Assembly (NCBI RefSeq): GCF_964340395.1
Contig: NC_135559.1
Span: 18,144,550 to 18,208,549, forward strand
Length of the DNA: 64,000 nucleotides
Direction: 5' to 3'
From: Glandiceps talaboti
Lineage: Eukaryota; Hemichordata; Enteropneusta; Spengelidae
Positions 1 through 64,000 of the stretch are shown one piece after another. The notes below the pieces were generated by a model. The model saw only the letters and a list, made by a program, of their open reading frames with translations, did no database searches and was not told the DNA's origin. Position 1 is the stretch's first letter. Each line of letters starts with the position of its first letter. A program made the position numbers and the translations under genes.

Positions 1-309
1 ATTTGTTTATCTCCTGATCGTACCTTCATCTCTATAAATCTTGTAAACACCTGATATAGAAATGTAAGAAATTTTATTTTGAATTAGAGTATAAAGATAC
101 TTTATACCTCAGAAATAAAAGTGTTCAATTTTTGCTGTTACTTTGTTCAAGGAACCGATTCTCAGTTCAAATCTAGAGAAAATATCAGGGGTGACCATAC
201 AAATTTTTGAAATGGAAGTCAAAATGATATCAAATTTAGTCATTTAAGAATCCAATATGGCTGCCATCCAATATGGCTGCCGAATACTGTATTAACTCTA
301 TGGGAAAAT

Positions 310-960
310 ACAAGGATGATGATTTCCTTGAAAACAAGAGAATGAACCTAAAATTTGTCTTAATAATGAAAAGGGACGAAGTTTGTGAACACACTTTCGT
401 ATTGCAAAGTTTGGAAACATTTCAGTAACTTTGATTTTCAGAGAGATTTGTCTCCGAGATACATTTTACCTTATTATATTATAGCATTACCAATTCCAGT
501 GAATTGTGTGCCATCATCACTGTACATTATTACTGATAATGTACTCCGTTATTGGGCATCGCGGCCCCGGAACGAGCATAACAATACAAGTTTATGTCCG
601 TAAGGCAATAAAGGTGATTGTCATTTCCACTGTTTAAAAATACAACGCATCCATGAAATAAATTTGTGTTCACAGCAGTTCATTGAAGTGTATATGTGTG
701 ATAAACAACACCATAAATAGCTTTTCTTCTGGTCAGCCGCAAGGCTGGAGATTATACAGGTCAAATAGATTATAGAGGTCAAATAGATTATAGAGGTCAC
801 CATATAATCCATCCGAAAATAAACAATTGACAATTTCCTTGAAAATAAAGACATGAACTCCAAAATTTCCTTTGTTATTTTAAAACGACTAGAATCAAGT
901 TTCCACGTGGCAAAGTTTGGAAAAATTGAAAAACTTTTCATTTTCAGAGAAATTTGTCCC
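310..960. repeat. Pair of related blocks about 510 bp apart
   Basis: Two blocks (about 320-460 and 830-965) share the same order of short strings: a GATTTCCTTGAAAA-like start, GAACY-CAAAATTT, a CAAAGTTTGGAAA core and TTTTCAGAGAGATTTGTC-like end. They look like an old local duplication or two copies of one dispersed repeat. No coding potential is seen. Confidence 0.5.
758..798 (+). repeat. 18-bp tandem repeat, 2.3 copies, with AGGTCA
   Basis: The unit AGGTCAAATAGATTATAG occurs twice in a row and is followed by a third AGGTCA. Each unit carries a nuclear-receptor half-site sequence, which may be chance. Confidence 0.6.
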
Positions 961-2614
961 CAAGGTGTAAACAAAGACAATGTCATTTTGTGTTTGAATT
1001 AAACCAGTTACAACAACAATGTAATGTAACAGAGTTTATACAAGTAACAATGTTTCTGAGTTCCATTATATTTTTGTCTTGTCCTGTATATAACATCAGC
1101 TAATAATACATCAAATCGAACACAGTGTGATAAACACACATACAAGAATCATTGTGTTTGCGAAACATTTTTGCTAACTGAAATGAACTTTTATGCAAGT
1201 CTGAAAATTTTAACCATTGGTCAACATGATGATTTGCTGTATCACATAAAACAAATGGCTATCAAGCAATACACTAACAAGTTATTAATAATTTAATTGT
1301 ATAAAATACAAAAAAAATGATTTAGCACAATATTTCCAATAAAAAGTGACACCAACTAGTGTAAATATCTGCAGAATATTTGAATAACAAACATGCTGTC
1401 ACATAATCTATGGTCTGACTACAACTGTAAACCTGGATATTTTTTATACTAGAAAATTTTGCGATTGTACAGTCTTCAGCAAATTCTCAGACTTATGGTT
1501 GTACTAATTACCAGACTTATACTTTGTTTTTATATATATACAAGAAGACATTTTAGTCACTACTTATTGTTGCGTTTTTGTTTTCCAGTGAAATAAGCGA
1601 AAATGTCCAGGTTTACAGTGAATTTACTGTCGGTAGAAAAATAAAGAGTCCAGAATATTATGCGCCATGCACCATTGTTGTCAATCAGAGTTGATATTTT
1701 TGCCGCAACATGATACTTCAGCAAAATATCAAGACTTGGACGGTGCCACAAAAGAGGCCATGGTTTACAACAATGGCATGTACATAACACAGATATCTAC
1801 ACATCATGTTGTCTCTGTCTTTACCCTGCATGAATTGTGGTTCCATATGATAGGTGTAAAAAGAGTGATCAAACTGTAACGCAACAATAAAAACAAGCAA
1901 AATAAAAATACTGCAAATAATGCAACCAATTCTGTTGGTTTTACAGATTTAGGTATATATATATATATTACACTGTACAATAATTAGGAGATTTCTGCAC
2001 CTGTCAATCCTTAAGGCTTATACTTTTTAGTTCAAAATTATTTAAGATATGTCGCTGTAAAATGCAGGGTAAAATGTATGCTTTCCTGTTATTGTTGTCT
2101 ATTGGCTGTTAAGGGTGCTCTGGGACAAACCAATCTCTCTCATATTGACCCATGATATTCTTACTTTGCGTTGTCATCGTCTTTTCCATGAAATACATAC
2201 ACAAGTCATATTCCAATTCGTAGTACAGCCCGAGCTCTGATTATTTATGCTTCCATATTATCAGTTGATGAACATACAAGATCACCAGCCCTGTGCAACT
2301 TGAAAAGTTAACTTCATACTCCGTAGTTGTTGTCATGGTAACACTTGGCTTTTTGTAGTTTTGTATGTTTGTTTTCAATGTAGCGTATCAAATATCTGTA
2401 TTAAAATTCAAATACAACAAATTAGATATTTGTCAATAAATTTTGAAAAAATTTTACCTTTATCTGTTAAGTATTTTATTTTTTTTTTTGATGATTTGCA
2501 TGTCAAGATAAAAGAATTTTATTTTAGAACAACATGATGATTGACATTTTGGGTGAGAGATTGAATGAATTGATGGTTGGCAGTTTGGTTGGTTGGTTGG
2601 TTATTTCGTTGGTT

Positions 2615-3095
2615 ATTCCCCGCCGGATGAAGTCCAGGACGGGGACTTATGGATTGGGTTCCGTCCGTCCATCCGTCCGTCCAGAGCAGTTTCTTGGAGA
2701 TGCCGGGACCGATTTTTTTTTCAAACTTGGTACAGGGCAACATACAATGGCATAGATATGCACGTCAATTTGATTCATGATACAATCCAATATGGCCACC
2801 TCGCAGCCATTTTGTTTGCGAATTTTCCCTGTCCAAACTCATAACTCAGACATGCTTGAACAGGTCTCATTCAAAGTTGGTATTAGGACAGTGTTCTGTG
2901 ACATACATGTGCATATTCATTGTTGTTGTCATACGATCCAATATGGCCGCCTAGCAGCCATTTTGTTTGTGAATTTTCCATTGCCAAAGCCATAACTCAG
3001 ACATGCTTGAACAGATCTCATTCAAAGTTGGTATTAGCACAGTATTACGTGTGTATATCCATCGAACGTGTGTGCATTCATTTTAAAAGTAATGA
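2615..3095 (+). repeat. Dispersed repeat with two internal copies
   Basis: The block starts with CCGGATGAAGTCCAGGACG and a CCGTCCGTCC run. It then has two related copies (about 2780-2900 and 2930-3045) built around CCAATATGGCC, GCAGCCATTTTGTTTG, CTCAGACATGCTTGAACAG and CATTCAAAGTTGGTATTAG. The ordered repetition shows it is a repeat; I do not recognise its class. Confidence 0.6.
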
Positions 3096-3097
3096 TA

Positions 3098-3208
3098 AGC
3101 ATGGACTAGCATGCATATGAATAAACAGTTTAGAAATACCGCCAATGGCGCTGTAGCACAACTGTACAGTTTCTAAAAATGTTTATTCATATGGTAGTCC
3201 ATGCTAAC
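3098..3208. repeat. Foldback head of the dispersed repeat family
   Basis: AGCATGGACTAGCATGCATA on the left is mirrored by TATGGTAGTCCATGCT on the right, with ATGAATAAACA / TGTTTATTCAT continuing inward and a core containing CCAATGGCGCTGTAGCACAA. An inverted copy of the same head sits at about 29575-29705. Confidence 0.7.
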
Positions 3209-4524
3209 AATAAGTGGTCATTTGTTGAATGACTATTCAGTTGCCAATCCAACCATGTTGCTATCTTTACGGTATATGCTATCATTTGGCTGTTGCTATG
3301 GGTGTAGTCTTGTTGCTAGGCACATTTGCATACATTATTTTGAATGTTTATTCATTTGTCTTTCTATTCCTGTTGTTATCTTTGCAATATAGGTGATTAT
3401 TTGGCTGTGGCTATGGCGTGGTCTTGTTGCTAGGCACATTGGCATAATTTTTTGAATGTTTATTCAATTGTCTATTAATCACTCTTGTTATCTTTCCAAT
3501 ATATGTGATCATTTGACTGTTGCTATGGGTGTGGTCTTGTTGCTAGGCACATTTGCTTACATTTTTGGAATGTTTATTCATTTGTCTTTCTATTCCTGTT
3601 GCTATCTTTGCAATATAGGTGATTATTCGGCTGTTGCTTTTGGCGTGGTCTTGTTGCTAGGCTAATTTACATACATTTTTTGAATGTTTATTCAATTGTC
3701 TATTAATCCCTGTTGTTATCTTTGTGAAATACAAGGCCGTTTGGCTGATGCTATAGGCCTGGTCATGGTTGCTAGGGTATTTGCATACATTTTTTGAATG
3801 TTTACTCATTTGCCTACCAGATGAAGTTGTTATTTGACCAAAATATACTGCCATTTGGTTGTTGCTAAGGGCGTGGTCATGGTCGCTAGGGCCAATTTTG
3901 TCAAAATGTTTTGAAGAAAATCTGCATAATAACACTTTCACAAACATCTCACCAAGTTTCAGACTCAGTGACTCGGTAGTTTTGACCAAAAATGAACATT
4001 TTTACACCTTATTTGCATATCACTCAGGGAATCATTGTATGTTTAATATTTCTTTGTCCATACATCCCTATATACATTCCCATTACATTTCAGCCCAATC
4101 TACTCAGTACTTTTGGAATTATAGATTTTTAACCAAAAAGACACATTTTTAGCCCCAATTTGCATATCACTGATGGAATCATCATGTCATGAACAAATCT
4201 TACTTAACACCCCCTTAAGAATGTTCCCACCAAATTTTGCACCAATCTGCCCAGTAGTTTCTGAGTAAGTTTTTTGACCAAAAATCACATTTTTTGACCC
4301 AAATCATACACCTGTGATGCGATCATTTTGATTTGAACAATTTCCCAACTAGCCACCCAAGGTAATACACCAACCAAATATCATGGCAATCGGTCCAGCA
4401 GTTTTTGGCTTTAAGTTATTTATAAACACACAGACATTTTGCCATGCCTATAGCACTACTGAACCTTATCAGTTCAGTTATGCTAAAACTGGCCCTCTGA
4501 TATGAACCCAAGATTTTTGTAGCC

Positions 4525-4555
<31 letters not shown>

Positions 4556-4560
4556 ATTTT
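3125..4560 (+). repeat. Dispersed modular repeat, copy R1
   Basis: The order is a head with CAATGG..GTAGCACAACTGTA, then about six degenerate modules of roughly 125 bp containing TTTGGCTGTTGCTATGG, GTGGTCTTGTTGCTAGG and TTTTGAATGTTTATTCA. A tail follows of modules carrying TTTTTGACCAAAAA and CCCACCAAATTTCA, and it ends at a poly-C plus CA run (4519-4556). Copies R2-R8 share parts of this layout. No intact reading frame is present. Confidence 0.7.
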
Positions 4561-6880
4561 ATAGAACGTGGATTTTGATTTTGGGCAGAAATAGCATCCC
4601 ACATGATAGCTAGTGGTGACAGTGTGGGATGGGTCTCCCCCTCCCACGGTAAGCACTGTTTAAGGAAATAAAGACACTAAGGGGCATGAAATTTCACACC
4701 ATACACATTATCGAATGCCATAGAATACTTGAAAATTGTCTTCAATATCCTGATTTACTCTCAATACATAGGTAAAAACTGTATGGCTAAATTATCTACA
4801 CTTTAGATAGAGATATTTTGGCACACACACACATTTGCTTGGCTATCGACTGCCTCATAATTAAATGTATGTAGGTAAATGAAGTGAACAATTTTGCTAA
4901 CATACAAGGTAAACACCTGCTCCTGTGGTTTGAATTTAACAAGCAGTCATCAGAGATGACTCAGACCCTACAATGGATGTTTACAGAGCATTGCCACCAG
5001 TCATGGTAGTGTGATGTATTAGACTGTATGAAATATGGTGCCAATGGCATTATAGCACAACTGTATAATTCATTGAATATTAATTCATACATTTTATAAA
5101 TGTTTATTTATTTATCTATTAATCCCTGTTGTTATCTTTGCAATATGAGTGATCATTTGGCTGTTGCTATTGGCGTGGTCTATTTGCTTGGCACATTTAC
5201 ATACATTCTTTGAATGTTTATTCAATTGTATATTAATACATATCGTTATCTTTGCAATGTACCTGTTTATTTGGTTGTTTCTATGGGCATGGTCCTGTTG
5301 CTAGGCACATTTACTTACATTTCTTGAATATTTATTCAATTGTCTATTAATCATGGTTTTTATCTTTGCAATATACATGATCACTTGGCTATTGCTGTGC
5401 CTGTGGTCTTGTTGCTAGGTACATTTGCATATGTTTTTTGAATATTTGTTCACTTGTCTAAAAATCCCTGTAATCTTTGTGAAATACACTACCGTTTGGC
5501 TGTTGCTATGGGCGTGGTCATGGTTGCTAAGGATATTTGCGTATATTTTATTAATGTTTACTCACTTGCCTTCCTGATCTTGTTATTTGATGAAAACACA
5601 CTGACATTTAGTCATTGCTAACGGCGTGGTCATTGCTGCTAGGGCCAAAATGTTTTACAGAAAATATGCAAAATAACACTTCTACTAACATCTTACCATG
5701 TTTTAGTCTCATTGACAAAGTACTTTTTGAGATATTGACCAAAATTCAAATTCTATACACCTAATTTGCATATCACTTATGAGATCATTATGTGCTTAAT
5801 ATTTCTTCATCTATACATGCCCAGATGCATCCCATCAAATTTCAGCCCAATCTGCTCAGCAGTTTTGAAATTAAAGACTTTTGACCAAAAGGACACATTA
5901 TTAGCCCTAATTTCCATATCACTAATACAATCATCATGTAATGAACAACTCTAAATTAGCATACCCCTAAGAACATTCCCACCAAATTTCAGGCCAATCT
6001 GCCAAGTAGTTTTGGAGTTTAAGTTTTTTGACCAAAAATAACATTTTTTGACCTAAATTGCATCATATCCCAAGATAGGTTTTAGAAGTTATTGCTTAAG
6101 TTCTAATTTTACTTTGTTTTTGTTTTTTGGTCACATTCATGCATGTTTGTGTTTGTGTTGAAAATAATGTTGCCCAGAACCTAAATATACTGTTAAGCCA
6201 GTATGTTGTAGTCTAGTAAATATATCAGCATGGTAGTTTTTTAACCATCTCTCTCTCTCTCTCTCCAAATGATTAGATTCTACCAAAAATTTACCTAATC
6301 TCCTGCTGAGGAAAGATGAACTGCACATGTCAATAGTTATTCATCAAACTCTGACAAGTGATTGCAATTGGTTAACCCATTCAGTTTATAACAAACTCAA
6401 CATGATATGTCGTCACGTGTTTATATGAACATTCAAATAGCATTAAACGACTGCTGTCAGAGGTAAGAACAGAATGTCGTGCTAAAGAAGCCATTTCAAT
6501 ACATTTGTATATGGTGGAGAGAGAAATTGGAGAAAACGACCACACATACATTATAGTTACTAGACTTGGATGCGAGTCAATCCAAGCAAGTGTCTAGGCT
6601 AGAACTAAGTAAACACTAGCATCAAATTTAGCCTGTACTGTGTGCATGTGGCCATGGTATAATGATCATTACTTGCATTACATGTAAATGAATGTCCTTA
6701 TTCAAAAATTGATTTGCAATATATCTCACAAGTCTAATACCAACAATTTTGACTTCTAAAATAAACACCTCATTCACAACTTTAGACTTTAGTAAATGCT
6801 GTAACTTTAATATAGTATGTAAGATTTATCACATCGGTATCCCTGGTCACACTTTATTTACTATAATGTGTTCCTTCAAA
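4560..6880. repeat. 3' flank of gene A, duplicated 3' of gene C
   Basis: The stretch from ATAGAACGTGGATTTTGATT to the start of the relic fingers matches about 32090-34370 almost base for base, with small indels. It contains repeat copy R2 (about 5035-6070), a CT microsatellite near 6249 and otherwise noncoding sequence. The match marks these two intervals as parts of one segmental duplication. Confidence 0.8.
5035..6070 (+). repeat. Dispersed modular repeat, copy R2
   Basis: It has the same head (GCCAATGGCATTATAGCACA), modules (GGCGTGGTC..TTGCT) and tail (TTTTTTGACCAAAAATAACA) as R1, but is shorter and lacks the CA/poly-C end. It is nearly identical to R6 at 32535-33570 because both lie in the A/C segmental duplication. 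Confidence 0.7.
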
Positions 6881-6884
6881 CGTC

Positions 6885-7206
6885 TTTTGTGAGTTCTACT
6901 TTGAGTTAAACCCTTTCACATTCTTTTACACATGTACAAATGGTCTTCCATTGCTCATTTCATATCCTCATATGATTCTTCAGACTGTCACTTTCATTAA
7001 ACTCTTTGTCACACTCCTTAAAGTTACACACAAATGTTCTTTTCATTTGTGCACACTACTGTGTTTCACCAGACCATGTTTATTAAATCCTTTGCTACAT
7101 TTTACACACCAAAAGTCTTTAAGTTGTGTGGTTCCACTTTGCACGTGCTTTTAAAGTGCTACTGTGAGTAAACCCTTTACCACATTCTTTACACATATAT
7201 GGTCTT
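6885..7206 (-). pseudogene. Relic terminal zinc fingers of gene A
   Basis: Beyond the stop of gene A the minus strand still encodes finger-like sequence. The terminal finger reads NERPYMCKECGKGF then THSSTLKARAKWNHTT and a stop at 7120-7122, but is in another frame because a 2-nt loss in the preceding linker (near 7207-7212) ends the main frame at IHK. Further on, FWCVKCSKGFNKHGLVKH..H and a second decayed finger follow. Equivalent relics lie 3' of genes B, C and D, so this is old shared coding sequence and not chance. Confidence 0.8.
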
Positions 7207-10200
7207 TCATTTATGGATTCCCATGTGTGACTTCAGATGTGAAGTCGTAGTAAATCCTTTACCACATTCTTTACACACATATGGTCTTTCATTTGTGTGA
7301 ATCCTCATGTGCGTCTTCAGATATGAAGTCCTAGTAAATCCTTTACCACATTCTTTACACATATATGGGCTTTCATTTGTATGGATCCCCATGTGTGCCT
7401 TCAGATTTGAAGCCAAAGTAAATCCTTTACCACATTCTTTACACACAAACATGTATGGTCTTTCATTTGTATGGATTCTCATGTGTGTCTTCAGATTACT
7501 GTTCCGATTAAACCCTTTACCACATTCTTTACACACATATGGTCTTTCATTTGTGTGAATCCTCAGGTGTGCATTCAGATTTGAAGCCATAGTAAATCCT
7601 CTACCACATTCTTTACACACGTGTGGTCTTTCATTTGTGTGAATCCTCATGTGTCTCTTCAGATGTGAAGCCATAGTAAATCCACTACCACATTCTTTAC
7701 ACACATATGGGCTTTCATTTGTATGGATCCCCATGTGTGCCTTCAGAGTATTTTTTAGATTAAACCTTTTACCACACTCTTTACATTCAAATGGTCTTTC
7801 ATTTGTGTGAATGCTCATGTGTGCCGTAAGATTTGAAGTCATAGTAAATCCTTTACCACATTCTTTACACATATACATGTATGGTCTTTCAGTTGTATGG
7901 ATTCTCATGTGTGTCTTCAGATTACTATTTCGATTAAACCCTTTACCACATTCTTTACACACATATGGTCTTTCATTTGTGTGAATCCTCATGTGTTCCT
8001 TCAGATTTGAAGTCTTAGTAAATCCTTTACCACATTCTTTACACACATATGGTCTTTCATTTGTGTGAATCCTCATGTGTCTCTTCAGATGTGAAGCAAT
8101 AGTAAACCCTTTACCACATTCTTTACACACATATGGTCTTTCATTTGTATGGATCCCCATGTGTTCCTTCAGAGTATTTTTTAGATTAAACCCTTTCCCA
8201 CACTCTTTACATTCAAATGGTCTTTCATTTGTATGGCTTATCATGTGTGTCTTCAGATTACTGTTTCGATTAAACCCTTTACCACATTCTTTACACACAA
8301 ATGGTCTTTCATTTGTGTGAATCCTCAGGTGTGCCTTCAGATTTGAAGCCATAGTGAATCCTCTACCACATTCTTTACACACATATGGTCTTTCATTTGT
8401 GTGGATCCTCATGTGTCTCTTCAGGTTTGAAGCCATTGTAAACCCTTTACCACATTCTTTACACACATATGGTCTTTCATTTGTATGGATCCCCATGTGT
8501 TCCTTCAGAGTATTTTTTAGATTAAACCCTTTACCACATTCTTTACATTCAAATGGTCTTTCATTTGTATGGCTCATCATGTGTGTCTTCAGATTACTAT
8601 TTCGATTAAACCCTTTACCACATTCTTTACACACAAATGGTCTTTCATTTGTATGAATCCTCATGTGTGCCTTCAGATTTGAAGCCATAGTGAATCCTCT
8701 ACCACATTTTTTACACACATGTGGTCTTTCATTTGTGTGAATCCTCATGTGTCTCTTCAGATGTGAAGCAATAGTAAACCCTTTACCACATTCTTTACAC
8801 ACATATGTGCTTTCATTTGAATGGATCCCCATGTGTGCCTTTAGAGTATTTTTTAGATTAAACCCTTTACCACACTCTTTACATTCAAATGGTCTTTCAT
8901 TTGTGTGAATCCTCATGTGTGCCTTAAGATTTGAAGTCATCGTAAATCCTTTACCACCTTCTTTACACACATACTTGTATGGTCTTTCAGTTGTATGGAT
9001 TCTCATGTGTGTCTTCAGATTACTATTTCGATTAAACCCTTTACCACATTCTTTACAAACATATGGTCTTTCATTTGTGTGAATCCTCAGGTGTGCCTTC
9101 AGATTTGAAGCCATAGTAAATCCTTTACCACATTCTTTACACACGTGTGGTCTTTCATTTGTGTGAATCCTCATGTGTCTCTTCAGATGTGAAGTCATAG
9201 TAAATCCTCTACCACATTCTTTACACACATATGGGCTTTCAATTGTATGGATCCCCATGTGTGCCTTCAAAGTATTTTTTAGATTAAACCCTTTACCACA
9301 CTCTTTACATTCAAATGGTCTTTCATTTGTGTGAATCCTCATGTGTACCTTCAGATATGAAGTCCTAGTAAATCCTTTACCACATTCTTTACACACACAT
9401 GGTCTTTCATTTGTGTGGATCCTCATGTGTGCCTTCAGATGTGAAGTCATAGTGAATCCTTTACCACATTCTTTACACACATGTGCTCTTTCATTTGTGT
9501 GGCTCATTATGTGTGTCTTCAGAGTACTATTTTGATTAAACCCTTTACCACATTCTTTACATACATACTTGTATGGTCGTTCAGTTGTATGGATTCTCAT
9601 GTGTGTCTTCAGATTACTATTTCGATTAAACCCTTTGCCACATTCTTTACACACATATGGTCTTTCATTTGTGTGAATCCTCAGGTGTGCCTTCAGATTT
9701 GAAGCCATATTAAATCCTCTACCACATTCTTTACACACGTGTGGTCTTTCATTTGTGTGAATCCTCATGTGTCTCTTCAGAGTATTTTTTAGATTAAACC
9801 CTTTACCACACTCTTTACATTCAAATGGTCTTTCATTTGTGTGAATCGTCATGTGTGCCTTAAGATTTGAAGTCACAGTAAACCCTTTACCACATTCTTT
9901 ACACACATATGGTCTTTCATTTGTGTGAACCCTCATGTGTGCCTTCAGAGTATTTTTTAGATTAAACCCTTTACCACACTCTTTACATTCAAATGGTCTT
10001 TCATTTGTGTGAATCGTCATGTGTGCCTTAAGATTTGAAGTCATAGAAAATCCTTTACCACATTCTTTACACACATATGGTCTTTCATTTGTGTGAATCC
10101 TCATGTGTGCCTTCAAATTTGAAGCCATATTAAATCCTCTACCACATTCTTTACACGCGTGTGGTCTTTCATTTGTGTGAATCTTCATGTGTCTCTTCAG

Positions 10201-11940
10201 ATGTGAAGCCAAAGTAAACCCTTTACCACATTCTTTACATACAGATGCTCTTTCATTTGTGTGAATCCTCATGTGTGCCTTCAGATGAGAAGTCTTAGTA
10301 AATCCTCTACTACATTCTTTACACACATATGGTCTTTTATTTGTGTGGATTGCCATGTGTGTCTTCAGATTACCTCTCTGATTAATCCCTTTACCACATT
10401 CTTTACGCACATGTTCTCTTTCATTGGTGTGGATCTTCATGTGTCTCTTCAGATGAGAAGTCCTAGTAAATCCTCTACTACATTCTTTACACACATATGG
10501 TCTTTTATTTGTGTGGATCCCCATGTGTGTCTTCAGATTTGAAGTCATAGTAAACCCTTTTCCACATTCTTTACACACATATGGTCTTTCATTTGTGTGG
10601 ATTCTCATGTGTCTCTTCAGATGTGAAGTCATAGTAAACCCTTTCCCACATTCTTTACACACATGTTCTCTTTCATTGGTGTGGATTGCCATGTGTGTCT
10701 TCAGATTACCTCTCTGATTAATCCCTTTACCACATTCTTTACGCACATGTTCTCTTTCATTGGTGTGGATCTTCATGTGTCTCTTCAGATGTGAAGTCAT
10801 AGTAAATCCTCTACTACATTCTTTACACACATATGGTCTTTTATTTGTATGGATCCTCATGTGTGTCTTCAGATTTGAAGTCATAGTAAACCCTTTGCCA
10901 CATTCTTTACACACATATGGTCTTTCATTTGTGTGGATTCTCATGTGTCTCTTCAGATGTGAAGTCATAGTAAACCCTTTACCACATTCTTTACATACAT
11001 ATGGTCTTTCATTGTGTCTCTTCAGATTACTGTTTTCATTTGTATGTATCCTTACATGTTTTTTCTCATAACAAGTATGGTAACAAAGCAGTCTATTCTT
11101 AGTTTGGCCTACTGTATATGCATTCACATGATGACTTGTATCATTAACATTTGTACCAGGTATGTCAATTTGGATTTGGGATTGATAATCACATGAGGTA
11201 GTCTCTATGTTGGCTTTTCCCAAGTGAGTCTCACAAACAGTTTCATCACACTCTGTTTGAATACTTGAACAGTTTCCATCTGTCCTTTGTAAAATAAGTT
11301 TCTGGTTCACATTCTTATCATGTTCATCTTCTGGTATTTGACCATAAGTAAAATCTACTTGCTCTATCTGAATAGGGAAGGGATTCTCAGATACATTCAT
11401 ACAATTTTCTTGTCCTACTGTGGACAAGTTGTTCTCTGCATCTACTCCTCCAGATAGTTGTTCAGCAGCCTTGACATTGATAGTTTGGTCAGGACAGTGT
11501 TCTCCATTATTTTTTGATTCTTCACCGATTACTTTCCAGTAACTATAAGCAGTGTCACTAACATGTTCCTCATCTTCTATCTTTACTTGTATATCCTCCT
11601 TCACTTTGTCATTGGAATCACACCTACTGGCATCACATTGACTTCTGTTGTTTACGTTCTCTTCATGTTGTACTGTTATCTTCACTTGTGTCTGCTCTTC
11701 ATCTTTGATTGAGATAGGTTCACTAGGAGAGTAGGGGGCATCTACATTACACATGATACTGTTTTCTTGATGACTGTGTAAAGAGTGGTTGTTCGCATAT
11801 TGTTCTTTATATTTGACTGAGATAGGTTCACTAGGACAATAAGAGGGATTTACCACATTACACATGATACCATTTTCTTGATGACTGTGAAGTGGATCAT
11901 TGTTTGTAGAATCTTCTTCCTTGACTATAATTGTCTCCAT
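7207..11940 (-). CDS. Polydactyl C2H2 zinc-finger protein A (45 fingers)
   Basis: Predicted protein of 1577 residues encoded in one exon. Residues 1 to about 300 are acidic, with no KRAB, BTB or SCAN signature, and carry psi-K-x-E/D motifs (VKEE, IKDE, VKED, VKIE). From about residue 305 to the end I count 45 C2H2 units of 28 residues, pattern CKECGKGF-x5-L-x2-H-x3-H, joined by HTNERP linkers in place of the usual TGEKP. Three units have lost a zinc ligand (two HVRKEC, one CKEGG). The start ATG at 11940 is supported by an in-frame TAA 21 nt upstream and by the same start in genes B and D. A splice acceptor (TTTTAACAG) lies just upstream, near 11981. A nuclear DNA-binding regulator is the likely role; target and partners are unknown. 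Confidence 0.9.
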   Translation of the reverse strand: METIIVKEEDSTNNDPLHSHQENGIMCNVVNPSYCPSEPISVKYKEQYANNHSLHSHQENSIMCNVDAPYSPSEPISIKDEEQTQVKITVQHEENVNNRSQCDASRCDSNDKVKEDIQVKIEDEEHVSDTAYSYWKVIGEESKNNGEHCPDQTINVKAAEQLSGGVDAENNLSTVGQENCMNVSENPFPIQIEQVDFTYGQIPEDEHDKNVNQKLILQRTDGNCSSIQTECDETVCETHLGKANIETTSCDYQSQIQIDIPGTNVNDTSHHVNAYTVGQTKNRLLCYHTCYEKKHVRIHTNENSNLKRHNERPYVCKECGKGFTMTSHLKRHMRIHTNERPYVCKECGKGFTMTSNLKTHMRIHTNKRPYVCKECSRGFTMTSHLKRHMKIHTNEREHVRKECGKGINQRGNLKTHMAIHTNEREHVCKECGKGFTMTSHLKRHMRIHTNERPYVCKECGKGFTMTSNLKTHMGIHTNKRPYVCKECSRGFTRTSHLKRHMKIHTNEREHVRKECGKGINQRGNLKTHMAIHTNKRPYVCKECSRGFTKTSHLKAHMRIHTNERASVCKECGKGFTLASHLKRHMKIHTNERPHACKECGRGFNMASNLKAHMRIHTNERPYVCKECGKGFSMTSNLKAHMTIHTNERPFECKECGKGFNLKNTLKAHMRVHTNERPYVCKECGKGFTVTSNLKAHMTIHTNERPFECKECGKGFNLKNTLKRHMRIHTNERPHVCKECGRGFNMASNLKAHLRIHTNERPYVCKECGKGFNRNSNLKTHMRIHTTERPYKYVCKECGKGFNQNSTLKTHIMSHTNERAHVCKECGKGFTMTSHLKAHMRIHTNERPCVCKECGKGFTRTSYLKVHMRIHTNERPFECKECGKGFNLKNTLKAHMGIHTIESPYVCKECGRGFTMTSHLKRHMRIHTNERPHVCKECGKGFTMASNLKAHLRIHTNERPYVCKECGKGFNRNSNLKTHMRIHTTERPYKYVCKEGGKGFTMTSNLKAHMRIHTNERPFECKECGKGFNLKNTLKAHMGIHSNESTYVCKECGKGFTIASHLKRHMRIHTNERPHVCKKCGRGFTMASNLKAHMRIHTNERPFVCKECGKGFNRNSNLKTHMMSHTNERPFECKECGKGFNLKNTLKEHMGIHTNERPYVCKECGKGFTMASNLKRHMRIHTNERPYVCKECGRGFTMASNLKAHLRIHTNERPFVCKECGKGFNRNSNLKTHMISHTNERPFECKECGKGFNLKNTLKEHMGIHTNERPYVCKECGKGFTIASHLKRHMRIHTNERPYVCKECGKGFTKTSNLKEHMRIHTNERPYVCKECGKGFNRNSNLKTHMRIHTTERPYMYMCKECGKGFTMTSNLTAHMSIHTNERPFECKECGKRFNLKNTLKAHMGIHTNESPYVCKECGSGFTMASHLKRHMRIHTNERPHVCKECGRGFTMASNLNAHLRIHTNERPYVCKECGKGFNRNSNLKTHMRIHTNERPYMFVCKECGKGFTLASNLKAHMGIHTNESPYMCKECGKGFTRTSYLKTHMRIHTNERPYVCKECGKGFTTTSHLKSHMGIHK

Positions 11941-12360
11941 CTCTTGAGAACAGTAGTATTATCACCAACAGATCAAATATCTGTTAAAATAGAAAATGCA
12001 TGTTTTCAAAATCAATTGTATTGCCTTGAATATATAATTACACTTCAGCTGGTGAAAGTATTTCCGACAAGGTGTCTATTTCGAGTGTAGTGAATGGCAT
12101 CTCCTGTTATGGCTAGACAGGCTATGCTATTGTTCAGTCTGTATTCAGATGCAGATAATAGTTTGTTGTATTCCTAAAAAATCTTCTGAAAAATTTTGTA
12201 TTTAAATACTAATTGTGTGATATACATAACTTATAACATACAATCTAATAGTCAACATGTACAATGGACATACAGAACGCGCACTACTCACTGAGGATTT
12301 GAACACATAAAATATAATCTAGCATCTGTACTATCTCCTCAAACACTCTCTAGTGGTTAA
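11941..12360. other. 5' UTR part and intron start of gene A
   Basis: On the minus strand a 40-nt 5' UTR segment precedes the ATG, after the acceptor TTTTAACAG (cut between 11981 and 11980). The rest is intron-like and matches the same interval upstream of gene C (37754-38465), for example GTCAACATGTACAATGGACA in both. It ends at TTAA 12357-12360, the target of a transposon. Confidence 0.7.
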
Positions 12361-14313
12361 GGGGTGGACAATTTGATATCCGAGGGGGGGGGGCTTGGAA
12401 GATTTCAGGGGAAAAAAGATGCCAAATGGAGTTCCTTAAAAAAAATCCGGATCTGAGTGGGTGATGGAAAAAGAAAAGATGGACCACTGCTGCTAGGAAA
12501 AAAAATGTCTTGGCAGGGAAATGATGCACAAGTTTGAGTGTACTGCTCGTACCTCTCCAACCAGGACACTTGTCAGATCATAACAAACATTTTCAAACAC
12601 ATGTCAGGGACCAGTCAGTTTTGTAGGGTATATATACATATATTTGTTCTTGTCTCTGTTTCTTTCATACACTTTTTAAATATTATGTCATGTAAGGGTT
12701 CATGTATTACCTAGCTACAACACTAGTTACAGAACATGCTATGTAAATGTTTGGCTGTTTCACAATCACAGCTTCACTTATCTTGCACTTTGAGGCAAAA
12801 GTGAACTTGAAGGTTTTGTAATGGTAATCTTCATACTATTGGATAGTTTATAAAAGAACTTAATCTAAATTGTTCTAGTCTCTTCAGTATGAATTTATAT
12901 TCATAATAGGTAGACATGTCCCAGTCTCAAATCAATGTTCTTTCCTCCACCTCTTACTGTCAAGATGCTTTGAAATTTTGTTTCAAAAATGTTTCAAACG
13001 TATGTAGTTGCTTTTTACATATTAGAGCTGTCTTGTATTAGCTTGGAAATTATTGTCTAAAAGTGTCTGTGAATAGCCTAAAAATTGGCTTGAGGAGTAA
13101 AAATCCTCCAGGGCTTGTAGGGGGAGACCCCCGAGAACCTCCCCCCCCCCCCCACCCCATACACACACAAGAGGTGGACATATCCCAGTCTCAAAGCTTT
13201 TCCTCTCTACAGCTTACTGTCAAGATGCTATGAAACTTTATTCACGGGGGTCAGTGACTTTTTGTCGGCCTAATGGAAAAAAACACTGACCACCCCTACC
13301 CCCCCCCCCCCCCTCTGGCTGGAGAAACTGACCGGTCTGTCTGAATGTTTGAGCTCACCAATCAAGTTTCCAATTTGCATTTTCAGAGTGTCATCATATC
13401 ATGGCATAAAAACTGTCAATGATGTTTATTTAATTGAAAATCAAACATGTATTGAAATATGTAGTTTTCTAAATATAATCTGTGTATTACCCTGTGTGAA
13501 AACCAAACAGAAAATTGTGGCAAAAAGTAGATTTACTTGTGTTAGTACGAATGTAGTGTATTGCAATACATGTCAAAATTGTGTTTTTTATATATAGCCT
13601 AGGTTCAACTGTACGTCGTCTTGGTGATCGTTTCATGGAACATCTCCACCTGACCAGACAAAAGAATCATAACTATCCCGTATCTATGCATTTTATTACC
13701 AACGATCACAGTGTATCAGATATGTCCATTTCAGGAATTTGTAAGGTTTCTGGTGATAAGAGAGCATTGAGGTTAAAGGAAGAAGAAATCATTTTCCGTC
13801 TTGGAATGCTGGAACCCCTTGGAATTAATAGATTATCCTCGTCATTCCCAATCTAATCAGGGTATTTTTTAAAACTTCAAGCGTATTCTATTGGGTTCTA
13901 TTTGGTACGTGCGAATATTAGAACTTTTCCCACGTATAACCGTTTATACATGTATATCACGCGTGGTTTTGTTCCATTATATTCAGAAATATTCAGGTTT
14001 TAACCTAACATTTCTGTATCTCGCCGATTTTTCCTTTGAAAAAGAATATCTATTCGAAATGTCGGATTTAACAGCTATTTATACAGACTGATTTATAAGT
14101 TCCATATGCATTTCTTTGGCAACAAAAATAGGTGTTCAACATAGGCGTAAAAAAATCTGGATATCTCAAAGAAGGAAAAGAAAAAAAAGTTACCTGCATA
14201 GGCGAAGGGAAAAAAAGTATTCACAGGCAAGAAGGTGGGGGAAAAAATAATGACTCTCCACCAATCTTTCTAGCCCCCCCCCCCCCCCCCCCCGGATATC
14301 AAATGGTCTACCC
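12361..14313. mobile_element. TTAA-flanked TIR transposon in intron of gene A
   Basis: The left end reads GGGGTGGACAATTTGATATC and the right end is its inverse, GATATCAAATGGTCTACCC, each followed inward by a long poly-G/C run. It is flanked by TTAA (12357-12360) and TTGA (14314-14317). The homologous site upstream of gene C (38462-38465) has one TTAA and no insert, so this is a true insertion. TTAA duplication is typical of piggyBac and Kolobok; no transposase is seen, so it is non-autonomous. It contains a Penelope-type fragment and GC-run repeats. Confidence 0.85.
13480..13856 (+). mobile_element. Penelope-like retroelement fragment (GIY-YIG region), broken
   Basis: Translated pieces such as VRRLGDRFMEHL, SVSDMSISGICKVSGDKRA and IIFRLGMLEPLGINRLSSS resemble the C-terminal GIY-YIG endonuclease tail of Penelope-like elements (R-R-L-x-D-R-F-x-E-H-L, then F-x-L-G-x-L-x-P-x-G-x-N). 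It is a short broken remnant inside the TTAA element. Confidence 0.65.
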
Positions 14314-14616
14314 TTGACCAGGCATCTGAGGGAGCAGGGTCTAACAGCATACCTCTCGGCGCAGGACACTCCTCCAGGCCGGGCACCTCCAGGCGCAGGC
14401 CGCATTGTTTGCGCATGTGCAGTTCAATGTAAACTTAAACATAGATGGCGTTCTCCGTGTGCGCAGGGAAGTACACCACATGCACTACAAGATCGAAGAT
14501 GGATGTCGGTGTATGTCGTGAGCTTGACGAACTGGAGCAACAAGTTCGGCTTTGTAGGAGATGTTGCTCCAGCAGACCCAAGTTCATGTCTTTCCACTGC
14601 CCACTTTAAATGTGGT

Positions 14617-16853
14617 AAATGTTAATGTACTAGTTTAATATGCTATTGTGAGTAGCTCCAGCTTGGAGACTGTCTCGGTAAATGTTAATATACTAGTCTA
14701 ATATGCTGTTGTAGGTAGCTCCAACTTGGGGACGGTCTCGGTAAATGTTAATATACTAGTCTAATATGCTGTTGTAGGTAGCTCCAACTTGGGGACGGTC
14801 TCGGTAAATGTTAATATACTAGTCTAATATGCTGTTGTAGGTAGCTCCAACTTGGGGACGGTCTCGGGAAATATTAATATACTAGTCTAATATGGTATTG
14901 TGGGTAGCTCCAACTTGGGGACGGTCTCGGTAAATGTTAATATACTAGTCTAATATGCTGTTGTAGGTAGCTCCAACTTGGGGACGGTCTCGGGAAATAT
15001 TAATATACTAGTCTAATATGGTATTGTGGGTAGCTCCAACTTGGGGACGGTCTCGGTAAATGTTAATATACTAGTCTAATATGGTATTGTGAGTAGCTCC
15101 AACTTGGGGACGGTCTCAATAAATGTTAATATACTAGTCTAATATGCTGTTGTAAGTAGCTCCAACTTGGGGACGGTCTCGGTAAATGTTAATATACTAG
15201 TCTAATATGCTGTTGTAGGTAGCTCCAACTTGGGGACGGTCTCGGTAAATGTTAATATACTAGTCTAATATGCTGTTGTAGGTAGCTCCAACTTGGGGAC
15301 GGTCTCGGTAAATGTTAATATACTAGTCTAATATGGTATTGTGGGTAGCTCCAACTTGGGGACGGTCTCGGTAAATGTTAATATACTAGTCTAATATGCT
15401 GTTGTAGGTAGCTCCAACTTGGGGACGGTCTCGGGAAATATTAATATACTAGTCTAATATGGTATTGTGGGTAGCTCCAACTTGGGGACGGTCTCGGTAA
15501 ATGTTAATATACTAGTCTAATATGCTGTTGTAGGTAGCTCCAACTTGGGGACGGTCTCGGGAAATATTAATATACTAGTCTAATATGGTATTGTGGGTAG
15601 CTCCAACTTGGGGACGGTCTCGGTAAATGTTAATATACTAGTCTAATATGGTATTGTGAGTAGCTCCAACTTGGGGACGGTCTCAATAAATGTTAATATA
15701 CTAGTCTAATATGCTGTTGTAAGTAGCTCCAACTTGGGGACGGTCTCGGTAAATGTTAATATACTAGTCTAATATGCTGTTGTAAGTAGCTCCAACTTGG
15801 GGACGGTCTCGGTAAATGTTAATATACTAGTCTAATATGCTGTTGTAGGTAGCTCCAACTTGGGGACGGTCTCGGTAAATGTTAATATACTAGTCTAATA
15901 TGCTGTTGTAGGTAGCTCCAACTTGGGGACGGTCTCGGGAAATATTAATATACTAGTCTAATATGGTATTGTGGGTAGCTCCAACTTGGGGACGGTCTCG
16001 GTAAATGTTAATATACTAGTCTAATATGGTATTGTGAGTAGCTCCAACTTGGGGACGGTCTCAATAAATGTTAATATACTAGTCTAATATGCTGTTGTAA
16101 GTAGCTCCAACTTGGGGACGGTCTCGGTAAATGTTAATATACTAGTCTAATATGCTGTTGTAAGTAGCTCCAACTTGGGGACGGTCTCGGTAAATGTTAA
16201 TATACTAGTCTAATATGCTGTTGTAGGTAGCTCCAACTTGGGGACGGTCTCGGTAAATGTTAATATACTAGTCTAATATGCTGTTGTAGGTAGCTCCAAC
16301 TTGGGGACGGTCTCGGTAAATGTTAATATACTAGTCTAATATGGTATTGTGGGTAGCTCCAACTTGGGGACGGTCTCGGTAAATGTTAATATACTAGTCT
16401 AATATGCTGTTGTAGGTAGCTCCAACTTGGGGACGGTCTCGGGAAATATTAATATACTAGTCTAATATGGTATTGTGGGTAGCTCCAACTTGGGGACGGT
16501 CTCAATAAATGTTAATATACTAGTCTAATATGCTGTTGTAAGTAGCTCCAACTTGGGGACGGTCTCGGTAAATGTTAATATACTAGTCTAATATGCTGTT
16601 GTAAGTAGCTCCAACTTGGGGACGGTCTCGGTAAATGTTAATATAGTAGTCTAATATGCTGTTGTAGGTAGCTCCAACTTGGGGACGGTCTCGGTAAATG
16701 TTAATATACTAGTCTAATATGGTATTGTGGGTAGCTCCAACTTGGGGACGGTCTCGGTAAATGTTAATATACTAGTCTAATATGCTGTTGTAAGTAGCTC
16801 CAACTTGGGGACGGTCTCGGTAAATGTTAATATACTAGTCTAATATGGTATTG
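14617..16853 (+). repeat. 63-bp satellite, about 35 copies, higher-order structure
   Basis: Monomers contain AATATACTAGTCTAATATG, GTAGCTCCAACTTGGGGACG and GTCTCGGTAAATGTT with exact 63-bp spacing. Variants (GCTGTTGTAGG, GGTATTGTGGG, GGTATTGTGAG, GCTGTTGTAAG; and GTAAATG, GGAAATATT or CAATAAATG at the join) recur in ordered sets, with periods of nine monomers (567 bp) and six monomers (378 bp). Copies are nearly identical, so expansion is recent. Confidence 0.95.
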
Positions 16854-17255
16854 ATTTGATTTGATTTATTTCAGCACAATAAAATAAACATTCAGTATGC
16901 AGTTATAGAGAAAACAGTTACAACAAACAAAATAAACGTTATTGTGCTGGGATAACACTGAAAAGTTAAAAACTTATTTCCACTGTTGTCCCACATAGAA
17001 CAGACAAAATCAATTTTACAAAAGTACAGATTAAACTCACAAGAGAATAAACAACAATCAGTAAAAAAGGAAGTCATCTTTTACACCGTACATCGGTCCA
17101 TTAATTCATAAAAGTATCCTTTCAACCATTTCTTAAAAAGAGTACTAGAAGTTACGCTCTGAACATTACTTTGTACTTTGTTCCGTTGCACACTGGCTGT
17201 TTAAACAAAACTATTCTGAAAAACCGAGCCCCGCCTGGAATAAAAATAGAATGTT
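16854..17255 (-). mobile_element. LINE 3' end inserted in the satellite
   Basis: On the minus strand the segment ends with TGCTGAAATAAATCAAATCA, a polyadenylation-like signal followed by a short (AAATC) repeat tail, as in CR1/L2/RTE-type LINEs. Upstream it encodes fragments such as STLFKKWLKGYFYELM, which resemble the extreme C-terminus of such reverse transcriptases. It splits the satellite, with diverged monomers resuming after it. Confidence 0.55.
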
Positions 17256-17510
17256 ATTGTGCTAGTGTAATAACGTATTGTAAGTAGCTCCAGCTTGGGG
17301 ACGGTTTCAGGAAATATTAATATACTAGTCTAGCATATGCTATTGTAAGTAGCGCCAGGTGGGGTCGGTCTCAGTCAATGTTAATGTACCAGTCTAATAT
17401 CGTATTGTAAGAAGCTCCTGGCTGGGTAAATGTAATTGTGCTAATGTAATATCATATTATAGGTATTTCAAGGCTGGAGACAGTCTTGGAAAATGTTCGT
17501 TCATTTAAAT
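17256..17510 (+). repeat. Diverged 63-bp satellite monomers
   Basis: About four degenerate units (AAGTAGCTCCAGCTTGGGGA, ATACTAGTCTAGCATATGC and so on) continue the array beyond the LINE. Their divergence, against the homogeneous main array, is the expected decay at an array edge. Confidence 0.8.
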
Positions 17511-18660
17511 ACATCTCAACTAGGCTATCCCAATACCAGGTCTTTGAATTATCATCTAACTCTGACACCTTAGTTTTTTTTTCACACGGTCTTTCACTCA
17601 CTCCTATTTCAATAGGCTTGTGCGTTTCAAATTTACAGACAATGATTTAGCTTTCCGTAATATTGTCGAAACTGTGAGAATTTATAATTATGATCTTAGC
17701 AAGTATTTATGCATGTTTTCTAAATAAATTTGTAATCTATTTTAGTTTTATTTCATCACATTTTACTTTTAATTTCAATCAATCAATCAATCAAGTAAGA
17801 ATGCTATGGAATACTCGTCTGGGACTTGATACCTGGTTATCGTAACAAAATAATGGCAACGTTATTGATCTGTTTCAATTTTATTCTGCATTGTACTTGT
17901 CAATTTTTTGTGTATACCCAGTGATGAAGCATAATAAATAAAAACATTAAACAATGGTGATATCATAGAGTGTAGCAATTAGTTAAATAAGTAGCCAGGA
18001 ATTATTATTTTAGATGTATTCACAGTGTTCTTTTAGTCGTATTCAAGGGACCTCCTTGATGTTTATAAGAATATTAATCCTCCCCCCAGCCCCCCCCCCC
18101 CCCTTTACTAAACTTTTGGGTGGTTATGTACATAGTGTACTTATAAGCCCTCCACTTGGAAGCGTGGGCCTACTTCGAATGAGATCACATTACATGTCAC
18201 ATGTTTTATATTTTAATATGAGCTAATTTTCAGTTTGAAATGACACATAGCGGAATGGTGGCAATGTTGTGCACGTAAGGTTGTTTTCTACGGCTTTGTT
18301 TTGTGTTTTTACAAGCTTACATCGAGTGACATGTAATTATAATAAATTGTAATTTATTACTGTTATGTCAATGATCCATTAGGCATTTATTTATAGCTAG
18401 CTGTCAACAAAATAAAACAAGAAAAAGTGTACGAAATGCAATATATTTAAACACATACAGAGACACGTGATAAGGAAATTAAGAGTAAAAAGCAAAAAAA
18501 TACAGTTTACAAGGACAACCTAATGATTTCAATTCCTACAAAGGGTAAACAAGAGTATCGATAAAAAGGCAGATGGACAGAACAACGATAAACGTACGCT
18601 TACAGTACCACTGCGAACGGTATCGTTACACAAAGAACACAAGGATAAACGAAAGCATGT
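17511..18660. other. Noncoding interior of the 4.4-kb element
   Basis: AT-rich sequence with an AATC run near 17776, a poly-C tract near 18088-18103 and no credible coding frame. It lies between the satellite and the right TIR. Confidence 0.6.
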
Positions 18661-19048
18661 TCCTAGGGGGCGTCTAGGGGGCGTCCTGGGCTTGGAGGTG
18701 CCCCGCCTGGAGGAGTGTCCTGCGCATGGAGGTATGCTGTTAGACCTGTATGATCTGAGGTGGAAGTTCCATGAACGAGGACGCTCATGAATATTCATAG
18801 AAATGAAAGTCCAGTGGGTAACTCAGAACCATGGAAATATCGTCTTGACTTCATGGAAATCCAACACACACCATGTTTAATTCTATCAACAATAGTATTA
18901 AAGATAAATTACAAAAAAAGTCAAGATGACTGTTTACAGTCTGTGTACGCTACTGTTTACATTTTACCGGCAGCCCTTATGCAATGTTGGGTACTGTTGA
19001 ACACGATCTACCTCAACAGCTGCGTGGAAATTCTAAGTTTGTACATAC

Positions 19049-19210
19049 CTGGTGACAAAATGCCTTGTTGATCAGCAATCGCTCAAATTTCCTTCGGAAG
19101 AGTCGAAGAGTTGAGTTGGCGAGTGCAATAATATGAATGCGAGTTGCACGTTGCATAACGCCCCCAAGTGATGACCTTTCATATGATCTTGGTCCAACGT
19201 AGGTCATACA
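19049..19210 (-). promoter_or_regulatory. 5' exon and promoter block of gene A
   Basis: On the minus strand the block ends in TTTTGTCACCAG|GTATGT, a strong splice donor (exon end 19049). Upstream, at 19157-19182, is the conserved motif AACGCCCCCAAG..TGACCTTTCAT (plus strand), which includes a TGACCT half-site. The same donor and motif occur upstream of genes B, C and D. The exon is probably noncoding, splicing to the acceptor near 11981 across a 7-kb intron swollen by two transposons. Confidence 0.65.
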
Positions 19211-19440
19211 TTAGTCTGCAAGGTACGCCTTGGCGGAGCGCCCTCATACATCTGCCAACCCCTCCACAAAGTGAGAGGAGGCCGGTGAGGGAGCGGAACG
19301 TCACGATGTATCTTAAAGCCTTGTCATATATACGAAGAACTGGAAGACTAGAAGAAATAATATCAACATTGACAAACAAGACCGATAATAACATATTACT
19401 CTGTCCTTCATGTTTGTCATATACTTGTAAATATTGATAT
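19211..19440. promoter_or_regulatory. Upstream flank shared by genes A and C
   Basis: This stretch, richer in CpG (GGCGGAGCGCCCTC, GGAACGTCACGATG), matches 40865-41065 closely and is the distal part of the duplicated promoter region. It ends near ATTACTCTGTCCTTCATG, a string also present at the B locus (30250-30268). Confidence 0.55.
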
Positions 19441-19614
19441 ATATGTATACATTTTTTAGGGGGGGGGGGGGGCTAAACAAATATTTCACGATTTTCTAGT
19501 GCAACATAAATCGACCCGACCTACAATTCTGCCACTTGTCCACTAGGATATGCAAGACTTGTTTCACCACTATCAGTGTTATCATCAGTATATGAATTTT
19601 CTGAGCTATTAGTA

Positions 19615-20082
19615 TCACATACAATTGTCTCCATCACTGCCTAGAAGAGAAGTGTCACTTTCAGTCTCAGAGTCACAACTTTCTGTATCACTCTTGCCCA
19701 TGATATTACTTTTAATTTCATTTGCAATCATTATTCTAGATCTAAATTCTGGTGTTCCTATTATGTGAGTGGATATTATGTCTAATTTTTCTCTTTTTAA
19801 TTTTCTCTGTTTTGGTAATTTAAGCTCATCAAGATATTTATCTAACTCTTTCACATTCAGTTTTTCAAAAGTTCCACTCAAGAACAACTTCAACCAGTCA
19901 TGGTCATTATATTTCTTGTTTTCTCTTTTTTTTACCTCTTGTTTTCCCGATGTTTGGATCTGATGTTTATTACTCCCCAGATTGTTTAGATGTTTAATGT
20001 AGTTTTTGACAACCCTTATGCTGACAATATACTTCTCTGCAAAATCATATAGCAATTTCATCATATAATTGTTTTGAAGCAT
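19615..20082 (-). mobile_element. Retroelement-associated ORF with SAP-like segment
   Basis: A 155-residue frame begins MLQNNYMMKLLYDFAEKYIV, has a SAP-like stretch (LNVKELDKYLDELKLPKQRK) and ends with an acidic tail. Its first 35 residues and the segment PKQRKLKREKL..IISTHIIGTPEFRSR recur at 42203-42010, where they are joined to a GIY-YIG region, so it belongs to a repeated, probably Penelope-linked element. No host function is claimed. Confidence 0.5.
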
Positions 20083-20536
20083 ACAGCTTTTTTATGTTGG
20101 CACAGGGTTGGAAGTCATCTACAGTTTGTTTTTTGTTTAGGCGAAATCACCTAATACTGGAAATAGAAGTTAAACTTATATATCAGTCAAAGTATAACAA
20201 GCACAAATGTTGAGAGTTAAATTATTTCAGTTTTTGAATATTCCTTCCAACAATAAAACTGTTCACATTTGTACTTGCATTGTTGACAAGCTGGCCAACA
20301 CAAACCAGCATTGGAACTAAAGTTGTCTTCAATACGTATCTAAAAAGTAGAAGTTGTGAAGTATTTAAAGTATACCCGCATTGCCCAATGGAAATATGTT
20401 GCACTTGTTATTGTGCATGAAATGGTTATCTTCTTTTTTCAGTATAATGATTTACGTTGTAAAAGTTTATACACAGAAACTTTATGTTATTTATGAGTTT
20501 TTAGCACAACTGAACAAAGGTTCAGAGGTTCAAAGT

Positions 20537-20700
20537 CTATATGCATGGCGCTGAAGATGTGTGTGTGTGTGTGTTTTGTAATTTGTATGCATGCATATAC
20601 ATACATACATACATACATACATACATACATACATACATACATACATACGTACATACATATGTACATTTCGTATGTATAGTGTGTTTGTGAATGTGTGTAA
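20537..20700 (+). repeat. GT and CATA microsatellites
   Basis: A GTGTGTGT run near 20559-20573 is followed by about 15 units of CATA (20593-20650) and imperfect extensions. Confidence 0.9.
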
Positions 20701-20899
20701 GTCTATCAGGGGGTGGGGGTAGGCATGGAGAAAACCAAGAACTGAATTGCAGGGGGGTATTTTGGTCAACATTTTTTCACAGCCCCCCCCCCCCTCAAAA
20801 AATAATGCCGATGCCATTGTAGCACAATTGTGCCGATTTTAAAAATGTTTGCCAATGTACTTATCCATGCAACATGTAGGTATGGGTACTTGACGTTTA

Positions 20900-21012
20900 G
20901 GCTGGAGTCAGAATTTACGGCTGGGGGGGGGGGGGGGGGGCTGTGGAGAAATTATCTAGGTCAAAAATAATTTCACCCCCCCCCCCCACCACTGTAAATT
21001 CCGACTCCAGCC
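20900..21012. mobile_element. 113-bp Harbinger-type MITE
   Basis: GGCTGGAGTCAGAATTTACG on the left is mirrored by TGTAAATTCCGACTCCAGCC on the right, around poly-G and poly-C tracts. TTA flanks both ends (20897-20899, 21013-21015), as in PIF/Harbinger. Partial relatives lie at about 30590-30660 and 47600-47657. Confidence 0.8.
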
Positions 21013-21585
21013 TTATTTTCTGAATGACTATCCAGTTGCCTATCCAACTCTGTTAATGTTGGTCCTTTGCAATATATGCAATCATTTGGCTGTTGCTATG
21101 GGTGGGGTAATGTTGATAGACATGCTTGCATACATTTTTTTAATGTTTGTGTTCAATGACTCACTGATGTTATTTTTGCTATATACGAGATGATTTTGCT
21201 GTTGCTATAGGCGTGGTCTTGTTTCTAGGCATATTTAAATACACTTTTTGAATGTTCATTGTTTAAGAATCCAAGTTATCTTTGAGAAATACACCACCGT
21301 TTGGCTGTTGCTATAAGCGTGGTCATGGTTGCTAGGGGTATTTGCATACATTTTTTGAATGTTTATTCACTTGTCTACCAGATGATGTTATTTGATCAAA
21401 ATCCAAAATATACTGCCCTATGGTTGTTGCTAAGGGCGTGGTCATAGTTACTAGATGCAATTGTGTCTAAATATTCCAAAGAAAATCTGCAGAATAACAC
21501 TTCTAGAAGCATCTTACCAAGTTCAGTCTCAGTCTCACTGACCAAATACTTTTTGAGATATGTCTTTGACCAAAATTCACATTTT

Positions 21586-21629
21586 TGCCTTCCATAAGGA
21601 AGATTATAATATACTGATGAAGTCTGTGC

Positions 21630-21662
<33 letters not shown>

Positions 21663-22974
21663 TGTATCACCATTTCCGAAAAAAACGGCTGCATCAATTC
21701 AAACGAAATTTCATAGACATGTTCCGTTGAGTAATGGCAAGAACTGATTAGTTTTGGGAATAATCCAATGAATATTAATGACCAATTTGAGTAATTAATC
21801 GATCAAACGAGTATAAAGTTGGCATCAGTTTCAGATTACGTTATCTTATGAATTGAGCATCGAATGGCCTCAGATCCGAATCTGATGCCAACTTTATACT
21901 CATGCTCTACACTCCTGAGAAAGACTCTGTTTTTGAGGGGTTTCATGCCACCTTATTTTATGTTTCCCTTGGATCTGCACTCTGCATTAGCTGCACAAAC
22001 ACGAGAAAAAAGAAGACTGAGGCAGTAAGATGGCCTCAGATCCATATCTGAATCTGACGCCAACTTTATACTCGTGCTCTACACTACTGAGAAAGACTCT
22101 GTTTTCAGGGGTTTCGTGCCAACCTTATTTTGTGTTTTCCTTGGATCTGCACTCTGTATTGGCTGCACAAACACGAGAAAAAAGACTGAGGGCAGGGTAT
22201 TGAATTGATTCAAACTCACCAGAAAACAATTTTTATTCTTGGCCTTAAAATAGGTTTACAATGAGCGCCGAGTTCACAAACAGGTGAAATATTTATTATC
22301 GTTTCAATTTCGTCAAATATGGACTTATCATTTTCAAATTTCACACACTGATGCGCAGATGAATAAAGAGAAATCGTGTCTTTTTAGATTTTTGATTAGA
22401 AGTTTAGGAAGTATTATATTGACTTCGAACCGTCTCCTTTTTACCGTGTTCTTTTCCAATTTCTCTCGATAACAAACTACCACTGTTTGTTGCAAGGCTT
22501 GTACATAATCATTTATCTAGCTCTGTATCTCAGTATATAAATACACTCTCACATATTTAACAAGTGTAATAATCTATAATTTATACCCAAATGTGTGTGG
22601 TCAAAATATGGAAAATAGACCAAGCCTCGCCTAGCCTATGAAGAAAATTTCGCGACAATGTATCAATAATGGTTACCTATACGTACATTGACCTCTATAT
22701 AATTAGTGTACAGTGAGGGCGCACCACTCAACAAAATCTTGAGAATGTGTAAACTCATGGTGGGACAGAAGGAAGTTCAACAAGCACATACCATATCCTG
22801 GGTATGTAGGGGATCACGAAAGCCGAGTGAAGTCAAGGACGGCAAGCTTTCCTGTGCTGAGAATAGGAGGTGTGGCGGGCATTTGAACAACATTTTTGGC
22901 AACTAACTTTCATTGGGACTTGACGAATCACAGATACAGAGCTAAATTTCTTACATAAATCCTTATGGAAGGCA
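21586..22974. mobile_element. 1.4-kb TIR element inside R3
   Basis: TGCCTTCCATAAGGA at the left end is exactly inverted at the right end (22960-22974). Inside are a TG microsatellite (21625-21662) and a 167-bp tandem duplication (about 21863-22195). No transposase frame is seen. The target duplication is unclear. Confidence 0.7.
21863..22195 (+). repeat. 167-bp tandem duplication
   Basis: Two successive copies start at GATGGCCTCAGATCC-like sequence and share GCCAACTTTATACTC, GAGAAAGACTCTGTTTT, CCTTGGATCTGCACTCTG and GCTGCACAAACACGAGAAAA. Confidence 0.85.
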
Positions 22975-23439
22975 TTCAGTTTAAATCTGGTTATATCTAA
23001 TTTGCAAATCACTCATGAGATCATTATATGCTTAATACATTATTTCTTCATCTGTACAACCCCAGATGCATCCCATTAAATTTCACCCCAATCTGCTCAG
23101 TGGTTTTTGAATTAAAGATTTTTGACCAAAAATACACATTTTAGCCCTAATTTGCATATCACTGGTGGAATCATCATGTTGTGGACAATTCTTAGCCCTA
23201 AGAATGTGTCCACCAAATTTCAGACATATCTGTGAAGTAGTTTTTGAGTTTGAGTTTTTTTACCAAAATTCACGTTTTTACCCAAATCTAACACCGATGG
23301 TAAGATCATCGCAATATGTAATGTAAAGATGCAAATGATAATGTTATGGGCATTATAGCAGGAGTTTATGAGTTTAAGCCACACTTTATTTACACTTTAA
23401 CATAATGTGTTCCTTCAAACATATTATGTGAGTTCTACT

Positions 23440-24560
23440 TTGAGTTACACCCTTTCACATTCTTTCACACATGTACAAATGGTCTTCCATTGCTCATTTC
23501 ATATCCTCATATGATTCTTCAGACTGTCACTTTGATTAAACTCTTTGTCACACTCCTTACAGTTACACACAAATGTTCTTTCATTTGTGTGCACTACTGT
23601 GTTTCACCAGACCATGTTTATTAAATCCTTTGCTACATTTTACACACCAAAAGTCTAAGTTGTGTGGATCCACCTTGCACATGCTTTTAAAGTGCTACTG
23701 TGAGTAAACCTTTTACCACATTCATTAGTACACACATAAGGTCTTTCATTTAAGTGTATTCTCATGTTTGTCTTCAGACTGTTATTTCGATTAAACCCTT
23801 TACCACATTCTTTACACACATATAGTCTTTCATTTGTGTGGGTCCTCATATGTGCCTTCAGATGTAAAGTCACAGTAAACCCTTTACCACATTCTTTACA
23901 CACATATGGTGCTTCATTTATGGATTCTCGTGTATTTTCAGATGACTATTTTGATTAAACCCTTAACCACATTCTTTACACACACATGGCCTTCATTTGT
24001 GTGAATCCTCATATGTGCCTTCAGATGTGAAGTCACAGTAAACCCTTTACCACATTCTTTACACACATATGGTCGTTCATTTGTGTGAATCCTCATATGT
24101 GCTTTCAGATGTGAACTCATAGTAAACCCTTTACCACATTCTTTACACACATATGGTCTTTCATTTGTGTGAATCCTCATGTGTGTCTTCAGATTTGAAG
24201 CCATAGTAAATCCTCTACCACATTCGTTACACACATATGGTCTTTCATTTGTGTGGATCCTCATGTGTGTCTTCAGAGTATTATTTCGATTAAAACCTTT
24301 ACCACATTCTTTACATACAAATGGTCTTTCATTTCTGTGAATCCTCCTGTGTCTCTTCAGATGTGAAGTCACAGTATATCCTTTACCACATTCTTTACAC
24401 ACATATGGTCTTTCATTTGTGTGAATTCTCATGTGTGTCTTCAGATTACTATTTCGATTAAACCCTTTACCACACTCTTTACATACATATGGTCTTTCAT
24501 TTGTGTGGGTCCTCATATGTGCCTTCAGATGTTAAGTCATAGTAAACCCTTTACCACATT
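23440..24560 (-). pseudogene. Disrupted 3' finger tail of gene B
   Basis: The array of gene B continues past its stop in other frames. Six fingers lie in 23975-24516, two more plus the terminal finger (ECGKRFTHSSTLKA) in 23655-23903, then decayed relics to 23440. Breaks are a linker change at about 24580 giving IHKFSTICV-stop, a TCA-to-TAA change near 24533, a short deletion near 23985 and a 2-nt loss near 23915. The 23906-24516 block is a near copy of 24575-25330, so part of the tail arose by internal duplication. Confidence 0.8.
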
Positions 24561-24562
24561 CT

Positions 24563-27007
24563 TTACACACATATGGTGCTAAATTTATGGATTCTCATGT
24601 GTGATTTCAGATGACTATTTTGATTAAACCCTTTACCACATTCTTTACACACATATGGTCTTTCATTTGTGTGAATCCTCATATGTGCCTTCAGATGTGA
24701 ACTCATAGTAAACCCTTTACCACATTCTTTACACACATATGGTCTTTCATTTGTGTGAATCCTCATATGTGCCTTCAGATGTGAAGTCACAGTAAACCCT
24801 TTACCACATTCTTTACACACATATGGTCGTTCATTTGTGTGAATCCTCATATGTGCCTTCAGATGTGAACTCATAGTAAACCCTTTACCACATTCTTTAC
24901 ACACATATGGTCTTTCATTTGTGTGAATCCTCATGTGTGTCTTCAGATTTGAAGCCATAGTAAATCCCCTACCACATTCGTTACACACATATGGTCTTTC
25001 ATTTGTGTGGATCCTCATGTGTGTCTTCAGAGTACTATTTCGATTAAAACCTTTACCACATTCTTTACATACAAATGGTCTTTCATTTCTGTGAATCCTC
25101 ATGTGTCTCTTCAGATGGGAAGTCACAGTATATCCTTTACCACATTCTTTACACACATATGGTCTTTCATTTGTGTGAATCCTCCTGTGTGCCTTCAGAT
25201 GTGAAGCCAAAGTAAATCCTTTACCACATTCTTTACATACATATGGTCTTTCATTTGTATGGATTCTCATATGTGTCTTCAGATTACTATTTCGATTAAA
25301 CCCTTTACCACATTCTTTACACACATATGGTCTTTCATTTGTGTGGGTCCTCATATGTGCCTTCAGATGTGAAGTCATAGTAAACCCTTTACCACATTCT
25401 TTACACACATATGGTCTTTCATTTGTGTGAATCCTCATGTGTCTCTTCAGATGTGAAGTCACAGTAAATCCTTTACCACATTCTTTACACACATATGGTC
25501 TTTCATTTGTGTGACTCCACATGTGTCTTTTCAGATCACTATTTTCATTAAATCCTTTACCACATTCTTTACATACATATGGTCTTTCATTTGTATGGAT
25601 TCTCATATGTGTCTTCAGATTACTATTTCGATTAAACCCTTTACCACATTCTTTACATACAAATGGTCTTTCATTTCTGTGAATCCTCATGTGTCTCTTC
25701 AGATGTGAAGTCACAGTAAATCCTTTACCACATTCTTTACACACATATGGTCTTTCATTTGTGTGACTCCGCATGTGTCTTTTCAGATGTGAAGTCTTAG
25801 TAAACCCTTTACCACATTCTTTACACACATGTGATCTTCCATTTGTGTGGATCATGTGTGCCTTCAGATTACTATTTTGATGAAATCCTTTACCACATTC
25901 TTTACATACAAATGGTCTTTCATTTGTGTGAATCCTCCTATGTGTCTTCAGATGTGAAGTCATAGTAAACCCTTTACCACATTCTTTACACTCATATGGT
26001 CTATCATTTGTGTGAATCCTCCTGTGTGCCTTCAGATTACTATTTTCATTTTTTTTCTCATAACAAGTTTGGCAACAAAGCAGTTTATTCTTAGTTTTGC
26101 CTACTGTATATGCTTTCACATGATGACTCATATCATTAACATTTGTACCAGGTATGTCAATTTGGATTTGGGATTGATCACATGAGGTAGTCTCTATGTT
26201 GGCTTTTCCCAAGTGAGTCTCACAAACAGTTTCATCACTCTCTGTTTGCATACTTGAACAGTTTCCATCTGTCCTTTGTAAATTAAGGTTCTTATCATGA
26301 TTATCTTCTGGTATTTGACCACAAGTAAAATCTACTTGCTCTATCTGAATAGGGAAGGGATTCTCAGATCTATTCATACAATTTTTTTGTCCTAGTGTGG
26401 ACAAGTTGTTCTCTGAGTCTACTCCTCCAGATAGTTGTTCAGCAGCCTTGACATTGATAGTTTGGTCAGGACAGTGTTCTCCATTATTTTTAGATTCTTC
26501 ACTGATTACTTTCCAGTAACTATGAGCAGTGTCACTAACATGTTCCTCATCTTCTATCTTTACTTGTATATCCTCCTTCACTTTGTCATTGGAAAAGATA
26601 TTTTTTGTATCCAGTTTTAATATGGTTTCAGTGCTGACTGGCCTCAGTTCATTTGAATAATGCATATTTTTCAAATCACATCTACTGGCATCACATTGAC
26701 TGCTATTGTTTACGTAGTCTTCATGTTGTACTGTTATCTTCTCTTTCACTTGTGTCTGCTCTTCATCTTTGATCGAGATAGGTTCACTAGGACAGTAAGA
26801 GGAATCCATCAGATTACACATGGTGTTGTTTTTTTGCTGACTGTGTAGAGAGTGGTTGTTCTCAGGTTGTTCTTCATATCTGACTGAGATGTGTTCACTA
26901 GGAAAGTGAGAGGAATCCATCACATTACACATGATACCATTTCCTTGATGACTGTGAAGTGGATCAGTGTTTATAGAATCTTCTTCCTTGACAATAATTT
27001 TGTCCAT
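24563..27007 (-). CDS. Polydactyl C2H2 zinc-finger protein B (17 fingers)
   Basis: Predicted protein of 814 residues, one coding exon. The N-terminal 330 residues match genes A, C and D and include psi-K-x-E motifs (VKEE near residue 7, IKDE, VKED, VKIE). They also hold a segment of about 33 residues (NMHYSNELRPVST..ILKLDTKNIF) shared with D but absent from A and C. Seventeen complete C2H2 fingers with TNERP linkers follow; helix cores are mostly TxTSHLKxH and NxNSNLKTH. The frame ends inside a linker (IHKFSTICV) because of a sequence change, so the protein lacks the fingers still encoded downstream. The start is supported by homology with A and D and by an acceptor TTTTAACAG about 45 nt upstream. 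It is probably expressed as a truncated but otherwise intact regulator. Confidence 0.85.
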   Translation of the reverse strand: MDKIIVKEEDSINTDPLHSHQGNGIMCNVMDSSHFPSEHISVRYEEQPENNHSLHSQQKNNTMCNLMDSSYCPSEPISIKDEEQTQVKEKITVQHEDYVNNSSQCDASRCDLKNMHYSNELRPVSTETILKLDTKNIFSNDKVKEDIQVKIEDEEHVSDTAHSYWKVISEESKNNGEHCPDQTINVKAAEQLSGGVDSENNLSTLGQKNCMNRSENPFPIQIEQVDFTCGQIPEDNHDKNLNLQRTDGNCSSMQTESDETVCETHLGKANIETTSCDQSQIQIDIPGTNVNDMSHHVKAYTVGKTKNKLLCCQTCYEKKNENSNLKAHRRIHTNDRPYECKECGKGFTMTSHLKTHRRIHTNERPFVCKECGKGFHQNSNLKAHMIHTNGRSHVCKECGKGFTKTSHLKRHMRSHTNERPYVCKECGKGFTVTSHLKRHMRIHRNERPFVCKECGKGFNRNSNLKTHMRIHTNERPYVCKECGKGFNENSDLKRHMWSHTNERPYVCKECGKGFTVTSHLKRHMRIHTNERPYVCKECGKGFTMTSHLKAHMRTHTNERPYVCKECGKGFNRNSNLKTHMRIHTNERPYVCKECGKGFTLASHLKAHRRIHTNERPYVCKECGKGYTVTSHLKRHMRIHRNERPFVCKECGKGFNRNSTLKTHMRIHTNERPYVCNECGRGFTMASNLKTHMRIHTNERPYVCKECGKGFTMSSHLKAHMRIHTNERPYVCKECGKGFTVTSHLKAHMRIHTNERPYVCKECGKGFTMSSHLKAHMRIHTNERPYVCKECGKGFNQNSHLKSHMRIHKFSTICV

Positions 27008-28017
27008 GTCTTGAGAACAGTAGTACTATCACCAAACAGGTCAAGTATCTGTTAAAATAGAAAATAAGTTTTGAAAATCAATTGCCATGTCTTGAATATA
27101 TAATTCATACTTTAGCAGGTGAGAGTATTTCAGACAATGTGTCTATTTCTAGTGTAGTGACTGGCGTCTACTGTTATAGCTACACACGCTGTGTATTAAT
27201 ATTGTTGTGATCACAGACTTAGGTACAAGTGTTGTTTTGTAGATTGCCCACATATCACAGTACTAGTAGTGATGCTAATAAAATATCTGTGTTATAATAT
27301 ACGGGAATGCCACTCCAGGAAATAAAAGCATTATTGTATTTTTAAGCTAGAGTTGAATAATTTTATGTGTTGCAGTTTCTGTATTTTTGATACACATTGG
27401 AGAGAGCATAAGCCAGGAACGGACGGGGTATGCCTCGACCGATCTCAGTGCTATCTCTCTACAGAAATAAAGTCATATTGTTGTACTCACTCTCCCTCTA
27501 TCATGGACTGTGTTCTACTCAACATTTGGTCTACAAGGTGCTTCAATTCTAGACTAATAGGATATTCTCATCGGTTAGTCTTGCGACATGTAAATGAACC
27601 TATTAGACCTATTGTAGCTGCAAAAATTGTAGCATTTGCTGTGATTTTGAGGACTTTTTCTTGTTTTTGTGCATTTTGTCGTTCAGCTGCAAACGCTATA
27701 GTTCCTGTAATGTAAACGCAAATAGACCAGATCATGCTGAAAATGTGAGCGAGATGTCTGCATGCATTGCTACTTTTGCCAATTTCGATGGGATTGGGGT
27801 ACCTCTGAACATTTCTTGGGTCCGTAATTATTGTCAGAGTTAGGAAATGTTCAATTTTTTTGGCAGGTATGGTGTAATTTTGGCAGTATACTAGTATTTG
27901 GTTAGAGTAACATCTGGACCTTCAGAAAACTGATGTTGCCCCTCTGGATTCTCTTGCGCAAACTCACAAAAGACGGTTCCCATGGTAACATTGACATTAT
28001 TTTGAAGGATGCTAAAA
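27008..28017. other. Intron-like region of gene B
   Basis: No coding exon is supported. It includes the uninterrupted site ATATCACAGTACTAG (27254-27268), homologous to the target of the foldback element at 38667-40552. It also has one arm (27610-27690) of a hairpin repeat whose full copy is at 47953-48109. Confidence 0.6.
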
Positions 28018-28505
28018 CATTAAAAATACCGCCAATGGCGTTGCAGCACAACTGTACAGTTTTTAAAATGTTTATCCATATGCTAGTCCATGCTAACATT
28101 AGGTGTTCATTTACTGAATAACTATCCAGTTGCCTATCCAACCATGTTGCTATCTTTATGATAAATGCTATCATTTGGCTGTTGCTATGGCCGTGGTCAT
28201 GTTGTTAGATATATTTGCATACATTTGTGTATGTTTTTATTCACTTGTGTATGAATTCCTGATATTGTCTTTGCAATATATGTGATCATTTGCCTGTTGC
28301 TATGGGCGAGGTCTTGTTGCTAGTCAAATCTATTTGCAATATATGTGATTATTTGGCTGTTGCTATGGGCATGGTCTTGTTGCTATGCAAATTTACGTCA
28401 TTTTTTGAATGCTTATTCAATTGCCTATTAATCCCTGTTATCTTTGTGAAATACACCACCGTTTGGTTGTTGCTATGGGCGTGGTCATGGTTGCTAGGGT
28501 AAGTT
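28018..28505 (+). repeat. Dispersed modular repeat, copy R4 (truncated)
   Basis: Head TACCGCCAATGGCGTTGCAG, then modules with TTTGGCTGTTGCTATGG and TGGTCATGGTTGCTAGGG; the tail is missing. Confidence 0.7.
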
Positions 28506-28509
28506 AATA

Positions 28510-28945
28510 GTGATGAGTCGGGAACATTTTAGATTAACTTCATTTATAAACTATCTATGAAGATTACCATTACGAAACCTTCAAGTTCATTTTGACACCA
28601 AAGTGCAATATAAGTGAAACACTGATTGTGAAACAGCCAAGCATTTACATGACATGTTCTGTAACTAGTGTGGTCGCTAGGTAACACATGTATATGTTTA
28701 TTTATAGTTATGCTTGAACTAATAAGTAATATTAAAGAATTCATGTAAGAAACAGGGAGAAGAACAAATATTTATATGTACCACATTTCAGACAAGGCCA
28801 TATGCCATTGTAGAAAAAATGATTTTTTCTTCCACCACAATTCAAAACACAATGACCCCCCCCCCCCATCCACAATTTTGAAAACAGCATGACCCCCCCC
28901 CCACTGCCAAAAAACAGGGTGACACCCCCCCCCCCGGGCCGAAGA
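28510..28945 (-). repeat. Repeat related to 12680-12870, with poly-C runs
   Basis: Bases 28530-28720 are an inverted relative of 12680-12870 (for example TTTACATGACATGTTCTGTA against the complement of the other). Three poly-C runs follow (28857, 28892, 28926) and then GAAACTGACCGGTC, also found at 13325. Confidence 0.6.
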
Positions 28946-29058
28946 AACTGACCGGTCCCTTAGTGGCAGCCCTTGTGAAATTTCGGATACACATGACTGT
29001 TGAACACGAACTCTCTCAATGTTCAACAGCTGCGTGGAAATTCTAAGTTTGAACATAC

Positions 29059-29125
29059 CTGGTGACAAAATGCCTTGTTGATTATCAGCAATCGCTCAAA
29101 TTTCCTTCGGAAGAGTCGCAGAGTT
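29059..29125 (-). promoter_or_regulatory. 5' exon of gene B
   Basis: The minus strand carries the same TTTTGTCACCAG|GTATGT donor (exon end 29059) and AAGGAAATTTGAGCGATTGC core as genes A and C. Its upstream motif lies at 30112-30138, about 1 kb away instead of 110 bp, so the block has been split by inserted sequence. Confidence 0.6.
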
Positions 29126-30105
29126 TTCCCATAGCCGGCCCTCATGACAGTCTGGACTGTGGCGATATGTGGTGCACCGGTGGCGGTACGGTGTGTGGTA
29201 CGCATGGTGCGCCAATGTTTCCCATCTCCAAACTTTCCGGATTGGGTCATCACAGGTCATCGTACATGCGCACATTGGTCACACATATTAATGAGATTAT
29301 CTACGATATTTGTTCCGTGTGTTGAGCACTGATGATGTTATCCCTGTAATTTATCAAACGTGTGTGCCTTCATTTTAAAAATTATATAAGTGTTTGTAGG
29401 ATTGAACGAGAAGACTTTGAACCATTTTCACACCTAGTATATGGTTTAAACGTGTTGACGGTGAAGCCGGGGCGGTGAAGTTACATCTGACAAACTGACT
29501 TCTGAAACTGTGACGTCTGGTCGTGAACGAGTTGTGAGATCGGAAAATAACAAATAGTTTTAAAATGTATGTAAATGGTTGGATAGGCAACTTGATAGTC
29601 ATTCAGTAAATGGACACCTATTGTTAGCATGGACTAGCATGCATATGGATAAACATTTTTAAAAACTGTACAGTTGTGCTACAATGCCATTGGCGGTAAT
29701 TTTTTTTCTATTGATTAGTGATAATAATTTTAAAAAAAATACATGATAACATTATGATACAAATTTCAATAAAAATTATTCTTATCAATACACAACATGC
29801 ATGTTTGTTAATTGCTTTATTTTGCGCATTTTCTCCCCCAGTGGATTACAAATAATTCTCCATAGTTTGGGGTTAGCTCATACAATAAATATCGTGGGCT
29901 ATGATTTAATGTAGATCTGGCGGTCGGAAACTTTGTCACAATGGAAATAAAAATGGCAAATTGAACAGAATTTCGATTCAACTTTCAAAACATACCAATC
30001 ACTATAGAATAAATGTCATCGACTTGTGAGTTAGTGTAGATCTGACGGGCGGAAAGTTTGTCGCGATGGAAATGAAATTGAATAAGTTTCTAACATACAA
30101 TCACA
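29126..30105. other. Sequence splitting the gene B promoter block
   Basis: No gene is supported. It holds GC-rich sequence (29130-29250), an inverted copy of the dispersed repeat head (29575-29705) and AT-rich filler. It stands between the gene B exon and its conserved upstream motif. Confidence 0.55.
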
Positions 30106-30111
30106 TTCCAT

Positions 30112-30270
30112 AACGCCCCAAAGCGATGACCTTTCATATGGTGTAGGGTCAAAGTAGGTCATTCAGTCATACACTTCATGCTTTTAGTGAAAAGGGAAAG
30201 AAGACTACAAGGAAAAATATGAACTTCGACCGACAGAGTAATAATATATTACTCTGTCCTTCATGTGTGT
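30112..30270 (-). promoter_or_regulatory. Displaced upstream motif of gene B
   Basis: Plus-strand AACGCCCCAAAGCGATGACC followed by TTTCATATG matches the motif upstream of A, C and D. The match extends to ATTACTCTGTCCTTCATG as at A and C. Confidence 0.6.
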
Positions 30271-30291
30271 CGTGTGCTAGTCAGTGTTGAT

Positions 30292-30555
30292 CACAGTCAC
30301 TTGTGAACTCATATGCCATTCCAGAATTCCAGGATGGTGATATTCTAGTCAAGGATGATCATAATACAGTACAAAATAATGATGTTATTATATTTAGTTT
30401 ATAAGAGGAGCCCTCTCATCTGAAACAGTGACCCGTATCGGTACTTTTTGAATATCGTAAATACCTATGATAACGTCATTATTTTGTATTATGATCATCC
30501 TAGACTAGAATATATCACCATCCTGGAATGGAATATGAGTTCACAAGTGACTGTG
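30292..30555. mobile_element. 264-bp foldback MITE
   Basis: Arms of about 100 bp are inverted: CACAGTCACTTGTGAACTCA on the left, TGAGTTCACAAGTGACTGTG on the right, with further matching inward (GGATGGTGATAT / ATATCACCATCC). Flanks GTGTTGAT (30284-30291) and ATGTTGAT (30556-30563) are a 7/8 target duplication. Confidence 0.8.
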
Positions 30556-30674
30556 ATGTTGATATACCTTTTTGTTGGTTTGAATTTTTAGGCTGGGGTC
30601 AGAATTTACGGCAAGGGTGGGGGAAAAATTATTTGGTCAAAAGAATTTCATAGACCCCCCCCCCCCCACGTTCA

Positions 30675-32075
30675 CTAATAGCGCCAACCAGGTGTTGTAG
30701 CACAACTGTACATATTTTTTTACAAACATTTACCCACATGCTGATGCATGCTACATGTAGGTATAAGTGTTCATTTGCTGAATAACTATCCAGTTGCCTA
30801 TGCAACCCTGTTGTTATCTTTGCAATATGTGCGATCATTTGGCTGTTGCTATGTGCGGGGTCATGTTGCTAGTTATGTTTGCATACGTTTATTAATGTTT
30901 GTTCACTTGTCTGTGAATCCTGGTTGTTATCTTTGTAATATACGTGATCATTTGGCTGTTGCTATGGACGTGGTCTCGTTGATTGGTACATTTGCATACA
31001 TTGTTTGAATGTTTATTTAGTTATCTATTAATCCCTGCTGTTGTCTTTGCACTATATACTATTATTGCCAGTTGCTATGGGCGTGACCTTGTTGCTGGGC
31101 ACAATCACATACATTTTTTGAATGTTTATTCCCTTGTCTATTAATCACTGTTCTCTTTGCATTATATGTGACCCTTTGGTGATTGGCATATGGGCATGGT
31201 CTTGTCGCTAGGCATAATTGCATACACTTTTTGAATGTGTTTCACTTGTCTAAGAATCCCTGTTATGTTTGAGAAATATACGGTTGTTTTGCTGTTGCTA
31301 TGGGCGTGGTCATGGTTGCTAGGGGTATTTGCATACATTTTTAAATGTTTACTCACTTGCCTAGCTACCAGATGATGTTATTTGACCAAAATATACTGCC
31401 AGTTGGTTGTTGCTAAGGGCGTGGTCTTGGCTGGTAGAGGCAATTGTAGCAAAACGTTTTCAAGAAAATCTACAGAATAACACTTCTAGAAGCATCTCAC
31501 CAAGTTTGAGTCTCACTGACGAAGTACTTGTGGATATGTTTTTGACCAAAATTCACATTTTTACACCTAATTTGCATATCACTCATGAGATCATTTAATG
31601 TCAGCCCACTCTGCTAGGTAGTTTTGGAATGAAAGATTTTTGACCAAAAAGACGCATGTTAGCCCTAATTTTAATATCACTGGTGGAATCATCATGTTGT
31701 GAACAATTCTTAATCTACACCCTAAGAATGTTCCCACCAAATATCAGACTGATCTACCCAGTAGTTTTTGAGTTTAAGTTTTTTGACCAGAAATCACATT
31801 TTTTTATCCAAATCACATATCGATGGTAAGATCATTTTAATTTGAACAATTTCCCAACTAACCACCCAAGGTAATACACCCACCAAATATCATGGCAATC
31901 AGTCCAGCAGTTTTTGGCTTTAAGTTGTTTACACACACACACACACACACTTTGCCATACCTATTTCACTACTGAACCTTCTTAGTTCAGTTATGCTACA
32001 TGGCCCTCTGATATGAACCAAAGATTTTTTGTACCCCCCCCCCCCCCACACACACACACACATATATTGTAAGGT
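30675..32075 (+). repeat. Dispersed modular repeat, copy R5
   Basis: Head CAGGTGTTGTAGCACAACTG, about six modules, then the TTTTTGACCAAAA tail ending at CA and poly-C runs (31930-32062). It is the C-side counterpart of R1. Confidence 0.7.
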
Positions 32076-32089
32076 TTCATTTTATAGAA

Positions 32090-34370
32090 CTTGGATTTTG
32101 ATTTTGGGCAGAAATAGCATCCCACATGATAGCTAGTGGTGACAGTGTGGGATGGATCTCCTCCTCTCACGGTAAGCACTTTTTTTTTGAAAATAAGTAC
32201 ACTAAGGTGCATGAAATTTCACACCATACACATTATCGAATGCCATAGAATACTTGAAAATTGTCTTCAATATCCTGATTTACTCTTAATACAGTTAAAA
32301 ACTGCATGGCTAAATTATCTACACTATTTTGGCAGACACACAGATTCGCTTGGATATCGACTGTCTCATAATTAAATGTATGTAGGTAAATGAAGTGAAC
32401 AATTTTGCTAACATACAAGGTAAACACCTGCTCCTGTGGTTTGAATTTAACAAGCAGTCATCAGAGATGACTCAGCCCCTACAATAGATGTTTACAGAGC
32501 ATTGCCACCAGTCATGGCAGTGTGATGTATTAGATTGTATGAAATATGGTGCCAATGGCATTATAGCACAACTGTATAATTCATTGAATATTAATTCATA
32601 CATTTTATAAATGTTCATTTATTTATCTATTAATGCCTGTTGTTATCTTTGCAATATAAGTGATCATTTGGCTGTTGCTATGGGTGTGGTCTATTTGCTT
32701 GGCACATTTACATACATTTTTTGAATGTTTATTCAATTGTCTATTAATACATATCGTTATCTTTGCAATGTACCTGTTCATTTGGCTGTTTCTATGGGCA
32801 TGGTCCTGTTGCTAGGCACATTTACTTACATTTCTTGAATATTTATTCAATTGTCTAGTAATCATGGTTTTTATCTTTGCAATATACATGATCACTTGGC
32901 TATTGCTGTGCCTGTGGTCTTGTTGCTAGGTAAATTTGCATATATTTTTTGAATATTTGTTCACTTGTCTAAAAATCCCTGTAATCTTTGTGAAATACAC
33001 TAACGTTTGGCGGTTGCTATGGGCGTGGTCATGGTTGCTAAGGATATTTGCATATATTTTATTAATGTTTACTCACTTGCCTTCCTGATGATCTTGTTAT
33101 TTGATGAAAACACACTGCCATTTAGTCATTGCTAACGACGTGGTCATTGCTGCTAGGGCCAAAATGTTTTACAGAAAATTTGCACTTCTACTAACATCTT
33201 ACCAAGTTTTAGTCTCATTGACAAAGTACTTTTTGAGATTTTGACCAAAATTCAAATTTTGTACACTTAATTTGCATATCACTTATGAGATCATTATGTG
33301 CTTAATATTTCTTCATCTATACACGCCCAGGTGCATCCCCATCAAATTTCAGTCCAATCTGCTCAGTAGTTTTGGAATTAAAGACTTTTGACCAAAAGGA
33401 CACATTATTAGCCCTAATTTGCATATCATTAATACAATCATCATGTAATGAACAACTCTAAATTAACATGCCCCTAAGAACATTCCCACCAAAGTTCAGG
33501 CCAATCTGCCAAGTAGTTTTAGAGTTAATGTTTTTTGACCAAAAATAACATTTTTGACCTAAATTGCATCATATCCCAAGATAGGTTTTAGAAGATATTG
33601 CTTAAGTTCCAATTTTACTTTGTTTTTGAGTTTTGTTCACATTCATGCATGTTTGTGTTTGTGTTGAAAATGATGTTGCCCAGAACCTAAATATACTGTT
33701 AAGCCAGTATGTTGTAGTCTAGTAAATATATCAGCATGGTAGTTTTTTAACCATCTCTTTCTCTTTCTCTCTCCAAATGATTAGATTCTACCAAAAATTT
33801 ACCTAATCTCCTGCTGAGGAAAGATGAACTGCACATGTCAATAGTTATTCATCAAACTCTGACAAGTGATTGCAATTGGTTAACCCATTCAGTTTATAAC
33901 AAACTCAACATGATATGTCATCACGTGTTTATATGAACATATATATAGCATTAAACGACTGCTGTCAGAGGTAAGAACAGAATGTCATGCTAAAGAAGCC
34001 ATTTCACTACATTTGTATATGGTGGAGAGAGAAATTGGAGAAGACGACCACACATACATTATAGTTACTAGACTATGATGCGAGTCAATCCAAGCAAGTG
34101 TCTAGGCTAGAACTAAGTAAACACTAGCATCAAATATAGCCTGTACTGTGTGCATGTGGCCATGGTATAATGATCATTACTTGCATTACATGTAAATGAA
34201 TGTCATTATTCAAAAATTGATTTGCAATATATCTCACAAGTCTAATACCAACAATTTTGACTTCTAAAATAAACACCTCATCCACAACTTTAGACTTTAG
34301 TAAATGCAGTAACTTTAATATAGTATGTAAGATTTATCACATCGGTATCCCTGGGCACACTTTATTTACT
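32090..34370. repeat. 3' flank of gene C, duplicate of 4560-6880
   Basis: Near-identical to the flank of gene A, with repeat copy R6 at 32535-33570. No gene is supported. Confidence 0.8.
32535..33570 (+). repeat. Dispersed modular repeat, copy R6
   Basis: Head GCCAATGGCATTATAGCACA, modules and TTTTTTGACCAAAAATAACA tail in the same order as R2, of which it is the segmental-duplication partner. Confidence 0.7.
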
Positions 34371-34626
34371 ATAATGTGTTCCTTCAAACGTGTTTTGTGA
34401 GTTCTACTTTGAGTTACACCCTTTCACATTCTTTCACACATGTACAAATGGTCTTCCATTGCTCATTTCATATCCTCATACGGTTCTTCAGACTGTCAAT
34501 TTGATTAAACTCTTTGTCACACTCCTTACAGTTACACACAAATGTTCTTTCATTTGTGGGCACTACTGTGTTTCACCAGACCATGTTTATTAAATCCTTT
34601 GCTACATTTCACACACCAAAAGTCTT
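34370..34626 (-). pseudogene. Relic fingers 3' of gene C
   Basis: Decayed finger sequence (DFWCVKCSKGFNKHGLVKH and a second unit with CNCKECDKEFNQ) matches the relics beyond A, B and D. Confidence 0.75.
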
Positions 34627-37600
34627 TTAAGTTTTGTGGTTCCACTTTGCATGTGCTTTTAAAGTGCTACTGTGAGTAAACCTTTTACCACATTCTTTAG
34701 TACACACATAAGGTCTTTCATTTGTGTGGCTCAACATGTGTGTCTTCAGATTACTATTTCGATTAAAACCTTTACCACATTCTTTACACACAAATGGTCT
34801 TTCATTTGTGTTAATCCTCATGTGTGCCTTCAGATTTGAAGCCATAGTAAACCCTTTACCACATTCTTTACACACATACGGGCTTTCATTTGTGTGGATT
34901 CTCATGTGTTCCTTCAGATTACTATTTTGATTAAACCCTTTACCACATTCTTTACTCACATATGGTCTTTCATTTGTGTGGATCCTCATGTGTGCTTTCA
35001 GATGTGAAGTCGTAGTAAACCTTTTACCACATTTTTCACACGTGTGGTCTTTCATTTGTGTGATTCATCATGTGTCTCTTCAGATTACTATTTTGATTAA
35101 ACCCTTTACCACATTCTTTACACACATATGGTCTTTCATTTGTGTGGATCCTTATGTGTGCCTTCAGAGTATTTTTTAGATTAAACCCTTTACCACATTC
35201 TTTACACACAAATGGTCTTTCATTTGTGTGAATTCTCATGTGTGTCTTCAGATACGAAGTCACATTAAATCCTCTACCACATTCTTTACACACATGTGGT
35301 CTTTCATTTGTGTGAATTCTCATGTGTGTCTTCAGATTACTATTTCGATTAAACCCTTTACCACATTCTTTACACACATAAGGTCTTTCTTTTGAGTGGA
35401 TTCTCATGTGTATCTTCAGATGTGAAGCCATAGTAAACCTTTTACCACATTTTTCACACATGTGTGGTCTTTCATTTGTGTGATTCATCATGTGTCTCTT
35501 CAGATTAATATTTTGTTGAAACATTTTACCACATTCTTTACTCACATATGGTCTTTCATTTGTGTGGATCCTCATGTGTGCTTTCAGATGTGAAGTTGTA
35601 GTAAACCTTTTACCACATTTTTCACACATGTGTGGTCTTTCATTTGTGTGATTCATCATGTGTCTCTTCAGATTAATATTTTGTTGAAACCCTTTACCAC
35701 ATTCTTTACACACATATGGTCTTTCATTTGTGTGGATCCTCATGTGTCTATTCAGAGTACTATTTCGATTAAACATTTTACCACATATTTCACACATATA
35801 TGCTCTTTCATTGGTGTGGATCTTCATGTGTTCCTTCAGATTTGAAGTCATACTAAATCCTTTACCACATTTTTTACACACATATGGGCTATCATTTGTG
35901 TGGATTGTCATGTGTCTCTTCAGATGTGAAGCCAAATTAAATCCTTTACCACACTCTTTACATACATATGGGCTATCATGTGTGTGGATTGTCATGTGTC
36001 TCTTCAGATGTGAAGTCCAAGTAAATCCTTTACCACATTCTTTACACACATGTGGTCTTTCATTTGTGTGGATCTTCATGTGTGTCTTCAGATTTGAAGT
36101 CATAGTAAACCCTTTACCACATTCTTTACGCACATATGGTCTTTCTTTTGAGTGGATTCTCATGTGTATCTTCAGATGTGAAGTCATAGTAAACCCTTTA
36201 CCACATTCTTTACACACATGTGGTCTCTCATTTGTGTGGATTGCCATGTGTCTCTTCAGATGTGAAGTCATAGTAAACCATTTACCACATTCTTTGCACA
36301 CATATGGTCTTTCATTTGTGTGAATCTTCATGTGTGCCTTCAGATTTGAAGTCATAGTAAACCCTTTACCACATTCTTTACGCACATATGGTCTTTCTTT
36401 TATGTGGATTCCCATGTGTATCTTCAGATGTGAAGTCATAGTAAACCCTTTACCACATTCTTTACACACATGTGGTCTCTCATTTGTGTGGATTGCCATG
36501 TGTCTCTTCAGATGTGAAGTCATAGTAAACCATTTACCACATTCTTTGCACACATATGGTCTTTCATTTGTGTGAATCTTCATGTGTGCCTTCAGATTTG
36601 AAGTCATAGTAAACCCTTTACCACATTCTTTACGCACATATGGTCTTTCTTTTATGTGGATTCCCATGTGTATCTTCAGATGTGAAGTCATAGTAAACCC
36701 TTTACCACATTCTTTACACACATGTGGTCTTTCTTTTGTGTGTATTGTCATGTGTTTCTTCAGATGTGAAGTCATAGTAAACCCTTTACCACATTCTTTA
36801 CACACATATGGTCTTTCATTGTGTGTCTTCAGATTACTGTTTTCATTTGTATGTATCCTTACATGTTTTTTCTCATAACAAGTATGGTAACAAAGCAGTC
36901 TATTCTTAGTTTTGTCTACTGTATATGCATTCACATGATGACTTGTATCATTAACATTTGTACCAGGTATGTCAATTTGGATTTGGGATTGATAATCACA
37001 TGAGGTAGTCTCTATGTTGGCTTTTCCCGAGTGAGTCTCCCAAACAGTTTCATCACACTCTGTTTGAATACTTGAACAGTTTCCATCTGTCCTATGTAAA
37101 TTAAGTTTCTGGTTCACATTCTTATCATGATTATCTTCTGGTATTAGACTACAAGTAAAATCTACTTGCTCTATCTGAATAGGGAAGGGATTCTCAGGTC
37201 CATTCATACAATTTTCTTGTCCTACTGTGGGCAAGTTGTTCTCTGAGTCTACTCCTCCAGATAGTTGTTCAGCAGCCTTGACATTGATAGTTTGGTTAGG
37301 ACAGTGTTCTCCATTATTTTTTAATTCTTCACCGATTACTTTCCAGTAACTATAAGCAGTGTTAATAACATCTTCCTCATCTTCTATCTTTACTTGTATA
37401 TCCTCCTTCACTTTGTCATTGGAATCACATCTACTGGCATCACATTGACTCTTATTGTTTACGTAGTCTACATGTTGTACTGTTATCTTCTCTTTCACTT
37501 GTGTCTGCTCTTCATCTTTGATCGAGATAGGTTCACTAGGAGAGTAGGGGGCATCTACATTACACATGATACTGTTTTCTTGATGACTGTGAAGAGAGTG

Positions 37601-37753
37601 GTTGTTTGTATATTGTTCTTCATATTTGACTGAGATAGGTTCACTAGGACAGTAAGAGGGATTTACCACATTACACATGATACCATTTTATTGATGACTG
37701 TGAAGTGGATCATTGTTTGTAGAATCTTCTTCCTTGACTATAATTTTCTCCAT
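34627..37753 (-). pseudogene. Polydactyl zinc-finger gene C, broken (21+5 fingers)
   Basis: Sister of gene A. The ancestral ATG is at 37751-37753 (MEKIIVKEEDSTNNDPLHSH). Codon 22 is TAA at 37688-37690 where A has GAA, so translation from that ATG stops early. An ATG at 37676-37678 could restart an 880-residue frame to 35036 with 21 fingers. That frame ends in the linker RPHV because 2 nt are missing near 35040; five further fingers, including the terminal ECGKRFTHSSTLKAH, lie in the shifted frame 34627-35055. Fingers 2-4 and 5-7 are near-identical 252-bp copies and 8-9 begin a third; each carries a unit whose first cysteine is arginine (YVRKEC). It may be a pseudogene or a restarted, shortened protein. 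Confidence 0.8.
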
Positions 37754-38666
37754 CTCTTGAGAACAGTAGTATTATCAGCAACAGATCAAGTATCTGTTAA
37801 AATAAAAAATGCATTGTACTGTCATGAATATATAATTCACACTTTAGCTGGTGAAAGTATTTCCGACAATGTGTCTATTTCTAGAGTAGTGACTGGCGTC
37901 TCCTGTTATGGCTAGACAGGCTATGCTATTGTTTAGACTGTATTCAGATGCAGATTATATTTTGTCATATTCCTAAAACTTCTGAAATATGTTTTATTTA
38001 AATACTAATTGTGTACAAATTGTGGATGACTCACAATAGCAAAGGGGGTTCGGAAAACAGCAGTAATAGAAATGACAATACAAGCAAGTAGTAGTATACA
38101 CTGGAAACTCTGTTCTTTATATGCATGCGTGTTCCATCTTGTAACTGAAACTTACATCACACAAGAAATTTGATTTGATCGTCTGCCTTATCGTCGGGCT
38201 GCGTGCTGATTGGTTGATTATGTATGACGTATGACTATATACAAATGTAATGAGTTCATCAGAAAGGGCAACAATGTTAACAACAACGTATAACACAAAA
38301 TATGAATCAATAAATATAATTCACAACACAAATACATAACCTATAACATACAATCTTATAGTCAACATGTACAATGGACATACAGAACGCGCACTTACTC
38401 ACTGAGGATTTGAACACATAAAATATAATCTAGTACTATCTCCTAAAATGCTCCCTAGTGGTTAACCAGGCATCTGAGTTAGACATTCCATGAACGAGGA
38501 CACTCATGAATATTCATAGAAATAAAAGTCCAGTGGGTATAAACAGCGACAATAGTATTAAAGATAAATTACGAAAAAAGTCAAGATGACTGTTGACAGT
38601 CTGTGTATTGTTGTGATCACAGAATTACTTATCTGTGTTGTGAGGTAGACTGCCAGCATATCACAG
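37754..38666. other. 5' UTR part and intron of gene C
   Basis: Homologous to the start of the gene A intron. It contains the single TTAA (38462-38465) and ATCTGAG (38472-38478) that mark the empty sites of the two transposons found at A. No coding sequence is seen. Confidence 0.75.
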
Positions 38667-40552
38667 CGGTCCTACTAATTACTGCCCGGGAGATACAAGA
38701 AGTGCACGGGAGCAAACTGGTGGCCAAATGGCACTCAAAAGTCGATATTTATGTGCATTGGCCCACTTCGAATATATATTGACCAAAATTTAGTGGATTC
38801 ACGCCCCTGATTGATGCTTTTCCAGTTATAAATTTTCTAGCGTGTTACAGACATTGCATGGCTACTGCATATATTACTGCCCGGGACACATCTGGCCTGC
38901 CCGCGCCAAATTTAGATGTCTAATCGATATCAAAAGTCGATTCGTAAATAAACTAGAATGTTACGAACCCTATCTAACCTAAGTTACGATCATTCAAGTC
39001 TTCTTTTATCATTTTTCAGGCTAAAAACCGTTCGTTCACCTAGATCTCTGTACTGTACAGTATACCTAGATACCTAGATCTATACCTAGATCTCTGTACT
39101 GTACAGTATTGATAGACTTTAGACAGGCTTGGAGACAGACTGGATGATGTGTGTAGATGAAGAACATTTGGGAGTTTTTGCAGACAAGCTTCCTATGTAA
39201 ACTTCAGTGGAATGTACTCAATCGTAATGTTAGGTACACAAACCAAACGGCCCTTTTCAGGGCCACCATTTACATACTCCAAAAAGAGATGCCTGAGCCA
39301 TGTATATTGATATAGTTTTAAATGTATTACCCTTCCGCAATTTCAAAGTTCCCCGGGCACTTGATATATGTCCCCTCCCCTATCTTAGGAACGCCATTAC
39401 TAAGCGCCGGTTTGTATGGGTGACCACGACGGCAATTGTCGGTCCCAAAATGTCAGTTTTTAATTCTTGAAATTATACAATTTTGTAGCTATGCCCTTCT
39501 AAGTATCTATACTGTACATCTATATAGTTTTAATGGTGTTATTGAGGTACAATCTTAGGAAACAACGTTAACGCCAGTTATTTATGGATATGGAAATATG
39601 GGGGGGGGGGGGGTTAATCTAGGTAAAATTTCACCGAGGATAACCATTTTGTTTTGGACATTTCCAAATGAAAATAATTGTAGAGGTCAGCGTCGTTGAG
39701 GCGAGAGTAGATAAACCTGTAATAAAGTCTAGATATTAACATGCATGGTCAAATGTGAAAATAACGTATGATTTGACTGAATGTAGGAAAATGTGTGAAG
39801 ACAATGTTAACTTGTATCACAGTTAACTGTTATTATTAAAGATGCAGAACATATAGGCCTACGTGTCCACCTACTTGTATTGAAAAAAATTGCACTACCT
39901 CTCTGCGCTGCCTCTGGCACGCCTGGTTATCCTGTGTGAGAGAAACCCTACAATAGCAAGTATTGTATCTTTGAATACATATCGTATTCAACAACATTGA
40001 TATGATATGATTTAATCTAGTAGTATATTGATACATTCAGTCACATGTATGATATATTATCGCGTGACAATAATTTCCGTGTAAATTTCTCTCACACGGG
40101 CGTCATGGTTACGTGGGCAATTTAAGGCCGTTACTAAGGCTAAGCCCCCCTTCTACATATTCCAGGAAACAAGATGGCGCAGATAGACTGTACAGTACAG
40201 AGATCTAGGTGAACGAACGGTTTTTAGCCTGAAAAACGATAAAAGAAGACTTGAATGATCATAGGTTAGATAGGGTTCGTAACATTCTGGTTTATTTACG
40301 AATCAACTTTTGATATCGATTAGACGTCTAAATATGTGTCCCGGGCAGTAGCCATATGCAATGTCTGTAACACGTTAGAAAATTTAAGACTGGAAAAGCA
40401 GCAATCGGGGGCTTGAATCCACTAAATTTTGGTTAATTCGAAGTGGGCCAATGCACATAAATATCGACTTTTGAGTGCCATTTAGCCACCAGTTTGTTCC
40501 CGGGCAAATATCTCCCGGGCAGTCAGTAGGACCGGTTAAATTAGTAGGACCC
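38667..40552. mobile_element. 1.9-kb foldback TIR element in intron of gene C
   Basis: Arms of about 400 bp are inverted (38668-39115 against 40190-40552): GGTCCTACTAATT ends, then GCCCGGGAGATA, CAAAAGTCGATATTTATGTG and GGCTAAAAACCGTTCGTTCA in mirrored order. TATCACAG flanks both sides (38659-38666, 40553-40560). The matching site at B (27254-27268) is uninterrupted. Superfamily is unassigned; an 8-bp duplication fits hAT or P. The centre holds a poly-G run and no transposase. Confidence 0.85.
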
Positions 40553-40703
40553 TATCACAGTACTAATGTCACTATTGGTCGACTATTGTATTGTCTACTA
40601 TACTGTTTACATTTTACTGGCAGCCCTTTACTTATGAAATGTTGGATACTGTTGAACACGAACTCTCTCAACAGCTGCGTGGAAATTCTAAGTTTGAACA
40701 TAC

Positions 40704-40865
40704 CTGGTGACAAAATGCCTTGTTGATCAGCAATCGCTCAAATTTCCTTCGGAAGAGTCGCAGAGTTGGTGAGTGCATGAATATGTATGTGGAGAGGCAT
40801 ATTGCATAACGCCCCCAAGCGATGACCTTTCATATGATCTTGGTCCAAAGTAGGTCATACATTAG
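40704..40865 (-). promoter_or_regulatory. 5' exon and promoter block of gene C
   Basis: Same donor (CACCAG|GTATGT, exon end 40704) and same upstream motif (AACGCCCCCAAGCGATGACC, 40808-40834) as gene A, with close identity beyond both. Splicing would join the acceptor just upstream of 37753. Confidence 0.65.
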
Positions 40866-41069
40866 TCTATAAGGTACGCCTTGACGGGGCGCCCTCACAC
40901 ATCTGCCAACCCCTCCACAAAGTGAGAGGAGGCCGGTGAGGGCGGAACGTCACTACGTATCTTACAGCCTTGTCATACATACGAAGAACTGGAAGACTAG
41001 AAGAAATAATATCAACATTGACAAACAAGACCGATAATAATATATTACTCTGTCCTTCATGTTTGTAAA

Positions 41070-41480
<411 letters not shown>

Positions 41481-41639
41481 AATAGTGTGGTTTAATAGTA
41501 TTCGTTAGCTATACATCCTGCATTATGTACATAACTTATGTGTGTTCACTGACGGCTGTGTGTACACAAAAAGATTGACAACAAAGGTTACGTATTATTA
41601 AGTAAGAACTTGTTAGCGTGCCGGCATTTACTGATTAAT

Positions 41640-42203
41640 TCAGTTCTGCTGTTCAAGTTCGTTGATTTGTCGGCAGTTATAATAAAATATTTTTTCCCAG
41701 AGGCATAGTTGACATCGTTTGGTAACGTTAGAGTATGAGGAAGCCTGCTTGAGAACTGACCAGTGTACGTCGTAATTAATGTTGCTGTCTTTTAGGTGCC
41801 AAATGTATTTACTGAGTGCAGTGTCTTTCTTCTTGTGATCAAGTTTAAATGAAGACTTGTGGTTGTTAAACCTGCTTTTGAATTCTGTGTCACTAACGCC
41901 TATGTATGATTTGTGATCTTGGTTAGTGGTGACTGTTGCTTTGTAAACAACGCTTTTTATGAGGCATTTTCCTGCGAGAGGGCACTCCTTTGGTTTTCTG
42001 CAGTTTGCAGTCATTTTTCTAGATCTAAATTCTGGTGTTCCTATTATGTGAGTGGATATTATGCCTAATTTTTCTCTTTTTAATTTTCTCTGTCTCTGCA
42101 GATTTTTTAGATGTTCAATGTAGTTTTTGACAACACTTATGCTGACAATATATTTCTCTGCAAAATCATATAGCAACTTCATCATGTAATTGTTTTGAAG
42201 CAT
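41640..42203 (-). mobile_element. Penelope-like retroelement fragment with GIY-YIG region
   Basis: The 187-residue frame starts like the one at 19615-20082 and continues with CPLAGKCLIKSVVYKATV, then SYIGVSDTEFKSRFNNHKSS, DTALSKYIWHLK and CLWEKIFYY. This is the CxxxxxC, Y-x10+-YIG, R-F-x-N-H-K order of the Penelope endonuclease. Only the C-terminal part of such an element is present, so it is a truncated copy. Confidence 0.75.
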
Positions 42204-42449
42204 ACAGCTTTTTTTATGTTGGCACGGGGTTGGAAGTCATGAAGTATGTTGCTCTTGTAACTTGTTATTGTGCATGAAATTGTTATCTTCTTTTTTTCAG
42301 TATAATGATTTACCCTGTACAAGTTTATACACAGAAACTTTATGTTCTTTATGAGTTTTTTTAGCACAACTGAAGAAAGGTTTAGAGGTTCAAAGGCTAT
42401 AGGCATGGCGCTGAAGCTGTGTACGGAGAAATTATTTCGGTCAAAAATA

Positions 42450-42663
42450 ATTTGCCTTAAGAATGTGCCCACCAAATTTCAAACCTATCTGCCAAGTAGT
42501 TTTTGAGTTTCAGTTTTTTGACCAAAATTCACATGTTTTTAACCAAACCTCACACCGATGGTAAGATCATTTTGATTTGAACAATTTCCAAACGGGACAC
42601 CCAAGGTAATACACCTACTATATATCATGGCAATCATTTAGGCAGTTTTTCACTTTAAAGTTG

Positions 42664-42746
<83 letters not shown>

Positions 42747-42885
42747 GCACAGACACTTTGCCATGCCTATAGCACTACTGAACCTTATCAGTTCAGTTGT
42801 ACTAAAAATGACCATCTGATATGAACCAAAGAATTTTTGAAGCCCCCCCCCCCCCCCCCCCAACACACACACACACATGTGCAAA
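42450..42885 (+). repeat. Dispersed modular repeat, copy R7 (tail), with CA and poly-C
   Basis: Only the tail is present (CCCACCAAATTTCAAACC, TTTTTTGACCAAAATTCACA, TATCATGGCAATCATTTAGG). It is followed by a 75-bp CA run (42667-42742) and a poly-C run (42843-42861). Confidence 0.75.
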
Positions 42886-43109
42886 GTCAGTCATGAAATA
42901 ATGTTTCCTCATTTGTGCACAAGTTTCTCATTTACTATGATTGCCTTCACATCCATGCCAAGGAGATTAAGGAAATGTCAACTACTAAAATCCCTCATTG
43001 TACATTTGTATCTCTCTTATTTTCGGAATGTGTAATGTAAAGATGCAAATAATAATGTTATGGGCATTAAAGTAGGAGTTTATGAGTTTAAGCCACACTT
43101 TAACATAAT

Positions 43110-43365
43110 GTGTTCCTTCAAACATATTATGTGAGTTCTACTTTGAGTTACACCCTTTCACATTCTTTTACACATGTACAAATGGTCTTCCATTGCTCAT
43201 TTCATATCTTCATACATTTCTTCAGACTGTCACTTTGATTAAACTCTTTGTCACACTCCTTACAGTTACACACAAATGTTCTTTCATTTGTGTGCATTAG
43301 TGTGTTTCACCAGACCATGTTTATTAAATCCTTTACCACAGTCTTTACATACAAAGGGTCTTTAA
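43110..43365 (-). pseudogene. Downstream fingers cut off from gene D
   Basis: Minus-strand sequence encodes RPFVCKDCGKGFNKHGLVKH, a TNAHTNERTF linker and a second unit with CNCKECDKEFNQSDSLK. The first finger is better kept than at A, B or C. It continues the frame of gene D directly after its TAA, but a 1968-bp transposon now lies between. Confidence 0.8.
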
Positions 43366-45333
43366 AGTGTACATGCAAAGGTTCATGATTTTTTTCGTAA
43401 TTAAGTTTATTTTGCCATAAAAATAAAGGAAATCGAGTTTGTAATAGTACAATATAATTCTAACACGAGAAATTGCGCGAAGAATGAGACACTCTCGGCT
43501 CAGCCACAGAGCACCTTCAGGTAAGTACCTCTCATTTGCATATGGATAGGACAGTGTTTGGAACTTTATGACGTCACTGCAGGAACACAAACGCGTTCAT
43601 CAGTGTATCTTTACATGCAAAGCCATTATGGTCGAACCAGAAGGTCAACTTCACAACCCGTTTCGCCAGAACCCGACGTTCGTTAAATATTGGTAGCGTA
43701 GAGCAATACACTCCAGCATTAACATCTGATGGTGTGATTTAGCCAAATTCATTCAAACCAACCACTAGCAGTAATGAAAGTTCCTCTGGTAGTGAATGAG
43801 TGAGGAAGGTGTGGTCAACCACAGAGACTGAATGTCACTGCTTTACAAGGTTTTTTCCAATGTAAATTTCACTGACAAATGTAGTCATGGCTAGTACACA
43901 TTATATGTAGTAGTATACCTGTGTTTAAATATCCATCATGAAAGTTTAGTGCTTGTTTTCTGACTATGCCTTGCTGTCTTGTACTGCAACATGGACCATA
44001 TGTTTATGTGTCCTAGTGAAGCCGTGTTGTTTACATAAAGTGAAGGCTGTTATCACCATCCTTTATTGACATAACTATTCAATCGGTGGAAAACAGCTCC
44101 TGCAGACAATCTAATCGAAATGAAAATTATCTAATATTTCCGTACCCATCAAACAAACAGAGATCGGATGAGAATGGCTTCAAGAGTTCCCCATAATATT
44201 TTCTCAAGTTGTTCAGATGTAGCATGTGTCATAACAGTACATTCGATCTACATTTGTATGACCATTCAAAATCTTCATGAAAATAGACACACAAATTCGT
44301 TAGAGCAGAACATTTGTTGGATAACCATCCCTCTTGAAAGCTATGTGTACACACACTTTATTTCATTTTTTACTGCGTTCATTACCATCCACACAGTGAC
44401 ATGAAGTGGTTTCATCTTCTTTCAAAGCACAGCCCGTGTTCACTGAAGCCGGCTGTACTAGTGTATTGCGTATTGTCTTCGACCATTTTTGTTTGAGTTT
44501 TTTATGGATAGACATGTCTTACGTTGTGGAAGTTATTTGACCTGGGAGCGTGAAGCTTAGTGTTGACTGTACTTTGCTGTGTCCATTCACTTTGGACATG
44601 TGATTGGCATGACACAGTAATTGTTCAGGTAGACAAAACAATGGAAACAAAAATAGCAACATTATAATGAGCGTTGCATCTTTTTACTTTGATATGATTG
44701 CGATGATGTACATGTGATGTATCACAATGAAAACGATCGACTCCCAGCAACATGGAAATCAAAACATACAATCGGACTACGCATTGTTTCCGAAAAATGC
44801 TATCGTACTGAAAATATTTTATGAAGCTAACTTGCTTTCTTAAAAACATCATTTCAAATTATTTTATTTGTTTTCTTTTTTTTCGCTTCGATCATGGCTA
44901 CACCGGTGGCGTGGAGAATCCAGGCCCAGGTAGCATTTACCAGTTTTCACTGTATGGCGTCACTGTCCAGTTTTTACGCGTGGTTTCAACTGCCTTCACC
45001 CATTATTACCTACTCAGTTATATCACTCGGAAATGTGTGTAGGGTGATCGTTTCACTGTGGGTGCTGCCGACAAAACACCAAGGAACCATTGTTGTCGGA
45101 AGACTAAACTGGTACACCACAATATGTACAGTTACAGATAATACTATATGGCAAGCGTAATTAGTAATTCATAAGTAAACATTACACAAAGGCTTAGAAG
45201 TTAGTCAAAGCACGGGATTTGCGACTTTCTTGCCAATGCGAACAATATTTAGAGGTATGAATGCAATTTCATTTATTTTTATGGCAAAATAAACATAATT
45301 ATGAAAAAAATTATCAACCTTTGCATGTACACT
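43366..45333. mobile_element. TTAA-flanked TIR transposon at the stop of gene D
   Basis: The ends are inverted over about 70 bp: AGTGTACATGCAAAGGTT at the left, AACCTTTGCATGTACACT at the right, then AAGTTTATTTTGCCATAAAA and its inverse. TTAA stands at 43362-43365 and 45334-45337. Genes A, B and C have no insert here. No intact transposase is visible in either strand, so it is probably non-autonomous. Confidence 0.85.
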
Positions 45334-47073
45334 TTAAGTTGTGTGGATCCGCCTTGCATGTGCTTTTAAAGTCCTATTGTGAGTAAACGTTTTACCACAT
45401 TCTTTACACACATATGGTCTTTCATTTGTGTGGATCCTCAAATGCTCTTTCAGATCACTAGCATGAGCAAATCCCTTGCAACAGTCTTTACATACAAATG
45501 GTTTTTCATTTGTATGTATAATCGTGTGCCTTAGCAGACTCATTCTATGCTTAAACCCTTTACCACATTCTTTACACACATATGGTCTTTCATTTGTGTG
45601 AATCCTCATGTGTATCTTCAGACTACTACTTTGATGAAACCCTTTACCACATTCTTTACACACATATGGTCTTTCATTTGTGTGGATTCTTATGTGCGTT
45701 ATAAGACTAGTTCTGCGTGTAAATCCTTTACCACATTCTTTACATACAAATGGTCTTTCACTAGAATGGATTATCATATGCCGTAATAGATTACGCCTGC
45801 CTTTAAATCCTTTACCACACTCTTTACACAGAAATGGTCTTTCATTTGTGTGAATCCTCATGTGTGTTTTCAGATTACCATTTTCATTAAACCCTTTACC
45901 ACACTCTTTACATACATATGGTCTTTCATTTGAATGGATAACTGTGTGTCTTATTAGACTCCTTCTATGCTTAAACCCTTTACCACATTCTTTACACAAA
46001 AACGGTATTTCATTTCCATGAATCCTCATGTGTGCCTTCAGATTGTTTTGTTGACTAAATCCTTTACCACATTCTTTACACACATATGGTCTTTCATTTG
46101 TATGGATCATCATGTGTCTTTTCAGACTGGCGTTTTGATTAAAGTCTTTACCACACTCTGTACATGCATATGGGCATTCATTTGTGTGGGTCCCGACATG
46201 TTTTTTGTCATAGCAACCAAGGTAAAACTCTCTATAACAAAGTGGCCTCTTCTTAGTTTTGTCTACTGTATATGCATTCACATGATGACTTGTATCATTA
46301 ACATTTGTACCAGGTATGTCAATTTGGATTTGGGATTGATAATCACATGAGGTAGTCTCTATGTTGGCTTTTCCCGAGTGAGTCTCACAAACAGTTTCAT
46401 CACACTCTGTTTGAATACTTGAACAGTTTCCATAAGTCCTATGTAAATTAAGTTTCTGGTTCACATTCTTATCATGTTCATCTTCTGGTATTTGACCACA
46501 AGTAAAATCTACTTGCTCTATCTGAATAGGGAAGGGATTCTCAGATACATTCATACAATTTTCTTGTCCTAGTGTGGACAAGTTGTTCTCTGAGTCTACT
46601 CCTCCAGATAGTTGTTCAGCAGCCTTGACATTGATAGTTTGGTCAGGACAGTGTTCTCCATTATTTGTTGATTCTTCACCGGTTACTTTCCAGTAACTAT
46701 AAGCTGTGTCACTAACATGTTCCTCGTCTTCTATCTTTACTTGTATATCCTCCTTCACTTTGTCATTGGAAAAGATATTTCTTGTATCCAGCTTTAATAT
46801 GGTGTCAGTGCTGACTGGCCTCAGTTCATTTGAATAATGCATATTTATCAAATCATATCTACTGGCATCACATTGACTTCTATTGTTTACGTAGTCTTCA
46901 TGTTGTACTGTTATCTTCTCTTTCACTTGTGTCTGTTCTTCATATTTGACTGAGATAGGTTCACTAGGACAATAAGAGGAATCTACCACATTACACATGA
47001 TACCATTTTCTTGATGACTGTGAAGTGGATCGGTGTTTGTAGAATCTTCTATCTTGACAATAATTTTGTCCAT
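45334..47073 (-). CDS. C2H2 zinc-finger protein D (10 fingers), intact
   Basis: Predicted protein of 579 residues in one exon. The N-terminus (1 to about 290) matches B most closely, including the NMHYSNELRPVST segment, and has VKIE, VKYE, VKED and VKIE motifs. Ten C2H2 fingers follow with TNERP linkers. Their contact residues are more varied than in A-C (for example KHRRSLIRH, TRRTSLITH, HQSSSLKIH, AHASDLKEH). The last unit, ECGKTFTHNRTLKAHARRIH, is the family's terminal finger and is in frame only here. An in-frame TAA 21-24 nt upstream of the ATG supports the start. The stop TAA overlaps the TTAA target of the neighbouring transposon. Confidence 0.9.
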   Translation of the reverse strand: MDKIIVKIEDSTNTDPLHSHQENGIMCNVVDSSYCPSEPISVKYEEQTQVKEKITVQHEDYVNNRSQCDASRYDLINMHYSNELRPVSTDTILKLDTRNIFSNDKVKEDIQVKIEDEEHVSDTAYSYWKVTGEESTNNGEHCPDQTINVKAAEQLSGGVDSENNLSTLGQENCMNVSENPFPIQIEQVDFTCGQIPEDEHDKNVNQKLNLHRTYGNCSSIQTECDETVCETHSGKANIETTSCDYQSQIQIDIPGTNVNDTSHHVNAYTVDKTKKRPLCYREFYLGCYDKKHVGTHTNECPYACTECGKDFNQNASLKRHMMIHTNERPYVCKECGKGFSQQNNLKAHMRIHGNEIPFLCKECGKGFKHRRSLIRHTVIHSNERPYVCKECGKGFNENGNLKTHMRIHTNERPFLCKECGKGFKGRRNLLRHMIIHSSERPFVCKECGKGFTRRTSLITHIRIHTNERPYVCKECGKGFHQSSSLKIHMRIHTNERPYVCKECGKGFKHRMSLLRHTIIHTNEKPFVCKDCCKGFAHASDLKEHLRIHTNERPYVCKECGKTFTHNRTLKAHARRIHTT

Positions 47074-47952
47074 GTCTTGAGAAAAGTAGTATGATTAACC
47101 AAACAAGTCAAGTACCTGTTAAAATGGAAAATATAAGTTTTGAAAATCAACTGTATTATTGGTTAGTCTTGCGACATGTAAATTCAGATCATATTACATA
47201 ATACAAAAAGTATAGTCATGCATATCATTTGGTGTGTGTACATTAACCCTATAATAACTATTTAGTTTCTGTAACAATTCTATTAACAGATACAACTCAA
47301 ATCTGATGATAATCTGTTGAAAACAGCATAAATACTCTTGAATTATACAAAATCCTGTATGGCTTGCAGCATTTGTTGCTGGCACTTGCAGAATTAAACT
47401 TGTACCCTTTTCTGAGTATAACATCAACAGCACTGGGAACTAGTGGGAGACACTAGATCTAAGGGCACTAAGGCTGTGGTCTGGATTATGGTGGGGAGGG
47501 GCCACAAAAAACATTGGGAGTGCAAGGGGAAGGGAAGCTACAAAAATTTATGGGTTCATCTCGGGCCAGGGGGTGCCATTTTTTGAGTGTGTGAAGGGGG
47601 GGGGGCTGCAATTATTTTCTCACCCCTCCCTCACTGTAAATTCTGACCGTAGCCTAAAAACCCGCAACACATGCTACAAGGGACTATCAACATGAAGTGG
47701 CAATTCGCTACTTTTACTCAGTTACATGTACATGTAATTTGTAGCATGGATGTATATGAGGAGATAGTCCTTTCAGACAAGGAAAGTCAGGACAGGACAA
47801 TGTGCCTCACCTTCTCCACCAGTGACATTATTCGAGTCCTGTACACCATTTGGAATTGTCATGTTTCACGCCGGGACTCGATTTCTGACATTAATTGAGG
47901 GACATTGCCAGTATCATGTCCAACTACAGTAAGTAACTACACCAGTAGCTGC

Positions 47953-48109
47953 AATAATACTAGAGTTTGCTGTGATTTTGAGGGCTTTTTCATTATGTTT
48001 TTGTGCCTTCTTTCATTCTCATGATTAACCCAAATCAAACACCAGAACGAATAAAGGCACAAAAACAGAGGAAAAAGCCCTCAAAATCACAACAAACGCT
48101 ACAATTATT
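47953..48109. mobile_element. Hairpin MITE
   Basis: Arms of about 56 bp: TGTGATTTTGAGGGCTTTTT on the left, AAAAAGCCCTCAAAATCACA on the right, with matching ends AATAAT..ATTATT. The left arm has a relative at 27610-27690. Confidence 0.8.
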
Positions 48110-48123
48110 GTAGTCCTGCTCAC

Positions 48124-48354
48124 AGGGGCATGTATTATTGCTTAGATTGTCGCCCTGGCTTGCGAATGCCGTTTTCTTAGGAAAATATCGGGGTAATATC
48201 GTACGAATCCTGCTGCTACAAATGTATCAAACTCTATACTAGTAGAAATTATATTAATATTTTCTCCTTACAGGTAGGAATATATAGTCAAAAGGTTGTT
48301 ATATTTAGTCTGTAGACCTGGAAAACAACAATCTATGAAATATTACATGCCCCT
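48124..48354. mobile_element. 231-bp TIR MITE
   Basis: AGGGGCATGTATTATTGCTT on the left matches the inverse of ATGAAATATTACATGCCCCT on the right. A partial relative is at about 50485-50560. Confidence 0.65.
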
Positions 48355-48433
48355 ATGCTATGGTCCTGCCAGCATATGGTGCATGGGTTTGGGTGTGACC
48401 CAAGGAACGACTGACTCAGTTTGCAAGCAGGAC

Positions 48434-48535
48434 TAATCCTGCTTGCAGACGATGCACGGGTCTATATTGGTGACACAACCCGGAGAATGGAGGGACAATT
48501 GTCAGAATCGAGTCCCGGATTACTCCGCAGGACTA
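48434..48535 (+). mobile_element. Small AGTCCTGCTT MITE, copy 1
   Basis: It shares GACAATTGTCAGAATCGAGT and GCACGGGTCT-like parts with copy 2 (49411-49526) in the opposite orientation. Ends resemble TCCTGCTTGCA and its inverse GCAGGACT. Confidence 0.65.
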
Positions 48536-48709
48536 GACTACAATAGTAGTACTATAGTACTACTACAAATTATTGCAGCTATCACTGCTTGATTTGTTGG
48601 GGCAGATTATGAAGATTTGTAATTTCTAAAAGCCTGTGATGAAATATTTTAACCTATTATAGACGAAAATCTGTCGATAGCTGGATGGGAATTTTCTGTT
48701 TATACATAC

Positions 48710-48845
48710 CTAGTGACAAAACGTCTTGTTTATCAACTTCAGAACGTCGCACATCCAGTGATGATCATGATGCAGCGGGTTCGTGTGAGTTGTGTTTTTG
48801 TCCTTTTTTGAATAACGCCCCCAAGCGGTGACCTTTCATAAAGCC
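48710..48845 (-). promoter_or_regulatory. 5' exon and promoter block of gene D
   Basis: The minus strand ends in TTTTGTCACTAG|GTATGT (exon end 48710). The motif AACGCCCCCAAGCGGTGACC lies at 48813-48840. The block is more diverged than at A and C but in the same order and spacing. Confidence 0.6.
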
Positions 48846-49189
48846 CTCTGGGAAGCATGCGAGACTACATTTTACCATAGGGACAGGAGGAATAGCTACA
48901 GGAGGAACAAATCTAGGCTTTTTTTTAAAGCTACATTTTGAAAGTTTTATTTGAATGTTTACAGAAATAATTATATAAGACCATTAACACCCTGTGTGTG
49001 TTTACACTTAGTACAGACAAGGAAGATTTATTTTTTCCTTTTAACTGTGCACAGATAAGAAATAAAGTAGTGGGAAACTGTGCATATATTCCTCCCATTT
49101 TGTTCCTCCTGTTTCCTATGCTTTTACAACCTCGCATTGGGAATTCACGTTTACTCATGCGAGATATAACGAGAACGAGACCACTCGAC

Positions 49190-49314
49190 AGTTTACGAAA
49201 ATGGCGGCCTAGATGAATTTTCGGAGTTATTGATATTGTTGCCTAGGTTTCTGTGTGTTTCCAGCTAGCCTTCTGGTTTTTACGACGTTTCCACCGAGTT
49301 TGCATGCCTTACGA
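49190..49314 (+). promoter_or_regulatory. Probable 5' exon of the CCDC160-like gene
   Basis: GAAAATGGCGGCC (49197-49209) matches the YY1 site found at many TATA-less promoters. The ATG in it opens a three-codon frame (M-A-A-stop). A strong donor follows, TTACGA|GTAAGT (exon end 49314). The next plus-strand coding exon with an acceptor is at 51223. Another possible donor, CATGGAG|GTATGT, is at 50351. The link between these exons is inferred. Confidence 0.45.
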
Positions 49315-49410
49315 GTAAGTAGTGAAAATTTGAAAATGCAGATGGAAATGAGTCTTTCTGTAAAACACCATTTCATTTTTTTTAAGTTGGACTTAAGTTA
49401 GTTTTAAGTT

Positions 49411-49526
49411 AGTCCTGCTTGCATACGGAGGAATTCGGGACTCGATTCTGACAATTGTCCCTCCCCCTCTAGAGTTTAGAGTCAAGTCAGTAATACAGAC
49501 TCGTGCACCGTTATGTAAGCAGGACT
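49411..49526 (-). mobile_element. Small AGTCCTGCTT MITE, copy 2
   Basis: It begins AGTCCTGCTTGCATACGG and ends GTAAGCAGGACT, enclosing ACTCGATTCTGACAATTGTC, the inverse of copy 1. Confidence 0.7.
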
Positions 49527-49639
49527 AGACTTTATATTGCTCTGTTACAGTGTTAGAGTTGAATATGTACAGTTTACCACCACATACCACTACCAGTTTT
49601 ACCTGTAAAAGCTCGAGGGTGTAACTGTGTTTACGTGTT

Positions 49640-49680
49640 ACCTTGGAGGAATTATACTGACAGTATAATTCCTCCAAGGT
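49640..49680. repeat. Near-perfect 41-bp palindrome
   Basis: ACCTTGGAGGAATTATACTG is followed after one base by its exact inverse, CAGTATAATTCCTCCAAGGT. Confidence 0.95.
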
Positions 49681-50351
49681 GTTACGTTGGAAATGAAGGT
49701 ACATGTACATGTAATTGGACAGTCAGTGCACTCATGAGTGTAGTCGAATCACGATGGTACGCTATCGTCTTTTGGTACATGAAACTGACCAAATCACTCA
49801 TTTGCAAGAGCAGTTCAGTATCCACGGATTCCACGCTGCACCGCGTACCGTCTACAGACAAATATGTTACAACCTTTTGATTATATATTCCTACATGTAG
49901 GGGGAAGAGACAAGGGAGGGCATCGATTCATGACCCTGTATAAACTCCTCTGTACGTCTAGCTATTTTGAATAATCAGCTCATTAATCCCCCGGAAGCAT
50001 CACTACATGGGCCACCAAAACTGAAATCAATTTCAGTATACACAGATGTATTCACAGTTTGACATGGTAAAAATGCAGTTGTATTGGAAATCGTACAAGT
50101 ATACTCACCAGGAAGCTGTCGTGAACTTTTCGCGATCCATGGTTCCGGGTTCAGTGATAGGGACGTGCTTCGGAATTTGAAATGTAGCGGTCATCTGACA
50201 TCAATAGTCATCGCCCCTTTCTCGGCCAATCAGTATGCCTTTGACATACAGAGGATTTCGCTTATTGTAAAGGTCCATTTTTCTTGTTACAAAAGCATTT
50301 TTTGCCCCAGTGATAGTGTATAACTTTACTTGGCACCTATTCTTCATGGAG

Positions 50352-50586
50352 GTATGTTTTTGTTGCAAATGTGTATTATTTATTCAAATTTGAAAGGTTA
50401 ACGAAAAAAGATGACCACCCTTTAATATTTCTTCATAGTATAGGGATTGATAGATTTGTTGCAGCAAGATTCGTGCGATATTTTCCTAAGAAAACGGCAT
50501 TCTAAGCATTAAGAAAACAACAATCTATGAAATATTACACGCCCCTGTGCCTTGGAGTGTATATCTCCAGAGCTAGATGTGTGTAT

Positions 50587-50617
<31 letters not shown>

Positions 50618-51160
50618 CATATCTCCAGAGCTAGGTGTGTATGGTGAGGGGGGGGGGGGGTATTTTTATCAATATTTGACAGGAAGGGGGTGGATGTGTT
50701 GGCACCACAAACAGTTTCACGTTTAAAGTTTAAAGTATGGTTTTAATAACAAATTCGTACCTCATGGCAAAGAAGTCAGAACTAGAGAGACTACATTTGT
50801 AGATGCCAAAATAAGGATATAACGTCTCATTGCAGTTCTTACGAGATATGCAAATATGCCTAGCAACAGTGGTTGTCAAACGTGATCATGGTCAAGCATT
50901 CGCCATGTCCGTGTGTGATGGTGTTGAGAACAGTAGTGTTGATAAGCGTTTGACACTTTCAGCTTGACTACCCTCACAGGTTGCTATGGCTGCATTGGCT
51001 CACATGGGATCTAAATGTACATTTACATGACCATGATTGACGTGCTGTTGAATCACTTTTTTCATAGCTACAAATGTATCTAACACCCAATGCATGTAAC
51101 ATTGATAAATAAATACTAAAAATTGATTACTATGAATGTTGTAAAATCAGAAGAAAAAGG
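50352..51160. other. Intron-like region with G-runs
   Basis: It holds a partial copy of the 48124 MITE (about 50485-50560), a GT run and two poly-G runs (50600-50617, 50648-50660). No coding sequence is supported. Confidence 0.55.
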
Positions 51161-51222
51161 AGAAAAATGACTACTGACTGTACTGTAATTTTACTCCAAT
51201 GGGTACATCTTCTGTTTTGCAG

Positions 51223-52126
51223 ATCTGTGAAGATGGAAAAACACTGGGTAGAGGAACTGTTTCCCCCGTATTATACATACTCTACAGAGGAGATACTAAC
51301 CAAGTATGAAGAGGAGACCCCACCTATGGAAAAAGTGAAAGCCCTGTACGAGAAAGTGAGACAAGAAATCAACATAGAAAGGGCAGCAAATCAACAGAAG
51401 GCAGTTCAGGCTGGGGATACTTTAGCAGAATATTATGAACAAGAGGAAGCTAAACTCCGACAACTTGAAGAGTCATGTATATGGACTCACAAAGAACTGG
51501 AAGTTTTACGTGAAATGCTACACAGTGCAAAAGAACAAAATATCAAACTTGCCAGTATGCTGAGTGTTGCCCACAAACAAGCCAAAGATTTAGATGTGCA
51601 GTGTAAGAAACAAACAAAGATTATCGAAAAACGAAGCAGAAAATTACACGAAAGTCAACAACAGTGTAAGAGAATATCTCTTCACCGTGATCATCTGAAA
51701 TCTGAGCACACGAAGACAAATGGTCGAATTCGACTGCTGAGAACAGATATCAAGGAACTGAAAGATGAGAAATTGCAGTTGAAAAAAGAATTACTGGAAA
51801 CGAGAAAGATGCTTACCGATGAAAAATTAGCACGTCAAGAAGCAGAAATTCAACTGGATGACAAAGGTAGACAACATGAATTGGAAAAAGCTGTGAGAGA
51901 AGAAAATATCCGACTTGATTTTCAAGCGCAAATTCACAAGTTATATGAAGAGATAACAGATTTGAAAATAGAACTTGAGAGAGAACAGACCGCACATAAT
52001 ATTGACAAGAGAGGATTGGACCACTTGAGAAATCATTTCGCTAGTCTATCCGTGCAAGCTGTGACAGGTGTTGCCGCAAAACAGGATCAGCTAACGAAAC
52101 TAGATACCACTCCATTTTATATGTAA
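51223..52126 (+). CDS. CCDC160: Coiled-coil protein resembling CCDC160
   Basis: An acceptor TTCTGTTTTGCAG (to 51222) opens the exon; the likely start is the ATG at 51233, giving 297 residues and a stop at 52124-52126. After a short N-terminal segment KHWVEELFPPYYTYSTEEIL, residues of about 35-275 are charged heptad-like helix (for example KELKDEKLQLKKELLETRKM), a long coiled coil. The C-terminus has GLDHLRNHFASLS. From memory, vertebrate CCDC160 (about 325 residues) has KHWKENMFTPFF near its start and LELLRKHFASV near its end; this pairing and similar length are the basis for the name. Its function is poorly known. No signal peptide or membrane segment is seen. The open frame upstream to 51167 is intronic. 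Confidence 0.65.
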
Positions 52127-52730
52127 ATGGGTTTTGAGAAATTCATGGAAAGAAAGAAGTTATTGAAACAAAGATTATACGTTCAGTTTCTTACATAATA
52201 ATTTGACATTAATTTATAAAGGCAGATGGCGTGTTTAACCACCTACATTTTGTAATTCAATTTTATAACACCAATGTGGAAACTGAGTTATCAGTTTGGT
52301 AATAGAGACCATAGACCCTTCCTTCCTCCCTCTTAAAGCTATTGTTTGATATGGTTGACTACACAAGTGGGTGATAGCAATGCCTTCGGTGTGATATAAT
52401 CACCCCATAATAATCAAGATAGTGTAACAGAAGTACCAAAAATGTACACTGCAAGGTCATGAAATTCATCAGAAATACCACTGTACTGTGAGTACTGTTT
52501 AACCTCCATTCAATAGCTTACACAACTGCTGACATCAGACCATGGAGGAATGGAACTTGTTACAGAGAAAGCAAACAAATGACTTGGATTAATAACCTTT
52601 GGCTCAGCACATTGGAACAACAGAGACTTGTATTACACACCTTGGTTTGATTAGAAGAGTTTTATGGCCTCTTTATGTTGCATGAAATGCCAGGGGAACT
52701 TGAAACTTGTTTGTGAAGGTGGACTATAAT
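52127..52730. other. 3' flank of CCDC160-like gene
   Basis: Presumed 3' UTR and intergenic sequence with no clear AATAAA close to the stop. From about 52670 it is a repeat (ATGAAATGCCAGGGGAACTT) that recurs at 57325. Confidence 0.5.
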
Positions 52731-53238
52731 TAGTCTATCAGCTAGCCCTCGGATGTTCTTCCGATAAAATACAACACACAGCCGAACAACGCTATCGAGG
52801 ATGGAACATCCGAGGTCTAGCGAATGTCATCAGGATATAAATAACTGCCAATCAGATAACCGTATTAGCGACAAGCACAAACAGATGACAATAGCTAAAT
52901 TTTCATGCATATTCATCTTAAGGAGGGGCTTGTAAAAATAACCACCAATGCATTAACTAAAATGTGTGAATGACAACATCTACACACTCATCAAACACAA
53001 TTACCATAAACTGATAAGACATACTAATGACATAAATGTGTTTGTCAACACCTGCATGCAGAGATTGAATATATTAAAGTATATATATGCCCAACCCACC
53101 GCTTATCGTAATCTCAATGGAATGTCCGGTCTGAAAATGACATTCGCTAGACTGTTCGGGCAAGCCCTCACATGCGAACTTCGTTCGCTTATAGTTATAG
53201 CATCGAAAGAAAGCCCGAACGTCTAGCAGCAAGACTAG
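52731..53238. mobile_element. 508-bp TIR element with 8-bp target duplication
   Basis: The end TAGTCTATCAGCTAG is mirrored imperfectly by CTAGCAGCAAGACTAG. ACTATAAT flanks both sides (52723-52730, 53239-53246). The related repeat at about 57356-57400 reads through the same point without insert (GAACTATTGTGTAAGAGGCC). Inside are smaller inverted repeats (CTCGGATGTTC / GAACATCCGAG; GTTCGGGC / GCCCGAAC). No protein is encoded. Confidence 0.8.
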
Positions 53239-53246
53239 ACTATAAT

Positions 53247-53460
53247 GTGAAGTGGCCATAAAACTATACTTATCGAATGGTGAAGTATAATACAATTCTC
53301 TGTACTTCCAACATACTGTGCCAAGTGTTATTAATCCAATTCAGTTGTTCACTTTCCCTGTTTGTAACAGGTTTCGTTTGTCCATGGTCTGATGTCAGTA
53401 CATGTAGTTGTATCAACATGTGGCAACACAGTTACACTAGTCTTGATCTATCTTACTGAC
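53247..53460 (+). repeat. Dispersed repeat shared with 57380-57545
   Basis: CTCTGTACTTCCAACATACTG, the string TGTGCCAAGTGT, TTGTTCACTTTCCCT and GTTTGTCCATGGTCTGATGT recur in the same order at 57430-57530. Confidence 0.75.
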
Positions 53461-53729
53461 CTCAAAGCTTGGTTTCTGCTGTTGTCATTGTATTCAAACT
53501 TTCTGTTATAAACTAAGTATTGCCACATATACATATATAGATGTAGTAACATTATTATATTAATCTACTTCTGACATATTGATTTAGATTTAGCAGCACT
53601 AGTTACAAAATCAGCAAGGCTGAGCAAATTCAAAATGTCAGGGGCATACTTATCTGTGTAGGCCTAATGAAAATAGAAACTCATATAGTCTTTATCAGAT
53701 AAATCCGATTTACCCTTCCCATGTGCTAT

Positions 53730-54000
53730 AGTAAGTAAGTAAGTAAAGGTTGTTTATTATAGTGACATGTGATATACATTTTACAAATTGGCAATAACAA
53801 TATCAGAAAGCAAACACATCACCCAGCCCACCGGGCTTATTAGTCACTACAAAACTGAATTGCTCGTATAAAGCACTTGAAAATAAGGGGTGCAAAGAGG
53901 ACAGTCATAACAAGTAAAGAAAAGTAACATACTACATTGTTATATAAAGATGATTACACCTTTTGGTGTAAGCTTTGTGAATAAATTTACAAGTTGCTCT
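53730..54000 (-). mobile_element. LINE or SINE 3' end with TTAC tail
   Basis: On the minus strand the sequence ends CACTATAATAAACAACC followed by a TTAC repeat (plus-strand GTAAGTAAGTAAGTAA at 53732). This is the shape of a non-LTR retroposon tail; the coding part is too short to classify. Confidence 0.5.
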
Positions 54001-55540
54001 AGGCATATTGATCATTATAAAGTTCCATTTCTCAGTCTCATTAAAGTTTACAAAATTTGGATTAGACTCAAATAAATGCTATAAATGTCTACAGTTTTAC
54101 TCAAATGTTGCAATGATAACTAACTTATACATCTATGCACTAGACGTGCAGAAGAAAGTGGTATGTTTTATACATATAAACAGTAACATGTCCTATGAGG
54201 ACAGTACAGTTTTTTGCCTGCATGAGTGCTTGTGTTCTTGACCAAACTGCTGATATGTGTGTGGGAGGTTTCATTTTGGCCAAAGTTTCACCATGGTGAC
54301 TATATATGAAAGTGCTTTTAAGACTTACAGTATATTGATGTTCATGTGGTAAAAATATGAATTTGATAAACAAAATGTAATTACATTAAGTGTAAACATT
54401 ATAATAATCTGAATTAGTTTGACTAAAGCATGCATGTACATTTTATTCTATCAAGTGATTCATTTATTACTTTTGATTTGGTGCATTTTTTGGAAAAATT
54501 TACTTTCAGAATTTACATAAATTACCAAATGATTTTGTACTGATTTATTTGTATATTCCAATTGCAGTATTTCAATGAAAACTTTAATTTTGTAATAAAA
54601 TTATTAAATGATACAAATAAATATTTGTGTAATTTGTTATTTTGAAAATTCATGTAAATATATCTCTAAATCAGTGTATACATTTTTTAGATGATTTATC
54701 AAAAGTTGTATTTGAAGGGAGCAATGTCCAGTTGTCATTCCTGTCAGTTTTGTCAGAGTATCTGCCTAAATCTACACATAATGATATGTATATTAGATAA
54801 AGCCTATGTTTCAATCCAGGGTCATCGTAGTTTATTACATGTCAATGTTCTTACACAAGCTGGCTGTCATTGGTCAGAATCAAATCGCAAGATCTTCTTT
54901 GAATAGACTATTGCCCGCACAGCACATGCAAAGACTAATGCCTGGCACTATAGCCCACTGAAGTTATTTCTATCGTTGCACATCTATTCTGCACGTTTTC
55001 AAGTGTTGCACGCTTGAGACTACAAATCACTACAGTGATGCACTCAATGAGTGTCACTGTAGTGATTTTGTCATCTCAAGTCACTCAAGCTTATTTCTTG
55101 CAGAAATTTGGATAAATATAATTGCAAATGGGCTGTGATGGAGACACTTGAGCTCCTACAAATAATGTCATGTCCACATTCAATGGTAATCTGCAAATGC
55201 AATTTGGAAATGCACCAATAAAAGGGAAATTTTCTATCCATGACTATGTCGATGATGATGCACTTTGGCTTTGGTCATCTGGACTTGGGGGAGAGGGGGG
55301 AGTAGCTATTTGTGAAAATACATGTTTAACTCTAAAACACCGGCCCTCATAGTCTTAACAATTACCATCCTATCAAAAGTGGGCCTTTAACCACTATAGC
55401 ATTGCAGTTTGATAATCTAACAGTGTTCTCTCTACAACGAATGGATTTATCATCATGTGTACACACATTTAATCAACCAATTTAAAACACTATGGTGAAA
55501 TATATTAGCAACCAATAGCTCAGTATTTCAGTGTACATTA
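54001..55540. other. AT-rich intergenic region
   Basis: No gene is supported; frames are short and without domains. It holds one long hairpin at 55024-55068 and otherwise AT-rich sequence. Confidence 0.55.
55024..55068. repeat. Long hairpin
   Basis: AAATCACTACAGTGA and TCACTGTAGTGATTT form 15-bp arms. CACTC-AAT-GAGTG pairs within the loop, and CTTGAGA / TCTCAAG continue the pairing outside. Confidence 0.9.
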
Positions 55541-55940
55541 GGGACGATCACACAATGTCACACCAGCTCAATAAGTGAACTTCAGGGGGGGGGGGTGTCA
55601 ATGTGATCGCTGAACTTCATTTTCGCACTTCTAACCAAATTTCGACAAAACTTTCACTCCTTCAATAATAACAGCTTTTGTATTTCAATTTACTACTGGG
55701 ATGTTGATAACAATTTACTACTAATGTGAGATATGGTACTGGGTTCATGGTAGTATTTTAATGTGTTTACAATCATGTTCTTACATTACATCAATGATAG
55801 TGGTGTGACCGCTACAGTTTTCATCATAGTTTACATCATATAAATGTGAGCATTCATTGGGGGGTGTGGGGGTGGGGGCATTTTCACCTAAACAAACGTT
55901 TTTTGTTAGTTGAGCTTTTGCGACATTGTTCGATCGTCCC
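55541..55940. mobile_element. 400-bp Harbinger-type MITE
   Basis: GGGACGATCACACAATGTC is mirrored by GACATTGTTCGATCGTCCC. TTA flanks both ends (55538-55540, 55941-55943). Poly-G runs lie inside; no transposase. Confidence 0.85.
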
Positions 55941-56084
55941 TTAGCTTGTAGGTTGATCTTGACAATGTCAAGCAGCAAAGATAGTATACTAGCTTGTGTT
56001 CATCCAGTGCAGTAAGGTGTATCACCCATGCTGATTGAACTACAGACATTTGGCAAAAATTTTGTTGATTTTACTTGCTTATGA

Positions 56085-57310
56085 TAATAATAATGTTAGT
56101 TTTTAATCCCGGTGCTTTCCCAATCTGTGCGCAAAGCGCTTTACAATTATTACCCCTGGCACGGAGCTATAGCAACACAAAAGAAAACTTCAACTCCCTG
56201 GGAATCATACAATCCATTGCAGCCTTTATAGGATTAAAGCATTCACATCGCAACCTCTATCCTACCAGGTCTCCTATTATAATACAGCTGGGTTGACTGA
56301 GGCACAATCATTGTTCAGATCTTGTCCAAGGACTTTAGCCATTCCAGGGCTCGAAATATTGGCCTTTTACTTGCTCCAGGCAAGTGATTTCAAGGCTTGG
56401 GCAAGTTGTTTTGAAAAGTACTTGTCCCAGGGGCAAGGAGAATTTGATCGGGGAAGTGTTTTGCCTGTGTTCATGCCGTACTTTAATCAGACACTGCACA
56501 TGTCTGATAGGATTTTGGATACATTGTATAACAATGGTGCCAGCATGTCTGGAAAATTATAACATTGTAGCAATATTGAGAAGTTGTTTTTCTTGACTGA
56601 TCACTTTTCAAAACAATCTGGACCAGCTGTCCTTGATGTACTTTGTTTACTCTATCAAGAAAACATACCTGGAATGACCAGTGACTCATTGAATATTGTT
56701 CATCAATAGCAAATTACAACATGATTTGTCAGGTTTTGGGTATTTGAATCAAGTGCAAATTTCCTGGGAGAAAAATAGTTGGTGTGGATGAGGAAGGAAA
56801 GAAAATATATTGACATGGTGCAAAAGGAAATACTTAGAAAGATTTTATATGTGTTGAAATAAATGTTCATTTTATTATATTGATAGCTTATGAAAGTGCT
56901 GAAAAACTTGTGATTATTTTAACAACTACTTTTTACAGATGAACAAAAAATTGTATGCTATGCTATAGTATGAATATTAATTAAGCCATGAAAATTAATA
57001 TTATCTAGGACTCCTGTTTATTGTGCAGAGAAGTTTTCAGTACCCACAGAAACTTTCAAAGTGACATTTTTTGAACAATAAGCAAAAGAAAGAAATCAAT
57101 CCTAGTGCTCAAAAAAATACCCAACTACTTGGAATGGGCAAGCACTTTTTGATTTGGGCAAGTACTTTCTGTTTTCTACTTGCCGTGTGGACGTACAAGC
57201 AAAATTTTTTCATTATTTCGACCCCTGCATTCAGAAACAAACAACGGGTTCGAACCTGCAACCTACTACAGATTCAAAGCCAGCCACTCTCATCTGGTTT
57301 GATAAGATAA
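56085..57310. repeat. Dispersed repeat interrupted by a hAT-like element
   Basis: Left part (56085-56344) has GCAAAGCGCTTTACAATTAT and GTCCAAGGACTTTAGCC. The right part (57228-57310) has GGGTTCGAACCTGCAACC and CCAGCCACTCT. This order is seen in a common repeat of marine invertebrate genomes, perhaps SINE-derived. Confidence 0.55.
56345..57227. mobile_element. 883-bp hAT-like element
   Basis: The left end CAGGGCTCGAAATATT is mirrored by the right end AATATTTCGACCCCTG-like sequence (ATTATTTCGACCCCTG). CATTC stands on both sides. GGGCAAGT..ACTTG strings repeat near both ends. CAGGG-type ends are typical of hAT. No transposase is present, so it is non-autonomous. Confidence 0.7.
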
Positions 57311-57545
57311 ATTTTATATCTCTTTATGTGTGTATGAAATGCCAGAGGAACTTCTAATTTGTTAGTGAACTTGAACTATTGTGTAAGAGGCCATACATGT
57401 ACGGCTTTTCTTATCAATGTAATATAAGTCTCTGTACTTCCAACATTCTGTGCCAAGTGTCCAAATCATTTGTTCACTTTCCCTCTTTGTATTAGGTTCT
57501 GTTTGTCCATACTGTCTGATGTCGGCAGTTGTATACAAATTTACA

Positions 57546-58116
57546 AAAGTCACTCATAGAAATAATGTAATTCCCTATAATGTGTTGTATTAAAGAGAAG
57601 CATGAAGTTCACCCAAGCACAGATATAAATACTAAAGAGGAAAACACATTAGTGCTATTTGTTAGGACTTCGGCACATTAATGGCCTATTGATTAGAAAC
57701 ACTTAGCAGGGCCCCGAGGGAATCTGACAAAATATAGGGAAATTGATTTTAAATTGCCAATAGTTCCTGGTGAAATAAGAAAGAGATATGTAGATAACCC
57801 ATCAAGCCATTACAAGGAAATGTCACTTTTCTAAAAAGCTATTATCTTAATTTCTAATGTAGGAGACATTCTTCCTCAAAATAACGATGAAATTTGTAAA
57901 TAACGCATTTAATTTCAGGGTTGACAGGTTGTGTAAAGATGTAGTATTTCTTTCAATCCCATCGGTGAGGGCGCAATCCAATGCAAATGAGACTACGTCA
58001 TCGCCCATCGTCAATCACGACACCAAAAGAACCTTGTTGTGACTGGCACTAGCACTACTTGGAAAGGTGGATTTTGACGCGAAAGACCAAACGTATACTT
58101 TATACAAATATTTAAA
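57546..58116 (+). promoter_or_regulatory. Upstream region of the exon at 58117
   Basis: The last 160 bases hold an ATGCAAAT octamer (57982), TACGTCA (57995), CAATC elements and more CpG than the surroundings. No TATA box is placed confidently. Confidence 0.4.
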
Positions 58117-58188
58117 ATGACGATCTACAAAACTGAGGTGAAAAAGGACAACCCAGATGAGGTTCCAGAGGTGAAAACGGTGTTGATG
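58117..58188 (+). CDS. First coding exon of an unidentified gene
   Basis: ATG at 58117 opens 24 codons, MTIYKTEVKKDNPDEV then PEVKTVLM, up to a donor ATG|GTAAGG (exon end 58188, phase 0). The lysine/acid-rich start and the ending KTVLM are like the residues just before a Walker A loop in some P-loop proteins, but no loop is present in this exon, so this is a guess. The next exon is not evident in the remaining 5.8 kb. Confidence 0.4.
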
Positions 58189-59406
58189 GTAAGGTTTTTT
58201 GTTGTGTTGATAGGGTTATTTTTCTCGTGGTTTATAAAACCGCTGTGAAGGCGATCGCGAGACGCGGGTAGGGTAACCTTCAACGTCGCTTACTATTGCG
58301 CATGATACAGGGCGTCGCGATCTGTGAAGTAAACGATCACAAACACAATACAGCGTCTTTATTACGACACAGTCAACATTACGCAGGCAGATGTAGTCCA
58401 ACTCACCGTAAACCCCTCCCGTGATCCCTCCGTGTGTGAAATAACCCAAGGAAAAGACGTTTTTGTAAATTTTAAAAATGGATAAAATGTTTCAAGTTTA
58501 GTTTGTTGAAAAGTATGGTGATCGTATGGTCATGGTTTATGCAAATAATTTAGATGTGTTTGAGTTATCGTCTGTGTTGTGTTTTTTATTCGGAAGGGCC
58601 CATATTAGGGGTTCTTTTTACTGGTCGAATTACATGTACATACTGTATATTCTTTGCTGGTGTGTTCTAACACATTAAAATAACGTGTTCTGTAAAGATG
58701 TCTTCAGCTAGCCGTTTGTAATCTTTGGTGATGTAATCTAATATTGTGATATCTCGTGTTGTTAGCTTTCTTCCGATAAGGGATGTTTGATGACGCATTT
58801 CAGTAAACAAACTAATCAAGATATGCTGAGAATCGAGCAGATGTACCAAATGTCTCTTCTAAGTAAAGAAAAAAAATGGCTGACACCAATAAAACTACGG
58901 ACATGTACAATTGCCAATTAATTATGTTCGAACTACGGGGAAAACGTGATGGTGCGGTAGAGTATACTGCACAAATAAGGCGTCTGAACCACCGCACCAC
59001 CATCACCATTTATAGCGTGTGTACGGACCATTACTCATAAAATATAACAATACATCTGCATTTCGAAGCACAATACCCGCTCTATGTAGGCTGACACTGT
59101 GTCACCCTTTCTTTATTTATTTAGATCACCAAGCCTGAAAATCGAAAATATTATATTTGTATAATCTGTTCTCAATTGCTTTGATACACAAATCCGATGA
59201 TTGAAATAAACAGCCTGCATACACAAATTATTTTGTTAGGGTATACTATATATATACTGTAAATTAACATTTTTCACATACATGTCTGCACAATTTTGTC
59301 ATACTTAGGGAAGTACATACATATACACTTCTATGAAAATCAAACTCTACAGGTGTATTTGAAGCAAGCAAGAGACTCTGTCCAAGTTAAATTATTTTAA
59401 TTTAAA
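58189..59406. other. Intron-like region downstream of 58188
   Basis: CpG-containing sequence to about 58440, then AT-rich. A short inverted repeat lies at about 58948-59009 (GATGGTGCGGT / ACCGCACCACCATC). No further exon is supported. Confidence 0.5.
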
Positions 59407-60422
59407 TTCAAGTTCTAATCAGCCTTATATTATTTTGATAATTAGCCAAGTACAAGTTCTAATCAGCCATATATTATTTTGATAATTAGCCAAGTACAAG
59501 TTCTAATCAGCCATATATTATTTTGATAATTAGCCATGTACAAGTTCTAATCAGCCATATATTATTTTGATAATTAGCCAAGTACAAGTTCTATCAGCCA
59601 TATATTATTTTGATAATTAGCCATGTACAAGTTCTATTCAGCCATATATTATTTTGATAATTAGCCATGTACAAGTTCTAATCAGCCATATATTATTTTG
59701 ATAATTAGCCAAGTACAAGTTCTAATCAGCCATATATTATTTTGATAATTAGCCATGTACAAGTTCTAATCAGCCATATATTATTTTGATAATTAGCCAA
59801 GTACAAGTTCTATTCAGCCATATATTATTTTGATAATTAGCCATGTACAAGTTCTAATCAGCCATATATTATTTTGATAATTAGCCAAGTACAAGTTCTA
59901 ATCAGCCATATATTATTTTGATAATTAGCCATGTACAAGTTCTATTCAGCCATATATTATTTTGATAATTAGCCAAGTACAAGTTCTAATCAGCCATATA
60001 TTATTTTGATAATTAGCCAAGTACAAGTTCTAATCAGCCATATATTATTTTGATAATTAGCCATGTACAAGTTCTAATCAGCCATATATTATTTTGATAA
60101 TTAGCCAAGTACAAGTTCTATTCAGCCATATATTATTTTGATAATTAGCCATGTACAAGTTCTAATCGGCCATATATTATTTTGATAATTAGCCAAGTAC
60201 AAGTTCTATTCAGCCATATATTATTTTGATAATTAGCCATGTACAAGTTCTAATCAGCCATATATTATTTTGATAATTAGCCATGTACAAGTTCTATTCA
60301 GCCATATATTATTTTGATAATTAGCCAAGTACAAGTTCTTTTCAGCCATATATTATTTTGATAATTAGCCATGTACAAGTTCTAATCAGCCATATATTAT
60401 TTTGATAATTAGCCATGTACAA
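59407..60422 (+). repeat. 44-bp satellite, about 23 copies
   Basis: The unit contains GTACAAGTTCTAATCAGCC, ATATATTATTTTG and ATAATTAGCC. Two sites vary between copies (CCAAGTAC or CCATGTAC; TAATCAG or TATTCAG). Copies are otherwise nearly identical. Confidence 0.95.
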
Positions 60423-60814
60423 TAATAACATGTGTTTCTATTTCTAATAATCACATAATATGATATAGACCAAGATCTGTAGCTTAGATTGAACTGAAAA
60501 ATACTCCCTTCACCTCTTTACCTAATGTTCCTTGTGGTAATTACCAAACAAACTTATGCACGAATATATTTACTTTAGTTCCAAAGTACACAACCTGACT
60601 AACCCTGATCCTTCAGTATATATTTGTTTTTGGTTTCTTTCATTTCCTCTGTCAATATTTATCCAATGAGTTTAGTTAGTGAGAAGGTCGTAGAGAAGTC
60701 TTCCAGTTTAAAAGGATCTTTATAGATTAATTAAATTTAAAGTAACATTTTTGAAGGAATTTGACAGTGTTCTTATCAATAGTGGATATAGCCTTCAGAC
60801 TATGCTATCACCAG

Positions 60815-61107
60815 TATGTTCTCTAAGCCAATTTGACATGCCACTGACACACACAATTTCTAGTGACGTACAAAAATTTGGTGTTCCCCTATCTCTTACT
60901 ATGTGGTGACCGATGTCCCCTCTAAGCCATTTTGACACACAACTGACACACAATTTCTAGTGAAGCACCAAAATTTGATGTTCCCCTATCTCTCACTATG
61001 TGGTGACCAGTGTGCCTTCTATGCCAATTTGACGTGCCACTCACACACACAAGTTCCAATGACGCACCAAAATTGATGTTCCCCTATCTCTTACTATGTG
61101 GTGACTC
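60815..61107 (+). repeat. Three tandem copies of a unit of about 112 bp
   Basis: GCCAATTTGACATGCCACT, ACACACAATTTCTAGTGA, GCACCAAAATTTGATG and TTCCCCTATCTCTTACTATG recur three times with moderate divergence. Confidence 0.85.
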
Positions 61108-61262
61108 ACAAGAAATGCCAGTTTTTATCATACTGACCCAGAACAACAAAATTCGGCTATCACTAGAGGGAACACTGGGTATGATTTACTACCGTTACAG
61201 TCAAACGAATATTCAAGACAGATAGCCAAGTCTCTAGGATATATGTTAATATGATTTGTAAC

Positions 61263-61370
61263 TGAAGCCATACAGATTTATCTTACAGGTTACAAAAAAT
61301 GTACCATGGGTTAAATTGAAATCAGAAAAGTGCAGTAAGCTAACCTGTGAGATAAATCTGTATGGCTTCA
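61263..61370. repeat. Hairpin with 30-bp arms
   Basis: TGAAGCCATACAGATTTATC.. (61263-61292) pairs with 61341-61370 at 29 of 30 positions around a 48-nt loop. Confidence 0.9.
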
Positions 61371-62101
61371 GGTCCAAAATCATATAATTTAAAACATTAC
61401 TTTGAAAAAATGGGTCTGCCAAGTGTGTGATTAAAAAATAAAATGAAAAATTTTGGCATGTAATTATTTCATCCATTTTGCACCAAATTGTAATTGGACA
61501 GATACATGTATGTTTTTTTTTTTTTTAAAAAAAGGTTTAGTTTGTCTAGAGTCAGGCTATTCTTCAATTTCTTGATGAAAAAAAATTGCTTTAAAAACAG
61601 GAAGTTTTTGACTGTTGTGAATGTAATTTAAAGTGCTGTGTATGTTATTTCCGTTGTGTATGTACATGTACTGTAGCCCAGAACTCAGCTGGAAAAATAA
61701 TACTAGTACTTTGCTATTTTGCACAAATGTTTGATGGATATGACCATGATGAAAGATCAATGGAGTGTGGAGATATACTTAGTAATGAAAATTTCTACTC
61801 ATAGAGTCAAGAAATTTCTTGAAAGCAAATCCCAAATTTTCATGCTAGAAAGATGTATGTAGTTTTATAAATTTGTATAAATTTGTCAACAGTATTTTTA
61901 ACATTGACTTGTTCTTTCCGCATGCAGAGTGTTCTAATAAATCAACAAAACTCATAAATTTGATACAACAGATAAACATGTGTTTATCCAGACAGCTATC
62001 AGTTTGGTGAGAGAAATTCCCCAGGAAATATTTTACTCAGAATCGCGATTTCTTTCCGTACATTGTCATAGCCGGAATCCATTCTGCAGATGGTGGTTTT
62101 G

Positions 62102-62146
62102 AATTTCTTATTTCCCCATTACGTCTAGATGGGGAAATAAGAAATT
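62102..62146. repeat. Perfect 18-bp-arm hairpin
   Basis: AATTTCTTATTTCCCCAT and ATGGGGAAATAAGAAATT flank a 9-nt loop. Weaker pairing (ATAGCC..GGAATCC against GGATTC..GGCTAT) continues outward, so this may be the core of a foldback element. Confidence 0.9.
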
Positions 62147-62255
62147 GAAATCTCAAATCACAAGGATTCTAGGCTATACACGTAATTGTCATGGCGATAT
62201 CTGTACTACTATGCCGCAGCAATTCTTCAGAATAACTTGAATAGGAAACTATTTC

Positions 62256-62289
62256 CATATTTCACACCTCGGTGTAAGTGTGAAATATG
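62256..62289. repeat. Short hairpin
   Basis: CATATTTCACAC and GTGTGAAATATG are exact inverse copies around a 10-nt loop. Confidence 0.85.
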
Positions 62290-62604
62290 ATGTCATAATT
62301 TTGCCACCTTCTTACATTTTCCTTCTCATGGAAAATTGTTTCCTTGGCAACATCCCTGTAACAATCAAATCAATTGTGGTTGTTGAATACACTAGAAGAC
62401 CTATACTTCTAATACAACAAAAATAGGATGTTGAGATGTCAGTACTCGAGGTATTGATCTCAGGCATGTGGTTAGACCATAGAAATAGATCTCATGCTAG
62501 ACTCATGATAAATATGGTGCTGTGATAGTTCTTCTTTTTGTGTCATATCTCTGATCATATCTACAATGTATGTTGTAGCGATGATAAGCAACAGTGTTTT
62601 TTTT

Positions 62605-62940
62605 GTTCAGGGTGGTACGTTGGTAAAATCTACCTGCCACTACCTGAGTACCTATCCCAGTCATTTTACCAGGGTTTCCAGCCAATGTTTTTGTTCAGGA
62701 TGGTACAAATGTAGGTAAAATCTACCTGTGTTCTCTAGTCATTTTACCAGGGTTCCCTACCAGTGGTTTTGGTTCAGGATGGTACAATGTAGGTAAAATC
62801 TAGTGATTTTTACCAGGGTTCCCTACAAGTTTTGTTTGTTTAGGGTGGTAAATTGGTCAAATCTACCAGGGTTCCCTAGCAGTGTTTTTGTTAGGGGTGG
62901 TACATAGGTGAAATATACCTGGATTTCCCATAATTATTGG
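62605..62940 (+). repeat. Degenerate tandem repeat of 60-90 bp units
   Basis: TTTTGTTCAGGATGGTAC, GTAGGTAAAATCTACC and TTTTACCAGGGTTCCCTA recur about five times with varied spacing. Confidence 0.8.
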
Positions 62941-64000
62941 GGTTCCCCACCAACATGAGGGAATACTGTAGTGTAAAGAAAACCATGCCAGTTTTACCAG
63001 GAACAGATGAGAAACATTTTGGCATTATGACATGAATACTTTGGTACAAATTATGGGTTCAAGTTATGAAATGACACATTTAGTAAAAATTTGTTTGTAA
63101 TTCCTTGATTAGGGTTGAGTCTAGATGAAAACCAAACAAAAGGAAAATACAGTGACTAATTATGTCAGATATGTGGAAAATGGATTTTAGTTAATTTCAA
63201 CAACAAGATTTGTCTTGGTAAAAATAATGAGAAAAGTAGTGTCTACAACAAGTCTTCTAACTTAACTAAGTTTTATACCAACAACTGCAAATGATGTGTC
63301 TTCAAAATACATGCATAATTACAGATATGTGCCTAAACCAACTCAGCTAGGGGGGCCTGGTTGAATAGGGGTTGCTTCGTGTGAAGGGTTTAGTCCTACA
63401 TTGTATATGCAATGGATTGTTTTTGCTCCCCAGTGGTTGAAGTGATGGACGGCTGTTGTGCTGAGTTAGGTCTTTGCCAGAAGTATTAATTGCACAGTGC
63501 TATGCATATAATGTAACCCTGTAAATTTTCTCTCAAGACTTATTTTTGCTCATTTTTACTGGAAAACAAAACCATAAAAATTAGCAGTGACTAAAATGTC
63601 TTTTTGTACATGAACACAATGTACATGTACCAGTTTGGTAATTAGTAAACGTTAGTCTCTGAGAACTAGCTGAAAAGATTGTAAATTGTGAAATTTCTTA
63701 GTGAAAATATTGTATGTACATTGTAGATATGAAGGTATTGTTAAAGAGGGTATGTGAATTATACAAGATGTCATGACAACAGACGTCATGACAACAGTAC
63801 CAATAGTACTCAGAGACCACTAAAGTATCTAAAAGTTGATGAAAATGGTGGATACACGAAAACAAACCCCTGTCATCTGATCCATGTTTGCTGTGAAAAA
63901 TGTCCAAGAAATTAACTGTACAATGTACTTATATAGATTTTAATGACTACTTGTGGTGCCACAACTATCATTGTCAGTATCCAACAATCTGTTCTTATAA
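62941..64000. other. AT-rich region to window end
   Basis: No gene, repeat array or RNA gene is supported. A short duplication (ATGACAACAG..GTCATGACAACAG) lies near 63772-63797. Confidence 0.5.

Follow-up and report, generated by a model that had tools for sequence, protein, structure and literature searches.

In one zinc-finger gene of the hemichordate Glandiceps talaboti, here called gene D, a transposon occupies the stop codon. The arrangement is very probably explained by the insertion of a non-autonomous TTAA element with Kolobok-type ends, in gene D only, at a T-TAA stop that D had inherited together with its three neighbours. The window, i.e. the whole stretch of DNA that was analysed, was 64,000 nucleotides long (positions 18144550-18208549 of contig NC_135559.1), and genome searches were carried out over 590 Mb in 47 contigs. 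Four tandem C2H2 zinc-finger genes (A-D) were found in the window, all on the minus strand. The long frame of A ends at 7207, that of B at 24563, that of C at 35036 and that of D at 45334. Tandem C2H2 fingers were identified in gene D by Pfam (PF00096 zf-C2H2, 10 stretches, E 2e-62). The coordinates of all features are given in Table 1.

Table 1. Features of the gene D insertion and of the homologous sites in genes A, B and C (window coordinates)
Feature	Position	Strand	Basis and remarks
Homologous stop TAA in A	7119..7121	-	ACT TAA; TTAA intact, empty; A frame stops before it (7207)
Homologous stop TAG in B	23655..23657	-	ACT TAG; two bases fewer, without TTAA; B frame stops before it (24563)
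Homologous stop TAA in C	34627..34629	-	ACT TAA; TTAA intact, empty; C frame stops before it (35036)
Site in D lacking the distal AATAAA of A/B/C	~43092..43103	-	Apparent 11-bp deletion relative to B, between AAAGTGT repeats; read from alignment
Decayed finger sequence, once directly after the stop in the empty allele	43245..43361	-	Alignment; close matches only A-D among those scored
TTAA target-site copy, side of the orphaned 3' tail	43362..43365	.	
Non-coding TTAA-specific DNA transposon, Kolobok-like by termini	43366..45333	.	1,968 bp; family copies; longest internal frame 109 aa
Left terminal inverted repeat, 68 bp	43366..43433	+	Arm comparison; 40 scored genome matches
Right terminal inverted repeat, 68 bp; first sequence past the gene D stop	45266..45333	-	
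AATAAA in right repeat, candidate polyadenylation signal	45272..45277	-	56 nt past the D stop, with no AATAAA nearer to it
Gene D stop TAA	45334..45336	-	Inside gene-side TTAA
TTAA target-site copy, gene side	45334..45337	.	
Gene D last coding exon (putative)	45334..47073	-	ATG 47073 to TAA 45334, 579 aa, C2H2 zinc fingers; ORF, translation, Pfam; ATG counted by eye

Elsewhere in the window, a histone 3' UTR stem-loop (RF00032, 35.9 bits) was detected at 39244-39290 on the plus strand; at gathering thresholds, Rfam gave no other match in the window. The window also has long simple repeats of AT and AC at 41042-41428 and 42667-42743, and the AT repeat region contains inverted arms as long as 146 nt.

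At the insertion site, the element has the termini AGTGTACATGCAAAGG and CCTTTGCATGTACACT, and one copy of TTAA abuts each end. The ORF of gene D, read from stop to stop on the minus strand (45334-47094, 586 aa), ends ...RRIHTT*, and its frame runs through ...CAC ACA ACT TAA before passing into the element sequence AGTGTACATG. The TAA lies entirely within the gene-side TTAA. When the flanks of D were joined without the element, CACACAACTTAAAGACCC was obtained, which is in register with the AAT GAA AGA linkers of the finger array; before the insertion, the empty D allele would have read CACACAACTTAAAGACC. The target duplication of the element is TTAA, which leaves the four letters on both sides and ACT TAA on the gene side, and the old 3' tail (decayed finger and UTR) is now separated from the stop by 2 kb. 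Because the duplicated TTAA contains the D stop, the element leaves the protein encoded by D unchanged, and the insertion would presumably have been tolerated for that reason. A TTAA-specific element spares a protein only when it inserts outside the reading frame or at a T-TAA stop.

The sequence-only reading had placed a transposon exactly on the gene D stop, with the stop kept, and both points were borne out by the TTAA on either side and by the TAA within the gene-side copy. Its description of this site as the only TTAA target there holds for 28 bp upstream and 34 bp downstream, but not further: the body of the ORF contains nine more, of which the one at 45366 is closest, and downstream another follows at 43324. 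Of the window, 62,028 bp lie outside the element; 369 TTAA were counted there, including the nine in the D frame. The same reading held that the duplicated TTAA gives gene D its stop back; ACT TAA is indeed intact, but the wording is too strong, since D had a stop throughout.

The ends of A, B and C were aligned with the joined flanks of D, a comparison that the sequence-only reading had itself put forward as a check. All four genes have the same last finger, a stop at one common codon position and the same decayed tail, and the element is absent from A, B and C. The sequence past the stop in the joined D flanks is finger-derived. When the genome was searched with the D tail, A, B, C and D were recovered at 90-100%, all within the window, and the next scored match was at 74% (40 of 144 first-look candidates scored). 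Because the four genes share both the stop codon position and the decayed tail, and close matches to that tail are confined to these four among those scored, we conclude from the alignment that the linker stop is older than the split of A-D, and hence older than the insertion. The ancestor of A-D would already have had a stop at this linker codon.

The sequence-only reading had favoured a different order, in which the stop arose in D by a GAA-to-TAA change in a finger linker, and this change also made the TTAA that was later used by the transposon. Such a history is very unlikely. It draws on the finger-like sequence after the stop and on the ACT GAA AGA linkers of gene A (L008, position 985), which are one substitution away from ACT TAA AGA; yet A, B and C stop at the same codon and carry the same decayed tail, so any GAA-to-TAA change predates D, and its link to the insertion is indirect. 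The proposed tie between a stop-making change in D and the insertion was therefore abandoned, with the TTAA still empty in A and C. What survives of the proposal is an older event: ACT TAA AGA was confirmed by alignment at the homologous place in gene A, though A's own frame ends before it, and a GAA-to-TAA change in a linker is a plausible origin of the stop in the ancestor of A-D. That ancestral change cannot be polarised, since the search did not yield a close relative in which this linker still works.

For comparison with more distant sequences, the D tail was matched by BLAST to 16 paralogous stretches: finger matches were at 72-82%, one 70-bp piece reached 88.6% in L039, and no match to the whole tail was obtained among the BLAST matches listed, which reach at least tail position 121. 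At 12.49-12.51 Mb of contig C5, two distant zinc-finger paralogs (L049 and L050) stop at a linker reading ACT TAA AGA, with readable fingers beyond it. These are other linker stops containing TTAA, and they do not polarise the D stop, because their linkers appear to carry extra bases. Further along the tails of the four genes, homology between A/C and B/D breaks just past the AATAAAGTGTG region (at ~6850 in A, 23380 in B, 34360 in C and 43095 in D), and beyond this break one continuation is common to A and C and another to B and D.

The structure of the element was read directly from the window and from its family copies. Together with the TTAAs, its inverted arms (43362-43433 and 45266-45337) are 72 nt long and 93% complementary, and the longest stop-to-stop frame lying wholly inside it encodes 109 aa. 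At least 193 matches were obtained in a genome search with the element (40 of 806 first-look candidates scored). For a family this large, an occasional insertion at a stop codon would be expected, on general grounds rather than by calculation, so the location by itself is unsurprising. The TTAA specificity that the sequence-only reading had proposed was upheld across 30 sampled family loci (L009-L038, D included), where TTAA was found next to 59 of 60 termini: 31 of 31 on the left and 28 of 29 on the right, with sides named by orientation within each locus, the exception being a TTAG in L014. One loose terminus match in L023 was left out of this count by the position filter, and the loci are not all independent, as L035 and L036 have common flanks and may represent one insertion event. 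Two loci with one terminus each (L018 and L026) were excluded from the 28 full copies that were compared.

A second genome search, with the 68-bp repeat, returned matches for all 40 candidates scored (363 first-look candidates). One further copy opened from this search (L055) is non-coding, with TTAA at both ends. No autonomous, transposase-bearing partner was seen among the repeat-search matches (40 of 363 candidates scored, with L055 as the one new place opened). Two loci show more complex arrangements: in L013 a partial copy of the element adjoins a full copy with four bases (TTAA) between them, and in L015 the flank and left end are present twice, 233 bp apart. Inside the element in gene D, at 44890-44928 on the plus strand, a frame reads DHGYTGGVENPGP, which resembles the core of 2A ribosome-skipping peptides. 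By pattern search, a 2A-like stretch was found in 22 of 28 copies (GG(V/M)ENPGP in 21 and SGVENPGP in one; six without a match), and its presence is probably due to chance.

By its ends and target, the element fits a Kolobok-like, non-autonomous transposon: AG...CT termini combined with TTAA agree with Kolobok rather than with piggyBac. Kolobok elements are characterized by 5'-RR and YY-3' termini and a TTAA target (PMC9587614), and Xenopus Kolobok elements by AG termini and TTAA (PMC6004289). The family has a 4-bp TTAA target duplication at the 59 termini counted above and at both ends of L055, and its termini are AG...CT, with AA at one end of L014. That the element is instead a piggyBac-type transposon is highly improbable. 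The TTAA target duplication is compatible with that assignment, being common to Kolobok and piggyBac (PMC9587614, PMC10813416). However, the conserved piggyBac end motifs described in PMC10813416 (CACTA, CCCTC, CCCTT and CCCAT) all begin with C and none of them is present at the ends of the element, which starts with AGTGT and, beginning with AG and ending with CT, follows the RR...YY rule of Kolobok.

Among described relatives, the XKol elements and T2-MITEs of Xenopus share with the Kolobok-like element the TTAA duplication, the AG termini and a many-copy non-autonomous family structure, but their own repeat sequence differs from its 68-bp repeat (PMC6004289). KolobokP has Kolobok-type RR...YY ends, as the element does; unlike the element, it is described in PMC9587614 as having long terminal direct repeats (~450 or 660 bp), inverted repeats no longer than 18 bp, and solo repeats whose flanking duplications are mostly of 3-4 or 4-5 bp. 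Identity with KolobokP was rejected: the element has 68-bp inverted repeats, and no direct repeat of at least 30 bp was found when its interior was searched.

Gene D is the only one of the four in which the last-exon frame is open from the ATG to the shared stop. Its ATG at 47073 lies just past a splice acceptor whose conservation in A, B and D was judged by eye. The element copy in D is the most diverged of the 28 two-ended copies, with 91 of 1,742 sites off the majority state (90 in a second count, the difference being a tied column). Its terminal branch, at 0.0437, is likewise the longest. It also carries 12 private gaps, which reduce to nine groups once adjacent gaps are counted together, as was done for three of them at 45197-45218; eight of the nine are not a multiple of 3. 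At element rates, ~2-4 stops and ~7 frameshifts would be expected in the 586-codon D frame, and the chance of none is roughly 1e-4 to 1e-5, an estimate that varies with the grouping of adjacent gaps: with all 12 gaps counted separately, ~11 frameshifts would be expected and the chance of none is at most 3e-6. This clock may overstate the age of the insertion, since part of the divergence of the element may predate it, and the right ends of the element are of at least two types. Because the frame of D is still open beside an element copy more diverged than any of the other 27, it has probably been held open by selection since the insertion.

For the N-terminal part of the genes (238-295 codons, finger arrays excluded), point estimates of dN/dS between D and A, B or C were 0.49-0.59 (NG86) and 0.48-0.72 (YN00). 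Among A, B and C, point estimates for the same part were 0.79-1.44 (NG86), and 1.2 and 1.9 (YN00, without A-C). These figures bear on an unlikely reading in which D is dying, the insertion is neutral debris and the frame is open by luck or through recent gene conversion from another copy. The cluster as a whole is decaying: in each of A, B and C the frame breaks off ahead of the shared stop, and C has a further early stop near the N-terminus. An open frame of 586 codons beside eight grouped frame-breaking indels would nevertheless be improbable without selection, by the rough estimate above, and dN/dS is lowest, as a point estimate, in the comparisons that include D.

The right repeat of the element places an AATAAA shortly after the stop of D, and AATAAA is present at ~260 nt past the stop in A, B and C and missing from this place in D. 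Because the element AATAAA lies 56 nt past the stop and the distal AATAAA is absent, it is plausible that the D mRNA now ends in transposon sequence, a point that the sequence-only reading had put more firmly, in which case it would end at or soon after the AATAAA of the repeat. A precedent is offered by PGBD3 in human CSB, a TTAA-flanked transposon in a host gene whose transcripts end just beyond the transposon's own polyadenylation site (PMC2268245). PGBD3 differs in being intronic, in encoding a transposase and in making a fusion protein (PMC2268245), whereas the element in D is non-coding, follows the stop directly and does not alter the encoded protein.

Several observations weigh against a 3' end made by the transposon. 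In 27 of 28 element copies an AATAAA lies in the terminal 75 nt on the right, which makes it a feature of the family, not an acquisition of D. The last 116 bp of the D element are conserved no better than the rest (6 of 116 sites changed as against 84 of 1,626, Fisher p = 1.0), and selection on the proposed 3' UTR is therefore not apparent. A proximal AATAAA is found in the decayed finger of all four tails (in D, on the far side of the element), and it may be that the distal one was never the signal in use. We therefore regard as doubtful, if still worth stating, the fuller scenario in which the repeat became the working 3' end of a selected gene D, the only intact gene of the four, its AATAAA replaced the native signal, and the distal AATAAA, no longer needed, was then lost by the 11-bp deletion.

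The titles and abstract openings of the literature consulted contained no account of a TTAA transposon lying naturally on the stop codon of a host gene, which is a weak negative. Gene D provides a natural example of a TTAA transposon entering a gene at its T-TAA stop, so that the protein is unaffected and the post-stop sequence is replaced. With three sister genes lacking the insertion in the same window, the order of events can be read (stop first, insertion later), and the decay of the element serves as a rough clock for judging the open frame of D. T-TAA stops would be permissive for any TTAA-specific element, and such insertions may in general offer genes new 3' ends at little cost.
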